From: Nonomuraea antri
Lineage (GTDB): Bacteria > Actinomycetota > Actinomycetes > Streptosporangiales > Streptosporangiaceae
Assembly (NCBI RefSeq): GCF_013283785.1
Contig: NZ_JABCPZ010000001.1
Span: 62,001 to 126,000, forward strand
Length of the DNA stretch: 64,000 nt
Direction: 5' to 3'
Shown one piece after another: positions 1-64,000 of the stretch. The notes below the pieces were generated by a model. That model searched no databases. It had not been told where the DNA came from and saw only the letters and a list, made by a program, of their open reading frames with translations. Position numbers and translations under genes: made by a program. Position 1 is the first letter of the stretch. The number at the start of each line of letters is the position of its first letter.

Positions 1-1
1 C

Positions 2-1798
2 TTCCTGCGGCTCACCGCCGACTGCGACGCCGCGCTGCGCACCGCCGACCAGCTCACCGTGCTGGCCCGGCTGTCGGCCGAGCACGACAACGTGCTGGCC
101 GCGCTCAGGTTCGCGGTCGACGGCGGCGACCTCGATCTCGGCGCCGGGATCGTGGCGTCGATGTTCTGGTTCTGGCATCTGCGTGGCGCGCAGACCGAGC
201 GGCTGCACTGGACGCGGGCCGTGCTCGCCCTGCCCGGCGAGCCGTCGCCGGAGCTGCGGGCCGTCGTGCTGGTGCTGCGCGGCCTGCTGCGTTACCAGGA
301 CGGGGATGCGGCGGGCGGTGAACGCGCCGTGGCGGCCGGCGTCGAGCTGAGCACGCGGCCGGACGCCTCCGGCGATGCGGCGCGGCCGGAGCCCACGCTG
401 CTGCTGGTCGCCCCCACGTTCCTGGCCGGGCCTGCCGCTGCCGAGGTGGCGCGGCGGCGGGAGCGTGCGTCTGGGTGGGAGCGCGGCATGACGCTGCTGC
501 TCACCGCGGACGGCGGTGGGAGCGGTGGCGGGGACGACGGCGGTCCGGACAGCGGTGGGGGCGATGGCGGCCCGGACGGTGGCGGCGCGGACGGTGGCGG
601 CGCGGACGGTGGCGGCGCGGACGGTGGCGGCGCGGGCGGCGCGTTGGAACGGCTCGAAGCGGCCAGGGTCGAGTTCGAGCGGCTGGGCGAACGCTTCGGC
701 CTGGCCTCGACGCTGCGGATCCTGGCCGAGCACCACGCCCGCCGCGGCGACACGCGGGCCGCGGTGGCCGCGCTCACCCAGGCCGCGACCCCGATCGCGG
801 AACTGGGCGTGGCCGCCGACGGGGCGGAGGTCCACGCCGAGCTGGCCATGACGCTGACCAGGAACGGCGAACTCGACCTGGCCAGGACGGCGCTGGAACG
901 GGCCTGGGAGCACGCCGAGGAGACCAGGGAGGCCCGCACGACCGCGTACGTCAGGCTGGCGCACAGCGAATACCTGATCAGGCGGGGTGAGGCCGAGGCG
1001 GCCCGGCGCGAGCTCGCCCTGGCCGAATCCGGTTTCGCCGGGTCGGAGCTGGCGGGCAGGATCCGGGTCTGGTGCGCCGCACTCCTGGCACTGCTCGCAC
1101 TCCTGGACGACGACCCACCCACCGCCCACCGCCTGCTCGACACAGCACTCCCACCCAGCCAGACCGAGCCGGCACCGGCGGCCCCGACCGGGATGCCGCC
1201 GGAAAACCGGACCAGGGAGCCGCTGGAAGACCCTGCCGGGGAGCCGGCAGCCCACGCGGCCGGGCCGGCACCGGCGAACCCGACCAGGGAGCCGACAGCC
1301 GACTCGACCGGACTGGCACCGGCGAACCCGACCGGGATGCCGCCGGAAGACCCGGCCAGGGAGCCGACAGCCGACGCGGCCGGGCTGACACCGGCGAACC
1401 CAACCAGGGAGCCAGCAGCCGACTCGACCGGGCTGACACCGACAGACCCGACGGGGATGCCGGCAGCGGGCCCGGCTGGGGTGCCGGTCGACCCGACGGA
1501 GGTGCCGGTCGACCCGGCTGGGGTGCCGGTGGCGGATCTGGCGATGCTCGCTCGGCTGCGTGCCGCCGCGGCCGTCGCGGACGGGGCCGCCGAGCGGGCG
1601 GCGTACCTGGTGGGCGTGGCGGCCGCGCTGCTGGGCACCGACGACCGCCGCGGCTACGACGGCCCGCTGCGCACGGCCGAACGCGCCAAGGAGCTGCTCG
1701 GCGAGGCCGCCTTCCAGGCCGCCTACGACAGGGGCGCCGCGCTCTCGCCCGGCGCCGCCACCAAGGCCGTGGCGGACGGCGGTTCAGCACGCCGGTGA
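2..1798 (+). CDS. AfsR/BTAD-type ATPase regulator, C-terminal TPR part (5' truncated by window)
   Basis: The reading frame is open from base 2, so the true start lies upstream of the window. The first visible residues (FLRLTADCDAALR, then LSAEHDNVLAALRFAV) match the junction that follows the NB-ARC ATPase in AfsR-like regulators, where the TPR sensor half begins. What remains is an alpha-helical, Ala/Leu/Glu-rich region. It is interrupted by a Gly/Asp run (bases about 505-640) and by a Pro/Thr repeat block (about 1163-1520), both unusual for this family. The stop codon at 1796-1798 lies inside the degenerate repeat array that begins near 1784. The N-terminal winged helix, BTAD and P-loop are not visible, so a LuxR-type LAL protein cannot be excluded. 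The role as a transcriptional regulator is inferred from the family. Confidence 0.7.
   Translation, partial: FLRLTADCDAALRTADQLTVLARLSAEHDNVLAALRFAVDGGDLDLGAGIVASMFWFWHLRGAQTERLHWTRAVLALPGEPSPELRAVVLVLRGLLRYQDGDAAGGERAVAAGVELSTRPDASGDAARPEPTLLLVAPTFLAGPAAAEVARRRERASGWERGMTLLLTADGGGSGGGDDGGPDSGGGDGGPDGGGADGGGADGGGADGGGAGGALERLEAARVEFERLGERFGLASTLRILAEHHARRGDTRAAVAALTQAATPIAELGVAADGAEVHAELAMTLTRNGELDLARTALERAWEHAEETREARTTAYVRLAHSEYLIRRGEAEAARRELALAESGFAGSELAGRIRVWCAALLALLALLDDDPPTAHRLLDTALPPSQTEPAPAAPTGMPPENRTREPLEDPAGEPAAHAAGPAPANPTREPTADSTGLAPANPTGMPPEDPAREPTADAAGLTPANPTREPAADSTGLTPTDPTGMPAAGPAGVPVDPTEVPVDPAGVPVADLAMLARLRAAAAVADGAAERAAYLVGVAAALLGTDDRRGYDGPLRTAERAKELLGEAAFQAAYDRGAALSPGAATKAVADGGSARR
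505..645 (+). repeat. Gly/Asp-coding simple repeat inside the regulator
   Basis: A run of GGTGGCGGCGCGGAC-type 15-base units is repeated in frame and encodes (DGGGA)n after an irregular GGGSGGGDDGGPDSGGG lead-in. At least three consecutive exact 15-base copies lie at about 581-630. Such tracts form flexible linkers and expand or contract by slippage. Confidence 0.85.
1163..1525 (+). repeat. Pro/Thr-rich tandem repeat inside the regulator
   Basis: In-frame imperfect repeats encode units such as PANPTREPTADSTGL and PANPTGMPPEDPAREP. They shrink at the end to (V)DPxxVPVDPAGVP. The period is about 48 bases for half-units and about 96 for full units. The block separates the helical TPR region from a final conserved-looking helical segment (AMLARLRAAAAVADG onward), so it acts as an inserted linker. 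Confidence 0.8.
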
Positions 1799-2030
1799 CC
1801 AAGTGGCGGACGGCGCCTCAGCGCGCCAGTGACCAGGCGGCGACTCAGCGCGCCAGCGACCAGATGGCGGGCGGCGGCTCAGCGCGCCAGCGAACAGATG
1901 GCGGGCGGCGGTTCAGTGCGCCGGTGACCAAGTGGCGGACGGCGCCTCAGCACCGCAGTTACCAGGTGGCGGCTCAACGCGCCGGCGACCAGGTCGTGGC
2001 GCCTCAGCGCGCCAGTGACCAGGTGGCGCC
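1784..2030. repeat. Eight-copy degenerate array derived from the 3' end of the 2004-2825 gene
   Basis: A unit of the form TCAGCGCGCCAGTGACCAG followed by GTGGCG recurs with its TCA at 1784, 1818, 1845, 1879, 1913, 1947, 1974 and 2004. The spacings are 27, 30 or 34 bases. The last copy is the coding end (ATWSLAR plus stop) of the minus-strand gene. The first copy contains the stop codon of the plus-strand regulator. The array fills the whole convergent intergenic gap. Confidence 0.9.
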
Positions 2031-2825
2031 GTCGGTCGGGTTGCGGTTCTCCGCGGCCGAGCCGAGCACGTCCGTGATGTCGACCACGTCGCCCGCCGGC
2101 GGCGGCGTGATCGACACCTTCGTGCCCCAGCCGTCGTACCGGGTGTCGACGACGTCGTGGACCGTGTGCTCGACCCACTTGCCCTTGTCGTCGGGCCACG
2201 TGTCCACGTACGTGAAATCCGTGATCAGGCGGACGGGCAGCTGCCGCGCGTCCAGGAAGAGCCGGTAGGAGAACGTCACCCGCTTGCTATCGCCGACCGA
2301 GGCGTCCCCGGAACGCTTCCCAGGGACGAACACGCCCCGGTACTCCGAGCCCTTGACCGTGGCCGCCTTCGCGACCAGCGTCCGCAGGATCTTCGGGTCG
2401 AAGACGTCGAGGGGCTGGTAGCCCCGCCAGCCGTTGTTCCAGGTGCTGCCGTCGCCGAAGCGGACCCAGGTCGGCCAGGCCGGCATGGTTCCCCACTCGA
2501 AGCCGAGCACGTAGGTGTAGCGGCCGACTTTGACGGTCCGGGTGGTCTCCGCGACCCCGTCGGTCGTCCAGCGCGAGGTGAGGTCGAAGCCGTCCGCGCG
2601 GGAGGCGCTGAACCCGATCTTCCCGGTGGTCCTGGTCACGCCCGGTGGGAGGCGGTCGACGGTGGTCTTGATCGTCTCGTCCACCAGGACGCCGCGACCG
2701 GGCACGAACTGTTCCCGCAGGACGCCGGCCGGGTCCTGAGCCGTCGCCGCCAGGACGGGCGGGCCGCCGACGGTGCAGAGCCCGACGGCCATGGCGAGAA
2801 CGATGGCGAGACGACGACGTTTCAT
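2004..2825 (-). CDS. Secreted protein of unknown function
   Basis: 273 residues, starting MKRRRLAIVLAM and followed by a hydrophobic stretch. There is a likely signal-peptidase I site near VLAATA|QD. No lipobox cysteine sits in the right context, so it is probably released rather than lipid-anchored. The mature part is rich in beta-type alternation with many Trp and Tyr (FEWGTMPAWPTWVRF, GWRGYQPLDVFDP). The overall pattern is reminiscent of LppX/LprG or LolA-like folds, but I cannot confirm that. A nearby start ATG is preceded by GGAGG. The gene converges on the regulator at 2-1798, and its last codons form one unit of the tandem array between them. The function is unknown. Confidence 0.7.
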   Translation of the reverse strand: MKRRRLAIVLAMAVGLCTVGGPPVLAATAQDPAGVLREQFVPGRGVLVDETIKTTVDRLPPGVTRTTGKIGFSASRADGFDLTSRWTTDGVAETTRTVKVGRYTYVLGFEWGTMPAWPTWVRFGDGSTWNNGWRGYQPLDVFDPKILRTLVAKAATVKGSEYRGVFVPGKRSGDASVGDSKRVTFSYRLFLDARQLPVRLITDFTYVDTWPDDKGKWVEHTVHDVVDTRYDGWGTKVSITPPPAGDVVDITDVLGSAAENRNPTDGATWSLAR

Positions 2826-2886
2826 CAGACCTCCATCCGAGTCACGTGCGGAAGGAATCCTGCCGTCACGGGATCACGGAGTGATC

Positions 2887-3918
2887 TCACTTCCTCCTGG
2901 TGCTCTCCCGTGGATGCAGCTCGGTCTGCAGGACCATGCGGGTGGTCGGCCGGTTCGGGTTGTCGATGCGGTCGGCCAGCAGCTGGGCGGCGGCCCGGCC
3001 CAGCTCGTACGTCGGCTGGCTGACGTAGCTCAGCGACGGCCGGAACAGCCGCGCCCACGGGATGTCGTCGAAGCCGATCACGCCCACCTGGTCGGGCACG
3101 GTCACCTCGCGCTCGGTCAGGCATTCCACCGCGCCCACCGTCATCAGGTTGTTGGCCACGAAGACCGCGTCGAAGTCGACGCCCTCGTCGAGCAGCGAGG
3201 CCATCGCGGAGTAGCCGCCGTCCTCGCGGAAGTCGGCGTGCCTGATCAGCGCCCGGTCCTGCGGCACGCCGAACGACTTCAGCGCCCGCTGGTAGCCGCG
3301 CAGCCGCTCCATGGCGGTGGACATGCGGCGCGGTCCTGTGATGCAGGCGATCCTGCGGTAGCCGGAGTCGAGCAGGTGGGTGGTGGCCTGTTCGGCGCCC
3401 TTCTCGTTGTCCACCAGCACGGCGTCCACGTCGGTGTCGGCGAGCTCGCGGTCGATGGTCACCACCGCGGTGCCCGCCGCCACCAGGGCGCTGATGTCGG
3501 TGGCGTCGTCGGCGGGCGAGATGATGATCCCGGCCATGTTGTCGGCCAGGGCGACCGCGATGTACTCGGCCTCCCTCGCCCGATTCTCGTCGGTGTTGCA
3601 GAGCACGACGGAGTAGCCGAACTGCCTGCCGCCGTCCTCCACCCCGCGGACGAGCGAGGTGAAGAACGGGTTGCCGACGTCGGAGACGAGGACCGCCCAG
3701 AGCGTGGTCTGCCTGCGTCTGAGGTTGCGTGCCACGCCGTTGGGCCGGTAGCCGAGCTCGACGACCGCCGCGTGCACGCGGGCGGCCAGCTCGGGGTTGA
3801 CCGTGGCGCGGCCGTTGAGCACGCGAGAGACGGTCGCGGCGGAGACACCCGCGTGCCGCGCGACATCCTGGATCTTGAGCAACCTCGTCCCATCTGAATG
3901 GCAGGGAGATCTCGGCAA
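2887..3918 (-). CDS. LacI-family transcriptional repressor of the GH172/ABC cluster
   Basis: An N-terminal LacI helix-turn-helix (KIQDVARHAGVSAATVSRVLNG) is followed by the hinge and a periplasmic-binding-like effector domain (WAVLVSDVGNPFFTSLVRGVEDG; GVIGFDDIPWARL). The length, about 340 residues, is typical. The start is uncertain: TTG at 3918 or TTG at 3882, the latter placing the helix-turn-helix at residue 3. It is the last gene of a five-gene minus-strand operon with a sugar importer and a DUF2961 enzyme. It probably represses that operon and itself through the AATCGATT palindromes at 3938, 8211 and 8363. The effector is presumably an arabinofuranoside-type sugar; this is inference. Confidence 0.9.
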   Translation of the reverse strand: MPRSPCHSDGTRLLKIQDVARHAGVSAATVSRVLNGRATVNPELAARVHAAVVELGYRPNGVARNLRRRQTTLWAVLVSDVGNPFFTSLVRGVEDGGRQFGYSVVLCNTDENRAREAEYIAVALADNMAGIIISPADDATDISALVAAGTAVVTIDRELADTDVDAVLVDNEKGAEQATTHLLDSGYRRIACITGPRRMSTAMERLRGYQRALKSFGVPQDRALIRHADFREDGGYSAMASLLDEGVDFDAVFVANNLMTVGAVECLTEREVTVPDQVGVIGFDDIPWARLFRPSLSYVSQPTYELGRAAAQLLADRIDNPNRPTTRMVLQTELHPRESTRRK

Positions 3919-3935
3919 GAGTCTAGACCCCGCCG

Positions 3936-3947
3936 GAAATCGATTAC
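3936..3947. promoter_or_regulatory. LacI-type operator (AATCGATT palindrome) before the repressor gene
   Basis: GAAATCGATTAC overlaps the stop codon of the upstream DUF2961 gene and lies just ahead of the LacI start. The same core occurs twice upstream of the operon (8211-8218 and 8363-8370), which suggests autoregulation. Confidence 0.55.
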
Positions 3948-5026
3948 TGGCGGGGCGGGAACGGCAGTCGTTCCTCGACCGGCGCCAGGCCGAACGGCTT
4001 GTGCGGCAGCGTCTGGTACCAGTAGGCGACCGAAGAGAAGTCGTCGGAGCGCTTGTTGGCGTGCCCGTGCTCGATCGTCACCCTGATCGACTCGTCGAAG
4101 GTGATCGGGTCCTCCACGTGGAAGCGGTACAGGGAGATCTCGCCGCTCCAGTTGTCGCCGCCGGGCATGGTGATGCCGTGGTACGGCGCGTGGTAGGCCT
4201 GCGTGGGGCACCAGGCGGTGTTGAAGTAGTCCTCGGTGCCGGTGCCGTGCAGCGACGGCGGGAACGGCTCGCCGTCGATGAAGATCATGTCGTCGCCCTC
4301 GCCGTACCAGTTCCAGTCGCTGGTCTCGCGCAGGTTGCGGATGTTGAGCACGCAGCCGACGTAGTGGCCGCGGCCCTCGGCGTCGAGGATGACGTAGTTG
4401 CCGTCGCCGGTGTCGTTGATGCCCTCGACCTGGTACTCGCGGTTGCTCTGCGCGCCCTGCTCGACGCCGTCGGTGGGCAGCTCGCGGTGCCACTGGGCGT
4501 GGAAGTAGCCCAGGTCGTCGGCGGCGGAGTCGAACAGCTCGTAGTCGATGTAGTAGTAGAAGAAGACGGGCTCCTGCGACAGCTCGCTGATCAGCTCGAC
4601 CTTGGCCCGGCTCGCGAACGGCATGTGGAACCAGGAGTTGAAGCTCTTGCCGTCCTGCGGGCTCATCTGCAGCGGCGCGGAGACGAAGTTGGTCGTCTTG
4701 GCGTGGCCCATGCCGAAGAAGTCGCCCAGCGGCACCAGCACGCTCGGGTGCTCGGAGTCGTCCCAGGTGATCTTCAGGACGAGCCTGCGCAGGTAGTCGA
4801 CGTCCACCGCGTCGGGTACGTCCTTGAGCGGCAGCGCGACCGTGCACCAGATGTGGTTGATCGAGCCGGGGCCCTCGATGTCGGCGAGGGTCACGGTGGT
4901 GCCCGCCTCGACGGTCAGCCGGTCCTCGTTGCCGCCGCTGCGGTCGTAGCTGGAGGCCCGGCGCCGCTTGCTCGCCCGCAGCCGGGGCAGGTCGCGCAGG
5001 CTGCTGCCGTGGTTGCCGTACGTCAT
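3944..5026 (-). CDS. DUF2961 / GH172-family glycoside hydrolase
   Basis: 360 residues with no signal peptide, so cytosolic. Hallmarks of DUF2961 are in order: SSYDRSGGNEDR near residue 25, a GPGSINHIWCT strand, VPLGDFFGMG, GEGDDMIFIDGE, PPSLHGTGTEDYFN, and a C-terminal EHGHANKRSDDFSSVAYWYQ block. Family members in CAZy GH172 include a difructose-dianhydride/alpha-D-fructofuranosidase and bacterial exo-D-arabinofuranosidases. Conserved acidic residues in the GEGDD and GTGTEDY blocks are the natural catalytic candidates. The start ATG follows AAGGA by nine bases and lies 12 bases after the permease stop. It probably trims imported furanosides; the exact sugar is not determinable from sequence. 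Confidence 0.88.
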   Translation of the reverse strand: MTYGNHGSSLRDLPRLRASKRRRASSYDRSGGNEDRLTVEAGTTVTLADIEGPGSINHIWCTVALPLKDVPDAVDVDYLRRLVLKITWDDSEHPSVLVPLGDFFGMGHAKTTNFVSAPLQMSPQDGKSFNSWFHMPFASRAKVELISELSQEPVFFYYYIDYELFDSAADDLGYFHAQWHRELPTDGVEQGAQSNREYQVEGINDTGDGNYVILDAEGRGHYVGCVLNIRNLRETSDWNWYGEGDDMIFIDGEPFPPSLHGTGTEDYFNTAWCPTQAYHAPYHGITMPGGDNWSGEISLYRFHVEDPITFDESIRVTIEHGHANKRSDDFSSVAYWYQTLPHKPFGLAPVEERLPFPPRQ

Positions 5027-5038
5027 GCGATGAGATCC

Positions 5039-5839
5039 TTACTTCAGTCCGGAGGTCTTGATCGCCTCGACCAGGCGGCGCTGGCCGATCACGAAGGCGA
5101 TCAGGGTGGGCACGGCCGCGATCACGGTCGCGGCCAGGACGTAGTTCCAGGCCGAGCCGTACTGGCCCTGGAGTGTGGCGATGCCGACCTGCACCATGCG
5201 CAGCTCGGGGTCGCGGGTGGCGGTCAGCGGCCACAGGAACGCGTTCCAGTTGGCCAGGAAGAACAGCACGGCCAGCGAGGCGAGCACCGGACGGCTGACC
5301 GGCACGATCACCTGCCACCAGCGCCGGAAGTATCCGCACCCGTCCAGGTCGGAGGCCTCTTCCAGCTCCCGGGGGATGTTCAGGTAGTACTGGCGGAGCA
5401 GGAAGATCCCGAAGGCGTGGAAGATCGCCGGCAGGATCAGCCCCGCGTACGTGTCGAGCAGCCCCAGCTCCTTGACCACCAGGAAGAGCGGCACCAGGAT
5501 CACCGGCAACGACACCAGCAGCGTCGACACGATGGTCCCGAAGATCACCTGACGGCCCGGGAAGCGCAGCCTGGCCAGCGCGTACGCCGCCATCGAGTGC
5601 AGCACCAGCGCGACCACCGTGACGATCACGGAGACGATCGCGCTGTTCAGCATGTACTTGCCGATCGGGATCTCGGTCAGCGCGTAGATCAGGTTGTCCA
5701 GGGTCAGCTCGCTGGGCAGCTCGGCGCGGAAGATCTCGTCCTTCGGCTTCAGCACCGTGACGAGCATCCACAGCAGCGGCGCCACGGTGACGGCCGCCAG
5801 CACGTAGCCCGTGATCGCACGAAGGTGCTTACCTGCCAT
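5039..5839 (-). CDS. Carbohydrate ABC transporter permease (MalG-like, CUT1)
   Basis: 266 residues with six predicted membrane segments. The cytoplasmic EAA loop is visible (ELEEASDLDGCGYFRRWWQVIVP) along with the usual end LVEAIKTSGLK. The start overlaps the upstream permease by 11 bases, showing translational coupling. It pairs with the MalF-like permease at 5829-6779 and the lipoprotein at 6819-8174 to form the membrane channel. No ATPase gene is nearby, as usual for actinomycete CUT1 systems that share an MsiK-type ATPase. Confidence 0.93.
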   Translation of the reverse strand: MAGKHLRAITGYVLAAVTVAPLLWMLVTVLKPKDEIFRAELPSELTLDNLIYALTEIPIGKYMLNSAIVSVIVTVVALVLHSMAAYALARLRFPGRQVIFGTIVSTLLVSLPVILVPLFLVVKELGLLDTYAGLILPAIFHAFGIFLLRQYYLNIPRELEEASDLDGCGYFRRWWQVIVPVSRPVLASLAVLFFLANWNAFLWPLTATRDPELRMVQVGIATLQGQYGSAWNYVLAATVIAAVPTLIAFVIGQRRLVEAIKTSGLK

Positions 5840-6779
5840 CGAACCGGCCTCCCTTCGTGAAACCGAACATGATCCCGGTCGCCACGACCAGGAAGCCGAC
5901 GACGGCCGTGGTCAGCGCGGCCGCGTAACCGTAGTTGTTCATGGTGAAGGCCTGCTGGTAGATGTAGAAGACCACGCTGGACGTGCTGCCCGCCGGGCCG
6001 CCCTTGGTCAGCACGTACACCAGGTCGAAGGCCTGCAGGCCGGTCACCGCGCCCACGGTCGAGTTCACCAGCACGAAGAAGCTGGTCGGCCGCAGCAGCG
6101 GCCAGGTGATGTGCCTGAACCGCTCCCACGGGCCGGCCCCGTCGATCTGGGCGGCCTCGTCGTACTCCTTCGGGATGTCCTTGAGCCCGCCGAGCAGGAT
6201 CAGCATCTGGTAGCCCATCAGGAACCAGACGCTGATCACGACCAGCGCCCCGAGCGCCAGCGCCGGGTTGCCCAGGAACGACACGTCGCCGAGGCCGAAG
6301 GGCCGCAGCAGCGCCGGCACCGCCCCCTGCTTGTCGACCAGCAGGAACTGCCAGACGACCCCGACCACGACCAGGCTGATGACGTGCGGCAGGAAGAACA
6401 GCGTGCGCACCAGGCCGACGCCGGGGAAGTGGTCGCGGACCAGCAGGGCGAGCCCGAGGCTGACCACGAACCCGATCGGCACGAAGGTCACCATGTAGGT
6501 GATGGTCACCTTCACGCTCTGCCAGAGCTGGGTGTCGGCGGCCATGAGCCGGAAGTTGTCCAGGCCCACGAAGGTGTAGCCGCCGAACCCGTCCGCCTTG
6601 AACAACGAGATGCCGACGGCCAGCACCATGGGGAGTCCGACGAAGATCAGCAGGCCGAGCAGGTCGGGCAGCACGAAGGCGTAGCCGGCGATCGCCTCAC
6701 GCCGCTTGCGGCTGAGTGCGCGCGGCGGCACACCGGGCCGCTGCCTCACCGTCCTGCCTGACTCCACCATTGTGGCCAT
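5829..6779 (-). CDS. Carbohydrate ABC transporter permease (MalF-like, CUT1)
   Basis: 316 residues. The N-terminal arm is Arg-rich (RALSRKRREAIAGYAFVLPDLLG) and six membrane segments follow. The EAA motif is EYDEAAQIDGAGPWERFRHITWP, and the characteristic LVYVLTKGGPAGSTSSVVFYIY block is present near the C-terminus. The ATG at 6779 is preceded by GAAAGG. It lies 39 bases behind the binding-protein gene in the same operon and is coupled to the next permease by overlap. Confidence 0.93.
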   Translation of the reverse strand: MATMVESGRTVRQRPGVPPRALSRKRREAIAGYAFVLPDLLGLLIFVGLPMVLAVGISLFKADGFGGYTFVGLDNFRLMAADTQLWQSVKVTITYMVTFVPIGFVVSLGLALLVRDHFPGVGLVRTLFFLPHVISLVVVGVVWQFLLVDKQGAVPALLRPFGLGDVSFLGNPALALGALVVISVWFLMGYQMLILLGGLKDIPKEYDEAAQIDGAGPWERFRHITWPLLRPTSFFVLVNSTVGAVTGLQAFDLVYVLTKGGPAGSTSSVVFYIYQQAFTMNNYGYAAALTTAVVGFLVVATGIMFGFTKGGRFDGR

Positions 6780-6818
6780 GCTTGTCGCCTTTCTTCACGG
6801 GGTGAGCTGGTCGGGGGA

Positions 6819-8174
6819 CTACAGCATGGCTGCGCCCTGGTAGCCCTTCAGGAAGACGTCGATCTTGGCCGCCGCGTCGGCCGCGGCCTTCATCGGGTCG
6901 GTTCCGCCGAGCTGCGCCGCCTGGATGGCGTCGGAGATGGCCTTGTACACCTCGGGGGTGTAGCGCGGCTCGCCCCTGCTGCCCGGGACGACCTGCTCCA
7001 GGAAGACCTTGAGCGCCGGATTGTCGAACGCGCCGGCCGCCTTGGCCGCCTCCTGCACGGACTTGCGGGCCGGCAGGTTCGTCTTGACGACGGTGTTCCA
7101 CTGCCTGCCGCGCTCGATGCCGTCCTTGTCCATCGAGCCGAGCGCCCAGGCGATGAACTTGCCCGCCGCGTCGGGGTTGGCGCCCTTGGCGTTGGCCACG
7201 AACGCCCAGCCGCCCACGTCCGTGGTGTACGTGCCGCCGTCGGGCACGGGCAGCGGGAAGACGCCGTACTTGTAGTCCTTCAGGTCGGTGGCCATCTGGG
7301 ACACCGACCAGATGCCGCTCTGCTGCATGCCGGCGAAGCCCGCGCCCAGGTTGGCCGGCAGGTTGCCGGCGCCGTCGCCCTGCGGCTTGCGCGGCGCGAC
7401 CTTGGTGTTGACCGCGTCCTGCCAGAGCTTGAGCGCCGCGTGCACGGCCGGGGAGTTGAACCCGGCGTTGCCGTTCTCCGGCACCGCCGCGCCGCCGCCC
7501 ATCCACATGAACGGGTACCAGGTGAAGTTCTGGTAGTAGCCGGGGATGGTCTCGAACAGCAGGCCGAAGCGGTCCTTGGTGGTCAGCTTGCCGGCGACGT
7601 CGAGCATCTGGTCCCAGGTCTTGGGGATGTCGGCCTCGGACAGCTTGGCCTTCTCGAACGCCTCGACGCTGTAGTACATGGCCAGCGGCTCGGCCTCCAT
7701 CGGCAGGCCGTAGACCTTGTCGTTGACCTTGCGGGTGCCGATGACGCCGGGCTCGAAGTCGGCCAGCGCCTCGGGCTTGAGGTGCGGGGTGAGGTCGGCG
7801 AGCACCCCGCCGTTGTGGTAGCGCAGGAAGTCGCCGGGGCTGAGCAGGAAGATGTCCGGCCCCTGGCCTGCGGAGAACGCGGTCTGCAGCGCGGTGCCCG
7901 CCAGGTACTCTGACACCGGCAGGTAGTGCAGCTTGATTTTGACTTCGTTGTTGGCGTTCCAGGCCGCCACCATGTCGGTGAACCACTTGCTCTGTGCGTC
8001 ACCGTTGGGGTTGGGGCCGTAGAAGTTCCAGAAGACGAGTTCCTTGGCGTTTCCGGACTTCCCGCCGCTGCCGCCGCCGCAGGCGGACAGCAGTGGGGCC
8101 GCCATGGCCGTCCCTAACATGACCGCGCCGCCACGCAGCAACGATCGGCGAGTCACCCTCTCGAAGGTCGACAT
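6819..8174 (-). CDS. Extracellular sugar-binding lipoprotein of ABC importer
   Basis: A twin-arginine signal (VTRRSLLRGGAVMLG) is followed by a lipobox (LLSAC|GGG), indicating a Tat-exported lipoprotein. The mature body has family-1 solute-binding features (LVFWNFYGPNPNGDAQSKW, GQGPDIFLLSPGDFLRY, GGWAFVANAKG). I chose ATG 8174 because AGGAGG sits six bases upstream; the ATG at 8180 would touch the ribosome site. The protein is then 451 residues. It is the first gene of the importer/DUF2961/LacI operon, with operator-like palindromes at 8211 and 8363 in its upstream region. Confidence 0.93.
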   Translation of the reverse strand: MSTFERVTRRSLLRGGAVMLGTAMAAPLLSACGGGSGGKSGNAKELVFWNFYGPNPNGDAQSKWFTDMVAAWNANNEVKIKLHYLPVSEYLAGTALQTAFSAGQGPDIFLLSPGDFLRYHNGGVLADLTPHLKPEALADFEPGVIGTRKVNDKVYGLPMEAEPLAMYYSVEAFEKAKLSEADIPKTWDQMLDVAGKLTTKDRFGLLFETIPGYYQNFTWYPFMWMGGGAAVPENGNAGFNSPAVHAALKLWQDAVNTKVAPRKPQGDGAGNLPANLGAGFAGMQQSGIWSVSQMATDLKDYKYGVFPLPVPDGGTYTTDVGGWAFVANAKGANPDAAGKFIAWALGSMDKDGIERGRQWNTVVKTNLPARKSVQEAAKAAGAFDNPALKVFLEQVVPGSRGEPRYTPEVYKAISDAIQAAQLGGTDPMKAAADAAAKIDVFLKGYQGAAML

Positions 8175-8208
8175 TTCCATCCTCCTGATGTTGAGGGCCT
8201 CGAGGCGA

Positions 8209-8220
8209 GCAATCGATTTC
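8209..8220. promoter_or_regulatory. LacI-type operator upstream of the sugar-binding gene
   Basis: GCAATCGATTTC contains the same AATCGATT core as 3938 and 8363. It lies about 35 bases upstream of the start at 8174, a position where a bound repressor would block transcription or clear the promoter. Confidence 0.6.
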
Positions 8221-8360
8221 TCAGAAATGTAGGAGCCGCTCGCCGAGCCGTCAAGGACTGGCAGTCACGGCTGTATAACCTCTCGGCACACAGGCCGGTG
8301 ACGTCCGTGATCCGCCGGGAGCTGGGGCGGCGTCGCGGCTTGCGGATTCGCCGTCGTCAG

Positions 8361-8372
8361 GGAATCGATTTC
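8361..8372. promoter_or_regulatory. Distal LacI-type operator of the GH172/ABC operon
   Basis: GGAATCGATTTC is nearly identical to the 8209 site and lies 152 bases further upstream. Two similarly oriented sites allow looping. The rest of the 8175-8422 gap is GC-rich and shows no other feature. Confidence 0.55.
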
Positions 8373-8422
8373 AGAGGTGAGCGCCCCTCATCCTGTTCCG
8401 AGCGGCGGCCCGCTCGCCGGAG

Positions 8423-9427
8423 TCAGGAGCAGGTGCTCTCGCGGGGCGTCAGGTGATGCGGCACGCGGACCTCGCACGGCTTGACGTCCGCGCCGTCGAG
8501 CCGAGCGGCGAGCAGGTCGACCGCGGACTCGGCGATGAGCGCCTTGTCCGGCGCGACCGTGGACAGCGTCGGGGTGACGAACCGCCCGTCCTCTATGTCG
8601 TCGAAGCCCATCAGCATGACGTCGTCGGGCACCCGGAAGCCGCGTGACAGCAGCGTGCGCAGCGCGCCGAGGGCGAGCGCGTCGTTGAAGCAGAAGACGG
8701 CGTCGGGCCGGGACTCCAGCAGTTCCGCCATGGCCGCCGCGCCCCCGGACCGGTGCCAGACCGGCACGTACGAGATCAGCGACGGGTCCTCCCGCAGCCC
8801 GCACTGGGCCAGCGCCTGCTTGTAGCCCTTCAGCCGGAGCCTGGCGGTGGCGCCGGACAGCGCGCGCTGGGCGCCGAGCGCGGCGATGCGCGTGCGGCCG
8901 AGCCCGGCCAGGTGGAGCGTGGCCGCGCGGGCGGCCGCCACGTTGTCGATGCCGACGTGGTCGTACGGCGAACGCCCGGTCCCGATCCGCTCGCCGAGCA
9001 GCACCATCGGCGTGCGGTCGGCCCGGTCGGCCAGGTCGCGGCTGGTCAGCGCGAGCGGGCTGAACAGCAACCCGTCGATCAGATGGGCCCTGATGCCGGC
9101 CACCACCAGCCGCTCCTTGTCGCGGTCGCCCCTGGTCTGGTCGATGAGCACGGTCCAGCCCCGCTGGTCGGCGGCCGAGATCACGTGGGTGGCCAGCTCG
9201 GCGAAGTACGGGTTGTCCAGATGCGGCACGGCCAGCGCGACCACGCCGGACCGGCCGGCCCGCAGGCTGCGCGCGGACAGGTTGGGCCGGTAGGACAGCT
9301 CGGAGATCGCCGCCTCGACGCGCGCCCGGGTCTCCGGGCTCACGTGGGGATAGTCGTTGACCACGTTGGACACGGTCTTGATCGACACCCCGGCCCGCTC
9401 AGCGACGTCCTTCAGCCTCGGCCGCAC
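8423..9427 (-). CDS. LacI-family repressor of the arabinan cluster
   Basis: Helix-turn-helix RLKDVAERAGVSIKTVSNVVN at the N-terminus, then the hinge (LRAGRSGVVALAVP) and an effector-binding domain ending in MGFDDIEDGRFVTPTLSTV. GTG at 9427 is chosen because AAGGAGG sits six bases upstream; the longer TTG start at 9475 would add 16 residues with no homology and run into an operator half-site. The protein is 334 residues. It is divergent from the importer/GH43/GH51 operon starting at 9566. A perfect inverted repeat and an extra half-site lie between them, so it is very likely the local repressor and autoregulated. Confidence 0.92.
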   Translation of the reverse strand: MRPRLKDVAERAGVSIKTVSNVVNDYPHVSPETRARVEAAISELSYRPNLSARSLRAGRSGVVALAVPHLDNPYFAELATHVISAADQRGWTVLIDQTRGDRDKERLVVAGIRAHLIDGLLFSPLALTSRDLADRADRTPMVLLGERIGTGRSPYDHVGIDNVAAARAATLHLAGLGRTRIAALGAQRALSGATARLRLKGYKQALAQCGLREDPSLISYVPVWHRSGGAAAMAELLESRPDAVFCFNDALALGALRTLLSRGFRVPDDVMLMGFDDIEDGRFVTPTLSTVAPDKALIAESAVDLLAARLDGADVKPCEVRVPHHLTPRESTCS

Positions 9428-9471
9428 TCCAGGCCCTCCTTCTGCCACGCAAACCCTACCGGGTCTGGTTT

Positions 9472-9483
9472 CCAACGCTGTAA
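9472..9483. promoter_or_regulatory. Operator half-site for the arabinan-cluster LacI
   Basis: CCAACGCTGTAA differs by one base from the right arm CCAACGATGTAA of the large palindrome at 9502-9529. It lies between that palindrome and the divergent repressor gene. Confidence 0.5.
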
Positions 9484-9501
9484 CGAACTTGCGCGTACCT
9501 G

Positions 9502-9529
9502 TTTACATCGTTGATTCCAACGATGTAAA
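9502..9529. promoter_or_regulatory. Perfect inverted-repeat operator before the arabinan operon
   Basis: Left arm TTTACATCGTTG (9502-9513), spacer ATTC, right arm CAACGATGTAAA (9518-9529). All 12 arm positions pair. The right edge is 36 bases before the ATG of the binding-protein gene and about 75 bases before the divergent lacI start, so binding could control both directions. Confidence 0.8.
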
Positions 9530-9565
9530 AACCAACACAACCCCACATGGACAGGAGTGAATCTG

Positions 9566-10903
9566 ATGTCCAAGAACACCCCTTCTCTCAGCCGCCGAGA
9601 TATCCTCGGGCTCGGCCTCGGCACCCTCGTCCTGGCCGGCTGCGGAGGTGGCGGCGGCCCCCGGCAGAGCGCGGCCCCGACCGGCGCGCAGGCCACCGCG
9701 GCGCCCACGTCCTACACCGGCCCCGCGGTCTCGCTGGCCTTCTGGAACGGCTTCACCGGCGGCGACGGCCCGTTCATGAAGAAGCTCGTCGAGCAGTTCA
9801 ACGGCGAGCACCCGAACATCAAGATCACCATGAACGTCTACCAGTGGACGGACTACTACGCCAAGGTCCCCGCCGCCGTCTCCGCAGGTCAAGGCCCCGA
9901 CCTCGGCATGATGCACGTCGACAGCGTGGCGACCAACGCCGCGCGCAACGTCGTGCTCCCCCTGGACGACGTGGCCAAGGCGCTCAACCTGACCGAGGCC
10001 GACTTCTCCCCGCCCGTCTGGCAGGCCGGGGTGTACAAGGGCACCCGCTACGCGATCCCGCTGGACGTGCACCCGCTGGGCATGTTCTACAACAAGAGCG
10101 TCCTGTCCAAGGCCGGGCTCGACCCGGACAACCCGCCCAAGACCGGCGAGGAGTACCTGGCCGCGCTGGAGACGCTGAAGAAGGGCGGCGTCCAGGGGCA
10201 CTGGGCCACGCCGTTCCCGTTCACCGGCAGCCTGCAGTTCGGCAGCCTGCTGCACCAGCACGGCGGCCAGCTGTTCGCCGACGACGCCAGCGTGTCGCGC
10301 TTCCACGAGGAGCCCGGCGTGGCCGCGCTGACCTGGCTGGTCGAGCTGATCGAAAAGGGTTACAGCCCGAAGAACGTGGGCCAGGACGCCGACCTCATCG
10401 CGCTGCAGAACGGCAAGAACGCCTTCAACTGGAACGGCATCTGGTGCATCAACACCCTCAACGGCATCGACGGCCTGGAGTGGGGCGTGGCGCCGCTCCC
10501 TCAGATCGGCTCGAAGCCGGCCGCCTGGGCAGGTTCGCACCAGTTCGTGGTGTTCAAGCAGCGCGCGGCCGACCAGAACAAGCTGACCGCGGCCAAGGTG
10601 TTCATCAACTGGATCAGCAACCACTCGCTCGAATGGGCCAAGGCGGGCCAGGTGCCGGCCCGCAAGTCGATCCGTGACGGCGCGGAGTTCCAGGCGCTGA
10701 AGGAGCAGGCGGCCATCGGCGCCCAGATCGACGACCTGTACTTCCCGCCGTCCGTGGCCGGGATCGGCGACGCCACGGCCGCGATCGACCAGGCGATCAA
10801 CGCGGCGATCCTGCTCAAGAAGAGCCCGAAGGACGCGCTCACCGAGGCCGCGGCCAAGGCGGACAAGATTCTTGAGCAGAACCGGAAGAAGTACGGCGCC
10901 TGA
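9566..10903 (+). CDS. Extracellular sugar-binding lipoprotein of the arabinan importer
   Basis: A twin-arginine signal (SLSRRDILGLGLGTLVLAG) runs into a lipobox LAGC, giving a Tat lipoprotein of 445 residues. The mature part shows family-1 binding-protein features (VSLAFWNGFTGGDGPFMKKL, GQGPDLGMMHVDS, GVAPLPQIGSKPAAWAGSH). ATG 9566 is preferred over the in-frame GTG at 9557 because AGGAG (9553-9557) is eight bases upstream of the ATG. First gene of a five-gene operon. It probably captures arabino-oligosaccharides released by the GH43 enzyme; this is inferred from context. Confidence 0.93.
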   Translation: MSKNTPSLSRRDILGLGLGTLVLAGCGGGGGPRQSAAPTGAQATAAPTSYTGPAVSLAFWNGFTGGDGPFMKKLVEQFNGEHPNIKITMNVYQWTDYYAKVPAAVSAGQGPDLGMMHVDSVATNAARNVVLPLDDVAKALNLTEADFSPPVWQAGVYKGTRYAIPLDVHPLGMFYNKSVLSKAGLDPDNPPKTGEEYLAALETLKKGGVQGHWATPFPFTGSLQFGSLLHQHGGQLFADDASVSRFHEEPGVAALTWLVELIEKGYSPKNVGQDADLIALQNGKNAFNWNGIWCINTLNGIDGLEWGVAPLPQIGSKPAAWAGSHQFVVFKQRAADQNKLTAAKVFINWISNHSLEWAKAGQVPARKSIRDGAEFQALKEQAAIGAQIDDLYFPPSVAGIGDATAAIDQAINAAILLKKSPKDALTEAAAKADKILEQNRKKYGA

Positions 10904-11820
10904 TGGTCACGGTCACCGCCAAGGCCGCCGCGCCCGCGACCGCCGCGCGGACCGTGCCGCGTTCAGGACGGCTCACGCCGTATCTCTTCCTGGCTCCCTA
11001 CCTGGTGCTGTTCTGCGTGTTCGTGCTGGCCCCGGCCCTGTTCGGCCTCTACGTGAGCCTGCACGACTGGGACTTCCTGCTCGACGGCAAGCCGTTCGTG
11101 GGCCTGGACAACTACACCGCGCTGTTCGACGGGAACTCGGCGGTGTACGCGGACTTCTGGATGTCGATGCGGGCGACCGGCATCTTCACCCTGTTCAGCG
11201 TGCCGTTCCTGGTGGTGCTGCCGCTCGGCGTGGCGCTGCTGCTCAACCGGCGCTTCCGGGGCAGGACGTTCTTCCGCGGGCTGTTCTTCGCGCCGTACGT
11301 GCTGGGCGTGGCCGTGGTCTGCCTGATGTGGCGGCTGCTGCTCGACCCGCACCTGGGCCTGATCGACTGGCTGCTCGGCAAGCCCATCGCGTGGACCACC
11401 TCGGTGCCGGCCGGCTGGGTCGCCCTGGTCGGCGTCACCGTCTGGTGGACGCTCGGCTTCAACGGCGTGATCTACCTGGCCGGGCTGCAGGACATCCCGC
11501 GCGAACTGTACGACGCCGCCAAGGTGGACGGCGCCGGCAGGTGGGCCGAGTTCAGGCACGTCACGCTGCCCGGGCTGCGGCCGGTGGCCCTGTTCGTGGT
11601 GACGACCACGATCCTGGCCTCGGCCAACATGTTCGGGCAGTCGTACCTGCTGACCAAGGGCGCGCCTGGCGGCGAGACCAGGACGGCGATCATGTACATC
11701 CTCGACCAGGGCCTGGCCCAGTACAAGATGGGCAGCGCCTCGGCCATGAGCTACGTGCTCACGCTCGTCCTGATCCTGGTCAGCGTGGCCAACTTCCGGC
11801 TGTTCAGGGGGCGCTCATGA
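10903..11820 (+). CDS. Carbohydrate ABC transporter permease (MalF-like, CUT1)
   Basis: 305 residues with an N-terminal cytosolic tail, six membrane segments, and the EAA loop ELYDAAKVDGAGRWAEFRHVTLP. The block SYLLTKGAPGGETRTAIMYI is typical of MalF-type subunits. The ATG overlaps the preceding stop by one base (TGATG). It forms the channel with the next gene; no ATPase is encoded here. Confidence 0.94.
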   Translation: MVTVTAKAAAPATAARTVPRSGRLTPYLFLAPYLVLFCVFVLAPALFGLYVSLHDWDFLLDGKPFVGLDNYTALFDGNSAVYADFWMSMRATGIFTLFSVPFLVVLPLGVALLLNRRFRGRTFFRGLFFAPYVLGVAVVCLMWRLLLDPHLGLIDWLLGKPIAWTTSVPAGWVALVGVTVWWTLGFNGVIYLAGLQDIPRELYDAAKVDGAGRWAEFRHVTLPGLRPVALFVVTTTILASANMFGQSYLLTKGAPGGETRTAIMYILDQGLAQYKMGSASAMSYVLTLVLILVSVANFRLFRGRS

Positions 11821-12626
11821 AGCGCTACACGGCGCTGGCCGCGCTCGCGGTGATCTTCATCGGGCCGCTGCTGTGGGCGCTCGGCACGTCGTTCAAGAGC
11901 CGGACCGAGGCCACCAGGGTGCCGCCCACGCTGCTGCCCGCCCGGCCGACCACCGACGCCTACGCCACCGTCTTCGAGGGGACCACCGAGACGCCGGTGC
12001 TGCGCTGGTTCGTCAACAGCCTGGTCGCGGCCACCGCGCACATGGTGCTGGTGCTGGTGGTGTCGTCGCTGGCGGCGTACGCGCTGGCCAGGCTGGAGTT
12101 CCGGGGCAAGCGGCTGCTGTTCGCGCTCATCGTGGGCACGCTGCTGGTGCCGGGATTCGTCTTCCTCATCCCGCAGTTCCTGATCATCGATCAGCTCGGC
12201 TGGCTGGACAGCCTGACCGCGCTCATCGTGCCCGGCGCGGCAGGCGCGTTCGGGGTGTTCTTCCTGCGGCAGTTCTTCCTCGGCCTGCCGTCGGAACTGG
12301 ACGAGGCGGCGCTGCTCGAAGGGGCCAACCACTGGCACATCTTCTGGCGCATCACGCTGCCGCTGTCGAAGCCGGCTCTCGCCACGCTGGCCGTGCTGAG
12401 CTTCCTGGCCAACTGGAACGACTTCATCTGGCCCATTTTCGTGATCTTCAGCCCCGACTACTTCACGCTCCCGCCAGGACTGTCGGTGCTCCAGGGCGCC
12501 TACACCATCGACTACCCGGTGATCATGGCGGGCGCGGTGCTGGCCAGTGTGCCGGTGCTGATCCTGTTCGGGCTGACCCAGCGCTACGTCATCGAAGGCA
12601 TCTCACGCAGCGGACTGAAAGGCTGA
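11817..12626 (+). CDS. Carbohydrate ABC transporter permease (MalG-like, CUT1)
   Basis: The true start is ATG 11817, inside an ATGA overlap with the stop of the previous gene. The 269-residue product starts MKRYTALAALAVIF. The EAA loop is ELDEAALLEGANHWHIFWRITLP and the tail is YVIEGISRSGLKG. An open frame continues upstream over the preceding gene, but that is not a real extension. Partner of the permease at 10903-11820. Confidence 0.94.
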   Translation: MKRYTALAALAVIFIGPLLWALGTSFKSRTEATRVPPTLLPARPTTDAYATVFEGTTETPVLRWFVNSLVAATAHMVLVLVVSSLAAYALARLEFRGKRLLFALIVGTLLVPGFVFLIPQFLIIDQLGWLDSLTALIVPGAAGAFGVFFLRQFFLGLPSELDEAALLEGANHWHIFWRITLPLSKPALATLAVLSFLANWNDFIWPIFVIFSPDYFTLPPGLSVLQGAYTIDYPVIMAGAVLASVPVLILFGLTQRYVIEGISRSGLKG

Positions 12627-12629
12627 CCC

Positions 12630-14828
12630 ATGCGCATCGCAGTGGTCGCGTCACTGCTCCTGTCCCTGACGGCGATCCCCGGCGCCGCCGCGGTCGCGGG
12701 CGCGTCGCCGCCGGTGACCAACCCGGTGTCGGCGGACTTCGCCGACACCTTCGCCGACCCGGCCGTGATCCGCGGACACGACGGCTACTGGTACTCCTAC
12801 GGCACCTCCGACCCGCTGCGCGAGGGCGAGGGACGGCATCATCGGCTGCCCGTCGCGCGCTCGTCCGACCTGGTCGAGTGGACCTACGTCGGCGACGCGT
12901 TCGGCGAGGACAACCTGCCGCCGTACGCGGCGCCGGGCGCGCTGCTGTGGGCGCCGGACATCCGGTACCTGGACGGCAGGTACGTCATGTACTTCACCGT
13001 CTCCAACACCGCGAGCACCCCCCACCAGTGGGACTTCTCGATCGGGGTCGCCACGGCTCCCACGCCGACCGGGCCGTGGACGCACCAGGCCGAGCCGGTG
13101 GTCGCGCCGCGGCCGTCGGGTGACTCGTACTGGAACACGATCGACCCGTCGCAGTTCACCGACGTGGACGGCCGCAAATACCTCTACTTCGGCGGATTTT
13201 TCGGTGGATTGTGGGTCAGTGAGCTGACCGCGGACGGGCTCCGCACGGTCGGGCAGCCCCAGCAGGTGGCCATCGACAACAAGTTCGAGGGCTCCTACGT
13301 GGTGCGCAAGGACGGCTACTACTACCTGCTGGCCTCCTCCGCGAACTGCTGCGCCGGCCCGACCACCGGCTACTCCGTGCTGGCCGGCCGCGCCACCGGC
13401 CCGCGCGGCCCGTTCGTGGACCGCGAGGGGCAGCCGCTGCTCGCCTCCCGCGCCGGCGGTACCCCGGTCGTCGCGCAGAACGGCAACCGCTGGATCGGTG
13501 TCGGGCACCACGCCCAGCTCACCGACCTGTCCGGCCAGGACTGGATGCTCTACCACGGGATCGACAGGAACGACCCGTTCCTGGACGAGCCGTACGGGAT
13601 CAACGAGCGGCCGATGCTGCTCGACCGGCTGGACTGGATCGACGGCTGGCCGGTGGTGCGGGCCGGGGCCGGGCCTTCCGAGCAGTCGTCTGCGCGGCCG
13701 GTCACGCGCGGGCGGCTCGACGAGCGTTTCTCCGGCGACCTGTCGGGCTGGCGCGACACCGCCGGGTGGGAGGTGCGTGACGGCGTCGTCCGGCACGCGG
13801 GCGCGTCGAGCGCGGCACTGACCGCCAGGCGGGGCGTCGGCGGCGACCTCCGCGTCGAGACCGACCTGCGCCTGCCCGAGCCCGGCCAGGCGAGCGCCGG
13901 CGTCAGGATCGGACGGGCGAGCGTGCTCGTCGGCACGACCGGCGTGACGATCAGCGCCGGCGACGCGACCCGCACCGCGGCACTCCCCGGCGGCGCGGCG
14001 ACCTGGCGCAACCTCGCCGTCACCGTCAAGGGCCGGACGATCACCGCCGAGCTCACCTCGGCCCGCCTCGGCGACCCGCAGGCCATCGTCACGCTCGACT
14101 CCCCAGCGCCCGTGTCGGGCCCGCTCGCCCTGGTCGCCACCGGCACGGCCGAGTTCGACAACGTCAGCGCGGCCAGGCTGCACCGCCCCGTCACCCGTCC
14201 CGCGCCTGAGCCCCGCCCGGGACGGCTGATCGCCGCCGACGAGTTCGACACCCTGGACGACCCCGCCTGGCAGTGGGTGCGCCAGGACCAGAACGCCAAG
14301 GCCGTCGACGGCGTGCTGCGCTGGCCGGTGCAGAACGCCGACCTGGTCGGCACCGGCAACCAGGCGAGCGTGCTGCTGCGCGACGCGCCGCGCGGCGACT
14401 ACGTCGTCGAGACCAAGGTCACGCTCGACCTGGGCGAGGACGCCATCCGCAACTACCAGCAGGCCGGGCTCATCGCCTACGCCTCCGACGACGACTTCGC
14501 CCGGCTCTGCCAGGTCGCCATCTGGAACACCCGCCAGGTGGAGTACGGCAGGGAACTGCGTTTCGCCGACCGGCTGTCGTTCGGCGGCAACATCGTCGGC
14601 CCGCCGGCCAGGACCACCTGGCTGCGTCTCGCCCACCGGGTGGACCCGGTCGACGGGGAACACGAGTTCCGCGCCGGATCGAGCCGCGACGGCAAGACGT
14701 GGACCTGGGGCGGCGTCTGGACCTTCCCCGCCGGCAGCGACCCGCGCATCGGCCTGGTCGCGCACGGCGGCGCGCAGCCGCAGGTCAACGCCGATTTCGA
14801 CTACGTACGCATCTACCGAGGAGCCTAG
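12630..14828 (+). CDS. Secreted GH43-family arabinanase/arabinofuranosidase with two beta-sandwich domains
   Basis: 732 residues with a Sec signal peptide (MRIAVVASLLLSLTAIPGAAAVAGA). Residues about 30-350 form a GH43 five-blade propeller, with candidate general base D43 (FADPAV), pKa-tuning D172 (NTIDPSQF) and general acid E220 (NKFEGSYVV). Residues about 360-530 and 535-732 look like two concanavalin-type jelly-roll modules. The last (EFDTLDDPAWQWVRQ, QQAGLIAYASDDDFARL) resembles the C-terminal domain of GH43 xylosidases/arabinofuranosidases. It starts four bases after the permease stop. It probably cleaves arabinan outside the cell to feed the importer. Xylan side-chain activity is an alternative. 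Confidence 0.88.
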   Translation: MRIAVVASLLLSLTAIPGAAAVAGASPPVTNPVSADFADTFADPAVIRGHDGYWYSYGTSDPLREGEGRHHRLPVARSSDLVEWTYVGDAFGEDNLPPYAAPGALLWAPDIRYLDGRYVMYFTVSNTASTPHQWDFSIGVATAPTPTGPWTHQAEPVVAPRPSGDSYWNTIDPSQFTDVDGRKYLYFGGFFGGLWVSELTADGLRTVGQPQQVAIDNKFEGSYVVRKDGYYYLLASSANCCAGPTTGYSVLAGRATGPRGPFVDREGQPLLASRAGGTPVVAQNGNRWIGVGHHAQLTDLSGQDWMLYHGIDRNDPFLDEPYGINERPMLLDRLDWIDGWPVVRAGAGPSEQSSARPVTRGRLDERFSGDLSGWRDTAGWEVRDGVVRHAGASSAALTARRGVGGDLRVETDLRLPEPGQASAGVRIGRASVLVGTTGVTISAGDATRTAALPGGAATWRNLAVTVKGRTITAELTSARLGDPQAIVTLDSPAPVSGPLALVATGTAEFDNVSAARLHRPVTRPAPEPRPGRLIAADEFDTLDDPAWQWVRQDQNAKAVDGVLRWPVQNADLVGTGNQASVLLRDAPRGDYVVETKVTLDLGEDAIRNYQQAGLIAYASDDDFARLCQVAIWNTRQVEYGRELRFADRLSFGGNIVGPPARTTWLRLAHRVDPVDGEHEFRAGSSRDGKTWTWGGVWTFPAGSDPRIGLVAHGGAQPQVNADFDYVRIYRGA

Positions 14829-14831
14829 AAC

Positions 14832-16289
14832 GTGCCGCAAGCACACCTGACCCTGGATCCCGCCTTCTCGATCGCCCCGGTGAACCGCAGGCTGTTCGGC
14901 TCGTTCGTCGAGCACATGGGCCGCTGCGTGTACACCGGCATCTACGAGCCCGGGCACCCGGCCACGGACGCCGACGGCTTCCGCACCGACGTGCTGGAGC
15001 TGGCCCGCGAGATGGGCGTGACCACCGTCCGCTACCCCGGTGGCAACTTCGTCTCCGGCTACCGCTGGGAGGACGGCGTCGGCCCCGACCGGCCCACCAG
15101 GCTCGACCTGGCCTGGCGACAGATCGAGACGAACGCGTTCGGCCTGAACGAGTTCATGGCCTGGACCAAGGCCGCCGGAGTCGAGCCGATGATGGCCGTC
15201 AACCTGGGCACCCGCGGCCTCCAGGAGGCCTGTGACCTGCTCGAATACGCCAACCACCCGGGCGGCACCCACTGGTCGGACCTGCGGGTCAAGCACGGTG
15301 TGGCCGAGCCGCACGACATCAGGCTGTGGTGCCTGGGCAACGAGATGGACGGCCCCTGGCAGATCGGCCACAAGACCGCGGCCGAGTACGGACGGCTGGC
15401 CAACGAGACCGCCAAGGCCATGCGCCTGGTGGACCCGCGGATCGAGCTGGTGCTGTGCGGCAGCTCCAACAGCGGGATGCCGACGTTCGGCGCCTGGGAG
15501 GCGACCGTACTGGAACACGCCTACGACGCGGTGGACTACCTGTCGCTGCACGCGTACTACGAGGAGAACGGCGACCTGCCCGGATTCCTGTGCAGCGCGG
15601 TGGACATGGACCGGTTCATCTCCGACGTGGTCTCCACGGCCGACCACGTGGCCGCCAAGCTCAGGAAACGCAAGAAGATCAACCTGTCCTTCGACGAGTG
15701 GAACGTCTGGAACTTCTCCCGCTTCCAGGGCATCGAGCACGAGCCGTTCAGGCACGCGCCCGAGCTGATCGAGGACACGTTCACGGCGGCGGACGCGGTC
15801 GTGGTAGGCGACTTCCTGATCACCCTGCTCCGGCACGCGGACCGGGTCAGCATCGCCTGCCAGGCGCAGCTCGCCAACATCATCGCGCCCATCCGCACCG
15901 AGCCGGGCGGCCGGGCGTGGCGCCAGACGATCTTCCACCCGTTCGCGCTGACCGCCAGGCACGCGCGTGGCACCGTCCTGCGCGTCGAGCCCACCGGCCC
16001 GATGCTGGAGACGTCCAGGTACGGCGAGGCGCCCGCGCTGTCGGCGGTCGCCACGACGGACGGCGACTCGCTCACCCTGCTGGCCGTGAACCGCTCACCT
16101 GACCAGGCACTCGACCTCACCGCCAGAATCCCGGGCACCGGCGGGCCGCTGACCGGCCAGGTCATCGCGGCCGGCGACGACCCGCACCGCACGGAGGCGG
16201 CACCGCGCCCGCTGGCGGTCGAACTGCACGGCGACACGCTCCACACCCGCCTGCCCGCCGCCTCCTGGGCCATCATCACCCGCTCCTGA
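14832..16289 (+). CDS. abfA: GH51 alpha-L-arabinofuranosidase
   Basis: 485 residues with no signal peptide, so intracellular. N-terminal IAPVNRRLFGSFVEHMGRCVYTGIY and RYPGGNFVSGYRWEDGVGP are diagnostic for GH51. The acid/base Glu is E171 (CLGNEMDGPWQ) and the nucleophile is E289 (SFDEWNVWN). A beta-sandwich C-terminal domain follows. The GTG start at 14832 has GAGGAG nine bases upstream and is four bases after the GH43 stop. As last gene of the operon it would release L-arabinose from imported oligosaccharides. The full-length family size and both catalytic glutamates are present. Confidence 0.96.
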   Translation: MPQAHLTLDPAFSIAPVNRRLFGSFVEHMGRCVYTGIYEPGHPATDADGFRTDVLELAREMGVTTVRYPGGNFVSGYRWEDGVGPDRPTRLDLAWRQIETNAFGLNEFMAWTKAAGVEPMMAVNLGTRGLQEACDLLEYANHPGGTHWSDLRVKHGVAEPHDIRLWCLGNEMDGPWQIGHKTAAEYGRLANETAKAMRLVDPRIELVLCGSSNSGMPTFGAWEATVLEHAYDAVDYLSLHAYYEENGDLPGFLCSAVDMDRFISDVVSTADHVAAKLRKRKKINLSFDEWNVWNFSRFQGIEHEPFRHAPELIEDTFTAADAVVVGDFLITLLRHADRVSIACQAQLANIIAPIRTEPGGRAWRQTIFHPFALTARHARGTVLRVEPTGPMLETSRYGEAPALSAVATTDGDSLTLLAVNRSPDQALDLTARIPGTGGPLTGQVIAAGDDPHRTEAAPRPLAVELHGDTLHTRLPAASWAIITRS

Positions 16290-16307
16290 TCCCCGGACCC
16301 CCTCACC

Positions 16308-16344
16308 GGCCCTGGCCGCCACCCCCGGCGACCAGGGCCTTTTT
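16308..16344 (+). terminator. Rho-independent terminator after abfA
   Basis: GGCCCTGG (16308-16315) pairs perfectly with CCAGGGCC (16332-16339) and is followed directly by five T residues. It lies 19 bases after the abfA stop. Confidence 0.9.
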
Positions 16345-16387
16345 CATGCACACGATCCCCCGCTCATCTTGTCCAAACAAGTGTCAC

Positions 16388-16399
16388 AAACATTTGTTT
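16388..16399. promoter_or_regulatory. TetR-type operator candidate upstream of the MFS pump
   Basis: AAACATTTGTTT is a near-palindrome in a promoter region unusually AT-rich for this genome. A related AAACAATCGTTT lies upstream of the TetR gene at 18548-18559. A second small dyad, CTTGTCCAAACAAG, is at 16368-16381. Confidence 0.5.
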
Positions 16400-16464
16400 T
16401 GAACAGTCGTCCCAAACATGTGTATGGTCGGCGTCATGGCACAAGCGAATGAGAGAGGTCGCGC

Positions 16465-17991
16465 ATGAAAGCCGGACGCAAGCAGTGGATCGGGCTGGCC
16501 GTCCTGGTCCTGCCCGTACTCCTGATCTCCGTCGACCTGCACGTGTTGTCCTACGCGCTGCCGTTCATCAGCGCCGATCTGGCGCCCAGCGGCGCCCAGC
16601 TGCTGTGGATCATCGACATCTACCCGTTCATGCTGGCCGGGCTGTTGCTGCCGATGGGCACGCTGGGCGATCGGATCGGCCGGCGACGCCTGCTGATGGC
16701 CGGCGCGGCGGCGTTCGGCGCGGCCTCCGCGGTGGCCGCCTTCTCCCCCAGCGCGGACCTGCTCATCGCCACACGGGCCCTGCTCGGCGTGGGCGGCGCC
16801 ACGCTGATGCCCTCGACGTTGTCGCTGATCCGCAACATGTTCCACGACGACGGCCAGCGCCGGACCGCCATCGCCATCTGGACCGGCGCGTTCGCCGGCG
16901 GCGCCATGCTGGGCCCGCTGATGGGCGGCGCGCTGCTGGAGCACTTCTGGTGGGGTTCGGTGTTCCTGGTGAACCTGCCGGTGATGGCATTGCTGCTGGT
17001 CCTGGCGCCGCTGCTGCTCCCCGAATCGCGTGACCCGCGCCAGAGCCGGTTCGACCTGCTCAGCGTGGCCCTGTCGCTGGGCGCGATCCTGCCCACGATC
17101 TACGGGATCCAGCACCTCGCCCAGGACGGCCTCGGCTGGCCGCCGGCGATGGCCATCGTGATCGGCCTCGCCCTGGGCGTCGCCTTCGTCCGCCGTCAGC
17201 GGGCGCTGGCCGATCCGATGCTGGACGTGCGCCTGTTCGGCAGCCGCGCCTTCACCGCCGCCATCAGCGCCAACACCCTCGGCGTCTTCGCCATGGTCGG
17301 CTCCAGCCTCTTCACCACCCAGTACCTGCAGATGGTGATGGGCGCCCGGCCGCTCATCGCCGGCCTGTACGCGCTGCCCTCCGCCGGGACGGCGATGCTC
17401 GCCGCCGGGCTGGCCCCGGTCCTGGTCCGCAGGATCCGTCCCGGGCTGGTGGTCTGCGTGGGGCTGCTCGTCGGCGCCGCCGGGTTCGCGCTGCTGTCCG
17501 GCCTGGACGTGACCGGTCAGTCCGGACTGCTGATCGCCGGGATCATGCTGATGGCCGGTGGCGTCACCCTGGTGCTGACCGTGTCGTCCGATCTGATCAT
17601 CGCCACCGCCCCGCCGGAGCGTTCCGGCTCGGTCGCCGGGTTGTCGCAGGTGGCCACCGAGTTCGGCGGCGCGCTCGGCATCTCACTGCTGGGCAGCATC
17701 GGCACCGCCGTCTACCGGTCGCACCTCGGCGACACCGGAGCCCCGGCGGCGGCGCTGGACACCCTCGGCGGCGCCCTCGAATCCGCCAGGCACCTGGCCG
17801 GACCCGCGGGCGGCGAACTGGCCGCCGCCGCACGCGCGGCCTTCACCCAAGGCCAGCACTACGCCATGCTCGCCGCCGCCGTGGGCCTGTTCCTGATGGC
17901 ACTGCTCGCGCCGGTCATGCTGCGTTCCGTACGACGCGCGAGCCCGCCGCAGCCCCGTCCCGACCACTCAGGACGGCACGCGATGCGTTAG
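16465..17991 (+). CDS. MFS drug-efflux transporter, 14-helix DHA2 (EmrB/QacA) type
   Basis: 508 residues with about 14 membrane segments. It has the DHA2 motif A region MGTLGDRIGRRRLLMAGA and motif C-like ALLGVGGATLMPSTLSLIRNMF. The ATG has GAGAGG seven bases upstream. Drug:H+ antiport at the cytoplasmic membrane is known for the family. Its stop overlaps the stop of the convergent TetR gene by four bases, and both genes carry a similar dyad upstream, so this is a pump with its own repressor. The substrate is unknown. Confidence 0.93.
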   Translation: MKAGRKQWIGLAVLVLPVLLISVDLHVLSYALPFISADLAPSGAQLLWIIDIYPFMLAGLLLPMGTLGDRIGRRRLLMAGAAAFGAASAVAAFSPSADLLIATRALLGVGGATLMPSTLSLIRNMFHDDGQRRTAIAIWTGAFAGGAMLGPLMGGALLEHFWWGSVFLVNLPVMALLLVLAPLLLPESRDPRQSRFDLLSVALSLGAILPTIYGIQHLAQDGLGWPPAMAIVIGLALGVAFVRRQRALADPMLDVRLFGSRAFTAAISANTLGVFAMVGSSLFTTQYLQMVMGARPLIAGLYALPSAGTAMLAAGLAPVLVRRIRPGLVVCVGLLVGAAGFALLSGLDVTGQSGLLIAGIMLMAGGVTLVLTVSSDLIIATAPPERSGSVAGLSQVATEFGGALGISLLGSIGTAVYRSHLGDTGAPAAALDTLGGALESARHLAGPAGGELAAAARAAFTQGQHYAMLAAAVGLFLMALLAPVMLRSVRRASPPQPRPDHSGRHAMR

Positions 17992-18524
17992 CCGCCGGCC
18001 GCCACGGCCACCGACCTGATGCCCGCGGCCAGCTCATGAGCCGTCGGCGCGTTGTCAGGGTCGATCTGCCAGCGCACCAGCAGCCCGATGAACAGCGTCA
18101 ACAGCACCTGCGCGCCCGCCTCGTCCTGGTGCGGCAGTCGCTGGGCCAGCTCACGCCTGGCCAGCGCCTGCCCTTCGGCCAGGCGGGCGCGCACCTCGGG
18201 CAGATGGGGCGCCTGCGCCAGCGTCTCGACGTTGGCGCGCCACGCCGTCGGCTTGGCCCGGAAGGACTCGATCAGTTCCCCCCAGAACGCCTCGAACCAC
18301 TCCTTGGAGTCGTCGGGGAAGGCCTTCAGCACCTCCGCCACCGCCTCCCCGGTCACCTCGATCATCGCCTGGGTGAGCAGGGCGTCCTTGGAGCGGTAGT
18401 GATAGTTGATCGCGGCGAGGTTGCTGCCGGAGACGGCGACGATGTCCCTGACCGTCGTGCGGGCATACCCGCGCTCGGACAGGCACTGCTTGGCCGCGGC
18501 GAGCAAATCCTCAGGAACTCCCAC
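17988..18524 (-). CDS. TetR-family repressor of the MFS pump
   Basis: 178 residues from GTG 18524; a longer frame to 18575 would run across the operator dyad and is not preferred. The helix-turn-helix is ARTTVRDIVAVSGSNLAAINYHYRSKDALL. The C-terminal ligand-binding domain (FEAFWGELIESFRAKPTAWRA) resembles the group with TetR_C-type domains. It converges with the efflux gene, with a TTAG stop overlap. Confidence 0.88.
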   Translation of the reverse strand: MGVPEDLLAAAKQCLSERGYARTTVRDIVAVSGSNLAAINYHYRSKDALLTQAMIEVTGEAVAEVLKAFPDDSKEWFEAFWGELIESFRAKPTAWRANVETLAQAPHLPEVRARLAEGQALARRELAQRLPHQDEAGAQVLLTLFIGLLVRWQIDPDNAPTAHELAAGIRSVAVAAGG

Positions 18525-18547
18525 GCGGGCGATCCTACCAGCGCCGC

Positions 18548-18559
18548 AAACAATCGTTT
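18548..18559. promoter_or_regulatory. TetR-type operator candidate upstream of the repressor
   Basis: AAACAATCGTTT lies 24 bases before the GTG start of the TetR gene and resembles AAACATTTGTTT in front of the pump. Both have the form AAACA-N2-3-GTTT, so one repressor could bind both. Confidence 0.5.
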
Positions 18560-18579
18560 CAAACGCCTGCTTCAACCGC

Positions 18580-21396
18580 TCAGTGCGCGTGGCTGTGCAG
18601 CAGCGGGTCGTCCAGCATGACGTGGACCTGCGCCGGGGTCATCCCGGACCCCTGACGCAGGCATTCGGCCAGCTCGTCCGCGGGGAGCGCCTGGCGGATC
18701 AGTGCCACGCGCTCCTGCCCGTCCACCGGGTCCATCTCCAGCGGCGAGAAGCCGACCCTGGCCGCGCGTGCCTCGACCGCGCCGAGCAGCCGCGCGCCGT
18801 CGTGCGGCCGGCCGAGCGCGGTCAGCGCGGCGGCCACCGTGTGCACCCCCACCAGCCAGGACGTGACGTCCCTGTCGTCGTGCAGCAGGCGCAGCGTCGC
18901 CAGGCCCGCGCGCAGCACCCGGTCGGCGCGGCCCAGCTTCAGGTCGATCTTCATGAGCAGCCAGGTGGACGAGGCGATCACGAACCGGTGCCCGCTCTCC
19001 TCCGCCACGGTCAGCGACTCGGTCAGCGACTCCCTGGCCTCGCCCACCTCGCCGCAGAACAGCAGCAGCATGCCCAGGCCCATCAGCGCCTCGGCCTCCA
19101 GCCAGCGCAGTCCGGCCACCTTGGACAGGTCGAGCGCGATCCTGGCCTCGGCCACCGCGTTCGGCATGCCGCAGATCCCGCCGAACAGCGCCCGGTACGT
19201 CAGCGCCTGGGCCTCCGCGACCAGGTTGCCCGCCTCCCTGCTGATCTCGGCGGCCTCCCCTGCGGTGCGGTGCGCGGCGGCGAAGTCACCGGCCAGGTAG
19301 TACAGGCCGGCCATGCCGATCACCGGCAGCGTCCTGGTCTCCGGCGGCGTGTCGGGCGACAGCTCCATGGCCGCCGACAGCCAGCCCAGGCCCTCGGCCA
19401 CGTGTCCCCTGCGGTACCAGAACCACGACAGCGCGCCGCTCAGCCGCAGCGCGTACTCGCCTTCGCCGGCCAGCAGCGCCGAGGTGAACGCGGCGCGGTG
19501 TTCCGGCTGGTCCGACATGAGCACGTCCATGGCGGGCGTGGCCTGGTCGCCGCGCAGGCGCGCCTCGGCGGCCTGGGCCCTGGCCAGCACCCAGGCGCGG
19601 TGCGCGGCCTGGGTCGCGGTCAGCTCGGCCGGGTCCTGCTTGGCGCGGGCGAACTCCTTGAGCGTCTCCAGCATCCGGTAGCGCCGCGGCGAGGTGCCCG
19701 GCTCCACCGCGACCAGCGACTTGCGCACCAGCGCGCGCACCCCGGCCAGCACCGGACGCCCGCACACGGCCGCCGCCGCGTCCAGGTCGAAGCCGGCGGC
19801 GAACACGGCGAGCCGGTGGAACAGCTCGCGCTCGGCGGGTTCGAGCAGGTCGTAGCTCCACTCCACGGTCTGGGCGAGCGTCTGGTGGCGGCGCGGTCCG
19901 GGGCCGGAGGTGAGCACGGCGAAGCGGTCGTCCATCGAGGCCAGCATCTGCTCGATCGACAACATGCGGCACTGGCCGGCGGCCAGCTCGACGGCCAGCG
20001 GCAGTCCGTCGAGCCCGGCGCACAGGAGGCCCGCCTGCTCCAGCTCGGCGGACGTCGGCTGCCAGCCGGGGGTGGCGGCCCTGGCCCTGGTCAGGAACAG
20101 GTCGCGGGACTCGGCCCGGGACAGCGGGGGCACGTCGTACAGTGCCTCGCCGGGCACGCCGAGCGTCTCTCGGCTGGTGGCCAGGACGCGCAGGTCGCTC
20201 GCGCCGGCCAGCAGCCCGCTCACCGCGGTCCCGACCGCCTCGACCAGGTGCTCGCAGTTGTCCAGCACCAGCAGCGGCCCGCGCCCGCGCAGCGCCAGGG
20301 CGATGCGGTCGATGGCGGGCGGGCCGGACAATCCGAGCGCCTGGGCGATGGTGGCGGGCAGCAGCGCGGGGTCGCTGAGCCCGGCCAGCTCGATCAGCCA
20401 GGGGCCGTCGGCGTCGGTACGCGCGTGCGCGGTCTCCAGCGCCAGCCTGGTCTTGCCGATGCCGCCCGGACCGGTCAGCGTTACCAGCCTGTGCTCGGCC
20501 AGCAGCGCGGTCACCTGCGCGATCTCGATGTCCCTGCCGACCAGCCCGGTTACCGGGAACGGCAGGTTCCTGCCCGGCTCGCGCGCGGCGGGCGCGGCGG
20601 CGGTCTCCGGCCTGGCGGGCGCGGGGGCGGGCAGCAGCGAATCGTCCTGGGCGAGCACGGCGGACTCCAGCTCGCGCAGCGCCGGGCCGGGGTCGAGGCC
20701 CAGCTCCTCGGCGAGCACTCCCCTGGCCGCGCGCAGCGCCGCCAGGGCGTCTCCCTGCCGGCCCGCGCGGTACAGCGCCAGCACGAGCAGTTCCCATGCA
20801 CGTTCGCTGGTGGGCTGCTCGGCGGTGAGTTTCTCCAGCTCGGGGACCACGGCGGCGTGCCTGCCCAGCGCGAGCTGCGCCGCGCACAGGCTCTCCCTGG
20901 CCGACAGGTACAGCCCTTCCAGCCGGGCGATCTCCGGCACCGCGAACGCCGCGGCGGCGAACTCGCCGTACGGCTGGCCGCCCCACAGCCGGACGGCCTG
21001 GCCGAGGACGGTCGCCGCGTCGTCGGCCGCGCCGCTCTCCAGCAGCAGTTGCCCCTCGCCGATCAGCCGGACGAACCGCTCGGCGTCCACCGCCTCTGCC
21101 TCGACCCGCAGCGTGTAGCCGTTGCCCACCCGGGCCAGGACGTCGGAAGGCGTCCTGTTCGTCCGGTCGGGTTCGAGCGCCTTGCGCAGCCTGGCGATGT
21201 AGGAATGCAGGGTGGGCATCGAGGGCGGTTCGTCGTTGCCCCAGGCCGCGTCGAGGACCCGTTCGGCCGAGACCACCTGGCCGCGTGCGGCCACCAGAAC
21301 CGCGAGCACCGCTCGCTGCCTCAGGCCGCCGAGCGCGACCTCCACCCCGTCGACCTCGGCCGTTATCGGGCCGAGCACGTTGACGCGCAGCGCCAC
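18580..21396 (-). CDS. AfsR-like SARP regulator (winged helix, BTAD, NB-ARC, TPR)
   Basis: 938 residues from a GTG with AGAGG six bases upstream. Residues 1-95 form an OmpR-type winged helix (VNVLGPITAEVDGVEVALGGLRQRAVLAVL). Residues about 96-245 are the BTAD domain (GEFAAAAFAVPEIARLEGLY, ELGLDPGPALRELE). A P-loop TGPGGIGKTRLA is near residue 305, with Walker B PLLVLDNCEHLVE. TPR-like helices fill residues 600-938. The domain order and length match AfsR-like activators of secondary metabolism. It lies 84 bases downstream of a second BTAD regulator on the same strand. Its target genes are unknown. Confidence 0.93.
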   Translation of the reverse strand: MALRVNVLGPITAEVDGVEVALGGLRQRAVLAVLVAARGQVVSAERVLDAAWGNDEPPSMPTLHSYIARLRKALEPDRTNRTPSDVLARVGNGYTLRVEAEAVDAERFVRLIGEGQLLLESGAADDAATVLGQAVRLWGGQPYGEFAAAAFAVPEIARLEGLYLSARESLCAAQLALGRHAAVVPELEKLTAEQPTSERAWELLVLALYRAGRQGDALAALRAARGVLAEELGLDPGPALRELESAVLAQDDSLLPAPAPARPETAAAPAAREPGRNLPFPVTGLVGRDIEIAQVTALLAEHRLVTLTGPGGIGKTRLALETAHARTDADGPWLIELAGLSDPALLPATIAQALGLSGPPAIDRIALALRGRGPLLVLDNCEHLVEAVGTAVSGLLAGASDLRVLATSRETLGVPGEALYDVPPLSRAESRDLFLTRARAATPGWQPTSAELEQAGLLCAGLDGLPLAVELAAGQCRMLSIEQMLASMDDRFAVLTSGPGPRRHQTLAQTVEWSYDLLEPAERELFHRLAVFAAGFDLDAAAAVCGRPVLAGVRALVRKSLVAVEPGTSPRRYRMLETLKEFARAKQDPAELTATQAAHRAWVLARAQAAEARLRGDQATPAMDVLMSDQPEHRAAFTSALLAGEGEYALRLSGALSWFWYRRGHVAEGLGWLSAAMELSPDTPPETRTLPVIGMAGLYYLAGDFAAAHRTAGEAAEISREAGNLVAEAQALTYRALFGGICGMPNAVAEARIALDLSKVAGLRWLEAEALMGLGMLLLFCGEVGEARESLTESLTVAEESGHRFVIASSTWLLMKIDLKLGRADRVLRAGLATLRLLHDDRDVTSWLVGVHTVAAALTALGRPHDGARLLGAVEARAARVGFSPLEMDPVDGQERVALIRQALPADELAECLRQGSGMTPAQVHVMLDDPLLHSHAH

Positions 21397-21480
21397 TTCC
21401 CACCTCTGGTTCCGCCGCCCAGGCCCCAGCGTGCGGCCTGGTCAACGAAGCTTAGATGAGATTTAGCGAGAAATGTCCAG

Positions 21481-24400
21481 TTACCGGCTGGTAGCCAATC
21501 GTAGTTGCGCCCGGACCGGAATCTCCCGCGCGGCCGCCGCCGCCCGATCGCGCCACCAGGTCAGGCCGTTCCTGTCGGCCAGCCGCTCCAACGCGGTCAG
21601 ATGCTCGATCGCCGAGCGGTGCCTGCCGAGCGCCGAGGCCAGCAGCGCCAGGAACCAGTCGACCGGCCCCAGGCAGATCACCGCCGACAGCGCCGAGATC
21701 CGCCCGCTGTACGGCGACAGCGTCGCGTACGCGGCACGGCACTCGTGCACCCGGCCGAGCGCGGCCACGGCGGCGGCCCGCAGGCAGGTCATCGACAACC
21801 ACGACCAGTCGAGCGGCGGCGCGGCGCGCGGGCCGCCGTTCAGCCGCCTGGCCTCCTCCAGCCGGCCGAGCGCGGACAGGCGCAGCGTGTCGGCGTCGTG
21901 GTCGAGCGTGGGATGCACGCCGCGGATGGCCTCGATGAGCGGCCCGGTCCCGGCCATCGTGCCGCGGTGGAAGTTCAGCCCGAGCCTGCCCATGGCCACG
22001 GTCGGCCGGGCGTGCCAGACTCCGACGTGCTCGGTCTGCGCCTCGGCCTCGGCGTACATGCGTTCCGCCGCGTCGAAGCGGCCGTCGAGCGCGTACCTGT
22101 TGGCCCGCCAGAGCGTGTGCTGGAAGCGCGGCCAGGGCAGCGGCAGCCGTTCGAGCAGCGTCTCGCAGCGGGTGGCGGCCTGGTCGGCGCCCTGGAGGTC
22201 GAACATCTCCAGCCGGTTGTGCGTGTCCATCATCCTGGCCAGCAGCTCGAAGCCGGGGCTGCCGGCCGTGGCCGCCAGCTCGTGCAGCTCGTCGGTGATC
22301 TGCAGCAGCTCGGGCACGTGCCTGGGCTGGGGCAGCGCCTGGTGCCTGGCGTTGAGCGTGCGCATCAGCAGGCGGGGCTCGCCCAGGCGGCGGGCCATGG
22401 CCACGGCCCGCGCCGACAGGGTGTCGCAGCGCGGGTCGCCGGTGCCGTCGTACAGCTCCTGGGCCAGGCCGGCCAGCAGCATGGCGCGTTCCGGGGCGTC
22501 GGCGCCGGGCAGGTCGGCCAGCGCGGTCTCCAGCCGGTGCACCAGCCGCAGCTCGACGGCCTCGTAGGGGTCTCTGAGCGTCCAGACGGCGGGGATGTCG
22601 AGCGCGGTCAGCGCGCGGATCAGCAGCTCGCGGCCGGTGTCACGGCTCGTCACTCCGACCCGGTCGGCCGCCCTGATCGCCGCGGCCCTGGCCTCCCTGG
22701 CGGCGATCGGGTCACCGGCCCGCAGCAACGACCTGACCTGGCGCAGCAGCAGCTCCACGTGCTCGGCGGGATCGCCGCCAGAGGCGTCGTGCGCGGCGAT
22801 GGCCTGGCCCAGCCAGGTGGCCGCCTCGCGGTAGGCCAGGCGAAGATCGGCCTGGTCGGCCGCGGCCACCGCCCACCGCACGGCCTCGCCGTAGGCGGCC
22901 GGACCCGCCTGGACGGCGTGGTGCGCGATGACCGCCACGTCGGCGCCCGGCCGCTCGGCCAGCGCCCGCGCCAGGTCGCGGTGCACGGCGGCCTTGCGCA
23001 GCGGCGGCACGTCCAGCACCAGCGTCTCCCGGACCAGGTCATGTGCGAAGGCCAGCCGGCCGCTGGTGGACAACCCGGCACGTTCCGCCCGATCGCCCGC
23101 GGTCACCAGCAGGCCGGCGCGTACCGCCAGGTCGAGGGCGTCGTAGGTGTCCTCGCCAGCCGCCCTGGCCACGATCGCCGGGTCGAACTCCCTGCCGAGC
23201 AGCGCGGCCACCACCAGGGCCGGCCGCAGCCCGGGCAGCGCGTCGAGCCGCATGCGCACCAGCTCGGTGACGGCCTCGGGGACGGCGTCCGCCCGCTCGT
23301 CCACGGCCAGCAGCTTGACGCTCTCCCGCAGGAAGAACGGGTTGCCGCCGGTGTAGCCGGTCATCCGCAGCGCGGACTCCTCGTCCAGCTCGACGCCCAG
23401 GTCGGCGGCCAGCTCGCGGGCGGCGTCCGGGTTCAGCCCGGTCAGGCGCAGCCGCAGCAGGTCGTAGCGGAAGAGGCGGTTCAGCGGGTCGTCGGTGCCG
23501 CTGCGGTACGCGGTGACCAGCGTCAGGTCGCCCTCGCGGGTGCCGTTCAGCACGAGCAGGTCCCTGAGCAGGTCCAGCGAGGCCGGGTCGGCCCACTGCA
23601 GGTCGTCCAGGACGATCACCAGCGGCCTGACCCGCGACGCCGTGGCCAGCCACCGGGCGATGGCCTGGTTGCGGCGCAGCAGCAGCGCGTCGTGCGCGCC
23701 GTCGGAGCGTTCGCCGTCGAGCAGCCCGGCCAGCGCCCGCCGGTCGGCCGGCGGGCAGTGCCGCTCCAGCGACTCGAACACCTGCATCCACGGCCACAGC
23801 GGCGGCGTGCCCTCGGCGTCGTGGCAGCGGCCCCAGAGCACGAGCCTGCCCTGACCGGCGCAGTGCGCGTCGAACGCTTCGAGCAGCCGCGTCTTGCCGA
23901 TCCCCGGCTCGCCGCTCACCGCGGCCACCGCCAGGCCGGCGCGCGTGGCCTTGCCCGGCAGCGCCGTCAGCTCGGCGAGCTGCTGGTCACGCCCGCGCAA
24001 CGCGAGCCCGGCCCCCGCGAGCCGGGCCGCAGCAGGCTCGCTGACCAAGGCCGATGGCTGGTCGTTCGCCGGCTCCAGCGACTCCACCTGCCGCAGGATG
24101 TCCTCCTGCAGCGCGCGCAGCTCGGGCCCCGGGTCCAGGCCGAGCTGGCCGGCCAGCAGCTCGGCGGCCCTGCGCAGCACGTTCAGCGCCTCCGCCTGGC
24201 GGCCCGTCCGGTACAGCGCCAGCGCCAGCAGGCACCACAGCCGCTCGCGCAGCGGGTTGGCGGCCGTCTCCGCCTCCAGGTCGGTGATGGCCGACTGCGG
24301 GCGGCCCAGGTCGAGCAGCGCGCGGGCCCGCCGCTCGACCGCGACCAGGCGCAGCTCGCACAGCCTGCCCACCTCGGTGAGCGCCCACCGCTCGTCGGCG

Positions 24401-24825
24401 AACTCGCCGTACGGCGTGCCGCGCCACAGCGCCAGCGCCTCCTCCAGGCACTCGAGCGCCTCCCTGGACGCGCGGAACTCCGCCCGGTTGATCAGCTCGG
24501 CGAACCTGCCCGCGTCCACGTCGGCGGTGGCGAGCAGGTACCCGGGCGCCCTGGCCACCAGCAGCTTGGCCGGCGTACGCGGGCTCCGGTCCGGCTCGAC
24601 GGCCCGGCGCAGGTTCGACACGTACGAGTGCAGGGTCGGCAGCGCGCTGGGCGGGGCGGCGTCGCCGTACAGGTCGTGGATCAGGGTGTCGGTGGAGACC
24701 ACCGCGCCGCGGGCGACCAGCAGTCGCGCCAGCACCGCCCGCGGCCGGGGGCCACCCAGGCCGCGGACCGGACCACCGTCGTCGCCGCGCACCTCCAGCG
24801 GCCCCAGAACTCGGAATTCCACCAC
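21481..24825 (-). CDS. Large BTAD/AAA regulator (winged helix, BTAD, AAA-16 ATPase, TPR)
   Basis: 1114 residues from GTG 24825. The N-terminal winged helix (FRVLGPLEVRGDDGGPVRG) and BTAD domain (GEFADERWALTEVGRLCELR, QLGLDPGPELRALQE) occupy residues 1-250. An AAA-16 type ATPase follows, with P-loop SGEPGIGKTRLLEAF near residue 305 and Walker B PLVIVLDDLQWADPASL. The remaining 550 residues are helical and TPR-like. There is no C-terminal LuxR helix-turn-helix, so this is a SARP-LAL hybrid of the kind found in secondary-metabolite regulation. Nine-base direct repeats lie immediately upstream (24848-24881). No biosynthetic cluster is adjacent. Confidence 0.92.
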   Translation of the reverse strand: MVEFRVLGPLEVRGDDGGPVRGLGGPRPRAVLARLLVARGAVVSTDTLIHDLYGDAAPPSALPTLHSYVSNLRRAVEPDRSPRTPAKLLVARAPGYLLATADVDAGRFAELINRAEFRASREALECLEEALALWRGTPYGEFADERWALTEVGRLCELRLVAVERRARALLDLGRPQSAITDLEAETAANPLRERLWCLLALALYRTGRQAEALNVLRRAAELLAGQLGLDPGPELRALQEDILRQVESLEPANDQPSALVSEPAAARLAGAGLALRGRDQQLAELTALPGKATRAGLAVAAVSGEPGIGKTRLLEAFDAHCAGQGRLVLWGRCHDAEGTPPLWPWMQVFESLERHCPPADRRALAGLLDGERSDGAHDALLLRRNQAIARWLATASRVRPLVIVLDDLQWADPASLDLLRDLLVLNGTREGDLTLVTAYRSGTDDPLNRLFRYDLLRLRLTGLNPDAARELAADLGVELDEESALRMTGYTGGNPFFLRESVKLLAVDERADAVPEAVTELVRMRLDALPGLRPALVVAALLGREFDPAIVARAAGEDTYDALDLAVRAGLLVTAGDRAERAGLSTSGRLAFAHDLVRETLVLDVPPLRKAAVHRDLARALAERPGADVAVIAHHAVQAGPAAYGEAVRWAVAAADQADLRLAYREAATWLGQAIAAHDASGGDPAEHVELLLRQVRSLLRAGDPIAAREARAAAIRAADRVGVTSRDTGRELLIRALTALDIPAVWTLRDPYEAVELRLVHRLETALADLPGADAPERAMLLAGLAQELYDGTGDPRCDTLSARAVAMARRLGEPRLLMRTLNARHQALPQPRHVPELLQITDELHELAATAGSPGFELLARMMDTHNRLEMFDLQGADQAATRCETLLERLPLPWPRFQHTLWRANRYALDGRFDAAERMYAEAEAQTEHVGVWHARPTVAMGRLGLNFHRGTMAGTGPLIEAIRGVHPTLDHDADTLRLSALGRLEEARRLNGGPRAAPPLDWSWLSMTCLRAAAVAALGRVHECRAAYATLSPYSGRISALSAVICLGPVDWFLALLASALGRHRSAIEHLTALERLADRNGLTWWRDRAAAAAREIPVRAQLRLATSR

Positions 24826-24847
24826 GACGGGCAGTGTGCCGCAGCGG

Positions 24848-24881
24848 ACTTGAAGAAGACTGGAAGGACTGGAAGGACTAG
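24848..24881. repeat. Direct repeats upstream of the BTAD/AAA regulator
   Basis: Units ACTTGAAGAAG, ACTGGAAGG, ACTGGAAGG and ACTAGG follow one another just ahead of the GTG at 24825 and across the stop codon of the upstream gene. SARP proteins bind direct repeats, so this could be an autoregulatory site, although the nine-base period is shorter than the classical eleven. Confidence 0.5.
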
Positions 24882-25366
24882 GCGCTGCTCTTCATCGCGG
24901 GGCTCGTCATGGCGGGTTCGGCCGCCGGCGGCCGCCGTGGCCCGCGTGGCAGCGCGAACCAGGTGGCCTTGCCGAGCAGTCCGGGGCTGGTGACGTATCG
25001 CTGCGGGTGGCAGCCGTAGAAGCCCTCGGACAACGCGGCGACGATGTGCAATCCGCGCCCGTGCTCGGCGCGCGGGTCGGCCGCCCCGGGCTCGGGCAGC
25101 GCCGTGTTGCTGTCGACCACCGCGCATCGGATCTCCTCGGTGTCGACGTGCAACACCAGCTCGTACGGCGCGGCCCCGTACAGGAAAGCGTTCGTGATCA
25201 GTTCGCTGACCATCAGGACGGCGTCGTCGACGAGCTCGGCAGGCAGCCCGAGCCCCGACAACTCCGCACGGACGATCGATCGGGAGTGTCCGACGGCCTG
25301 AGCTTCCTCACGCACCGGCCACACGTTGCGCATCCGGCTCGGCCGAGCTGATCGCAGCCTGGTCAT
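24878..25366 (-). CDS. RsbW-like ATP-binding protein (anti-sigma/HATPase_c_2)
   Basis: 162 residues from ATG 25366, which has GGAAAG upstream; a longer frame to 25534 lacks family similarity. It is a small GHKL ATPase: N box DDAVLMVSELITNAFLYGAAP, G1 VVDSNTALPEPG, G2 EHGRGLHIV, and a terminal GKATWFALP strand. Actinomycetes encode dozens of these stand-alone kinases, which act in partner-switching on sigma factors or anti-anti-sigma factors. No sigma factor or STAS protein is adjacent. It lies 52 bases upstream of the BTAD/AAA regulator on the same strand and could be cotranscribed with it. Confidence 0.87.
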   Translation of the reverse strand: MTRLRSARPSRMRNVWPVREEAQAVGHSRSIVRAELSGLGLPAELVDDAVLMVSELITNAFLYGAAPYELVLHVDTEEIRCAVVDSNTALPEPGAADPRAEHGRGLHIVAALSEGFYGCHPQRYVTSPGLLGKATWFALPRGPRRPPAAEPAMTSPAMKSSA

Positions 25367-25625
25367 GGCATCTCTTTCCGAGGCGGCGGGGCAACGAATG
25401 CGGGTTCGGCTCAGCACGGTGACCCCTGCCTCTGAGAGTGAACGGATGCGGCTGTCCAAACGTGTACGCACGGATGGCCGCTCCGGTTCACCCATCGATA
25501 GGAGAAAGTGCAACTTTTTCGGAACACCGGTCAATCCCGGCGAGCGCGACTATCGTGAGAAAGGCGTGAGTGGGACCGCCTCCTCCTGACGCATCACGTA
25601 GGCGAGCCGTGGCGAGGAGATCGGC
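25367..25625. other. 259-base divergent promoter region
   Basis: This separates the RsbW-like gene (minus) from the small-protein operon (plus). It holds one small dyad, AAAGTGCAACTTT, at about 25504-25516. No convincing sigma-70 hexamer pair, RNA gene or open frame is seen. Confidence 0.4.
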
Positions 25626-25859
25626 ATGCCTGACCTGAATCGGGAGGCGATGCAGGCAGCGGTGACACGCATCCAGAAGCTGTCCGACGACAACTGGTGG
25701 ACGCTGAATCCGTCCTGCACGCTGATGACCAGAGAAGCCTGGGTGGGGCCGACAGGCAATCGCTTCAACCAGGCCGTTCACAGCCGGGAGCGCGAGCTGC
25801 GCGCGATGCTCTCCCAGGCCGTCGCGTCCGCCAGAGAGAAGCTGGCGGGCATGCCATGA
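25626..25859 (+). CDS. Small WXG100-like protein (tentative)
   Basis: 77 residues; GAGGAG lies six bases before the ATG. Two helices flank a turn that contains WVGPTGNRFNQAV, reminiscent of the W-x-G turn of WXG100 proteins followed by an amphipathic helix (RERELRAMLSQAVASAREKL). Many actinomycete loci of this kind encode a short WXG-like protein followed by a larger partner. The stop overlaps the start of the next gene in an ATGA, so the two are made together. No ESX secretion component is present in the window. The assignment rests on pattern only. Confidence 0.6.
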   Translation: MPDLNREAMQAAVTRIQKLSDDNWWTLNPSCTLMTREAWVGPTGNRFNQAVHSRERELRAMLSQAVASAREKLAGMP

Positions 25860-26656
25860 GTTTCACCGGCGTGAAACTGCCCGAGTTCGACATGCTGATC
25901 TCGAAGCATGCGGCCGCGGCGCAGCGACTCGACGACCTGGCCGCCAGGCTGCACGGCGAGCTGGAACTGGCCGGGCTCGACACGACGCCCGCCGTACGCA
26001 TCCGCAAGCTGGCCAAGGAGGTCAGCGGCGAGGTGTCGGACCTGCGGCGGCGCCAGCAGCTCGTCCGCGACCTGGAGCGCCGCGAGATCATCATGGGCTG
26101 GCCGGGCGGCGGCGGCAGCACGCTGCTGCCCATGCCCGACACGCTCGGCGCCGCCAGGGGCCTGCTCGACGGCACCCTGGCCGCCGACGCGGCCACCGAG
26201 GCCATCGCGGGCACGCCGGGCGCGGCGCACCGGCTGCTGGGCTTCGCCGGCAAGGGCGCCGACCCGGACTTCGCCCAGGTCCTCCTGACCAGGCTGGGCG
26301 CCAAGGGCGTGACGGAACTGCCCGCCGCGCTCTCGCTCCAGCTCGACGGCCGGCAGCAGGACGAGCGGCCGGAGAAGGCGATGCGGATGCTCGCCGCGGT
26401 CCTGGCCCGGGGCACCGACCCGGACAACCGGGCGTTCATGGGCGAATCATTCCTCACCGAGCTGATCAAACAGGCCCGGGCGGAACACCGCGTCCACGAC
26501 GTCACCTACCTCGGCTACCAGGCGCAGGCGCTGATCTGGCAGGCGAGCAACGGCAAGCCGCCGTTCTCCGCGCGTTTCATGCAGGTCGTCGGTCAGGACG
26601 TGATCGACCACCTGCAGAGTGTGTCCCTGCAGGTCAGGGGTATTGAGACGCCATGA
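25856..26656 (+). CDS. Hypothetical protein, coupled to the WXG-like gene
   Basis: 266 residues from ATG 25856 (ATGA overlap with the preceding stop). The N-terminal third is helical (FDMLISKHAAAAQRLDDLAA then VSGEVSDLRRRQQLVRDLER) and could be a coiled coil like those of WXG100-partner proteins. A Gly-rich turn (GWPGGGGSTLLPMP) leads to a second helical half. No catalytic motif, signal peptide or membrane segment is visible. Not recognised as a named family. Confidence 0.75.
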   Translation: MSFTGVKLPEFDMLISKHAAAAQRLDDLAARLHGELELAGLDTTPAVRIRKLAKEVSGEVSDLRRRQQLVRDLERREIIMGWPGGGGSTLLPMPDTLGAARGLLDGTLAADAATEAIAGTPGAAHRLLGFAGKGADPDFAQVLLTRLGAKGVTELPAALSLQLDGRQQDERPEKAMRMLAAVLARGTDPDNRAFMGESFLTELIKQARAEHRVHDVTYLGYQAQALIWQASNGKPPFSARFMQVVGQDVIDHLQSVSLQVRGIETP

Positions 26657-26841
26657 GCAGCACTGATGAGAACGAGCCAGAGGCCAACACCGAGCCGTTG
26701 CTCGACGCGATCGCGGACGACGCCGAGCCCGAGACCCGGGGCGGCCGCTCCGGGACCACCGGGCCCGCCAGGACCGCCGGGCAGGAGGCGCTGGAACAGG
26801 CGCTGTCGCAGTCCGGCAAGAACCTGGACGACCTCACCTGA
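26653..26841 (+). CDS. Small acidic hypothetical protein
   Basis: 62 residues starting inside an ATGA overlap with the gene before. It is strongly acidic at the N-terminus (STDENEPEANTEPLLDAIADD), then has a Gly/Thr/Arg segment and a short helix (GQEALEQALSQSGKNLDDLT). Third member of a three-gene translationally coupled unit. The function is unknown. Confidence 0.65.
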   Translation: MSSTDENEPEANTEPLLDAIADDAEPETRGGRSGTTGPARTAGQEALEQALSQSGKNLDDLT

Positions 26842-26885
26842 GAACTGCGGGCCATAACCGCAGGTCACGGGGGTAAGTGGGCAGC

Positions 26886-27203
26886 ATGAAACTGCAAGAC
26901 ACCGGGCCCGTCGTCGAGGCGCTCAACGATATGGACTTTCCCGCCGACAAGCAGAGCATCGTGGAGCACGCCCGTGCCCACGGCGCCGAGCAGGCGGCCG
27001 AGCGGGCGCTCGCGGCACTGCCGCTGGGTGACTACGCCAACCTGGCGGAGGTGCTGCGCTCCATTCCGGTCGACCCGAACCCCGGCCGCAGCGACAGCGA
27101 CCGGGTACGCCAGCACCGTGAGTCCAGCCACAAGCCGGGCATGTCGGAGAGCGCCCAGTCCGTCGGCAAGCTGCCGCTGGACGAGGAGCTGGAGGGGGGC
27201 TGA
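26886..27203 (+). CDS. DUF2795-domain protein
   Basis: 105 residues from ATG 26886; an in-frame GTG at 26877 is an alternative. The core VVEALNDMDFPADKQSIVEHARAHG followed by ALAALPLGDYANLAEVLRSI fits DUF2795, a small helical domain common in actinomycetes. The C-terminal tail is polar and probably disordered. It follows the 62-residue gene by 44 bases. The function is unknown. Confidence 0.78.
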   Translation: MKLQDTGPVVEALNDMDFPADKQSIVEHARAHGAEQAAERALAALPLGDYANLAEVLRSIPVDPNPGRSDSDRVRQHRESSHKPGMSESAQSVGKLPLDEELEGG

Positions 27204-27272
27204 CCTTCATCACAGTCCTGCGCCGAAGGGCCCGCACGGGAAAGCCCGAACGGAAGGCCCGCGGACCTGGGT

Positions 27273-27980
27273 TCAGGGACGGCCGATTCCCGCGCCCAGG
27301 TCCATGATCAGCCCATCGACCGTCCTGGCCAGGTCCACGTCCTGGGCCGTCACCGCGCCGATCGAGGCCGTCCTGACGATGATCTCCAGGCCGTCGGCGG
27401 TGTCGTGGAGCTGCGGCTGCCGGCCGTAGGTGACCTTGAGCCCGTCGAGCGCCTTGCGCATCGCCCGCAGGTTCTCCGGCGGCAGCGAGATGACCCGGCG
27501 CAGCCCGTCGCGGTTGCCGCTCCACAGCGGCAGCGTGCGCAGCGCGGCGACGATCTCGTCGTCGGTCAGCGGCGCGATGCCGCCGGTCGGCCCGGTGATG
27601 CCGCCGCCGCTCTCCGGTGACTGGAACAGGCCGCGTACCTGCTCCGGGATGTGCAGCCTGGCCACCAGCTCGGGGTCCTGTTCCTTGACCGCGGCCAGCA
27701 CCGCCTGCGCGCGCAGCCTGGCCTCCTCCGGGGGCCGACGGCCGAGCAGCCCGGCCTGGCGGACGATGCCTTCCTCGGTGCCGTCGTTGCCGGGGCGGTC
27801 CATCGGGAAGTCGTCGGTGAGCTCCGGCGGCAGGGCGTCGATGAGTACCCGCCGGTCGTCGTCGTCCAGCGCGCGGGCCAGCGCGGTCAGCGTGGCCTCC
27901 GCGGCCGCCCTGGCGCGGCCGGAGTCGAGGCCCGTCATGCGGCCTATGGATGAGAGCAGCTCTCGGTATTCGACGCTCAT
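27273..27980 (-). CDS. DUF2267 protein fused to a degenerate pterin-carbinolamine-dehydratase-like domain
   Basis: 235 residues. Residues about 5-55 and 70-120 look like the two halves of DUF2267 (RMTGLDSGRARAAAEATLTALARAL; RPPEEARLRAQAVLAAVKE). After a Gly-rich linker (GGGITGPTGG), residues about 135-230 match the PCD/DCoH fold: PLTDDEIVAALRTLPLWSG, then IGAVTAQDVDLARTVDGLI. The catalytic His-His-Pro motif of true dehydratases is replaced by a Arg-Gln-Pro-Gln stretch, and the THDAGG-like turn is altered. It is therefore probably a non-catalytic binding or dimerisation module. Confidence 0.78.
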   Translation of the reverse strand: MSVEYRELLSSIGRMTGLDSGRARAAAEATLTALARALDDDDRRVLIDALPPELTDDFPMDRPGNDGTEEGIVRQAGLLGRRPPEEARLRAQAVLAAVKEQDPELVARLHIPEQVRGLFQSPESGGGITGPTGGIAPLTDDEIVAALRTLPLWSGNRDGLRRVISLPPENLRAMRKALDGLKVTYGRQPQLHDTADGLEIIVRTASIGAVTAQDVDLARTVDGLIMDLGAGIGRP

Positions 27981-28041
27981 GGTTGTCCCCCGGATTCGAC
28001 GTTCACGCTGGTCGTGCCCAGGTCAGAGCGCGTTTACACGA

Positions 28042-30318
28042 TCACGGGGAGCGCAGGCGCCACAGCCTGTCGGGCGTGATGGGGGTCTCGGTGACGAGGT
28101 GGGCGATCTCGGGCAGCGCGGCGGCGACGGCGTTGCCGATCGCCGCGGCCGGGCCGATCGTGCCCGCCTCGCCCACGCCCTTCATCCCGCCGGGCGTGAC
28201 GGGCGAGGGCGTCTCGACGTGCACGACCTCGATGTGCGGCACCTCGCGGGCGGTCGGCGGCAGGTAGTCGGTGATCGGCTGGCCGTCGTCGGTGTAGACG
28301 ATCTCCTCGCTCAGCGCCATGCCGATGCTCTGCGCCACCCCGCCCTGGAGCTGCCCTTCGACGATGGCCGGGTTGACCAGCACGCCGGAGTCGTTGACCA
28401 CCCAGTACCGCTCCACCTCGATCCCGCCGGTCTCCGGATCGACCGCGACGGCCGCGGCGTGCGCGCCGTAGGCGAAGGTGAGGCCCGACGGGTCGTGATT
28501 GACCCGTTCCTCCAGGCCGGGCTCGGTGCCTTCGGGCAGGTCCCAGCCGCGCCAGGCCGCGGTGGCCACCTCGCGCAAAGTCACCGACGAGTGCGGGTCG
28601 CCCTTCACCCACACGGCCGAGTCGACGATCTCCAGGTCGTCGGGTGCGGCCTCCAGCAGGTTCGCGGCGATGGCCAGCAGCTTGGCGCGCATCCTGGCCG
28701 CGGCCCGGGTGAGCGCCCCGCCGGCCAGCGCCAGCGCCCGGCTGGCGATCGACCCGATCGGCGAGTACGGCGTGGTCGCGGTGTCGCCCATCACCACCCT
28801 GACCCGGTCGATCGGCACCCCGACCCGGTCGGCGGCGATCTGGGCCAGCGTGGTCTCGATGCCCTGGCCGATCGGCACGACCCCGGTCGAGACGACCACG
28901 GAGGCGTCGGGGTTCATGCGCAGCACCGCGCTCTCGTACCCGCCGGTCTGCCCGCCGATGGCCTTCAGGATCATGGACGAGCCGAGCCCGGTGGTCTCCA
29001 CGTGGCAGGAGTAGCCGATCCCGCGCAGCCGCCCGTCGCCGCCGGGCGGCGGCGTGACCAGCTCGCGCAGCCTGCGCAGCGCGCCCGGGTAGTCGCCGGA
29101 GTCGTAGTCCTGCATGAAGTGCGTGGTGCACGGCAGCTCGGCGGGCTCGATCATGTTGCGCAGCCGCAGCTCGACCGGGTCGAACCCGAACCTGCGCGCG
29201 GCCTCGTCGATCAGCCGTTCCCTGGTGAAGGCGGCCTCGGGCTGGCCGAACCCGCGGTAGGAGCCGGTCGGCGTGGTGGTCGTGACGGCGGCCCGCACCC
29301 TGGCCCCGGCCGTGTCGAACCGGTAGGGGCCCTGCAGCAGCGTCGCCGTCACCGCGAACGTGGAGCCGCCGGTGTTGGCCGGGTGCGCGCCCAGGTCGCC
29401 GAGGATGTCGGCGTACAGGGCCACGAAGCGGCCGTCGGCGTCGAGCGCGAGCCTGGCCCGGTGCACGGCGGCACGCGCGGGCAGCGTGGCGAACAGCCGG
29501 TCACCCGGCGACTCGGTCCAGCGCACCGGGCGGCCCAGGCGCATCGCGGCCAGGCAGATGAGCAGTTCGTCGGGGTAGATGTGCTCCTTGCCGCCGAACC
29601 CGCCGCCGGCGTCGCCGGTGACGACCCTGATCTGGTCGTGCGCGAGCCCGAACGCCTCCGCCAGGTGCTCGCGGGCGTGGTGCGGCGCCTGCGAGGAAGT
29701 GTGCACGACCAGCTCGTCACCGTCGTACGAGGCGACCACGCCACGCGTCTCCAGCGGGTACGGCGAGACCCTGCCGATGCGGAACGTCAGCTCGACCACG
29801 TGCGCGGCGGCCCGCTCCGCGGCGCCCGGGTCGCCCATCACGTAGTCGGTGACCAGGTTGCTCCCCCAGTCCGGGTGCAGCAGCGGCGCGCCCGGCGCCA
29901 GCGCCCGCTCGACCCCGACCACCGCGGGGAGCTGGTCGAGCTCCAGGTCGATCAGGTCGGCCGCGTCCCTGGCGGCCGCCGCGCTCTCGGCCACGACGAC
30001 CGCGAGCGGCTGGCCGACGTACCTGATCGCCTCTTCGAGCACCGGGTACGACGTCATCCGCTGCCCCGGCGACAGGCTGGTGCACGGCAACCGGAGCCCG
30101 GCGGCGTCGGCCGGTGTGATCACGTCGAGCATGCCGTCGACCGTCCAGGCGGCCTTGGCGTCGCAGCCGAGCAGCCGGCCGTGGGCGATGGGGCTGCGCA
30201 CCACGTGCGCGTGTACCGCGCCTGGCGGTCGCACGCCGCCGACGTAGCGGCCCTTCCCCATCAGGAGTCTGAGGTCTTCCCTGCGTGGCGTCCTGGCCCC
30301 TACGTACGCGTCGCCCAT
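28042..30318 (-). CDS. Xanthine dehydrogenase/aldehyde oxidase-type molybdenum hydroxylase, large subunit
   Basis: 758 residues. N-terminal GARTPRREDLRLLMGKGRYVGGV and HAHVVRSPIAHGRL are typical of the large subunit (CoxL/XdhB family). Mo-cofactor motifs visible are GDAGGGFGGKEHIYPDE, TPTGSYRGFGQPEAAFTRE, and GVVPIGQGIETTLAQIAAD. The active-site glutamate lies in MKGVGEAGTIG near the C-terminus. The CO-dehydrogenase AYRCSFR loop is absent, so this is a hydroxylase of an unknown aldehyde or heterocycle rather than CO dehydrogenase. The FAD and 2Fe-2S subunits that normally accompany it are not adjacent, which is unusual. Confidence 0.9.
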   Translation of the reverse strand: MGDAYVGARTPRREDLRLLMGKGRYVGGVRPPGAVHAHVVRSPIAHGRLLGCDAKAAWTVDGMLDVITPADAAGLRLPCTSLSPGQRMTSYPVLEEAIRYVGQPLAVVVAESAAAARDAADLIDLELDQLPAVVGVERALAPGAPLLHPDWGSNLVTDYVMGDPGAAERAAAHVVELTFRIGRVSPYPLETRGVVASYDGDELVVHTSSQAPHHAREHLAEAFGLAHDQIRVVTGDAGGGFGGKEHIYPDELLICLAAMRLGRPVRWTESPGDRLFATLPARAAVHRARLALDADGRFVALYADILGDLGAHPANTGGSTFAVTATLLQGPYRFDTAGARVRAAVTTTTPTGSYRGFGQPEAAFTRERLIDEAARRFGFDPVELRLRNMIEPAELPCTTHFMQDYDSGDYPGALRRLRELVTPPPGGDGRLRGIGYSCHVETTGLGSSMILKAIGGQTGGYESAVLRMNPDASVVVSTGVVPIGQGIETTLAQIAADRVGVPIDRVRVVMGDTATTPYSPIGSIASRALALAGGALTRAAARMRAKLLAIAANLLEAAPDDLEIVDSAVWVKGDPHSSVTLREVATAAWRGWDLPEGTEPGLEERVNHDPSGLTFAYGAHAAAVAVDPETGGIEVERYWVVNDSGVLVNPAIVEGQLQGGVAQSIGMALSEEIVYTDDGQPITDYLPPTAREVPHIEVVHVETPSPVTPGGMKGVGEAGTIGPAAAIGNAVAAALPEIAHLVTETPITPDRLWRLRSP

Positions 30319-30351
30319 GAGCCCGATTGTGCGCCGCGCCCGGTGAGCGGT

Positions 30352-30957
30352 CTATACGCCGCGCGGCTCCAGCAGGGCGCGGGCGTGCTCGCGGGCCTCG
30401 CGCAGCCAGGTCTCCCGCTGCCCGGCGTCGGAGTCCGTCACGGTGCGGAAGACCACGCGGCGCAGCTCGCCGACTCCGACGTAGGGCAGCACGCAGGCGC
30501 CCCAGACGCGCTGCAGCGGGTCGCCGAACTCGTCGCGCTCGCGGTCCTCGGGCGTGTCGGAGGTGTTGAGCACCAGCGCCCGCCCGGCCTTGAGCAGCCC
30601 GGCCGGCTCGCCCTCGGCGGTGCCCAGCTTGTACGCCACCCCGGGCACGAGCACCCGCTGCACCCATCCGGCCAGCATCGCCGGGGGCATGCCCCACCAG
30701 TTGGGGTGCACGAACACCAGCGCGTCCAGCTCGGCGACCTCGGCCCGGTGCGCCTGGACCAGGTCGTCGGCCGAGGCGGGGACGTCGGCCACGGTCTCGG
30801 TCTCCGCCGCGGACAGCGCCGGGTCGAAGCCTTCGGCGTACAGGTCGTGGGGGCGTACGTCGGCGCCGAGCCCGCGCAGTTCGTCCACGACGGCCGCGAA
30901 CAGGGCCGCGTTGAAGCTGCCGGGGCTGGGGTGTGCCAGGTAGACGCCGATGCGCAT
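30352..30957 (-). CDS. NAD(P)H:quinone oxidoreductase-like flavodoxin (KefF/MdaB-type)
   Basis: 201 residues from ATG 30957; an upstream in-frame start would add 16 residues of no similarity. Flavodoxin-2 fold: GVYLAHPSPGSFNAALFAAV binds the FMN phosphate, and ALVFVHPNWWGMPPAMLAGWVQRVL is the diagnostic FMN/quinone-site block. A soluble FMN enzyme reducing quinones or azo compounds is likely. It is 33 bases upstream of the molybdenum hydroxylase on the same strand, so the two may be cotranscribed. Confidence 0.88.
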   Translation of the reverse strand: MRIGVYLAHPSPGSFNAALFAAVVDELRGLGADVRPHDLYAEGFDPALSAAETETVADVPASADDLVQAHRAEVAELDALVFVHPNWWGMPPAMLAGWVQRVLVPGVAYKLGTAEGEPAGLLKAGRALVLNTSDTPEDRERDEFGDPLQRVWGACVLPYVGVGELRRVVFRTVTDSDAGQRETWLREAREHARALLEPRGV

Positions 30958-31119
30958 GCGGGGTTCCGTTTCCTGAGGATTGTCGCCTTCCGCAGGAAGT
31001 CTCACACAACCTGATCTACCGCTCGGGGAGCAGGTGCCCGGCGACTACTTCCCTGGCAGTAGCCGGTTTTACGCCTGCGTACGGATGAGGACGAACCGGA
31101 CAACCCGTACTGTGCAGGC

Positions 31120-32259
31120 ATGAGGTCTGAGCATGGATGGCGCCCGCTCGCGGTCGACGCCGCCGGCGCCGCGCTGGTGGCCGTCATGTTGCTCGGGAGC
31201 GCGGCGCTCGCCCCGGGCACCGGGCTGCTGGACTACCTCGCGGTGCTGGGCGGCTCGCTCGCGCTGGTCGCCTGGCGGCAGGCGCCGCTGGTGACGCTGG
31301 CGATCTCGACGGTCTGCATGCTCGTCTACTCGGGACACGCGCAGCCAGGGCCGCCGGGGGCCTTCCCGGTGCTGATCGCCGTGTTCGGCGCGGTCTGGGC
31401 CGGGCACCGGGTGGCCGCCGCGGTCGCGAGCACGCTGTTCCTGGGCGGCAGCCTGGCCGCCACGCTGACCGCGGACACCGGGCGTCCGCCGCTGGAGATC
31501 GTCCAGTCCACCACGCTGCTGCTGGGCTGGTTCGTGGCGGCCGGGATCGCGGCCACCGTGTCCAGGCACCGGCAGGCGTACCTGGAGCAGGTCGAGCAGC
31601 GTGCCGCCGAGGCCGAGCGCACCCGAGAGGAGGCCGCGCGGCGCCGGGCGGGCGAGGAGCGGCTGCGCATCGCCAGAGAGCTGCACGACTCGCTCACGCA
31701 CAGCATCTCGATCATCAAGGTGCAGGCCGGGGTGGCCGTGCACCTGGCGCGCAAGCGCGGCGAGGAGGTGCCCGCCGCGCTGCTGGCCATCCAGGAGGCC
31801 AGCGGCGACGCCATCCGCGAGCTGCGCGCCACGCTGGAGGTGCTGCGCGAGGACGCCGAGCCGAACGGCAGCGGCCTCGGCCAGCTCGACGACCTGGTGA
31901 ACCGGGCCCGCTCGACCGGGCTGTCGGCGAGCGTCACGGTCACCGGCACGCCCAGGAGCCTGCCTGCCGAGGTCGACAAGGCCGCCTACCGGATCGTCCA
32001 GGAGTCGCTGACCAACGTCTCCAGGCACGCGGGACCGGCCGCCGCGGCCACCGTCCTGGTCGCCTACGATCATGACGTCCTGGTGGTGCAGGTGGACGAC
32101 GACGGCAAGGCCGACCGGGACCATCCGCCCGTCCCCGGCGTCGGCCTGCTCGGCATGCGCGAGCGGGTGGCCGCCCTGCGCGGCCTGCTGCGCGCCGAGC
32201 CGAGGGCCGAGGGCGGCTTCACGGTACGTGCCGAACTGCCACTGGAGGAATCGACGTGA
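31120..32259 (+). CDS. NarL-group sensor histidine kinase
   Basis: 379 residues. The first 160 residues carry four or more membrane segments with very short loops, suggesting sensing in the membrane. A coiled coil ([23 protein letters not shown]) leads to the HisKA_3 dimerisation site [13 protein letters not shown], with phospho-acceptor H189. The HATPase part shows [15 protein letters not shown] and a G2 box [15 protein letters not shown]. The stop overlaps the GTG of the response-regulator gene, so the pair is coupled. Confidence 0.94.
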
Positions 32260-32918
32260 TCCGCGTGCTGCTCGTGGACGACCAGGCGCTCATCCGCGGC
32301 GGCTTCCGCGCGCTGCTGGAGGCCGAGGACGACATCGAGGTGGTGGCCGAGGCCGCCAACGGCGAGCAGGCGATCGCGCTGGCCCTCGAACACCTGCCGG
32401 ACGTGGCGCTCATCGACGTGCAGATGCCCGTGATGGACGGCATCGAGGCCACCCGCAGGATCGCCGCCGACGAGCGGCTGAAGGACGTGCACGTGGTGAT
32501 CCTGACCAACTACGGCCTGGACGAGTACGTCTTCAACGCGCTGCGTGCCGGGGCCGGCGGCTTCATGGTCAAGGACACCGAGCCGGACGACCTGCTGCAG
32601 GGCGTCCGGGTGGCCGCGCGCGGCGACGCGCTGCTGTCCCCGGCGATCACCCGCAGGCTGATCAGCGAGTACGTGGCCCGCCGCCCCGACCCGGAGCTCG
32701 GCGACCTCGACGCGCTCACCAACCGCGAACGCGAGGTGATGGCGCTGGTGGCGCGCGGACTGACCAACGACGAGATCGCCGCCCACATGGTGATCAGCCC
32801 GACCACCGCCAAGACGCACGTCAGCAGGGCGATGACCAAGTTGCGGGCCCGCGACAGGGCGCAGCTCGTGGTCTTCGCCTACGAGTCCGGCCTGGTCTCG
32901 CCCCGTCCCAGGAGCTGA
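32256..32918 (+). CDS. NarL/FixJ-family response regulator
   Basis: 220 residues from a GTGA overlap with the kinase gene. The receiver domain starts [19 protein letters not shown], with phospho-acceptor D54 in [12 protein letters not shown]. The LuxR-type helix-turn-helix is [28 protein letters not shown]. It partners with the preceding kinase. The nearby LCP gene may or may not be a target. Confidence 0.95.
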
Positions 32919-33042
32919 CCGGCCGAACGCCGGGACCGGGGCCACGGCCTGGCGGTAAACTGCCGACGTTCAACGGCCGAGATCTGTACGGCGAGGCTCT
33001 TGGCCAGGGCGGGCGCCCTCGGCCCCCGTCCCCTGGAGTCAC

Positions 33043-34440
33043 GTGAGCAGTGGGCTTGTCGACGCGCCCCAGGTGCAGGGCGCGCCGCCGCCGCGCCGCC
33101 GGCGGCGCTGGCCGCGCGTGCTGATCGCGGTCGTGGTCGCGCTCGTGCTGCTGGTCGCGGGCATCGTGGCGGGCGTCTCTCTGAAGCTGATCGGCAACGT
33201 GAAGCACGAGAACGTCACCCAGGAGGACCTGGGCGCCACCCGGCCGCCCAAGGTGGCCACCACGGCGATGAACGTGCTCATCGTCGGCTCCGACCAGCGC
33301 AACGGCAAGAACGCCAGGTACGGCCGGGTGGCCGGCGAGCGCACCGACACGATCATGCTGGCGCACGTGTCGTCCCAGCGGGACAACGCGATCGTGGTGA
33401 GCTTCCCCCGCGACTCGCTCGTCCAGCTGCCCGCCTGCCGGGCCAAGGGCCACCTGCCCGGCCAGCAGGCGCACCTCGGCATGATCAACGAGTCGTTCAA
33501 CTCCGGCGGCATCGCCTGCACCTGGAAGACCGTCGAGACGCTGACCGGCATCCGCATCGACCACTTCGTGAAGGTCGACTTCACCGGCTTCAAGACGATG
33601 GTCGACGCGGTGGGCGGCGTGGAGGTCTGCCTGCCCGCGCCGGTGAACGACAAGAAGGCGCTGCTGCACCTGCCCGCCGGGCGGCAGACGCTCAACGGCG
33701 AGCAGTCGCTCGGGTACGTACGCGCCCGCTACAGCCTGGGCGACGGCTCCGACATCGGCAGGATCCAGCGGCAGCAGATGTTCATCGCCTCGATGCTGAA
33801 GAAGGTGATGAGCGGCGAGACGCTGACCGATCCGGCCAAGCTGTTCGGCTTCCTCGACGCGGGCACCAGGTCCGTCACCACCGACCCCGGCCTGACCCCC
33901 GGCGTGATGCGGGACCTGGCGCTGAGCCTGAAGGGGCTCAACGCCGGGCAGGTCCGCTTCATCACCACCCCGTGGCACTACTCGCTCACCCAGCCCGGAC
34001 GGGTGGAGTGGGTGCAGCCGCAGGCCAGGAAGCTGTTCCAGGCCGTGGCCCGCGACCAGAACCTGGCGGGCGTCAAGGGCGGCCAGGCCAAGGTCGGGCG
34101 CTCCAAGATCCAGATCGAGCTGCGCAACGGCACCTACCGCAGCGGGCTCGGCACCCAGGTGGCGGCCTTCCTGGAGCAGCGCGGCTACCACATCACCGAG
34201 ATCGGCGACGCGGCGCGCAAGCCGCTGGCCAGGACCACCGTGCTGTACGGGCCGAACGGCGAGACCCGGGTGCCCACCCTGGTCAAGGACCTCAACGCGG
34301 GCACGCCCCGGCTGGTGGCCGGCGCCAGGACGAACCACCTGGTGCTGGTGATCGGCGACGACTGGCAGGGGCTCAAGCCGCAGCGCCCGGACGAGCCGCT
34401 GAACGCCTTCGACGCCACCCACGACACCTGCGCAGGGTGA
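33043..34440 (+). CDS. LytR-CpsA-Psr (LCP) family glycopolymer transferase with LytR_C domain
   Basis: 465 residues. A basic cytosolic tail (PPPRRRRRWPRVLIAVVV) leads to one membrane segment. The LCP domain follows at residues about 75-250: MNVLIVGSDQRNG, ERTDTIMLAHVSSQ, VSFPRDSLVQLP, VDFTGFKTMVDAVGGVEVCLP, and Arg-rich YVRARYSLGDGSDIGRIQRQQ. A LytR_C-type domain occupies residues about 345-440. LCP enzymes attach wall teichoic acid or arabinogalactan-like polymers to peptidoglycan from lipid carriers outside the membrane. GGAG lies just before the GTG start. Confidence 0.94.
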   Translation: MSSGLVDAPQVQGAPPPRRRRRWPRVLIAVVVALVLLVAGIVAGVSLKLIGNVKHENVTQEDLGATRPPKVATTAMNVLIVGSDQRNGKNARYGRVAGERTDTIMLAHVSSQRDNAIVVSFPRDSLVQLPACRAKGHLPGQQAHLGMINESFNSGGIACTWKTVETLTGIRIDHFVKVDFTGFKTMVDAVGGVEVCLPAPVNDKKALLHLPAGRQTLNGEQSLGYVRARYSLGDGSDIGRIQRQQMFIASMLKKVMSGETLTDPAKLFGFLDAGTRSVTTDPGLTPGVMRDLALSLKGLNAGQVRFITTPWHYSLTQPGRVEWVQPQARKLFQAVARDQNLAGVKGGQAKVGRSKIQIELRNGTYRSGLGTQVAAFLEQRGYHITEIGDAARKPLARTTVLYGPNGETRVPTLVKDLNAGTPRLVAGARTNHLVLVIGDDWQGLKPQRPDEPLNAFDATHDTCAG

Positions 34441-34449
34441 GCCGGAGGG

Positions 34450-35055
34450 CTATTCGAGGAACGCACCCAGGGCCGCGAGCGCGTCGACGACCTCGCGGCC
34501 GCTCGGCGTGCTGTCCGGGTCGAGCAGCCACTGCGTGATCAGGCCGTCGGAGATCGCGATGAGCACCGAGACCACCGCCTCGGGCGAGAACGGCGGCTCG
34601 ACGCCCAGCTCGGCGGACACCCGCCTGATCATGTCGACGCCCGCCCGCCTGGCCCGCGCGTACGCGGCGGCGAGCTTCTCGCGCAGCACCGGCTCGCGCA
34701 GCGCGGCCGGGTAGCCCTCGACGCAGACCACCAGCAGCGGCCGCATCTCCTCGAACACGTCGACCAGCTCGGCCATCGCGCGTTCCAGCGTCTGCCTGGG
34801 CGTGCCCAGCTCGGTCTCGAAGATCGCCTTCTCGACCCGCTCGGTCCACGCCTCGAACGTGCCCGCGATGGCCTCGTTCAGCAGCGCGTCTTTACCGCCG
34901 AAGTGGTAGCCGATGGAGGCCAGGTTCGTGCCCGACGCGGCGACCAGGTCGCGCGCGGTCGTGCGGGCGTAGCCCTTCTCCTGCAGGCAGCTCACGGCTC
35001 CCGCGAGCAGTCTCTCCCGGTATCCACCGGCCTCTGTGCGTGCCACGTGATCCAT
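34450..35055 (-). CDS. TetR-family regulator divergent from a cytochrome P450
   Basis: 201 residues. Helix-turn-helix ARTTARDLVAASGTNLASIGYHFGGKDALL at the N-terminus. The C-terminal domain (VFEEMRPLLVVCVEGYPAAL) is of the TetR_C type. The start is 55 bases from the P450 start on the other strand, with a strong 27-base dyad between them. This arrangement usually means direct repression of the divergent enzyme and of itself. Confidence 0.92.
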   Translation of the reverse strand: MDHVARTEAGGYRERLLAGAVSCLQEKGYARTTARDLVAASGTNLASIGYHFGGKDALLNEAIAGTFEAWTERVEKAIFETELGTPRQTLERAMAELVDVFEEMRPLLVVCVEGYPAALREPVLREKLAAAYARARRAGVDMIRRVSAELGVEPPFSPEAVVSVLIAISDGLITQWLLDPDSTPSGREVVDALAALGAFLE

Positions 35056-35065
35056 GCTACAGATG

Positions 35066-35092
35066 TATACGAGCGTCTATGACGTACGTATA
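35066..35092. promoter_or_regulatory. Operator dyad between TetR and P450 genes
   Basis: Left arm TATACGAGCGTC (35066-35077), spacer TAT, right arm GACGTACGTATA (35081-35092). Ten of 12 arm positions are complementary. It covers the divergent promoter gap. Confidence 0.75.
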
Positions 35093-35110
35093 TCTACGGA
35101 GGTGTGACAC

Positions 35111-36391
35111 GTGGTTCCCCCCGGATCCAAGCTCCCGCCGCTGGTGCAGACGGCGCGCTTCATGGCCGACCCCGTCGGCGCGTTCGAGCGCGCGCACCGC
35201 AGGTACGGGCCGATCTTCACGATTCGCTACACGGGCTTCCCGCCCGAGGTCTACGTCACCACGGCCGAACTGGCCGAGCAGGTGTACAAGACCGACCAGG
35301 GCGGCGGGAGCGCGGGCGCGGCCCGGCGCGACTTCCTGGAACCCATGGTGGGCGCGCACTCGGTGCTCACGCTCGACGGCGAGCCCTGGTGGCAGCACCG
35401 CAAGCTGCTCAACCCCCCGCTGCGCGCCAAGCAGGTGGCCGGCTACGCCGACGACATCGCGGCCATCGCCGCCGAGAAGATCGCCACCTGGCCGCTCGGC
35501 CGGCCGTTCGCGCTGCGCGAACGCATGCAGGAGATCACGCTGGAGATCATCGTACGGCTGATCTTCGGCATTCGCGACGCCGGGCGGCTGGCCAGGCTGC
35601 GGGCACTGCTGCCCAGGCTCATCGAGGTCGGGGGCGGGATGTCGGTCGCCATGCTGCCGGCCGGGCTGCGCGGCCCGGCGAGCCGCGTGCCGTTCCTGCC
35701 GTACGCGCGTTTCCTGCGGCTACGCGCCGCCGTGGACGCGATCCTGTTCGACGAGATAGCCCGCCGCCGGGCGAATCCGGGCGGCACCGACGTGCTCGGC
35801 AGGCTCCTGGAGACCGAGCTGAGCGACCAGGAGATACGCGACGAGCTGATCACCTTGCTCATCGCCGGCCACGAGACCACCGCCACCGGTCTGGCCTGGG
35901 CCTTCGAGCGCGTCCTGCGCATGCCGGAGGTGCTGCGCCGGCTGCCGGACGACGAGCCCTACCTCGACGCCGTGGTCAAGGAGGTGCTGCGGATGCGGCC
36001 CGTCGTGTACGAGGCGCCAAGACTGCTCGACGCCCCGCTCCGCCTGGGGGACCACGTGATCCCCGCCGGCTGGTACGCCGGGCCGTACATCCCGCTCGTG
36101 CACCGCGATCCCGCCGCGTTCGCCGAGCCCGCGCGCTTCCGCCCGGAACGCTTCCTCGGCGGACCGCAGAGCAGGGCCTGGATGCCGTTCGGCGGCGGCC
36201 GCCGCTTCTGCGTCGGCGCTCAGCTGGCCCTGCTGGAGATGCGTGTCATCATTCGCGAGGTGCTGCACCGCCTGGAGCTCACCGCGCCGGATCCGGCGCC
36301 CGAGGCCAGGCGGCTCACGAACGTCACCCTGGCCCCCGCGAAGCTGACGCGCGTCATTGCGCGCGCTCGGACTCCTGCTCGGACGCCGTGA
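35111..36391 (+). CDS. Cytochrome P450
   Basis: 426 residues from a GTG with GGAGG eight bases upstream. I-helix LLIAGHETTATGLAWAFERVL, ExxR helix VVKEVLRMRPVVYEAPR, and heme-binding loop FGGGRRFCVGAQLALLEM with the iron ligand C367. The N-terminus lacks a membrane anchor, so it is soluble like most bacterial P450s. The short N-terminal region and CVGAQ loop recall the CYP110/CYP1xx fatty-acid or xenobiotic groups, but the substrate cannot be read from sequence. No ferredoxin gene is adjacent. Its 3' end overlaps the convergent DUF3073 gene by 38 bases. Confidence 0.95.
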   Translation: MVPPGSKLPPLVQTARFMADPVGAFERAHRRYGPIFTIRYTGFPPEVYVTTAELAEQVYKTDQGGGSAGAARRDFLEPMVGAHSVLTLDGEPWWQHRKLLNPPLRAKQVAGYADDIAAIAAEKIATWPLGRPFALRERMQEITLEIIVRLIFGIRDAGRLARLRALLPRLIEVGGGMSVAMLPAGLRGPASRVPFLPYARFLRLRAAVDAILFDEIARRRANPGGTDVLGRLLETELSDQEIRDELITLLIAGHETTATGLAWAFERVLRMPEVLRRLPDDEPYLDAVVKEVLRMRPVVYEAPRLLDAPLRLGDHVIPAGWYAGPYIPLVHRDPAAFAEPARFRPERFLGGPQSRAWMPFGGGRRFCVGAQLALLEMRVIIREVLHRLELTAPDPAPEARRLTNVTLAPAKLTRVIARARTPARTP

Positions 36392-36524
36392 CCGGGTGGC
36401 TCTCGTCTCTCCCTGTGTCGGCCCCCAACTCCTCGCGAAGCCGGTCGTAGTCGATGTTGTGGTTGGTGTACTTCAGCTGGCGAGCGACCTTCGTCTGCTT
36501 CGCCTTGGCTCTTCCTCGGCCCAT
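36354..36524 (-). CDS. DUF3073 family small basic protein
   Basis: 56 residues beginning MGRGRAKAKQTKVARQLKY and ending in an acidic tail with SEQESERAQ. The N-terminal signature is the conserved core of the actinobacterial DUF3073 family. The start ATG at 36524 has GGGAG six bases upstream. It is antisense to the last 38 bases of the P450 gene. Genes of this family are nearly universal in actinomycetes, with unknown function. The basic head and acidic tail suggest RNA or ribosome association, which is only inference. Confidence 0.92.
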   Translation of the reverse strand: MGRGRAKAKQTKVARQLKYTNHNIDYDRLREELGADTGRDESHPVTASEQESERAQ

Positions 36525-36610
36525 GGCTACTCCCTAGTCCCCGCTGTCATCCTATCCAACAACATGGTGACTTGAAGAATTATGCAACTGCGCTGGATTA
36601 GTCTGACACT

Positions 36611-36943
36611 ATGCACGTGGAGGTCTATCAGGCCAAGGCCGACTTCTTCCGAACTCTCGGCCACCCCGCTCGCATCCGAGTGTTGGAGCTACTTCAGGAG
36701 GGGCCGCTACCCGTCAGGGATCTTCTGGCCCAGATCGACATCGAGGCCTCGAGCCTCTCCCAGCAACTGGCGGTGCTGCGCAGAGCAGGCATCGTGAGCG
36801 CGATCCGAGAAGGCAGCACGGTGGTCTACACACTGGCCACCCCCGAGCTGGCCGACCTGCTCGGCGCCGCCCGCCGCATCCTCACCGACATGCTCGCAGA
36901 CCAGGGCGAACTGCTCGCGGAACTCCGGGCGGAAGTCACCTAG
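36611..36943 (+). CDS. ArsR-family transcriptional regulator
   Basis: 110 residues, full length for a stand-alone winged helix. QAKADFFRTLGHPARIRVLELL is the ArsR entry helix, and the recognition helix is DIEASSLSQQLAVLRRAGIVSA. No cysteine pair of the metal-sensing type is seen, so it probably senses something other than a metal or acts by redox-independent means. There is no clear ribosome-binding sequence before the ATG, so translation may be leaderless. A strong hairpin follows at 36952-36983. Confidence 0.9.
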   Translation: MHVEVYQAKADFFRTLGHPARIRVLELLQEGPLPVRDLLAQIDIEASSLSQQLAVLRRAGIVSAIREGSTVVYTLATPELADLLGAARRILTDMLADQGELLAELRAEVT

Positions 36944-36951
36944 CGCGGCCG

Positions 36952-36983
36952 GCGCGCCGCCCGTCCGCCTTCGGGTGGCGCGC
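36952..36983 (+). terminator. Strong GC hairpin after the ArsR gene (no T-tract)
   Basis: GCGCGCCGCCCG (36952-36963) pairs 11 of 12 with CGGGTGGCGCGC (36972-36983) across an eight-base loop. It begins nine bases after the stop. U-less hairpins of this kind are common ends of transcripts in high-GC actinomycetes. Confidence 0.55.
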
Positions 36984-37024
36984 GGGCCGAAGGGCCTCGG
37001 AACAGATCCGTTAGGCTCTGGCGC

Positions 37025-37903
<879 letters not shown>

Positions 37904-37904
37904 C

Positions 37905-38822
37905 ATGCGGATCGTCGTGCCGCCCGCGCTGACCGAGTCGCACGTCGAGATCGACGGCGAGGCCGGGCGGGCCTGGTCGGCCGGGCTGCCCGCGCTGGCC
38001 GAGCGCTACCTCGACCAGTGGGGGCTGCGCCTGGCCGGCGGCGCGGCCATGCACGGCTACGTCTCGCTCGTCCTGCCGGTGCTGCGCGACGACGGGACCA
38101 GGGCGGCGCTGAAGCTCCAGCCCGTCACGGACGAGAACGCCGGCGAGGGCGCCGCGCTGCGTGCCTGGGCCGGGCAGGCGTCGGTGCGGCTGCTCGACGA
38201 GGACCGGGAGACCGGCACCCTCCTGCTCGAATGGCTCGACGCCGACCGCCCGCTGTCGGCCGTGCCCGACGACACCGAGGCCCTGGAGATCCTGACCGGG
38301 CTGCTGGCCAGGCTCGTCACGCACCCGGCGCCGCCCGGCCTGCGCCGCCTGAGCGACATCGCCGAGGCCATGCTGGCCGACGTGCCCGAGTCCCTGCCCG
38401 AGCTGCACCGCGAGCGCGACAGGCACTGGCTGCGGTTCTGCGCCGACGCCGTGGCCGAGCTGGTCGCCGAGCCCGGCGACCGGCTGCTGCACTGGGACCT
38501 GCACTACGACAACGTCCTCGGGGCCGAACGTGAGCCGTGGCTGGCCATCGACCCCAAGCCGCTGGCCGGCGACCCGGGGTTCGAGCTCGCGCCCGCGCTG
38601 CGCAACCGGTGGGCCGAGGTGCTGGCGACCGGCGACGTCACGCGGGCGGTGCTGCGCCGCTTCGACCTGATGACCGACGGTCTCGGCCTCGACCGCGCCC
38701 GCGCGGCCGGCTGGACGCTCGCGCGGGTGCTGCAGAACTCGCTGTGGGACGTGGCCGACGGCGAGGACGAGCTCGACGACGTCCAACTCGCCATCGCCGA
38801 GGCCGTCTCCCGCCGCCTGTGA
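37905..38822 (+). CDS. APH(6)/hydroxyurea-phosphotransferase-family kinase
   Basis: 305 residues, with an ATG one base after the menB stop. The body follows the aminoglycoside 6-phosphotransferase family: ALKLQPV (ATP-binding Lys), HWDLHYDNVLG with catalytic D198, and AIDPKPLAGDPGFELAPAL as the Mg-binding block. Members phosphorylate streptomycin or hydroxyurea, but many genomic copies are of unknown substrate. The position suggests cotranscription with menB, though no functional link is known. Confidence 0.9.
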   Translation: MRIVVPPALTESHVEIDGEAGRAWSAGLPALAERYLDQWGLRLAGGAAMHGYVSLVLPVLRDDGTRAALKLQPVTDENAGEGAALRAWAGQASVRLLDEDRETGTLLLEWLDADRPLSAVPDDTEALEILTGLLARLVTHPAPPGLRRLSDIAEAMLADVPESLPELHRERDRHWLRFCADAVAELVAEPGDRLLHWDLHYDNVLGAEREPWLAIDPKPLAGDPGFELAPALRNRWAEVLATGDVTRAVLRRFDLMTDGLGLDRARAAGWTLARVLQNSLWDVADGEDELDDVQLAIAEAVSRRL

Positions 38823-38839
38823 TCGGGGGCCGGTGGGCG

Positions 38840-38862
38840 CCGGGTCACCGCTTGTGACCCGG
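38840..38862. terminator. Bidirectional hairpin between convergent genes
   Basis: CCGGGTCAC (38840-38848) and GTGACCCGG (38854-38862) pair perfectly with a five-base loop. It lies between the APH-type gene ending at 38822 and the HPP gene ending at 38885 on the other strand. Confidence 0.6.
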
Positions 38863-38884
38863 GCAGGGGCCGCGGATCGCCTGG

Positions 38885-39376
38885 TCAGCGCCAGTAGGCC
38901 GGGTAGCGGTGCCCGGGCAGCAGCCGCCCGAGAATCACCCCGCCCGCGATCACGATGCCGCTCGCCGCCACCATCGGCACCGCGAACCCCACCGGGTCCG
39001 GCGCGGTGAGCCCGATCAGCGCCGCCGTCGCCCCGGCGGGCGGGTGCGTGGCCCGCAGCAACATCATCGGCGCCGTGGCCAGCGCCGCCGCGACGGCCGC
39101 CGTCCACAGGGAGGGCCCGGCCGCCGCGGTGATCGCCAGTGCCAGCGCCGAGGCGCTGACGTGACCTAACACGATGCTGCGCGGCTGGGCGAAGGGCGCG
39201 GCCGGCGCCAGCGCGACGATCCCCGCGGTGGCGGTGAACGGCAGCGCGAACAGCGCCAGCCCGGTGAGGTCGGCGGCCCCGGCCAGCAGCAGCAACGCGA
39301 CGAGCGCCGCCGCCGTGGCCGTCACCACCGTCTTGATCGGCACCCGCGCGGGGGCCTGCGACGACGACACGCTCAT
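38885..39376 (-). CDS. HPP-family membrane protein
   Basis: 163 residues from ATG 39376, which has GGAGG six bases upstream. Four or five hydrophobic segments are visible. The family name motif HPPAGATAALIGL is present after ATAPMMLLRAT. HPP proteins are small integral membrane proteins, some of which transport nitrite across membranes. A longer open frame upstream runs over the neighbouring hydrolase gene and is not used. Confidence 0.88.
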   Translation of the reverse strand: MSVSSSQAPARVPIKTVVTATAAALVALLLLAGAADLTGLALFALPFTATAGIVALAPAAPFAQPRSIVLGHVSASALALAITAAAGPSLWTAAVAAALATAPMMLLRATHPPAGATAALIGLTAPDPVGFAVPMVAASGIVIAGGVILGRLLPGHRYPAYWR

Positions 39377-39411
39377 GACAAGCCTCCAGGTCGGTACGGA
39401 CGAACGCGGCA

Positions 39412-40272
39412 TCAGTCCGGCAGCCGGCGCAGGAAGTCGCGCACCAGGGCGGCGATCTGCGCGCCCCGGGTCTCCAGCGCGAAGTGGCCGGCGTCCAGCA
39501 GCTGGATGTGCGCGTCCTTGACGTCGCGGGCGAACGCGGTGGCGCCGTCGGGGCCGAAGATCTCGTCGTGCCGCCCCCACACGGCCAGCACCGGCGGCTG
39601 GTGCACGCGCAGGTACTCCTGCCAGCTCGGGTACCGCCCGGGGTTGACGCCGTAGTCCAGGAACAGCGCGAGCTGGATGTCGTGGCTGCCGGGACGGTCG
39701 AGCACGGCCTGGTCCAGCGCCGCCTTGTCCGGGTTCACCAGGCTGGTGTCGGTGACGCCGTGCGTGTACTGCCAGCGGGTGGCCTCGCGGGTGTAGTAGC
39801 CGAGCAGCGGCGCGGTGTTCCGCTCCGACGGGTCGGCCCAGGCCGCCTTGAACGGCTCCCAGAACGGCGTCAGGCCCTCCTCGTAGGCGTTGCCGTTCTG
39901 CGTGACGATGCCGGTGATGCGCTCGGGGTGCCTGGTGGCCAGCCGGAAGCCGACCGGCGCGCCGTAGTCGTGGACGTAGACGGCGTACTTGGCGACGCCC
40001 AGCGAGTCGAGCAACTGGTCCACCACGTCGGCGAGGTGGTCGAAGGTGTAGTCCCACTCACCGGCGGCCGGGGCGTCACTGTGGCCGAAGCCGGGGTAGT
40101 CGGGGGCGATCAGGTGGAACTCGTCCGACAACTCGGCGATCAGCTCCTGGTAGGCCACCGACGAGGTCGGGAAGCCGTGCAGCAACACCAGCGTGGGCGC
40201 GGACGGGTCGCCTGCCTCCCGGTAGAAGACGTTCAGCCCCTCGACGACGGCAGTGCGGTAACGAACGGTCAC
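39412..40272 (-). CDS. Alpha/beta hydrolase (epoxide hydrolase/haloalkane dehalogenase-like)
   Basis: 286 residues. The oxyanion motif is LLHGFPTSS. The nucleophile elbow is VHDYGAPVG with an aspartate nucleophile (D102), the pattern of epoxide hydrolases and haloalkane dehalogenases rather than serine esterases. The acid lies in VWGRHDEIFG and the histidine in AGHFALE. No signal peptide. Divergent from a CGNR-type regulator with a shared inverted repeat between them, suggesting induced detoxification. The substrate is unknown. Confidence 0.88.
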   Translation of the reverse strand: MTVRYRTAVVEGLNVFYREAGDPSAPTLVLLHGFPTSSVAYQELIAELSDEFHLIAPDYPGFGHSDAPAAGEWDYTFDHLADVVDQLLDSLGVAKYAVYVHDYGAPVGFRLATRHPERITGIVTQNGNAYEEGLTPFWEPFKAAWADPSERNTAPLLGYYTREATRWQYTHGVTDTSLVNPDKAALDQAVLDRPGSHDIQLALFLDYGVNPGRYPSWQEYLRVHQPPVLAVWGRHDEIFGPDGATAFARDVKDAHIQLLDAGHFALETRGAQIAALVRDFLRRLPD

Positions 40273-40283
40273 GACAAGCTCCT

Positions 40284-40313
40284 TAACCGGCTAAATCAGT
40301 TTTGCTGGTTAAG
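40284..40313. promoter_or_regulatory. Inverted repeat between hydrolase and CGNR regulator
   Basis: TTAACCGGC (40284-40292) faces GCTGGTTAA (40305-40313), 8 of 9 complementary with a 12-base spacer. Further TAACC and GGTTAA half-sites follow at about 40332 and 40354. It is AT-rich compared with its surroundings and sits in the divergent promoter. Confidence 0.6.
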
Positions 40314-40364
40314 TGATAGCATGCTGAGTGATAACCGGTCAACCTGTCTTAGGGGGTTAAGTCC

Positions 40365-40886
40365 GTGAGACTCCGTCCGCTGCGTACCGAGCCCGTGGCG
40401 TTGGACCTGGTCGACACCGTCTGGGTGGAGCACGCGACGCTGCTCGACCAGTTCGACGATCTGGCGGGCGTCCGCGCCTGGCTGGCCGACCACGACCTGC
40501 CCGGCGAGGCGGACGAACGGATGCGCGATCGCCTGGCCGAGACCCGCGCCGCGCTGCGGGACCAGCTCGAAGGGCGCGGCCCCGACCGGCTCAACGCCGT
40601 GCTCGCCCACGGCAGCCGCCGGCCCCAGGTCGGGGCCGGCGGGCGGGCGCACGAGGTGGTGATCGTGGCCGACGAGTCGTGGCGCACGGCCTGGACGGTC
40701 GCCGCCGCCTTCGCCGACCTCATGGGCGAGCGGGGCGAACGCGTGCGCAAGTGCGCGAACCCGGAGTGCGTGCTGTGGTTCCTGGACGTGAGCAAGAACG
40801 GCAGCCGGCGGTGGTGCTCGATGGAGGCGTGCGGGAACCGGGCCAAGGTGGGCCGCTTCCACCAGCGCGCCAAGTCGGCCCCCTGA
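40365..40886 (+). CDS. CGNR zinc-finger regulator (ABATE domain)
   Basis: 173 residues from GTG. The N-terminal part (ALDLVDTVWVEHATLLDQFDD) resembles the ABATE stress-response domain. The C-terminal zinc finger is visible as CANPECVLWFLDVS then RWCSMEACGNRAKVGRFHQR, including the namesake CGNR and four cysteines. Such proteins regulate neighbouring oxidoreductases or hydrolases. The divergent hydrolase is the likely target. Confidence 0.92.
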   Translation: MRLRPLRTEPVALDLVDTVWVEHATLLDQFDDLAGVRAWLADHDLPGEADERMRDRLAETRAALRDQLEGRGPDRLNAVLAHGSRRPQVGAGGRAHEVVIVADESWRTAWTVAAAFADLMGERGERVRKCANPECVLWFLDVSKNGSRRWCSMEACGNRAKVGRFHQRAKSAP

Positions 40887-40890
40887 CCCG

Positions 40891-41814
40891 TCAGTCGACG
40901 GTGATGACCAGCTTGCCGCGGCCGTGCCCGGTCTCGATCTCCCGGTGCGCGTCCGCCGCATCGGCCAGCGCGTACGCCCGCCGGATCGGGAACTTGAACT
41001 CCCCCTCGGCGACCAGCGCCGCGTACCGGCCGAGCCGTTCGGCGGAGCGCACCCCCTGAGTCGTCAGCACGCCCAGTTCCGCCGCCTTGCCGTGCTCGAC
41101 CAGCGTGACGATCCGCCGCCGGTCCTTGACCAGCTCGATCGCCACCTCCAGGGCGTGCCCGCCGGCCCCGTCGATGGACGCGTCCACCCCGCCGGGGGCC
41201 AGCGCGCGTACCCGGTCGGCCAGTCCTTCGCCGTACACGACCGGGATGGCGCCCAGGTCGCGCAGGTAGTCGTGGTTCTCCTCGCGGGCGGTGCCGATCA
41301 CGGTGGCCCCGCGCCTGCGGGCGATCTGCACGGCCGCCGTGCCCACGGAGCCGGCCGCCGCGTGGACGAGCAGCGTCTCACCCTCGCCGAGCCCGACCGT
41401 GTCGAGCGCGATCTCGGCGGTCTGCACCCCGGCCGTCAGCGCCCCGGCGACCTCCCACGGGAGCCCGGCCGGCTTGGGCGTCACGTCGGTCGCGGCCACC
41501 ACGATGTACTGCGCGTAGCTCCTGGTCAGGGAGAACCCGAGCACCTCGGCGCCCACGGAGACGCCGTCGACGTCCTGGCCCACCTGGTCGACCACGCCCG
41601 CGAACTCGTTGCCCGGGATGCGCGGGAACTCCGGCGACAGGCCGGCGGGCACCCAGCCCGCCCTGACCGCCGCGTCGTACGGCTGCACGCCGGCCGCCTT
41701 CACGCGCACGCGCACCTGCCCGGGGCCGGCCTGCGGCGCGGGCACGTCCATCACTTCGAGTACGTCGGGGCCGCCGGGACGCACGAACGCGGCCGCCTTC
41801 ATCAGTTCGCTCAT
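40891..41814 (-). CDS. Zinc-independent MDR oxidoreductase (NADPH:quinone reductase-like)
   Basis: 307 residues. GroES-like entry (VKAAGVQPYDAAVRAGW, IPGNEFAGVV) without zinc-ligand cysteines. The NADPH Rossmann motif is LLVHAAAGSVGTAAVQIARRRGATVIGTA. It reduces quinones or enones in the cytosol. A MerR-type promoter with a 19-base spacer and a perfect dyad lies immediately upstream, and the predicted transcript start falls next to the ATG at 41814. The message may therefore be leaderless. An alternative ATG lies at 41802. Confidence 0.92.
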   Translation of the reverse strand: MSELMKAAAFVRPGGPDVLEVMDVPAPQAGPGQVRVRVKAAGVQPYDAAVRAGWVPAGLSPEFPRIPGNEFAGVVDQVGQDVDGVSVGAEVLGFSLTRSYAQYIVVAATDVTPKPAGLPWEVAGALTAGVQTAEIALDTVGLGEGETLLVHAAAGSVGTAAVQIARRRGATVIGTAREENHDYLRDLGAIPVVYGEGLADRVRALAPGGVDASIDGAGGHALEVAIELVKDRRRIVTLVEHGKAAELGVLTTQGVRSAERLGRYAALVAEGEFKFPIRRAYALADAADAHREIETGHGRGKLVITVD

Positions 41815-41821
41815 GCCGCCG

Positions 41822-41852
41822 ATCCTGCTCCCTCAACCAAGGTTGAGGTCAA
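41822..41852 (-). promoter_or_regulatory. MerR/SoxR-type promoter with dyad in a 19-base spacer
   Basis: Reading the minus strand: -35 TTGACC (41852-41847), a 19-base spacer, then -10 CAGGAT (41827-41822). The perfect dyad CCTCAACC-AA-GGTTGAGG (41831-41848) overlaps the -35 and fills the spacer. Over-long spacers holding an 18-base dyad are the hallmark of MerR-family activated promoters, and SoxR boxes begin CCTCAAG. The predicted start is at about 41815. Confidence 0.75.
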
Positions 41853-41957
41853 CTGCGACAAGTTCCAGTCCCATTTCGGGAACTTTCACCTTTAGCTGTG
41901 CTTTATCTAGATATAGTCCGACAGGACGTAACTGGGGGATGGGGCAACCGAGGGCTG

Positions 41958-42512
41958 ATGACCGAGTTCTTCAACGCTGTGCTGAGCTTTCCAACGGTCG
42001 TTTTCAGTTTCCTGCTGGTGGTCGTCATCGGTTATTGGCTGATCGTCATCACCGGCCTGGCGGAACTCGACGACGACGGCGCCGCCTGGCTGGGACTCGG
42101 GGGAATCCCGGCCGGCGTCGCGTTCTCGCTCCTGATCGCCCTGGCCTGGCTGCTGAGCCTGGTCGGCAGCCAGATCGCCGGCGGCGCGCTGCTGTACGCC
42201 GTGCCCGTCGCCGCGCTGGGCGGCGCCTGGCTCGCCACCCGTGGCCTGCTGATACCGCTGCGCCGGCTCTTCCCGGACGAGGAGCGGCCCACGCGCGGCG
42301 ACTTCGTCGGCCAGATGTGCGTGATACGCACCGGCACCGCCACGCCCGACTTCGGTCAGGCCGAGGTCACCTCGGCCGACGGCTCGTCGGCCATCGTCCA
42401 CGTACGCACCAGCGGACAAGATCGCCTCGCACGCGGCGACACGGCCCTCATCTTCGACTACGACGCGGAGGGCGAATTCTTCTGGGTCATGCCCTACGAA
42501 AGTGAGCACTGA
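41958..42512 (+). CDS. YqiJ/NfeD-like membrane protein with OB-fold tail
   Basis: 184 residues from ATG 41958; an in-frame GTG at 41898 would add 20 residues. Three membrane segments (FPTVVFSFLLVVVIGYWLIV; GIPAGVAFSLLIALAWLL; YAVPVAALGGAWLATRG) are followed by a beta-rich C-terminal domain (GDFVGQMCVIRTGTATPDFG) like the OB fold of YqiJ/NfeD. The stop overlaps by one base the ATG of the flotillin gene. YqiJ-like proteins pair with YqiK-type flotillins in membrane microdomains. Confidence 0.85.
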   Translation: MTEFFNAVLSFPTVVFSFLLVVVIGYWLIVITGLAELDDDGAAWLGLGGIPAGVAFSLLIALAWLLSLVGSQIAGGALLYAVPVAALGGAWLATRGLLIPLRRLFPDEERPTRGDFVGQMCVIRTGTATPDFGQAEVTSADGSSAIVHVRTSGQDRLARGDTALIFDYDAEGEFFWVMPYESEH

Positions 42513-44608
42513 TGGAAGTCATCTCAGCCGGCTTCGGCGTTTTTCTCGCCGTCGTCCTGGTCATCGTCATTGGCCTGCTCATCATCATCGGCCGGCTTTT
42601 CAGAAAGGTCGAACAGGGCAAGGCGCTCATCGTCTCGAAGGTGAACAAGGTGGACGTCACGTTCACCGGCGCCGTGGTGCTGCCCGTCGTCCACAAGGCC
42701 GAGATCATGGACATCTCGGTGAAGACCATCGAGATCGAGCGGACCGGCCGCGAAGGCCTCATCTGCCGTGACAACATCAGGGCCGACATCAAGATCACGT
42801 TCTTCGTCCGCGTGAACAAGACCGCCGAGGACGTCATCAAGGTCGCCCAGGCCATCGGAACGGTCCGGGCCAGCGACGAGTCGACGCTGCAGGCGCTGTT
42901 CGCCGCCAAGTTCTCCGAGGCTCTGAAGACGGCCGGCAAGCACCTCGACTTCGTCGACCTCTACACCAAGCGGGACGAGTTCCGCGACGAGATCGTCCGG
43001 CTGATCGGCACCGACCTCAACGGCTACAGCCTCGAGGACGCGGCCATCGACTACCTGGAGCAGACCTCGCTGCTCTCCCTGGACAAGAACAACATCCTGG
43101 ACGCCCAGGGCATCAGGAAGATCACCGAGCTGACGGCGCTGGAGCACGTCCGTACCAACGAGTTCCAGCGCGCCGAGGAGAAGGAGATCACCCGCCAGAA
43201 CGTGGACGCCCGCGAGGCCATCCTGGAGCTGGAGCGCCGCCAGGCCGACGCCGAGCTCAAGCAGCGGCGCGAGATCGAGACGGTCAAGGCCCGCGAGGAG
43301 GCCGAGGTCGCCCGCGTCCAGGCCGAGGAGCGGCTGCGCGCGATGACGGCGGCGATCAAGACCGACGAGCAGCTCGGCGTGCAGCGCGAGAACCAGGCCC
43401 GCGAGGTGGCCGTGGCGGAGAAGAACCGCGAGCGCGTGATCGCCATCGAGTCCGAGCGCATCGAGAAGGACCGCCTGCTGGAGGTCATCTCCCGCGAGCG
43501 TGAGACCGAGCTGTCGCGCATCGCCAAGGACAAGGAGGTCGAGACGGAGAAGCGCTCGATCGCCGAGGTCATCCGCGAGCGCATCGCCGTCGACAAGACG
43601 GTGGCCGAGCAGGAGGAGAGCATCAAGCGGCTGCGCGTGGTCGAGGAGGCCGAGCGCACCCGCCAGCAGGTCATCATCGCCGCCGAGGCCGAGGCCCAGG
43701 AGAACCTGGTCAAGGACATCAAGGCGGCCGAGGCCGCGGAGGCCGCGTCGAAGTTCAAGGCCCGCGAGGAGCTGGTGCTCGCCGAGGCCAGGCAGCAGGC
43801 CGCCGAGCTCGACGCGCGCGCCAAGATCAGGCTGGCCGAGGGCATCCAGGCGGAGACCGCCGCGAGCGGGCTGGCCGAGGTGCAGATCAAGGAGCGCGAC
43901 GCCGAGGCCATCGAGAAGGTGGGCCGCGCCGAGGCGCTGGTGCTGGCCGAGAAGCTGCGCGCCGAGGCCGACGGCGCCAAGGCCATGGCCCTGGTCGAGG
44001 GCGACAGGCTCAAGGCCCAGGCCGAGGGCGAGCAGGCGATGGCCCTGGCCGGCGCCGCCGCGATCGGCGAGAAGCTCAAGGCCGAGGCCGAGGGTCTGAC
44101 CCAGAAGGCCGCCGCGATGGCCGCGCTGGACGAGGCCAGCAGGGAGCACGAGGAGTACCGCCTGCGGCTGGAGGCCGACAAGGAGGTTCACCTCAAGCGG
44201 ATCGCCGTGCAGGCCCAGGTGGCCGAGTCCCAGGCGAGCGTGCTGGCGGCCGGCCTGGCCAAGGCGAACATCGACATCGTCGGCGGCGACACGATGTTCT
44301 TCGACAAGGTCGTCGGCTCGATCACGGCGGGCAAGGCCGTGGACGGCTTCATGCAGCACTCTCAGGTGGCCGGCTCGCTGGCCGCGCCGTACCTCAACGG
44401 CTCCGCCAGCCTGATGGAGGACCTGGCCACCGTGGTCAGCGGCGTGCGTACCGAGGACGTCAAGAACCTGACCGTCTCCGCCCTGCTCATGCGGCTCATC
44501 CAGCAGGGCGGGCCGGAGTCCAACGCGCTGGGCGAGCTGCTGGAGACCGCCCGCCGCCTCGGCGTCGCCGACTCCCCGGTGGCGGCCCTGACCCCGGCCA
44601 AGGTCTGA
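42512..44608 (+). CDS. Flotillin (YqiK-type SPFH protein)
   Basis: 698 residues. One N-terminal membrane segment (VFLAVVLVIVIGLLIIIGRLF), then an SPFH/PHB domain at residues about 30-200 (KALIVSKVNKVDVTFTGAVV; FFVRVNKTAEDVIKVAQAIG). A long coiled coil rich in EA repeats (ERRQADAELKQRREIETVKA and similar) spans residues about 210-560, with the flotillin C-terminal region after it. Flotillins scaffold membrane microdomains by oligomerising through the coiled coil. Immediately preceded by its NfeD/YqiJ-like partner and followed by a giant AAA+ gene. Confidence 0.95.
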   Translation: MEVISAGFGVFLAVVLVIVIGLLIIIGRLFRKVEQGKALIVSKVNKVDVTFTGAVVLPVVHKAEIMDISVKTIEIERTGREGLICRDNIRADIKITFFVRVNKTAEDVIKVAQAIGTVRASDESTLQALFAAKFSEALKTAGKHLDFVDLYTKRDEFRDEIVRLIGTDLNGYSLEDAAIDYLEQTSLLSLDKNNILDAQGIRKITELTALEHVRTNEFQRAEEKEITRQNVDAREAILELERRQADAELKQRREIETVKAREEAEVARVQAEERLRAMTAAIKTDEQLGVQRENQAREVAVAEKNRERVIAIESERIEKDRLLEVISRERETELSRIAKDKEVETEKRSIAEVIRERIAVDKTVAEQEESIKRLRVVEEAERTRQQVIIAAEAEAQENLVKDIKAAEAAEAASKFKAREELVLAEARQQAAELDARAKIRLAEGIQAETAASGLAEVQIKERDAEAIEKVGRAEALVLAEKLRAEADGAKAMALVEGDRLKAQAEGEQAMALAGAAAIGEKLKAEAEGLTQKAAAMAALDEASREHEEYRLRLEADKEVHLKRIAVQAQVAESQASVLAAGLAKANIDIVGGDTMFFDKVVGSITAGKAVDGFMQHSQVAGSLAAPYLNGSASLMEDLATVVSGVRTEDVKNLTVSALLMRLIQQGGPESNALGELLETARRLGVADSPVAALTPAKV

Positions 44609-44613
44609 CGGAC

Positions 44614-44645
44614 GTCCCGGGTACGCCGACCGGCGTACCCGGGAC
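44614..44645 (+). other. Perfect 14-base hairpin between flotillin and AAA+ genes
   Basis: GTCCCGGGTACGCC (44614-44627) and GGCGTACCCGGGAC (44632-44645) pair at all 14 positions around a four-base loop GACC. There is no T-tract. It starts six bases after the flotillin stop and ends 39 bases before the AAA+ start. It could attenuate transcription, stabilise the upstream message, or terminate it. Confidence 0.8.
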
Positions 44646-44684
44646 CCCAGACGGCGGAGCAGCGACGGCACAACGGAGAGCGGC

Positions 44685-47600
44685 ATGACGAACGGCGGCG
44701 CGGGCGAAGCGAGCGGCCCCACCGGAACCACGACGGGCGAGCCCGCGGCGGCGGGCGGCGCGGGCGCGGCGCCCGCGGGGGGCTCCGGGCTGGAGGCGGG
44801 CACCTACGAGGTGCTCAGGAACCGGCTCCAGGCGCAGGCCAAGGCCCTGGCCGAGGCCGCCGAGGCGGTCAACGAGCAGCGGCTGAAGGTCTTCGGCGGC
44901 GCGGAGCTGCGCCTGCTCGGCACCGAGCGGATCAGGACGGAGAACAACTGCGTCCCGAGAGACATCGTCTCCCTGGGCGACGTCATGCTGTTCGGCTACA
45001 ACGTGTTCATCGGGCTGAAGCCGGAGACCACGGTGGACGACGTCTTCGCCGTGCACCGCTTCAGCCGGGAGGGCGACGCGTTCAGGTTCGACGCCGACCG
45101 GCTGCAGACCCTGGAAGACCCGTCGTTCAAGAAGGACTTCGCCGAGCTGTACCGCTACTACAAGGATTCACGGCTGCAGCAGCTGCGGCGGGTCGAGGGC
45201 AAGCTGCTGGCCGTGTTCCAGATCGGCCCGGCGGACACGCGGGTGCTCAGGTGGTCGGTCAGCAACGGCGGAGTCCCGAAATATCTGGATAACCGGGGTG
45301 AGCGCGACCACGTCTTCCCTGCCTCGCACGACTTCGAGTGGACCCCGGCCACCCGCGACGACCACGTGCTCGGCCGGCACCCGCACATCTCGATCCAGGG
45401 CGAGGTCTTCGTCGAGACCGTCGGCGGCGACCTGACCATCAAGATCGAGAACAACACGGAGTCCGGCGCGGGCATCTACGCCGAGCCCGTCGCCGAGCCG
45501 CTGCAGAGCCTGGCCGACGCCGACGTCGAGCACGCCCGCATCGGCCCGCTCGTCCTCATGCGGATCAGGCCGTACAAGGAGACGGACTGGCGGCACCTGG
45601 TCTTCAACACCCGCACCAAGTCCGTGATCAGGCTCGACGGCATCGGCCAGGCCTGCCAGCGGCTGCCCGAGGACCAGGGCCTGATCTTCCCCGGCGGCTA
45701 CTACCTGACCACCGGCGTCAGCAAGACGTTCGACACGGACGTGACGGACCTGGAGTTCGAGCGGGTCGTCCGCTCCCCCAACGGCGAGGACGTCCTGTAC
45801 GTCTTCCACGCCAGGGGCGACGGCCGGTCGCTGCTGCTGGCCTACAACGTGATCAGGAAGGAGGTGGCCAACCCGATCGTCTGCCACGGGTACTCGCTGT
45901 TCGACGACGGCACGATGGTGGTCTTCCGCGCCACCTCCGAAGAGCCCACCCGGGTGCACCCGATGCAGGTGTGGCAGACCCCGTACGTCTCCGACACCTA
46001 CGCCGCCGCCCAGCCCGCCGGCACCGGGCCGCTGGAGCGCATCGGCAACGCCGAGCTGGTGCGCGGCATCTCCGACTGCCTGTCCGTGGCCAGGATGGTG
46101 GGCGAGATGGCGGCGTCCGCGGCCACGTTCGAGGCGCTGATCTCGGCCTGCACGCGCGCCTTCGACCACTATCACTGGCTCGGCGAGCACGGCCTGCGCA
46201 CCCCGCTGGCCGACGTGCGCGCCACCGCCGAGCAGGTGCTCGACGAGTACGAGAACGTCGAGCAGCTCACCCTCCAGGCCGAGCGCACGCTGGCCGAGGC
46301 CGCCGAGGAGGTCACCCGCCTGGTACGCCAGGCCCGGGCCGACACCCCGCTCACCGCCGACGCCTGGGTGACCTCGCTGGCCACGCTGCGCCGCGCCCAG
46401 GGCCATCTGGTGACGCTGCGCGAGGTCCGCTACCTGGACCTGGCCAGGCTGGACGAGCTGGCCGCCGAGCTGACCGAGGAGCTGGCCTCGGTCGGCCGCC
46501 GCGCCGTCACGTTCCTGGAGAGCCCGGAGGCGTTCACCGGCTACCACGCGGCGGTCGAGCAGCTGGCCGTGGAGGCCGGCGCGATCGCCACCGTGGCCGA
46601 GGCCGAGCCCGTCGCGGACCGGCTGGCCACCCAGTCCGAGGGCCTGGAGGTGGTCACCGAGGTCGTCGGCTCGCTGGACATCGCCGACGCGACCGTGCGC
46701 ACGTCCATCCTGGGCCGGATCGCCGAGGTGCTGGGCGGCGTGAACCGGGCCCGCGCGGTGCTCGACGGCCGCCGCCGCGAACTGCTCGGCACCGAGGGCC
46801 GCGCCGCGTTCGCCGCCGAGTTCGCGCTGCTCGGCCAGGCCATCACCGGCGCGCTGGCGATGGCCGACAGCCCGGACAAGTGCGACGAGCAGCTCGGCCG
46901 GCTCATGCTCCAGCTGGAGAACCTGGAGTCGCGCTTCGGCGAGTTCGACGATTTCGCCAACCAGCTCACGGCCAAGCGCGAGGACGTCTACGAGGCGTTC
47001 TCGGCCCGCAAGCAGACCCAGCTCGACGAGCTGGCCAGGCGGGCCGACCGCATCTTCGCCTCGGCCGAGCGCATCCTGGGCAGCATCACCAGGCGGCTGG
47101 CCGGTCTCGGGTCGCTGGACGAGGTCAACACGTACTTCGCCACCGACCCGATGATCGCCAAGCTGCGCTCGTCCGCGGCCGAGCTGCGGACGCTCGGCGA
47201 CGCGGTGCGCGCCGAGGAGCTGGAAGGCCGGGTCAAGGCGGCCCAGCAGGAGGCGGGACGCGCGCTGCGCGACCGGCTCGACCTGTTCTCCGACGGCGGC
47301 GAGACGCTGCGGCTGGGCCGGCACCGGTTCGCGGTCAACACCCAGCCGATCGATCTGACGCTGGTGCCGCACGAGAGCGAAATGCACTTCGCGATCACCG
47401 GCACCGACTACCGCTCGCCGGTGCCCGAGTCGTTCGCCGACACGCGGCCCTTCTGGGACCAGCTCCTGGTCTCTGAGACCCAGGACGTCTACCGGGCCGA
47501 GCACCTGGCCGTCTCCCTCCTGGACGAGGCGACGCCCGGCCTGCCGCTGGACGACCTGGTGCGCCAGGCCGCCGAGTCCCGCTACGACGAGGGCTACGAG

Positions 47601-49577
47601 CGCGGCGTGCACGACCACGACGCCACCGCCATCCTCGACACCCTGCTGCGTCTGCGGGAAGGCGCGGGACTGCTGCGCTACCCGGCCGAGGTCAGGGCGT
47701 CGGCCCAGCTCTTCTGGGCCTTCGGGCTGGATGAGGTTTCACGTAAAACATTCACCACCCGCGCCGTGTCGCTGATCCGCGCCCGCGCCACGTTCGGCCA
47801 CCCCGCCGCGCTGGACGACCTGGCCCGGGAGCTCGGCGAACGCCTGTCCGCCTTCCTCACCACGCTCGGCGCGGCCCCGGCGAACGCGGAGCTGGCCGGC
47901 GAGTACCTGGTCGAGGAGCTGGGCGGCCAGCCGGTCGGCTTCGTCACGAGCAAGGCGGCCCGCGATCTGCTCGCCGGGTTCCACCAGGTCCTGGGCCCGG
48001 TCAAGACGCGGGAGTTCGAGGACGAGCTCAAGTCCGTCCCGCTGGCCGAGCGCGTGCAGCTGGCCCAGGCCTGGATCGGCGCCTTCCAGCAGGGCAGGGA
48101 ACTGGCCGAGGCCATCGCCGTGCAACTGTGCGACCTGCCCAGGCACGACTCCAGCGCGAGCGTCACCGAGACCGTCGAGGGCCTGCTCGGCAGCCACCCC
48201 CGCATCGTGGACCGCAAGCTGGAGATCCGCCTGGACGAGACCCTCACCAGGACCCGCGACTTCACCCGCGAGCGCGTCCCCGCCTACCGCGCCTACCAGC
48301 GCCGGCGCAACGAGCTGGTCGCCGCGGAGCGTTCGAGGCTCCGGCTGGAGGAGTACCGGCCCAAGGTGATGAGCGCGTTCGTGCGCAACAGGCTGCTGGA
48401 CGAGGTCTACCTGCCGCTGATCGGCGACAACCTGGCCAAGCAGCTCGGCGCGGCCGGCGCGGGCAAGCGCACCGACCAGATGGGCCTGCTGCTGCTCATC
48501 TCGCCGCCCGGCTACGGCAAGACCACCCTGATGGAGTACGTCGCCAGCCGGCTCGGTCTGGTCTTCGTCAAGGTCAACGGCCCGGCCCTGGGCCACGAGG
48601 TCACCTCGCTGGACCCGGCCGACGCCCCGGACGCCACCGCCCGCCAGGAGGTCGAGAAGATCTCGTTCGCGCTGGAGACGGGCAACAACACGCTGCTCTA
48701 CCTGGACGACATCCAGCACACCTCACCCGAGCTGCTGCAGAAGTTCATCTCGCTGTGTGACGCCCAGCGCCGCATCGAAGGCGTCTGGAACGGCCGCACC
48801 CGCACCTACGACCTGCGCGGCAAGCGGTTCGGGGTGTGCATGGCGGGTAACCCGTACACCGAGTCGGGTCAGCGCTTCCGCATCCCGGACATGCTGGCCA
48901 ACCGGGCCGACGTGTGGAACCTGGGCGACGTGCTGTCGGGCCGGGAGGAGCTGTTCGCGCTGAGCTACATCGACAACGCGCTCACCTCCAACCCGGTGCT
49001 CGCGCCGCTGTCGTCGCGCGACAGGTCGGACGTCGAGGTCCTGGTACGCCTGGCCAAGGGCGACCCGGCGGTCCGTGCCGACCAGCTCAAGCACCCGTAC
49101 ACCAAGCCGGAGCTGGACCAGGTGCTCAGCGTGCTGACCAAGCTCGCCCGGGTGCAGGAGATCGTCCTGGCCAACAACCAGGCCTACATCGCCTCGGCCG
49201 GTCAGTCGGACGCCACCAGGACCGAGCCGCCGTACCGGCTGCAGGGGTCGTACCGGAACATGAACAAGCTGGCCGAGCGCATCGTCCCGGCGATGAACGC
49301 CGACGAGCTGGAAGCGGTGGTCGACGACCACTACCTGGGCGAGGCGCAGACGCTCACCTCGGACGCCGAGGCCAACCTGCTGAAGCTGGCCGAGCTGCGC
49401 GGCCGGCTGACCCCGGAGCAGGCGGCCAGGTGGGCCGAGATCAAGGCCGCGTACCTGCGGGCCAAGGCGCTGGGCGGCGCCGACGACGACCCGATGACCA
49501 GGGCGGTCGGCGCGATCGGGCTGCTGGCCGACCGGGTGGGCGAGGTCGGCACGGCCATCAGGGAGTCGGAACGCTAG
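44685..49577 (+). CDS. Giant AAA+ ATPase (DUF3686-like N-terminal, 'DNA repair ATPase' family)
   Basis: 1630 residues. After a Gly/Thr-rich leader, residues about 50-480 form a beta-rich region resembling DUF3686 (NRLQAQAKALAEAAEAVNEQ, IRTENNCVPRDIVSLGD, FNTRTKSVIRLDGIGQACQR). A long helical and coiled-coil middle (about 490-1230) follows. The C-terminal AAA+ module has Walker A SPPGYGKTTLMEY near 1272, Walker B NNTLLYLDDIQHTSPE near 1338 and a sensor-like CMAGNPYTESG. The family is often labelled DNA repair ATPase, but this rests on weak evidence. GGAGAG precedes the ATG. The link with a flotillin suggests membrane-associated remodelling. Confidence 0.85.
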   Translation: MTNGGAGEASGPTGTTTGEPAAAGGAGAAPAGGSGLEAGTYEVLRNRLQAQAKALAEAAEAVNEQRLKVFGGAELRLLGTERIRTENNCVPRDIVSLGDVMLFGYNVFIGLKPETTVDDVFAVHRFSREGDAFRFDADRLQTLEDPSFKKDFAELYRYYKDSRLQQLRRVEGKLLAVFQIGPADTRVLRWSVSNGGVPKYLDNRGERDHVFPASHDFEWTPATRDDHVLGRHPHISIQGEVFVETVGGDLTIKIENNTESGAGIYAEPVAEPLQSLADADVEHARIGPLVLMRIRPYKETDWRHLVFNTRTKSVIRLDGIGQACQRLPEDQGLIFPGGYYLTTGVSKTFDTDVTDLEFERVVRSPNGEDVLYVFHARGDGRSLLLAYNVIRKEVANPIVCHGYSLFDDGTMVVFRATSEEPTRVHPMQVWQTPYVSDTYAAAQPAGTGPLERIGNAELVRGISDCLSVARMVGEMAASAATFEALISACTRAFDHYHWLGEHGLRTPLADVRATAEQVLDEYENVEQLTLQAERTLAEAAEEVTRLVRQARADTPLTADAWVTSLATLRRAQGHLVTLREVRYLDLARLDELAAELTEELASVGRRAVTFLESPEAFTGYHAAVEQLAVEAGAIATVAEAEPVADRLATQSEGLEVVTEVVGSLDIADATVRTSILGRIAEVLGGVNRARAVLDGRRRELLGTEGRAAFAAEFALLGQAITGALAMADSPDKCDEQLGRLMLQLENLESRFGEFDDFANQLTAKREDVYEAFSARKQTQLDELARRADRIFASAERILGSITRRLAGLGSLDEVNTYFATDPMIAKLRSSAAELRTLGDAVRAEELEGRVKAAQQEAGRALRDRLDLFSDGGETLRLGRHRFAVNTQPIDLTLVPHESEMHFAITGTDYRSPVPESFADTRPFWDQLLVSETQDVYRAEHLAVSLLDEATPGLPLDDLVRQAAESRYDEGYERGVHDHDATAILDTLLRLREGAGLLRYPAEVRASAQLFWAFGLDEVSRKTFTTRAVSLIRARATFGHPAALDDLARELGERLSAFLTTLGAAPANAELAGEYLVEELGGQPVGFVTSKAARDLLAGFHQVLGPVKTREFEDELKSVPLAERVQLAQAWIGAFQQGRELAEAIAVQLCDLPRHDSSASVTETVEGLLGSHPRIVDRKLEIRLDETLTRTRDFTRERVPAYRAYQRRRNELVAAERSRLRLEEYRPKVMSAFVRNRLLDEVYLPLIGDNLAKQLGAAGAGKRTDQMGLLLLISPPGYGKTTLMEYVASRLGLVFVKVNGPALGHEVTSLDPADAPDATARQEVEKISFALETGNNTLLYLDDIQHTSPELLQKFISLCDAQRRIEGVWNGRTRTYDLRGKRFGVCMAGNPYTESGQRFRIPDMLANRADVWNLGDVLSGREELFALSYIDNALTSNPVLAPLSSRDRSDVEVLVRLAKGDPAVRADQLKHPYTKPELDQVLSVLTKLARVQEIVLANNQAYIASAGQSDATRTEPPYRLQGSYRNMNKLAERIVPAMNADELEAVVDDHYLGEAQTLTSDAEANLLKLAELRGRLTPEQAARWAEIKAAYLRAKALGGADDDPMTRAVGAIGLLADRVGEVGTAIRESER

Positions 49578-49665
49578 CGGCTCATCCGGCGAACGCGGCT
49601 CACTCGGCGAGCGCGGCTCATCCGGCGAACGCGGCGGTGCGGTCGGCGGTGCGGTCGGCGGTGGC
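49578..49665. repeat. Short tandem repeats after the AAA+ gene
   Basis: An 18-base unit CGGCTCATCCGGCGAACG occurs three times (49578, 49596, 49614; the middle copy has three changes). It is followed by two exact 12-base units GGTGCGGTCGGC at 49636 and 49648. They fill the convergent gap to the MarR gene and contain no gene. Confidence 0.85.
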
Positions 49666-49685
49666 GGCCCGCTGGACGACGGCCG

Positions 49686-50171
49686 TCACTCGCCGGTGAG
49701 GCCGGCGGTGGCCTCGCGCTGGATGGCCGTGGCCCGAGTGACGTAGCCGAGGATCAGCTCCAGTTCCTCGTCGGAGTAGCGCGCGTACAGCTCGTCCATG
49801 GCCGCGATGAACGGCCCGAACATCTGGCCGGCGCCGGCGATCCGCTCCTGCAGCTGGGCCTCGTTGATCTCGACGATGACGCGGCGCCGGTCCCTGGCGT
49901 CGCGGACCCGGCGTACCAGCCACTTGTCCTGCAGCCGGTCGATGAGCCCGCTGATCGTGGCCGGGGCGAGCCCGCTGTGTTGCGCGAGCTCGCCCGCGGT
50001 CAGCGGCCCGCGCCGTTGCAGCAGGTCGAGGGTCTTCTCCTCGGTCATGGTCAGGCCGAGCAGCGCGCCCATGGCGGTGTGGAACATGACGGCCGCGTTG
50101 CTGCTCTCCCGGCCGGCCAGCACCAGCTCGTCCAACAATTTCTTTCGATGCTCCGAAATATCTCTGGACAT
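49686..50171 (-). CDS. MarR-family regulator
   Basis: 161 residues from ATG 50171 with GAGGAG just upstream; a frame extension to 50294 would overlap the divergent gene. The winged helix is LTAGELAQHSGLAPATISGLIDRLQDKWLVRRVRD, with the wing RDRRRVIVEI. The dimerising helices contain YARYSDEELELILGYVTRA. Its start faces that of an FAD monooxygenase 52 bases away, with a perfect palindrome between them. This predicts ligand-relieved repression of both genes. Confidence 0.93.
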   Translation of the reverse strand: MSRDISEHRKKLLDELVLAGRESSNAAVMFHTAMGALLGLTMTEEKTLDLLQRRGPLTAGELAQHSGLAPATISGLIDRLQDKWLVRRVRDARDRRRVIVEINEAQLQERIAGAGQMFGPFIAAMDELYARYSDEELELILGYVTRATAIQREATAGLTGE

Positions 50172-50193
50172 CCTCACTCCTCCCTGCTTAATA

Positions 50194-50213
50194 TTTCGTT
50201 CGACCGAACGAAA
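50194..50213. promoter_or_regulatory. Perfect MarR operator palindrome
   Basis: TTTCGTTCG (50194-50202), AC, CGAACGAAA (50205-50213): nine fully paired positions with a two-base spacer, 22 bases before the MarR start and 10 before the monooxygenase ATG. Confidence 0.85.
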
Positions 50214-50223
50214 GGTTATCACC

Positions 50224-51369
50224 ATGAAGGCTCTGATCATAGGGTGCGGCATCGGCGGTCCCACCACCGCGATCGCCCTGCGTGAGGTCGGCATCGACGC
50301 CGAGATCTTCGAGTCCTACCCGGACGGCGCCGAGGGCGTGGGCTCGTTCCTCAACATCGCCAGCAACGGCCTGGGCGCCCTGCGCGAACTCGGCGCGCAC
50401 CGCGAGGTCATGGCGGCCGGCATCCCCACGCCGCAGATGGTCATGTGGAGCGGCACCGGCAAGCGCCTGGGCGCCGTGGCCAACGGCCTGGCCCTGGAGG
50501 ACGGCACGGTGAGCCACACCATCCTGCGCTCCGACCTGTATCGCGTGATCAGGGGCGCGGCGACCTCCCGCGGCATCCCCATCTCCTACGGCAAGCGCCT
50601 GGTGTCGTTCGAAGAGACGGCCGACCGGGTGACGGCCAGGTTCGACGACGGCACCGAGGCCACCGGCGACCTGCTGATCGCCGCCGACGGCGTGCACTCG
50701 GTCACCAGGCACGCGCTCGACCCGCACGCCCCCTCCGCCCGCTACAGCGGCCTGTACAGCTTCGGCGGGATCGTCCGCGACGCCGGCATGACCGGCGAGC
50801 CCGGCGTCTACCACATGGTCTTCGGCAAGCGCGCGTTCTTCGGCTACACCGTGGCCGCCTCCGGCGAGACCTGGTGGTTCGCCAACCTGCCCAGGCGGCT
50901 CGGCGACGTGCCCGACGACTGGAAGCCGGCCCTGATCGAGGCGTTCCAGGACGACGACAACGGCTCGGCCGACCTCATCAGGAACAGCCCGGTCGAGCTG
51001 GCGCTGCCGGTCTTCGACCTGCCGCCGGTGCCCACCTGGCATCGCGGGCGCGTAGTGCTGACCGGCGACGCCGCCCACGCCACCTCGCCCAGTTCCGGCC
51101 AGGGCGCGTCGATGGCCGTCGAGGACGCGATCGTGCTGGCCCGCTGCCTGCGTGACAGCGAGAGCCACACCGCCGCCTTCACCCGCTTCGAGCGGGAGCG
51201 CCGCGCCAGGGCCGAGCGGATCGTGGCCTACTCCAGGACGATCAGCAACAGCAAGGCCGCGGGCCCGGTCGCCCGGGTGTTCCGCGACCTGATGATGCCG
51301 TTCTTCCTGAAGAAGACCGCCAGCCAGGAATCACTGGCCTGGATGTACCGCCACCAGGTCAGCCTCTGA
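50224..51369 (+). CDS. FAD-dependent monooxygenase (PHBH-fold class A)
   Basis: 381 residues from ATG 50224, with AAAGG nine bases upstream. FAD ADP-binding motif LIIGCGIGGPTTAIALREVG, the DG motif LLIAADGVHSVTR, and the GD motif LTGDAAHATSPSSGQGASMAVEDAI. This is a single-component aromatic or xenobiotic hydroxylase; the TetX-like group is an alternative. It is controlled by the divergent MarR regulator. The last 39 bases overlap the convergent DapA-like gene. Confidence 0.93.
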   Translation: MKALIIGCGIGGPTTAIALREVGIDAEIFESYPDGAEGVGSFLNIASNGLGALRELGAHREVMAAGIPTPQMVMWSGTGKRLGAVANGLALEDGTVSHTILRSDLYRVIRGAATSRGIPISYGKRLVSFEETADRVTARFDDGTEATGDLLIAADGVHSVTRHALDPHAPSARYSGLYSFGGIVRDAGMTGEPGVYHMVFGKRAFFGYTVAASGETWWFANLPRRLGDVPDDWKPALIEAFQDDDNGSADLIRNSPVELALPVFDLPPVPTWHRGRVVLTGDAAHATSPSSGQGASMAVEDAIVLARCLRDSESHTAAFTRFERERRARAERIVAYSRTISNSKAAGPVARVFRDLMMPFFLKKTASQESLAWMYRHQVSL

Positions 51370-52221
51370 GACGGCCCGCGACACGGACTCGGCGCCGGCC
51401 GGCAGCAGCGGCAGCCGGACGTCCGGCGTCGGGATGAGGCCGCGGGCGTGCAGGACGCCCTTGGTCACGGTCGGGTTGGGCTCGGTGAACAGCGACTTGG
51501 ACAGCCTGGCCAGCCGGTGCCCTAGCGCGCGGGCCCTGGGCACGTCCCCCGCGTGCCAGGCGTCGACCAGCTCCACGAACTGGTCGGTGGCCAGGTGCGC
51601 CGAGGCCAGGATGCCGCCGGCGGCGCCCAGCGCGAGCAGCGGCGAGACGAACACGTCGTCGCCGGCCAGCACCTCGAACCCGTCGGGCAGGTCGGCCATC
51701 AGGTCCACGGTCTCCTGGTCGATGCCGCCGCCCGCGTACTTCACGCCCGCGATGTTCGGGTGCGCGCCCAGGTGACGCAGCGTCGCGGCGCCCACGGCCT
51801 GGCCGGTGCGGTACGGAATGTGGTAGATCACCAGCGGCACCGGCGACGCCTCGGCCAGCGCCTCGCAGTGCGCGATCGTCCCGCGCTCGCCGGGGCGCAG
51901 GAAGTAGGGCACGGTGACCAGCGCGGCCCCGACCCCCTCGGGCAGCGCGCGCAGCGCGGCCGCGGTCGAGCGCGTGTCGTTCCCGGTGACGCCCACGGTC
52001 AGCAGCACGCCGCGCTCGGCGCACACCCGGGCGCACAGCTCGATCACCTGTGCCCGCTCGTCGGCGTCGAGTGCCGCCACCTCGCCGGTCGTGCCCAGCG
52101 CGACCAGTCCGGCCGCCCCCTGGTCCAGCACCTGGTAGGCCAGCTTCTCTAGCGCGTCCACCGCCACCTCGCCCGACGGGGCGAACGGGGTGACCAGCGG
52201 CACATGGATTCCTCTCAGCAT
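51331..52221 (-). CDS. DapA-family aldolase/dehydratase
   Basis: 296 residues from ATG 52221. TIM-barrel with GTTGEVAALDADERAQVIE, YHIPYRTGQAVG (active-site Tyr133) and Schiff-base Lys161 (IAGVKYAGG). The family covers dihydrodipicolinate synthase, N-acetylneuraminate lyase and keto-deoxy-sugar or hydroxy-oxoglutarate aldolases. As this is a lone gene next to a LysR regulator rather than a lysine operon, a catabolic aldolase is as likely as DapA. Its stop lies inside the 3' end of the monooxygenase gene. Confidence 0.88.
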   Translation of the reverse strand: MLRGIHVPLVTPFAPSGEVAVDALEKLAYQVLDQGAAGLVALGTTGEVAALDADERAQVIELCARVCAERGVLLTVGVTGNDTRSTAAALRALPEGVGAALVTVPYFLRPGERGTIAHCEALAEASPVPLVIYHIPYRTGQAVGAATLRHLGAHPNIAGVKYAGGGIDQETVDLMADLPDGFEVLAGDDVFVSPLLALGAAGGILASAHLATDQFVELVDAWHAGDVPRARALGHRLARLSKSLFTEPNPTVTKGVLHARGLIPTPDVRLPLLPAGAESVSRAVSEADLVAVHPGQ

Positions 52222-52292
52222 GCTTCGAGACTGACCCACGACAACCCGTTAGGTCTAGCACGGATTTCTTCGGCCAAGCTTAAGATGGACTT

Positions 52293-53162
52293 ATGCTCGA
52301 CCCGCGCAAGCTCCGCCTGCTCCGCGAACTGGCCAGGCGGGGCACCATCGCCGCCGTCGCCGAGGCCGTCACTTTCACGCCGTCGGCGGTCTCGCAGCAG
52401 TTGTCCGCGCTGGAGCGGGAGGCGGGGGTGCCGCTGCTCGAACGCACCGGCCGCACGGTGACGCTGACACCGGCCGGGCTGCTGCTCGTCGAGCACGCGC
52501 AGGCCGTGCTCGAACAGCTCGAACGCGCCTCGGCCGCGCTCGCCGCGGCCCGCGGCGGCCCGGCCGGGCCACTGCGGATCGGCTCGTTCCCCACCGCAGC
52601 CCGGGTGCTGCTCCCTCCCGCGCTCGCCGAGCTGACCGCCGCGCACCCGGACCTGGAGCCGATGATCTCCGAGATCGACCCGGCCGACGTCTCGGCCGCG
52701 CTGCGGGCCGGCGAGCTGGACGTGGCGCTGGTGCACGAATACGACTTCGTCCCGCCGGTCACCGACGCGGCCATCGAGACCGAGCCGCTGTTCAGCGAGC
52801 CGATGTACCTGACGAACCGGTCGTCGGTGCAGGCGGCCCGCGACGACTCGTGGATCATGAGCAAGCCGGGCACGCTGTGCTACACGATGGCCATCAGAGC
52901 CTGTCAGGCCGCCGGTTTCGAGCCCCGCGTGCGCCACCACATCGACGACTTCGACACCGTGCTGGCCTTCGCCGCGGCCGGCCGGGGCGTCGCGCTGGTG
53001 CCCAGGCTGGCCGCGCTCGGGCCGCCGCCCGGGGTGTCGCTGACCCCGCTGCCGCTGAGCCGCCGCACGCTGGCCGCCTACCGCAGGGGGTACGGCGGCC
53101 ACCCGGCGATCAGGGCCGCGGTGGCCGCCTTCCACACCGCGATCGACGGCCTGCCACTCTGA
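52293..53162 (+). CDS. LysR-family transcriptional regulator
   Basis: 289 residues. The winged helix is RKLRLLRELARRGTIAAVAEAVTFTPSAVSQQLSALEREAG, here read as two adjoining parts. The co-inducer domain starts PLRIGSFPTAARVLLPPALA. It is divergent from the DapA-like gene, with 71 bases between starts, the classical arrangement for LysR control. The inducer is unknown. Confidence 0.93.
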   Translation: MLDPRKLRLLRELARRGTIAAVAEAVTFTPSAVSQQLSALEREAGVPLLERTGRTVTLTPAGLLLVEHAQAVLEQLERASAALAAARGGPAGPLRIGSFPTAARVLLPPALAELTAAHPDLEPMISEIDPADVSAALRAGELDVALVHEYDFVPPVTDAAIETEPLFSEPMYLTNRSSVQAARDDSWIMSKPGTLCYTMAIRACQAAGFEPRVRHHIDDFDTVLAFAAAGRGVALVPRLAALGPPPGVSLTPLPLSRRTLAAYRRGYGGHPAIRAAVAAFHTAIDGLPL

Positions 53163-53187
53163 GCCCTACGGGTCACCGCTCCATGCC

Positions 53188-54129
53188 CTACGGGTTCAGC
53201 ACGGTCGCGAGCACCGCGGCGGCGCTGGTCTGGCCCTGGTCGTACTCGCCCGCCGTCACCACCACGACCAGCTCCTCGTCCGGCACCACCACCAGCCGCT
53301 GACCGCCGTTGCCGATCGCCTCGAACCAGCGCCGGTCGACGTACCACTGGTAGCCGTAGCGGAACTCGCCCTCGATGTCGGCCCTGGGCCGCGTCGAGTC
53401 GGCGACCCAGGTCGCGGGCACGATGTCGCGGCCGCCGTCCAGCATGAGCTGCCCGATCGCGGCCACGTCGACCGGGCGCAGGCGCAGCCCGGCCGCGGCG
53501 CTCTCGATCCCGTCGTCGCCCTTCAGCCACTGGAAGTCCGTGATGCCCAGCGGCCCGAACAGCGCCTGCTCGGCGTACGCGGTCAGCGACTGCCCGGTGC
53601 CCCTGGCGACGATCGCGCCGAGCAGCGCGCTGGCCCCGCCGCAGTACGTCCAGCGCCGGCCGGGCTCCTCGACGATGGGCCGTTCCAGGATGAAGCGGTA
53701 CCGGTCGGGCGCGGCCTCCATCGCGATCTCGCTGTTGGCCACGCTCGTGTACGGCGCGTCCTCGTTCCAGTCGAGCCCGAGCGTCATGGTCAGCACGTGC
53801 TCGACGGTGAGCCGGCCGCGAGCGGGATCGGCGGCCAGGTCCGGATATTCGGGGAACTGGGCGAGCAGCGGCGCGCCGGGCTCGGGCACCAGGCCCTTGC
53901 CGAGCGCGATGCCGTACAGGATGCCCACCACGCTCTTGGTCACCGATCTGAGGTCGTGCAGCGTGTCGCGGTCGAAGGTGACGTGCCCGATCGCGTGGCC
54001 GAGCATCGCGTCGTCGCCGGATTCGTACCGCTCCAGAACGGTCGTCCCGCCCCGCCTGACCACGAGGCCGTGCAGTCCGGGCGCCCGGCCCTCGGTCACA
54101 ACCCGCTCGATCCGCTCATCCAGTGTCAT
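53188..54129 (-). CDS. Beta-lactamase-fold serine hydrolase
   Basis: 313 residues from ATG 54129. The SxxK pair is S62-K65 (LRSVTKSVVG), the Tyr motif is TYCGGAS and the third box is GNGGQR. The C-terminal strand LVVVPDEELVVVVTAGEYDQG is typical of class-C-like esterases/DD-peptidases. No signal peptide is visible, so an intracellular esterase or amide hydrolase is more likely than a resistance enzyme. It converges on the LysR gene. Confidence 0.9.
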   Translation of the reverse strand: MTLDERIERVVTEGRAPGLHGLVVRRGGTTVLERYESGDDAMLGHAIGHVTFDRDTLHDLRSVTKSVVGILYGIALGKGLVPEPGAPLLAQFPEYPDLAADPARGRLTVEHVLTMTLGLDWNEDAPYTSVANSEIAMEAAPDRYRFILERPIVEEPGRRWTYCGGASALLGAIVARGTGQSLTAYAEQALFGPLGITDFQWLKGDDGIESAAAGLRLRPVDVAAIGQLMLDGGRDIVPATWVADSTRPRADIEGEFRYGYQWYVDRRWFEAIGNGGQRLVVVPDEELVVVVTAGEYDQGQTSAAAVLATVLNP

Positions 54130-54214
54130 GACGCCTACAGTGTCAAAATCTCCCCTGAGAGCGCACACAGAATTTCACAGGGCCCTCACAGCCGCCGCGA
54201 CGCAGGCTTGATCC

Positions 54215-55195
54215 ATGGATCGTCTTCTCAGCTCCCCCGCCATCGTCCAGGGTCTACGCAAGGTCGAGGACAGGATCCGCAGGTTGAGCGGGTCCTCGGC
54301 GTTGCCGGGAATCAACGCGGGTGCGCGGCACGTGGTCGACGCCGGCGGCAAGCGGTTGCGTCCAGCGCTGACGCTGGCCGCCGCGCTCGCGCTGGGCAAG
54401 TCGCCGGACCGCCGGGTGATCACGGCGGCGGCCTGCGTCGAGCTGATCCACGCCGGCTCGCTGGTGCACGACGACCTGATGGACCGGGCCACCGAGCGGC
54501 GCGGCGCCAGGACGCTCAACGCCGAGCTGGGCGACGGCAAGGCGCTGGTCATCGGCGACTTCATGCTGGCCAGGGCCGGTCTGGCGGCGATCACCGCGGT
54601 GTCCAGGCCGGTGGCCGAGGTGCTCGCGGCCACCGTGGTCGAGCTGGCCGAAGGCCAGTACCTGGAGACGAGCGACCTGTTCAACCCGGCCAGGACCAGG
54701 GAGAACGCGTTGCGCTCGATCACCGGCAAGACGGCCGCGCTGTTCCGCGCGGGCTGCCTGGTGGCCGCCATCTGCGCGCACGCCTCGGACGAGGACAAGG
54801 CCAGGCTGGCCACGTACGGCGAGCGCTTCGGGGTGATCTTCCAGGTGCTCGACGACCTGCTCGACCTGACCGCCGACGGCCCGCAGCTCGGCAAGCCGGC
54901 CGGCCACGACCTGCGTCAGGGCGTCTACAGCCTGCCGGTGCTGATGTCCGGGGTGGACCTGGGCGACCTGCTCGGCCGGGACATGGGCGAGGCCGAGGTG
55001 GCCGAGGCCCTGCGCCGGCTGCGGGCGAGCCGGATGGCCGACGACACGCTCGCCTACTGTCACGGCCTGGCCGCCGAGGCGCTGGCGGCGCTGCCGGTGA
55101 TCCACGATCCGGAACTGGCCGGCCTGCTGTACGGCCTGCCGACCGCCTACATACAGCACGTGACGGACCTGACGCGCTTGACCACGACCAGTTGA
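54215..55195 (+). CDS. Trans-polyprenyl diphosphate synthase
   Basis: 326 residues. Both aspartate-rich motifs are present: the first DDLMD at 86-90 (LVHDDLMDRATERRG) and the second DDLLD at 213-217 (FQVLDDLLDL). The GGKRLRP motif lies near residue 45. The enzyme chain-elongates isoprenoid diphosphates. IspB/HepT-type products feed menaquinone side chains, so a functional link to menB at 37025 is plausible. It lies 86 bases upstream of a membrane protein and ThyA-like pair on the same strand. Confidence 0.94.
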   Translation: MDRLLSSPAIVQGLRKVEDRIRRLSGSSALPGINAGARHVVDAGGKRLRPALTLAAALALGKSPDRRVITAAACVELIHAGSLVHDDLMDRATERRGARTLNAELGDGKALVIGDFMLARAGLAAITAVSRPVAEVLAATVVELAEGQYLETSDLFNPARTRENALRSITGKTAALFRAGCLVAAICAHASDEDKARLATYGERFGVIFQVLDDLLDLTADGPQLGKPAGHDLRQGVYSLPVLMSGVDLGDLLGRDMGEAEVAEALRRLRASRMADDTLAYCHGLAAEALAALPVIHDPELAGLLYGLPTAYIQHVTDLTRLTTTS

Positions 55196-55281
55196 GATTT
55201 GTTGGAACAATTGGTAGGAATGCCCGTCAAATCCGGGAAGAAGTGCTCATACTGGGAGTTACCCACTTGCAGGAGCACTCC

Positions 55282-55938
55282 ATGCGGAAGACACCCCCTC
55301 GCATGATCCAGGAGGACACGTTCCTCCAGCTCGCCGCGGTGGACTTCAGCGGCATCTACGCGGTGCACCTGGCCGCCAAGGAAGAACGGCTCAAGATGAC
55401 CAGGCTCGCGATGAGCCTGCTGTCCGGCCCCTTCCTGGCGGCGATCGCACTCAGCAGCGCCAAAGTCGTCGACCCGCAGAGCCTGACCCGGTGGGAACTC
55501 GTGCCCTGGTACCTGTTCGCCCTGGTCACCGTGTTCGGGCTGCTCAGCGTGCTGCCGTTCCTGCGGCTCATCGAAGCGGGCAACGCGCACGCCAGAACCG
55601 CCCGGGCCATCAACAACTTCCGGTTGCTCTACACCTCGAAGCTCAGGGGCCAGCTCGGCTGGAGCCCGAACCTGCCGACCGACCCCGCCTTCCCCGACAC
55701 CTACCGCCCACTGGCCTGGCCCGGGATCAACGTGATGATGCTGGGCCTGGCGAACTCCACGTACCTCACCGTGGGGATCACCGGCCTGAGCAAGCAGGCG
55801 CCGAACCCGCTCCTGCTGGTGCTCAGCACCCTGCTCGTCGCGCTCGTGCACTACGCCGTCTACTACGTGCGCTGCAACGTCACCAAGCGGCGCCGGCTCC
55901 CGCGAAGTCCCTATCACCAGCCGAACCTGGAGACCTGA
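55282..55938 (+). CDS. Four-helix membrane protein, partner of the ThyA-like gene
   Basis: 218 residues from ATG 55282, with AGGAG seven bases upstream. The N-terminal 40 residues are cytosolic (FLQLAAVDFSGIYAVHLAAK). Two hydrophobic hairpins follow: about 42-60 and 72-96, then about 148-170 and 175-198. A soluble loop (SKLRGQLGWSPNLPTDPAFP) lies between, and the tail is Arg/Lys-rich (CNVTKRRRLPRSPYHQ). The stop is directly followed by the ATG of the next gene. No family is recognised. Four-helix proteins of similar size serve as effectors in several nucleotide-signalling defence systems, but no shared motif is visible. Confidence 0.8.
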   Translation: MRKTPPRMIQEDTFLQLAAVDFSGIYAVHLAAKEERLKMTRLAMSLLSGPFLAAIALSSAKVVDPQSLTRWELVPWYLFALVTVFGLLSVLPFLRLIEAGNAHARTARAINNFRLLYTSKLRGQLGWSPNLPTDPAFPDTYRPLAWPGINVMMLGLANSTYLTVGITGLSKQAPNPLLLVLSTLLVALVHYAVYYVRCNVTKRRRLPRSPYHQPNLET

Positions 55939-56556
55939 ATGCCCGGCCCAGCGGAATGGGCGTCATGTGGGGAGGCGTGGATCTGGTTGATGCGCCATGT
56001 CTGGACGATCGGCGCGCTCGCCGACGACGACCGCGGACCCGTCATCGAGGGGCCGTCGGTGTTGTTCGAGATCAGCGAGGTGAGCCGGGACGACCCGATC
56101 ATCGAGCGCTACGGCGACGCGGACCGGCTGGAGCTGTACTGCAGGAAGTTCAGCGAGGACGAGATCGTGGCGCCGTTCAAGTACAGCTACGGCGCCAGGA
56201 TCAACGGGCAACTGCGGTGGGCGGCCGACCTGCTGCGGGCCAAGCCGTACAGCAAGAGCGCGTGGATCTCGCTCACCACTCCCGGCGAGCCGCACGACAG
56301 CGTGCCGTGCCTGGTCGGCCTGGCCTTCAGGATCAGGGACGAGGCCCTGCTCATGACCGCCACGTTCAGGTCGCAGAACGCGTTCACCAGCTATCTCAAC
56401 TACGTCCCGCTGGCCGAGGTGCACACCGCCATGGCGCGGGCGCTGAAGCTGCGGGCCGGCCCGATGCGGGTGTTCGTGGACGTGCCGCACCTGTACCTGG
56501 CCGACAGCTCCAAGGCGCTGCGCGTCATGTGGCCTTCCTCGCCCCGGCCGCCGTGA
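55939..56556 (+). CDS. Divergent thymidylate-synthase-like enzyme (pyrimidine nucleotide (hydroxy)methylase fold)
   Basis: 205 residues; the ATG follows the preceding stop without a gap, with GGAG six bases upstream. Residues about 80-190 align with the ThyA core: FKYSYGARINGQLRWAADLL, catalytic cysteine C124 in VPCLVGLAF, R144 exactly 20 residues later in TFRSQNAF (matching ThyA Cys146 and Arg166), N154, and H184-L-Y186 matching the HxY of the nucleotide site. ThyA Asp169 is replaced by N147. The protein is shorter than ThyA (about 264 residues). Phage and antibiotic-pathway relatives hydroxymethylate dCMP or CMP. Base modification is inferred. Confidence 0.75.
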   Translation: MPGPAEWASCGEAWIWLMRHVWTIGALADDDRGPVIEGPSVLFEISEVSRDDPIIERYGDADRLELYCRKFSEDEIVAPFKYSYGARINGQLRWAADLLRAKPYSKSAWISLTTPGEPHDSVPCLVGLAFRIRDEALLMTATFRSQNAFTSYLNYVPLAEVHTAMARALKLRAGPMRVFVDVPHLYLADSSKALRVMWPSSPRPP

Positions 56557-57976
56557 GCGGCGCGGCGATGGCCTCCAGGCCCTGACGTTCGGCCTTCACG
56601 CCGACGAGCAGTTCCACCAGCCCGGCCGCGATCATCAACGCGGCCCCGATCGTGAACGCCAGCGCCGTGTCACCGGGCACCCCGCTCTCGACCAGCCCGG
56701 CGAAGATCAGCGGGCCCGCGATGCCGCCGGCCGCGGTGCCGACCGCGAAGAAGAACGCGATGGCCATCGCCCTGGTCTCCATCGGGAAGATCTCGCTGAC
56801 GGTCAGGTACGCCGCGCTGGCCCCGGCCGAGGCCGCGAACAGCACCACCGACCAGCAGGCGGTCAGCGTGACCGCGGTCAGCAGCCCGGCGTTGAACAGC
56901 CAGGCCGTGCCGAGCAGGAGCAGGCCGGAGCTGATGTAGGTGGCCGAGATCATCGGGATCCTGCCGACGGTGTCGAACAGCCTGCCGAGCAGCAGCGGCC
57001 CGAGGAAGTTGCCGACCGCGATGACCGCGAAGTAGTACCCGGTGTTCGTGTCGATCCCGTAGAACGTGGACAGGATCTGCGCGTACCCGAACGTGATCGC
57101 GTTGTACAGGAACGCCTGGCCGATGAAGAGCGACAACCCCAGGACGGTGCGCTTCGGGTACAACGCCACCATCGTGTGCGCGATGCGGATGAACCCGATC
57201 GACTTGCGCTGGTGAATCGTCATCGACTCGGCGGGCTCGGTCAGCTCCTTTCCGGTCTCGCTGGTGATCTCCTGCTCGATGCCGTCCACGATGTCCTCGG
57301 CGTCGCGGTCCCTGCCGTGGATGAACAGCCAGCGCGGGCTCTCCGGCACGTTGCGCCGCACCAGCAGGATCGCCACGCCAAGCACCACGCCGAGCCCGAA
57401 GGCCACCCGCCAGCCGACGTTGACCGGCAGGTCGTTGAGCAGCGGCACGGTCAGCAGCGCGCCGCCCGCCGCGCCCAGCCAGTAGCTGCCGTTGATGATG
57501 ATGTCGATGCGGCCGCGGTGCCGGCTGGGGATGAGCTCGTCGATGGCCGAGTTGATCGCCGCGTACTCGCCGCCGATGCCGAACCCGGTCAGGAACCTGA
57601 ACAGGAAGAACCACCAGGCCGAGAAGGAGAAGGCGGTGGCCAGCGTGGCGAGCAGGTAGACCACCAGCGTGATGATGAACAGCTTCTTCCTGCCGAACCT
57701 GTCGGTCAGCCAGCCGAAGAACAACGCGCCCGAGCAGGCGCCGGCCACGTAGAGCGCCGCGGCCAGCCCGGCGACCTGCGCCTGGGTGATCTCCAGGCCG
57801 CTGCCCGGCTTGGCGAGCTGCGCGGACAGGTTGCCGACGATGGTGACTTCCAGGCCGTCGAGCACCCAGACGGTGCCGAGCCCGATGACGATCATCCAGT
57901 GCCAGCGTGACCACGGCAACCGGTCCAGCCGTGCGGGCACCTTCGTGGTGATTGTGCCGGTTTCCACGTCGCTCAT
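56525..57976 (-). CDS. MFS transporter (metabolite:H+ symporter type)
   Basis: 483 residues with 12 membrane segments. Between helices 2 and 3 is FGWLTDRFGRKKLFIITLV. The helix-4/5 region RFLTGFGIGGEYAAINSAID and ELIPSRHRGRIDIIINGSYW is typical of the sugar-porter/SHS side of the superfamily. A large central loop follows (SETGKELTEPAESMTIHQRK). Likely an organic-acid or sugar symporter in the cytoplasmic membrane. The 3' end overlaps the convergent ThyA-like gene by 32 bases. Confidence 0.9.
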   Translation of the reverse strand: MSDVETGTITTKVPARLDRLPWSRWHWMIVIGLGTVWVLDGLEVTIVGNLSAQLAKPGSGLEITQAQVAGLAAALYVAGACSGALFFGWLTDRFGRKKLFIITLVVYLLATLATAFSFSAWWFFLFRFLTGFGIGGEYAAINSAIDELIPSRHRGRIDIIINGSYWLGAAGGALLTVPLLNDLPVNVGWRVAFGLGVVLGVAILLVRRNVPESPRWLFIHGRDRDAEDIVDGIEQEITSETGKELTEPAESMTIHQRKSIGFIRIAHTMVALYPKRTVLGLSLFIGQAFLYNAITFGYAQILSTFYGIDTNTGYYFAVIAVGNFLGPLLLGRLFDTVGRIPMISATYISSGLLLLGTAWLFNAGLLTAVTLTACWSVVLFAASAGASAAYLTVSEIFPMETRAMAIAFFFAVGTAAGGIAGPLIFAGLVESGVPGDTALAFTIGAALMIAAGLVELLVGVKAERQGLEAIAAPLTAAGARKAT

Positions 57977-58016
57977 AGGGGCCTCTGGATACCCGGCCGA
58001 CGTTCGGCAAACGTTC

Positions 58017-58739
58017 TCAATCGGTAGGTGAAGGCTTTGTCGCCTCGACCATGACGGTGTTGAACCACGGGCCGCCGTACCAGTATCGCCAGCCCGGATC
58101 CCGGCGCCGGACGTCGGTCACGCCGAGCTCGCGCAGCGTGGCCTCGTAGGCGGGGGTGTGCTGGAAGTCCGCGATCAGCAGCAGGCCGCCGGGCCGCAGG
58201 ACCCGGTGCGCCTCGCGCACGGCCCGCGCCCGGCCCTCGGCGTCGCGGATCTCGTGCACGGCCAGTCCGGACACGACCACGTCGAACGTGTCGTCGGCGA
58301 AGGGCAGACGGCGCAGGTCGCCGGTGACCAGCTCGACGGACACGCCTTCCCGCGCGGCGTTGGCCAGGGCGACCGGCGCGCCGTCGCCCGACCGGTCCTT
58401 GGCCCGCCACAGGTCGACCCCCGTCACCCGGCCGCCCTTGAGCCGCTCGGCGGCCAGCGTCAGCACCGCGCCCCGGCCGCAGCCCAGGTCGAGCAGGTGC
58501 TCGTCGCCGCCGAGCCGGTCAAGCTCGGCGGCCCAGACCGCGAACTTGCCGCGCCGGGTGGTGTAGAGGTGGCTGGCGGCGCTGGCCAGTGTGTAGAGCG
58601 CGCCGAACACGAAGACGACGCCCGCGGCCGGCACGGCGGTGGCGAACGAGACGGCCGCCAGCGCCAGCAGCGCGAGCGCACCGAGGACGAGCCCGCCCAG
58701 GGCCCACGGTGCGTCGAATCCGTAGCTGCCTCGTCGCAT
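58017..58739 (-). CDS. Membrane-anchored class I SAM-dependent methyltransferase
   Basis: 240 residues from ATG 58739; in-frame GTG and TTG lie six and nine bases upstream. Two membrane segments at the N-terminus (ALGGLVLGALALLALAAVSF; AAGVVFVFGALYTLASAA) precede the catalytic domain. Motif I is LLDLGCGRGAVL, motif II FADDTFDVVVSGLAVHEI, and motif III HRVLRPGGLLLIADF. The fusion puts the active site at the inner membrane face, suggesting a lipid or quinone acceptor. It has its own 5' region, divergent from the LCP gene. Confidence 0.88.
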   Translation of the reverse strand: MRRGSYGFDAPWALGGLVLGALALLALAAVSFATAVPAAGVVFVFGALYTLASAASHLYTTRRGKFAVWAAELDRLGGDEHLLDLGCGRGAVLTLAAERLKGGRVTGVDLWRAKDRSGDGAPVALANAAREGVSVELVTGDLRRLPFADDTFDVVVSGLAVHEIRDAEGRARAVREAHRVLRPGGLLLIADFQHTPAYEATLRELGVTDVRRRDPGWRYWYGGPWFNTVMVEATKPSPTD

Positions 58740-58872
58740 GGCCACCAATCACGTTATATCTCAAGTGGGCTTGACCGGGAATTGACCCAACACTTCCCTT
58801 CACCGCTCTAATCCTCATTAAACCGTTACTAGGGTGACTTGGATGGGCGCACCTAGGGGGGTTTGACCAGGG

Positions 58873-60246
58873 ATGATACGGAGAGAACGGGGTTTCGGAC
58901 TAGGCGCCGGAGTGGCACTGACACTGGCGTCGGCACTGTTGTGGGGCGTGGCGCACCTGGCTACGGACCGGCGCAGGACGGGCCTGACGCTCATGGCGGC
59001 CTACGTCCTGATGCTCGCCTTCGTGCTCACCGTGTTCACCGCGTTCAGCGCCAAGTTCCTGTCGCTGGCCGTCCAGCCGGCCTGGCTGGGCTTCCTCACC
59101 GGCGCGCTGGCCGTGATCGCGCTGAGCTGGGCCGGGGTGATCGTCTGGTCGTTCCTGCTGGTGCGTCCCGACGCCGGGCATCGGGTCGGCCGGGCGCTGA
59201 CCACCGCGGTGGCCGTGGCCCTGTGCGCGCTCGTCCTGGCCCCTGCCGTGTACGCGGCCAGGTTCGCCTACGTCTCGCGTGACGTGGTGAACAGCCTGTT
59301 CTCCACCAACACCGCCCCCGTCGTGGCCCAGGACCCGTGGAACGGCGCCGAGCGGGTCAACGTCCTGCTGATCGGCGCCGACGCCGCGCCGAACCGGCCC
59401 GGCGTGCGTACCGACAGCATGACCGTGGCCAGCGTGAACACCCGCACCGGCGCGACCACGCTGTTCGGCCTGCCGCGCAACCTGCAGCACGTGCGGTTCC
59501 CGCACGGCCCGGCCAGGCAGCGCTTCCCCTACGGCTTCACCGGCGCGGGCCCGGACACCCCCGGCCTGCTCAACGAGGTCTTCCAGTACGCCGAGGACCA
59601 CCCGGAGATGGCGCCGGGGGCCGGGCGGGGCGAACGCGGCCCGGCGCTGCTCAAGAGCACGATCAGCGACATACTCGGCATCCCGGTGAGCTACTACGTC
59701 ATGGTGGACATGAAGGGCTTCGCGGAGATCGTCGACGCGATGGGCGGCGTCCGGATGACCATCAAGCAGCCGATCGTCTACGGCAGGCATCGCGAGGGCC
59801 TGCTGCCCGCGGGCACCCGCAGGCTCTCCGGCCAGGAGGCGCTCTGGTTCGGCCGCTCGCGTACCGACAGCGACGACTACGTCCGCATGGGACGCCAGAA
59901 GTGCCTGCTCAACGCCGTCGCCAAGCAGGCCGACCCGGTGACCGTGCTCAACAGCTTCGAGAAGCTGGCCACCGCCACCAAGCGGGCCATCTCCACCGAT
60001 CTGCCGCAGAACCTGCTGCCGGCCATGATCGATCTGGCGCAGCAGGTGAAGGAGCACCGGATCAAGAGTCTCAACTTCGTCCCGCCGCTGATCAGCACCG
60101 TCAACCCGGACTGGCACCTGATCAGGTCGAAGGTCCGGGACTCGCTGGCCGAGCGCACCACCGGCAAGATCGCCACGGCGCACTCCGCGCCGTCGCCCGC
60201 GCCGGCCGGCGAGGCCCCGGTCCCGCTGGACGCCGCCTGCGGCTGA
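58873..60246 (+). CDS. LytR-CpsA-Psr family protein with a multi-helix membrane N-terminus
   Basis: 457 residues. Four hydrophobic segments occupy the first 140 residues, instead of the usual single anchor. The LCP domain follows at about 165-340: VNVLLIGADAAPNRPGVRTD, TLFGLPRNLQHVRFP, YYVMVDMKGFAEIVDAMGGV, and LWFGRSRTDSDDYVRMGRQK with the Arg-rich phosphate-binding site. It lacks the LytR_C domain seen in the LCP protein at 33043. It is predicted to transfer glycopolymers to peptidoglycan outside the membrane. Confidence 0.92.
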   Translation: MIRRERGFGLGAGVALTLASALLWGVAHLATDRRRTGLTLMAAYVLMLAFVLTVFTAFSAKFLSLAVQPAWLGFLTGALAVIALSWAGVIVWSFLLVRPDAGHRVGRALTTAVAVALCALVLAPAVYAARFAYVSRDVVNSLFSTNTAPVVAQDPWNGAERVNVLLIGADAAPNRPGVRTDSMTVASVNTRTGATTLFGLPRNLQHVRFPHGPARQRFPYGFTGAGPDTPGLLNEVFQYAEDHPEMAPGAGRGERGPALLKSTISDILGIPVSYYVMVDMKGFAEIVDAMGGVRMTIKQPIVYGRHREGLLPAGTRRLSGQEALWFGRSRTDSDDYVRMGRQKCLLNAVAKQADPVTVLNSFEKLATATKRAISTDLPQNLLPAMIDLAQQVKEHRIKSLNFVPPLISTVNPDWHLIRSKVRDSLAERTTGKIATAHSAPSPAPAGEAPVPLDAACG

Positions 60247-60317
60247 ACCGCCGCCTTGACGCCGAGACGGCTTCGCCGTTAAATACTGCTATAGGCGACT
60301 TGTTAAGTAGGAAATAG

Positions 60318-60713
60318 ATGCGGGTCTCGGCACGCACCGACTACGCCCTGCGGGCGGTGACAGAACTGGCCGCCGCCCCGCCGGGCCCCGTGCCCGCGGA
60401 ACGGATCGCGCTGGCGCAGAACATCCCGCGCAGGTTCCTGGACAACATCCTGCTGCAGCTCAGACGGGCCGGCCTCATCCACAGCCTGCGCGGCCCCGAA
60501 GGCGGCTACTGGCTGGCCCGCCCGGCCACCGACATCACCCTCGCCGACGTCATCGCGGTCACCGAGGGCGCGCCGGAATACCGGGAACACGGCGGCTACC
60601 CGGGTGTGGCCAGGCCGCTCGCGGCCGTGTGGAGCATGTTGCGCGAGCACGAGGAGCGGCTGCTCGCCGAGATCACCTTCGCTCAGATCGTCTCGTCCAG
60701 GTTCTCCGCGTAG
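60318..60713 (+). CDS. Rrf2-family regulator lacking the Fe-S cysteines
   Basis: 131 residues. The N-terminus (MRVSARTDYALRAVTELAAA) and the wing block (LRRAGLIHSLRGPEGGYWLARPATDITLADVI) are diagnostic for Rrf2. IscR/NsrR-type members carry three cysteines after the wing, but here the stretch reads TEGAPEYREHGGYPG with no cysteine, so it cannot bind an Fe-S cluster in that way. The upstream region is AT-rich and could hold its operator. The 3' end overlaps the convergent TPR gene by 31 bases. Confidence 0.93.
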   Translation: MRVSARTDYALRAVTELAAAPPGPVPAERIALAQNIPRRFLDNILLQLRRAGLIHSLRGPEGGYWLARPATDITLADVIAVTEGAPEYREHGGYPGVARPLAAVWSMLREHEERLLAEITFAQIVSSRFSA

Positions 60714-61156
60714 TACTCGACCGCCCGCCGGTACCTGCCCACCTGATCCGACTGCGCCACCACGGTGAGCAACGTGGAGACGGCCGCACGCGCGCGGCCC
60801 GCGTTGTACAACGCCATCGCCATGAACGTGCGCAGCCCGGGATCATCGGGGAACTCGGCCAGCCCCCGCTCAAACGTGGCCAGCGACTCGTCGACCCGTC
60901 CCAGCACCCGGTACGTGCTGCCCAGCCCGGTGAACGCGCCCAGCCTGTCGCTCAACCCCGGCCCGGCCAGCGCCTTCTCGTAGTAGGGCACCGCCTCCGA
61001 CTCCAGTCCGAGCACGTCGTGCACCCAGGCCGTCTGGTAGGCCACCTCGACGTCGTCCGGGTGCCGCCCGGACAACTCCAGCAGCAGGTCACGGGCCTCC
61101 TCGTGCCTGCCGTCTTCGCGCCACCGCACCGCACGCGCCAATTCCTCATCTCTCAT
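60683..61156 (-). CDS. TPR-repeat protein
   Basis: 157 residues made of helix pairs with TPR spacing: VAYQTAWVHDVLGLESEAVPYYEKAL, GLGSTYRVLGRVDESLATFERGLAEFP, and RTFMAMALYNAGRARAAVSTLL. No signal peptide, so cytosolic; probably a protein-interaction scaffold. It is divergent from the CooC-like ATPase, whose Zur/Fur-like box lies between them. Confidence 0.88.
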   Translation of the reverse strand: MRDEELARAVRWREDGRHEEARDLLLELSGRHPDDVEVAYQTAWVHDVLGLESEAVPYYEKALAGPGLSDRLGAFTGLGSTYRVLGRVDESLATFERGLAEFPDDPGLRTFMAMALYNAGRARAAVSTLLTVVAQSDQVGRYRRAVEYYAENLDETI

Positions 61157-61190
61157 GCACGCAGTGTGGCATGATGGTCACGTCCGAAAA

Positions 61191-61205
61191 CGGAAACGAT
61201 TTTCA
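61191..61205. promoter_or_regulatory. Zur/Fur-like box before the CooC-like ATPase
   Basis: CGGAAACGATTTTCA matches the actinobacterial Zur/Fur-type dyad TGAAAATGATTTTCA at 12 of 15 positions. It lies 19 bases before the GTG of the ATPase gene and about 35 bases from the divergent TPR start. Confidence 0.55.
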
Positions 61206-61224
61206 TACCCATGGGGGTGGGCCC

Positions 61225-62154
61225 GTGAGAGTGGCGTTCGTCGGAAAGGGCGGCAGCGGCAAGACCACGATGTCGGCGCTGTTCGCGAGATACGCGGCCG
61301 GACAGGGCGGCCCCGTGGTCGTCATGGACGCCGACATCAACCAGCACCTGGCCCTGGTGCTCGGCCTGCATGAGCAGCCCGAGCCGCTGGGCGCCCACCT
61401 GACCGAGATCAAGGACCACCTGCGCGGCGACAACCCGCGCATCCCGTCGGCCGAGGCCATGGTCAAGACCACGCCGCCGGGGCGCGGCTCGCGGCTGCTG
61501 AGCTTCGCCGACCTGGCCGGCCTCGAATACGCGGTCACCACGCCGCAGGGCATGCGGCTGATGGCCTCGGGCCCGTTCACCGAGGACGACCTGGGTGTGG
61601 CCTGCTACCACTCCAAGGTCGGCGCGGTGGAACTGCTGCTCAACCACCTGATCGACGGCCCGGGCGAGTACGTGGTGGTCGACATGACCGCCGGCGCCGA
61701 CTCCTTCGCCTCCGGCCTGTTCACCCGCTTCGACCTGACGTTCCTCGTCGCCGAGCCCACCAGGCAGGGCGTGGGCGTCTACCGGCAGTACCGCGACTAC
61801 GCGGCCAAGTACGACGTGGCGCTCGCCGTGATCGGCAACAAGGTCCACGGCCCGTCCGACGTCGAGTTCCTGCGCGAGCACGTCGGCGACGACCTGCTGA
61901 CCTGGATGGAGCACTCGCCGTCGGTGCGCGCCATGGAGCAGGGCCGCCCCTTCACCATGGACGACCTGGAGCCGGTCAACACCGACGCGCTGGCCGTGCT
62001 GATGAAGACCCTCGACCAGCGGGAGAAGGACTGGGCCAGGTTCGGCCGCCAGACCGAGGAGTTCCACCTGCGCAACGCCCGCGCGTGGGGCAACGCCCGA
62101 ACCGGTTTCGACCTTGCCGACCAGATAGACCCCGAGTTCGTCTACGGGCCCTGA
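61225..62154 (+). CDS. CooC-like P-loop ATPase (MinD/SIMIBI)
   Basis: 309 residues from GTG 61225; a longer frame from 61171 would cover the Zur/Fur-like box. The deviant Walker A VAFVGKGGSGKTTMSALFA is at residues 4-22, the switch region VVVMDADINQHLALVLGL follows, and Walker B is YVVVDMTAGADSFASG. A C-terminal helical region (REKDWARFGRQTEEFHLRNA) is distinct. CooC relatives insert Ni or other metals into enzymes. The box upstream hints at metal-dependent expression, but the client is unknown. Confidence 0.85.
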   Translation: MRVAFVGKGGSGKTTMSALFARYAAGQGGPVVVMDADINQHLALVLGLHEQPEPLGAHLTEIKDHLRGDNPRIPSAEAMVKTTPPGRGSRLLSFADLAGLEYAVTTPQGMRLMASGPFTEDDLGVACYHSKVGAVELLLNHLIDGPGEYVVVDMTAGADSFASGLFTRFDLTFLVAEPTRQGVGVYRQYRDYAAKYDVALAVIGNKVHGPSDVEFLREHVGDDLLTWMEHSPSVRAMEQGRPFTMDDLEPVNTDALAVLMKTLDQREKDWARFGRQTEEFHLRNARAWGNARTGFDLADQIDPEFVYGP

Positions 62155-62232
62155 CTGTCGCCCTCCAGTCATCTGGAGCGTTCACCCGAGCCCACCTAGC
62201 GTCAACATCGATGCCCTTCGAGAGGAGACAGC

Positions 62233-62619
62233 ATGTCGCTGACCGTTCCGAACGATCTGCTCGACCAGGCCAGAGCCGGAGACGTGGACGACGCCGCCTT
62301 CGTGGCGTGCGTGCGCGACTCCCTGCCCTACGCGTGGTCGGTGATCAGCGAGCTGGTCGAGCAGCGTGAGGAGACCGGAGCCGAGTTCGCCGACAACCAG
62401 GTGCCGCCGCCATCGGAGGAGGCCCGCGGGCAGCTGCTGCGCTGCCTGGCCAGCGACTCGATGCGCGGCGCACTGGAGCGCCACTTCGGGGTACGGCTGG
62501 CCTTCCAGAACTGCCACCGGGTCGCGGTCTTCGACCCGTCGGCTGACAAGGCCCTGAGCGAGTTCGTCACGCCGAGAGCACAGATTCTCAACCAGAAGCC
62601 GGAGCTGGTCGACTGCTAG
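62233..62619 (+). CDS. SCO5389-family conserved protein
   Basis: 128 residues. The sequence LPYAWSVISELVEQREETGA, then FADNQVPPPSEEARGQLLRC and HFGVRLAFQNCHRVAVF, is the conserved signature of this actinomycete family, whose role is unknown. A clear GAGGAG-type site (62221-62227) precedes the ATG. Both catalytic and membrane motifs are absent. The stop overlaps that of the convergent LLM gene by four bases. Confidence 0.88.
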   Translation: MSLTVPNDLLDQARAGDVDDAAFVACVRDSLPYAWSVISELVEQREETGAEFADNQVPPPSEEARGQLLRCLASDSMRGALERHFGVRLAFQNCHRVAVFDPSADKALSEFVTPRAQILNQKPELVDC

Positions 62620-63650
62620 GGCGCGCCGTGGTGGGCCGCCGTCCTTCCCGGCCCACCACGCCGCACCGGCGCGCGGAGCAGGGGCAGCACCTCGGCGCCG
62701 AACCGCCGCACGTTCTCGGCCACCAGCCGCGGCTCGCCGACGCCTTCCACCATGAGCAGGAAATGCTCGATCCCGGTATTCTCCGCCGACCGCTGAATGA
62801 CCTCGGCACAATGCGCGGGGGAGCCCACGGGATGGATCCGCGAGAGAAAGTCCACGTATGCCGGGATGTCGCGGGAAGGCCGCGGGCGTGAATCCACCGG
62901 CACGTATCCGGCCAGCCCGGGGCCCAGCCAGCGCGGCATCGCCTGCTTGAGCTCGCGCACCGCCTGCCCGGTCGAGTCGGCCACGTGCCCGACCAGCGCC
63001 GCCACGTGCCCGGGCGCGCCGCCGCCGCTCTCTTGCGCATATTGTGCGACCAGCGCGGCCTTGTCCGCGTCGCCGACGTGCATCCCGAGCAGCATCGGCA
63101 ACCCCCGCTCGGCCGCCAGCCGCACGGTCGGCTCCGACGTGCACGCCACCACCGGACGCAGCCGCGCCCCCGGCACCACCTCGACCTCGCGGAAGCCGAA
63201 GAACTCGCCGTCGGCCGAGACCCGGCCCCCGGACAGGGCCCTGAGCAGCACGTCCAGCGATTCGGCGAAGCCCCGCTCGAACCGCTCCAGCCCGGTGCCG
63301 AACACCTCCAGGTCCACCCACGGCCCGCCCCTGCCCACGCCCAGCGTGAACCGGCCGCCCGACAGGTGGTGCACCATCGCCGCCTGCTCGGCCAGCGCCA
63401 CCGGATGCTGCGTGGACAACACGCTCACCGCCGTGCCGAGCCCGATCCGGCTCGTGCGCCCGGCGGCCGCCGCCGCCAGCGTGGTCGCCGACGGGCACAC
63501 GCCGTACGACATGAAGTGGTGCTCGGCGATCCACGCGTCGTCGAACCCGGCCGCCTCGGCCGCCACGATCAGCTCGACCGCGTCGGCCAGCACGCGCCCC
63601 GCATCCTGGCCGGGAAACTGCGCCACGATCAGAAAGATGCCTATGCGCAC
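62616..63650 (-). CDS. LLM-class flavin-dependent oxidoreductase
   Basis: 344 residues of the luciferase-like TIM-barrel: AEAAGFDDAWIAEHHFMSYG, GLGTAVSVLSTQHPVALAEQ and LSGGRFTLGVGRGGPWVDLE. These use reduced FMN or F420. The F420 subgroup is common in actinomycetes, but the sequence visible does not decide between them. It converges on the SCO5389-family gene with a four-base overlap and lies 9 bases after the rnhB stop on the same strand. Confidence 0.92.
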   Translation of the reverse strand: MRIGIFLIVAQFPGQDAGRVLADAVELIVAAEAAGFDDAWIAEHHFMSYGVCPSATTLAAAAAGRTSRIGLGTAVSVLSTQHPVALAEQAAMVHHLSGGRFTLGVGRGGPWVDLEVFGTGLERFERGFAESLDVLLRALSGGRVSADGEFFGFREVEVVPGARLRPVVACTSEPTVRLAAERGLPMLLGMHVGDADKAALVAQYAQESGGGAPGHVAALVGHVADSTGQAVRELKQAMPRWLGPGLAGYVPVDSRPRPSRDIPAYVDFLSRIHPVGSPAHCAEVIQRSAENTGIEHFLLMVEGVGEPRLVAENVRRFGAEVLPLLRAPVRRGGPGRTAAHHGAP

Positions 63651-63659
63651 CTCTCCGAT

Positions 63660-64000
63660 TTAACCAAAGAGACTGGCCTGTCCTTCGCCCGCGAGCGGAT
63701 TGCGATGGTGCTTCAGATGCCGCCAGCTCGGCAGGTCGTCCAGGTACGACCAGGAGAGCCGGTGGTGCGGCGTCGGGCCTGATCTGGCCAGTTCCTCCTG
63801 GTGCGCCGGCGACGGGTAACCGGCGTTGTCCGCGAACCCGTACTCCTCGTGGCCGAGCGTGGCCATGTACGCGTCGCGCCGCACCTTGGCCAGCACGGAC
63901 GCCGCCGCCACCGAGATGCTGGCCGCGTCCCCCTTGATCTCCAGCCGTACCGGCCAGGGCGCGCCGATGTAGTCGTGCTTGCCGTCGAGAATCACCGCGT
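63660..64000 (-). CDS. rnhB: Ribonuclease HII, C-terminal part (5' end beyond window)
   Basis: The frame is open to the window edge and 113 residues are visible. [33 protein letters not shown] (seen as two adjoining parts) and [23 protein letters not shown] are RNase HII core motifs, including the third catalytic aspartate in KVRRD and the conserved HxxxL-type end. It removes ribonucleotides from DNA. The N-terminal DEVGRGA motif lies outside the window. Confidence 0.92.

Follow-up and report, generated by a model that had tools for sequence, protein, structure and literature searches.

Locus and Gene Layout

The window, by which we mean the whole 64,000-nucleotide stretch of Nonomuraea antri DNA that was analysed, contains two adjoining genes on its forward strand, the first for a membrane protein and the second for an enzyme related to thymidylate synthase (TS). 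The features on which this work is based are the following:

55196..55281, + strand: upstream region with a TTGTTGG block (in the window TTGTTGGAACAA, 55199-55210), from its sequence a probable promoter region
55282..55938, + strand: membrane protein gene, 218 aa, ATG start, TGA stop (ORF call)
55939..56556, + strand: TS-like enzyme gene, 205 aa, ATG start, TGA stop (ORF call)
R32, Y84, K106, C124, R144, S145, N147, N154, H184, Y186: active-site positions of the 205-residue TS-fold enzyme, from alignment with TS

The zero-gap arrangement of two genes that had been noticed in an earlier, sequence-only reading of this DNA is indeed present, with both ORFs at these coordinates and 0 nt between them. 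The membrane gene sits within a longer open frame, and the ATG at 55282 (MRK...) is the start that is conserved among relatives. The last 32 bases of the enzyme gene (56525-56556) also belong to the end of a convergent MFS transporter gene, and in 9 of the 27 other Nonomuraea-type loci that carry the pair no such MFS gene was seen at the site.

A TTGTTGG block occurs no more than 160 bases upstream of the two genes in all 28 Nonomuraea-type loci (L050-L076 and the window), with TTGTTGGAACAA upstream in 15 of them, and the block may be part of an operator or promoter. In the window TTGTTGGAACAA is an inverted repeat right behind the stop codon of a polyprenyl synthase gene. An ECF-type promoter (GGAAC/T..GTC/T) was also considered. 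The pattern is found in 8 of 49 upstream regions, which is above chance (mean 1.9 and maximum 7 in 200 mononucleotide shuffles) and nevertheless unconvincing; its first half falls in the conserved upstream block and its second half shows no conservation.

Co-occurrence of the Two Genes

Among 297 genomes of the order the membrane gene is found in 48 and an enzyme match at E <1e-100, a cut-off chosen after the list had been inspected, in the identical 48, all of which fall in one GTDB family. The genes are adjacent and on the same strand in every case, at spacings that range from a 4 nt overlap to 117 nt. The count of 48 out of 297 includes shared ancestry, and the recurrence of the pairing is far above chance. 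The earlier expectations that the two genes would be found together in other genomes and that the enzyme has a dedicated membrane partner are thus borne out by genomes that carry both genes, always as neighbours. In a second collection of named genomes, which covers Nonomuraea, Thermoactinospora, Thermocatellispora, Spongiactinospora, Planobispora, Planomonospora, Streptosporangium, Microtetraspora, Actinoallomurus and two MAGs and shares 23 genomes with the 297-genome set, the membrane-gene match lies beside the enzyme gene at 48 of 48 loci.

In searches of 98 relatives 29 genomes gave a membrane-gene match, and the strong enzyme matches (E <1e-70) came from exactly these 29. At E <= 0.001 there are 34 enzyme matches, the other five being a remnant in genome G050, described below, and four weak matches (G015, G036, G054 and G056, E 3e-9 to 6e-7). 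With a narrower profile only the window's own genome was matched among 396 genomes of the phylum. At two loci (L112 = G923:C510 and L130 = G857:C8, equated by their coordinates) the membrane gene looks interrupted or truncated next to an intact enzyme gene, which has the look of recent decay or of sequencing error. The two genes are a real unit, and no account of the pairing was seen among the open-licence papers listed in the literature searches.

Presence and Absence of the Unit in Nonomuraea

The 54 genomes of the window's genus (Nonomuraea together with Thermoactinospora rubra) divide into 28 that carry the unit and 26 that lack it. The difference concerns a single chromosomal site, at which the flanking genes that were found keep the same order; all 26 absent sites were inspected, three of them on stretches that are short at contig ends and one in a genome that is 63% complete. 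At 25 of the 26 there is no trace of either gene, and at the remaining site, in G050, a 46-residue piece of the enzyme persists. On a tree of the flanking proteins (eight proteins and 54 rows, five of these under half filled, quick method) the distribution of the unit cannot be explained with fewer than 12 changes, and supported branches force at least 10 of them. Labels shuffled on the same tree need 18.5 changes on average, so that unit presence is also clustered by kinship. Both genes always move together, and the changes may be losses or regains.

The polyprenyl synthase, which had been left as a possible member of the system, does not belong to it, as it lies beside 13 of the 28 Nonomuraea units (the window included) and also at 8 of the 26 sites where the unit is missing. 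A role outside housekeeping, proposed at the same time, agrees with the patchy distribution in Nonomuraea and with the presence in the genome of ThyX and of two other ThyA-like genes. The latter two (PF00303; L162, G000:C277:30000-49900, and L163, G000:C11:26000-45900) each lie at most about 0.5 kb before the gene of a 415-422 aa CxxxCxxC protein (GCPLDCAYC / GCPLDCGYC) that is radical-SAM-like by eye and has no Pfam match; L163 also has phage-like genes, again by eye.

Fold and Family of the Enzyme

Structure prediction for the enzyme yields a confident model (pLDDT 92.6, pTM 0.88) with the TS fold, in keeping with the ThyA-like character assigned to it from the sequence. In a Foldseek search against the PDB the best match by E-value is the phage dCMP hydroxylase AfhB with dCMP (9iqu, TMq 0.79). 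It is accompanied by the closely similar 9iqc (TMq 0.74), whose record title gives a riboflavin-dependent monooxygenase with dCMP and FAD, by the CMP 5-hydroxymethylase MilA (5jnh, 5b6d, 5jp9; TMq 0.80-0.83) and then by thymidylate synthases. Among viral structure models the best named match is the gp42 dCMP hydroxymethylase of Acinetobacter phage Acj9.

The best NCBIfam match of the enzyme is TIGR03283 (methanogen thymidylate synthase), which is alike in model length (201), with E 1.2e-11 and 44.6 bits; a homologue of the enzyme reaches E 1.6e-18 and 66.9 bits, and both stay under the model cut-off of 174.55 bits. PHROG thymidylate synthases match at E 5e-10, and Pfam PF00303 is unreported for the window enzyme and above cut-off in 3 of 3 homologues tested. 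When PDB sequences were searched with the profile, MilA came first (E 5.7e-7) and 9iqu (4e-4) did no better than ordinary TS. A comparison of the profile with single sequences, which took in RB69 ORF048c (nearly identical to 9iqc and 9iqu), E. coli ThyA and T4 dCMP hydroxymethylase and left MilA out, gave E values of 2e-7, 0.016 and 0.11, respectively. On the basis of the predicted fold and of the residues seen in the alignment the enzyme is very probably a nucleotide-modifying relative of TS; the chemistry put forward below is deduced from these.

The Active Site

The ten active-site positions are invariant in 77 of 77 enzymes that adjoin a membrane gene, sequences that come from 54 distinct genomes, 23 of which occur in both collections. 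In the alignment with E. coli ThyA (NC_000913 thyA) C124 corresponds to C146, R144 to R166, S145 to S167, N154 to N177, H184/Y186 to H207/Y209, K106/S107 to R126/R127 and N147 to D169; the pairing of R32 with R21 comes from a weak N-terminal alignment. The residues singled out from the sequence beforehand stand up well, since C124 is in the place of the nucleophile, H184 and Y186 make up the HxY motif, the Cys-to-Arg distance that ends at R144 is 20 residues in both proteins, and N147, which is N in 77 of 77 partnered enzymes, replaces Asp169. The estimate that the enzyme is some 60 residues shorter than ThyA is correct as well (205 versus 264, a difference of 59).

Unlike ThyA, the enzyme lacks the phosphate arginines R126 and R127 contributed by the other subunit, with K106 and S107 in their places in 77 of 77 sequences, and the C-terminal region of TS is missing. 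The E58 segment is shortened; by eye, D52 precedes the GD pair by the corresponding distance, in the N-terminal part where the alignment is weak. The replacement of D169 by N147 and of R126/R127 by K106/S107, along with the shortened E58 segment, makes classical folate chemistry doubtful. According to PMC6400193, D169 holds the pterin in TS and Asp179 of dCMP hydroxymethylase, where all 77 partnered enzymes have N154, reads cytosine; PMC5175136 has K133 of MilA touching the ribose. Set against these two papers, N154 would point to a uridine-type base, S145 to deoxyribose, K106 to a sugar contact of the MilA kind and N147 to a pterin site that is altered or lost.

The Membrane Protein

The predicted structure of the 218-aa protein (pLDDT 78.8) contains four membrane-length helices, at about 44-60, 76-96, 148-168 and 176-196. 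Of these, three are clearly hydrophobic, the weaker one being the third helix (148-168), with a mean hydropathy of 1.03. The four-helix membrane protein of the sequence-only reading is therefore likely, short of proven: the number of helices is reproduced by the model, whereas a clearly hydrophobic character holds for three of them.

Among 31 membrane-protein sequences invariance is highest in the loop 97-147, where 21 of 51 residues never vary and where the motif A-R-A-x-N-N-F-R-L-L-Y ... W-x-P-N-L-P is located. The first helix is close behind (6/17), followed by the other three (4/21, 3/21 and 1/21). This loop is probably cytosolic, and the three clearly hydrophobic stretches, the weaker fourth and the charged ends and middle loop agree with a protein that has both ends inside; the conserved loop would suit contact with a cytosolic partner or a ligand. 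The window's protein has no family match in Pfam, NCBIfam, PADLOC or PHROG at E up to 1, and a Pfam scan of the membrane proteins gave no SLATT or other effector domain. The idea of a known fold was dropped, as Foldseek found nothing below E 0.36 when the model was compared with the PDB.

A Clade without the Membrane Gene

In genus g344, which may be Actinomadura, 55 genomes carry an enzyme homologue (E 7e-84 to 1e-49) and give no membrane-gene match at the locus or in a whole-genome search. The enzyme gene precedes serA in 15 of 15 mapped g344 loci, 10 of which have ilvC upstream, and the order in Actinoallomurus is ilvB-ilvH-ilvC, membrane gene, enzyme, with serA behind in L134 as well; the ilvB, ilvH, ilvC and serA assignments were confirmed by NCBIfam. 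The ilvC/serA site that is shared with Actinoallomurus suggests that the membrane gene was lost in g344, unless the root is inside the group. In a tree calculated from 28 of the 55 partner-less and 35 of the 77 partnered sequences, with a long outgroup branch and hence an unsure root, the partner-less clade is supported at 100/100 and its union with Actinoallomurus at 100/98.

Much of the active site has gone in these partner-less enzymes. K106, N154 and Y186, the equivalents of R126, N177 and Y209, are, like K81, each found in 77/77 partnered and 0/55 partner-less sequences, and Y67, K70, F71, F80, K81 and Y82 are replaced or gapped in all 55. The catalytic C124 (77/77 with partner) is kept in 27/55 and lost in 28/55, R32 decreases from 77/77 to 10/55 and Y84 from 77/77 to 29/55. 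Still present in each of the 55 are W94, P103, S107, W109, R131, R144, Y152, P157, L158, G174, R177, D181, P183 and D189, with H184 in 51/55 and S145 in 47/55, and position 147 has N in 39 sequences and D in the other 16. Since R144, H184 and S145 are largely retained, part of the pocket remains.

For close pairs dN/dS is 0.21 without the partner (262 pairs) versus 0.23 with it (38 pairs). From this value and the retained fold residues the g344 homologue looks like a pseudoenzyme under selection rather than a dying gene. In one case (G905:C1:2259949-2260552) an enzyme-like gene is split into two matches, perhaps through decay, and the better one was scored. On the tree the loss of active-site residues without the partner happened once, and the 55 genomes count as one observation. 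Through this single event, traced from sequence comparison, the partner-less clade would tie the membrane protein to catalysis, and that catalysis may depend on the membrane protein is in this sense supported by evolution.

A Nucleotidase Gene at Some Loci

At 16 of 25 loci outside Nonomuraea a HAD gene overlaps the 3' end of the enzyme gene, by 53-98 nt in 15 and by 4 nt in L132, as measured from the nearest start codon before the DxDGT motif, so that the HAD starts are predicted ones. The best family of all three proteins scanned is TIGR02254 (YjjG noncanonical pyrimidine nucleotidase), at 128-133 bits and without reaching the equivalog cut-off of 159.9. Carriers are Streptosporangium, Planobispora, Planomonospora and the two MAGs L117 and L132, of which L117 branches first in the enzyme tree (root unsure). 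Because the gene is present in the two MAGs, the early-branching L117 among them, as well as in three genera, the YjjG-type nucleotidase may be an old third member of the unit. As a general part of the unit it was rejected, being absent beside the Nonomuraea units (0/27 and 0/23 loci), at the 55 partner-less loci and L228, and in 9 of the 25 other loci, one of them in a Streptosporangium. The best nucleotidase homologue of the window's genome is 31% identical and is encoded elsewhere in that genome.

Related Enzymes in Other Contexts

In an actinobacterium of another family, L153 encodes a DUF4346 (PF14251)-fused TS that resembles the enzyme in its RSHN motif, in profile similarity (E 2e-16) and in having a HAD hydrolase gene directly behind. 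It differs in its 522 aa with a pterin-binding-type domain, and no such membrane protein was seen beside it. The cluster (L153:2613-16654, G668:C20) includes this protein and the HAD hydrolase along with two ParB-CE proteins, one with a calcineurin-like domain, and by eye a caspase-like/WD40-like repeat protein and ThyA-, DHFR- and HIT-like genes; it looks like a conflict or nucleotide-modification system. In phage Montesquieu (L235) a 516 aa TS/pyrimidine hydroxymethylase is annotated directly behind an alpha-glutamyl/putrescinyl thymine pyrophosphorylase gene.

A phage origin was considered for the enzyme and rejected, the phage proteins among the matches listed (25 of 46) being generic TS at 23-29% identity. 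A plasmid origin was likewise rejected; of 6 records the one close match is NZ_LT559118.1 of Nonomuraea gerenzanensis (11.85 Mb), which is filed as a plasmid in PLSDB and is a chromosome by size.

Interpretation

Our best reading is a membrane-coupled modification of a uridine-type nucleotide at C5, with folate and flavin as candidate cofactors. We hold, with somewhat more confidence than doubt, that the two proteins form one functional unit in which a TS-fold enzyme acts together with the membrane protein and alters a pyrimidine nucleoside monophosphate at C5. The enzyme, presumably the usual dimer, would bind a uridine-type monophosphate, with N154 reading the base as N177 does in TS and with S145 and H184/Y186 fitting a 2'-deoxyribose. 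C124 would then attack C6, and a group would be transferred to or installed at C5. Docking of the enzyme, or handling of its product at the membrane, may fall to the conserved loop of the membrane protein, and in Streptosporangium, Planobispora, Planomonospora and the two MAGs the YjjG-type nucleotidase of the overlapping gene would then convert the product from a nucleotide to a nucleoside.

One possibility, which we take seriously while placing it below an even chance, is a folate-dependent methylase or hydroxymethylase that acts in the manner of ThyA, MilA or T4 dCMP hydroxymethylase to make a precursor of a secondary metabolite, with the membrane protein exporting the product. MilA, part of mildiomycin biosynthesis according to PMC5175136, ranks first among solved relatives by sequence (E 5.7e-7) and near the top by fold, shares the nucleophile and the H-x-Y motif, and has at the R126 position the ribose-touching K133 described in that paper, to which K106 corresponds. 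The pterin-holding D169 position (PMC6400193) is, however, N in 77/77 enzymes, whereas the RxND of MilA retains the pterin-site Asp. S145 is not the Ala (Ala176) of MilA, N154 is not the cytosine-reading Asp, and both the C-terminal part of TS and the additional C-terminal helical domain of MilA (PMC5175136) are missing. When the shared neighbours were looked over by eye, nothing resembling a biosynthetic cluster stood out around the unit. Also against this reading, invariance in the membrane protein peaks in its loop (21/51), though the first helix is near (6/17).

Equally tentative is the proposal that the enzyme is a flavin-dependent C5 hydroxylase of a uridine-type nucleotide, with chemistry akin to that of AfhB / RB69 ORF048c. 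According to PMC13390438, the RB69-type enzyme is a 5-hydroxy-dCMP synthase of the TS superfamily. AfhB (9iqu) is the best fold match by E-value and 9iqc is titled with FAD; RB69 ORF048c is far ahead of E. coli ThyA in the profile comparison (2e-7 versus 0.016). Likenesses include a short TS-fold enzyme (238 aa in the AfhB type), RSQN where TS has RSxD, the F..xYG.RI..QL pattern and the P-C and IRD motifs. By contrast, the AfhB type has an Asp (QLDF) at the base-reading position occupied here by N154, H-x-F in place of H-x-Y, and a place in a phage DNA modification pathway. We know of no membrane partner of AfhB-type enzymes. What speaks for flavin amounts to one motif and a distant match, and in the profile search of PDB sequences MilA (5.7e-7) outranks 9iqu (4e-4).

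That the protein is an enzyme no longer and serves its membrane partner as a nucleotide sensor or scaffold seems to us improbable. The g344 clade does keep the fold under selection with most of the active site gone; the nucleophile, for which a sensor has no need, is nonetheless invariant in 77/77 proteins encoded beside the membrane gene.

Least probable is an antiphage or conflict unit, in which the membrane protein would act as the killing effector and the enzyme would produce or sense a modified nucleotide. In its favour, small membrane proteins are a common effector type, and a patchy distribution that changed at least 10 times at a single site within the genus resembles that of dispensable accessory systems. 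Against it, neither window protein has a PADLOC match up to E 1, Pfam finds neither SLATT nor any other effector domain in the membrane proteins that were scanned, PHROG gives no match for the membrane protein, the chromosomal sites are fixed among ordinary-looking genes and, in the 297-genome draw, the unit is confined to one GTDB family. A pattern scan of viral contigs produced 34 pattern matches, none confirmed as a relative, and the defence or conflict role raised in the sequence-only reading is accordingly unlikely.

Returning to the membrane-coupled modification of a uridine-type nucleotide, one further-reaching form of it is speculative, and we would give it rather little weight. Here the enzyme would be a flavin-dependent C5 hydroxylase of a deoxyuridine-type nucleotide, the cellular counterpart of the phage 5-hydroxy-dCMP synthase, acting only with the four-helix membrane protein. 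Its product, a nucleoside after the YjjG-type step, would be a signal or an exported compound, and loss of the membrane gene would have left the g344 enzyme as a conserved pseudoenzyme that took on a new role outside catalysis.

Few enzymes of nucleotide metabolism have been studied as thoroughly as those with the TS fold, which are usually regarded as soluble. Here such an enzyme has stayed linked to a membrane protein without a known family while its presence at a single site changed at least 10 times. The g344 clade may be regarded as evolution's single knock-out, with the partner gone, much of the active site gone and the fold under purifying selection. This leads to a sharp and testable claim, that catalysis depends on the membrane protein, and it suggests that actinomycetes contain an as yet undescribed modified pyrimidine nucleotide.
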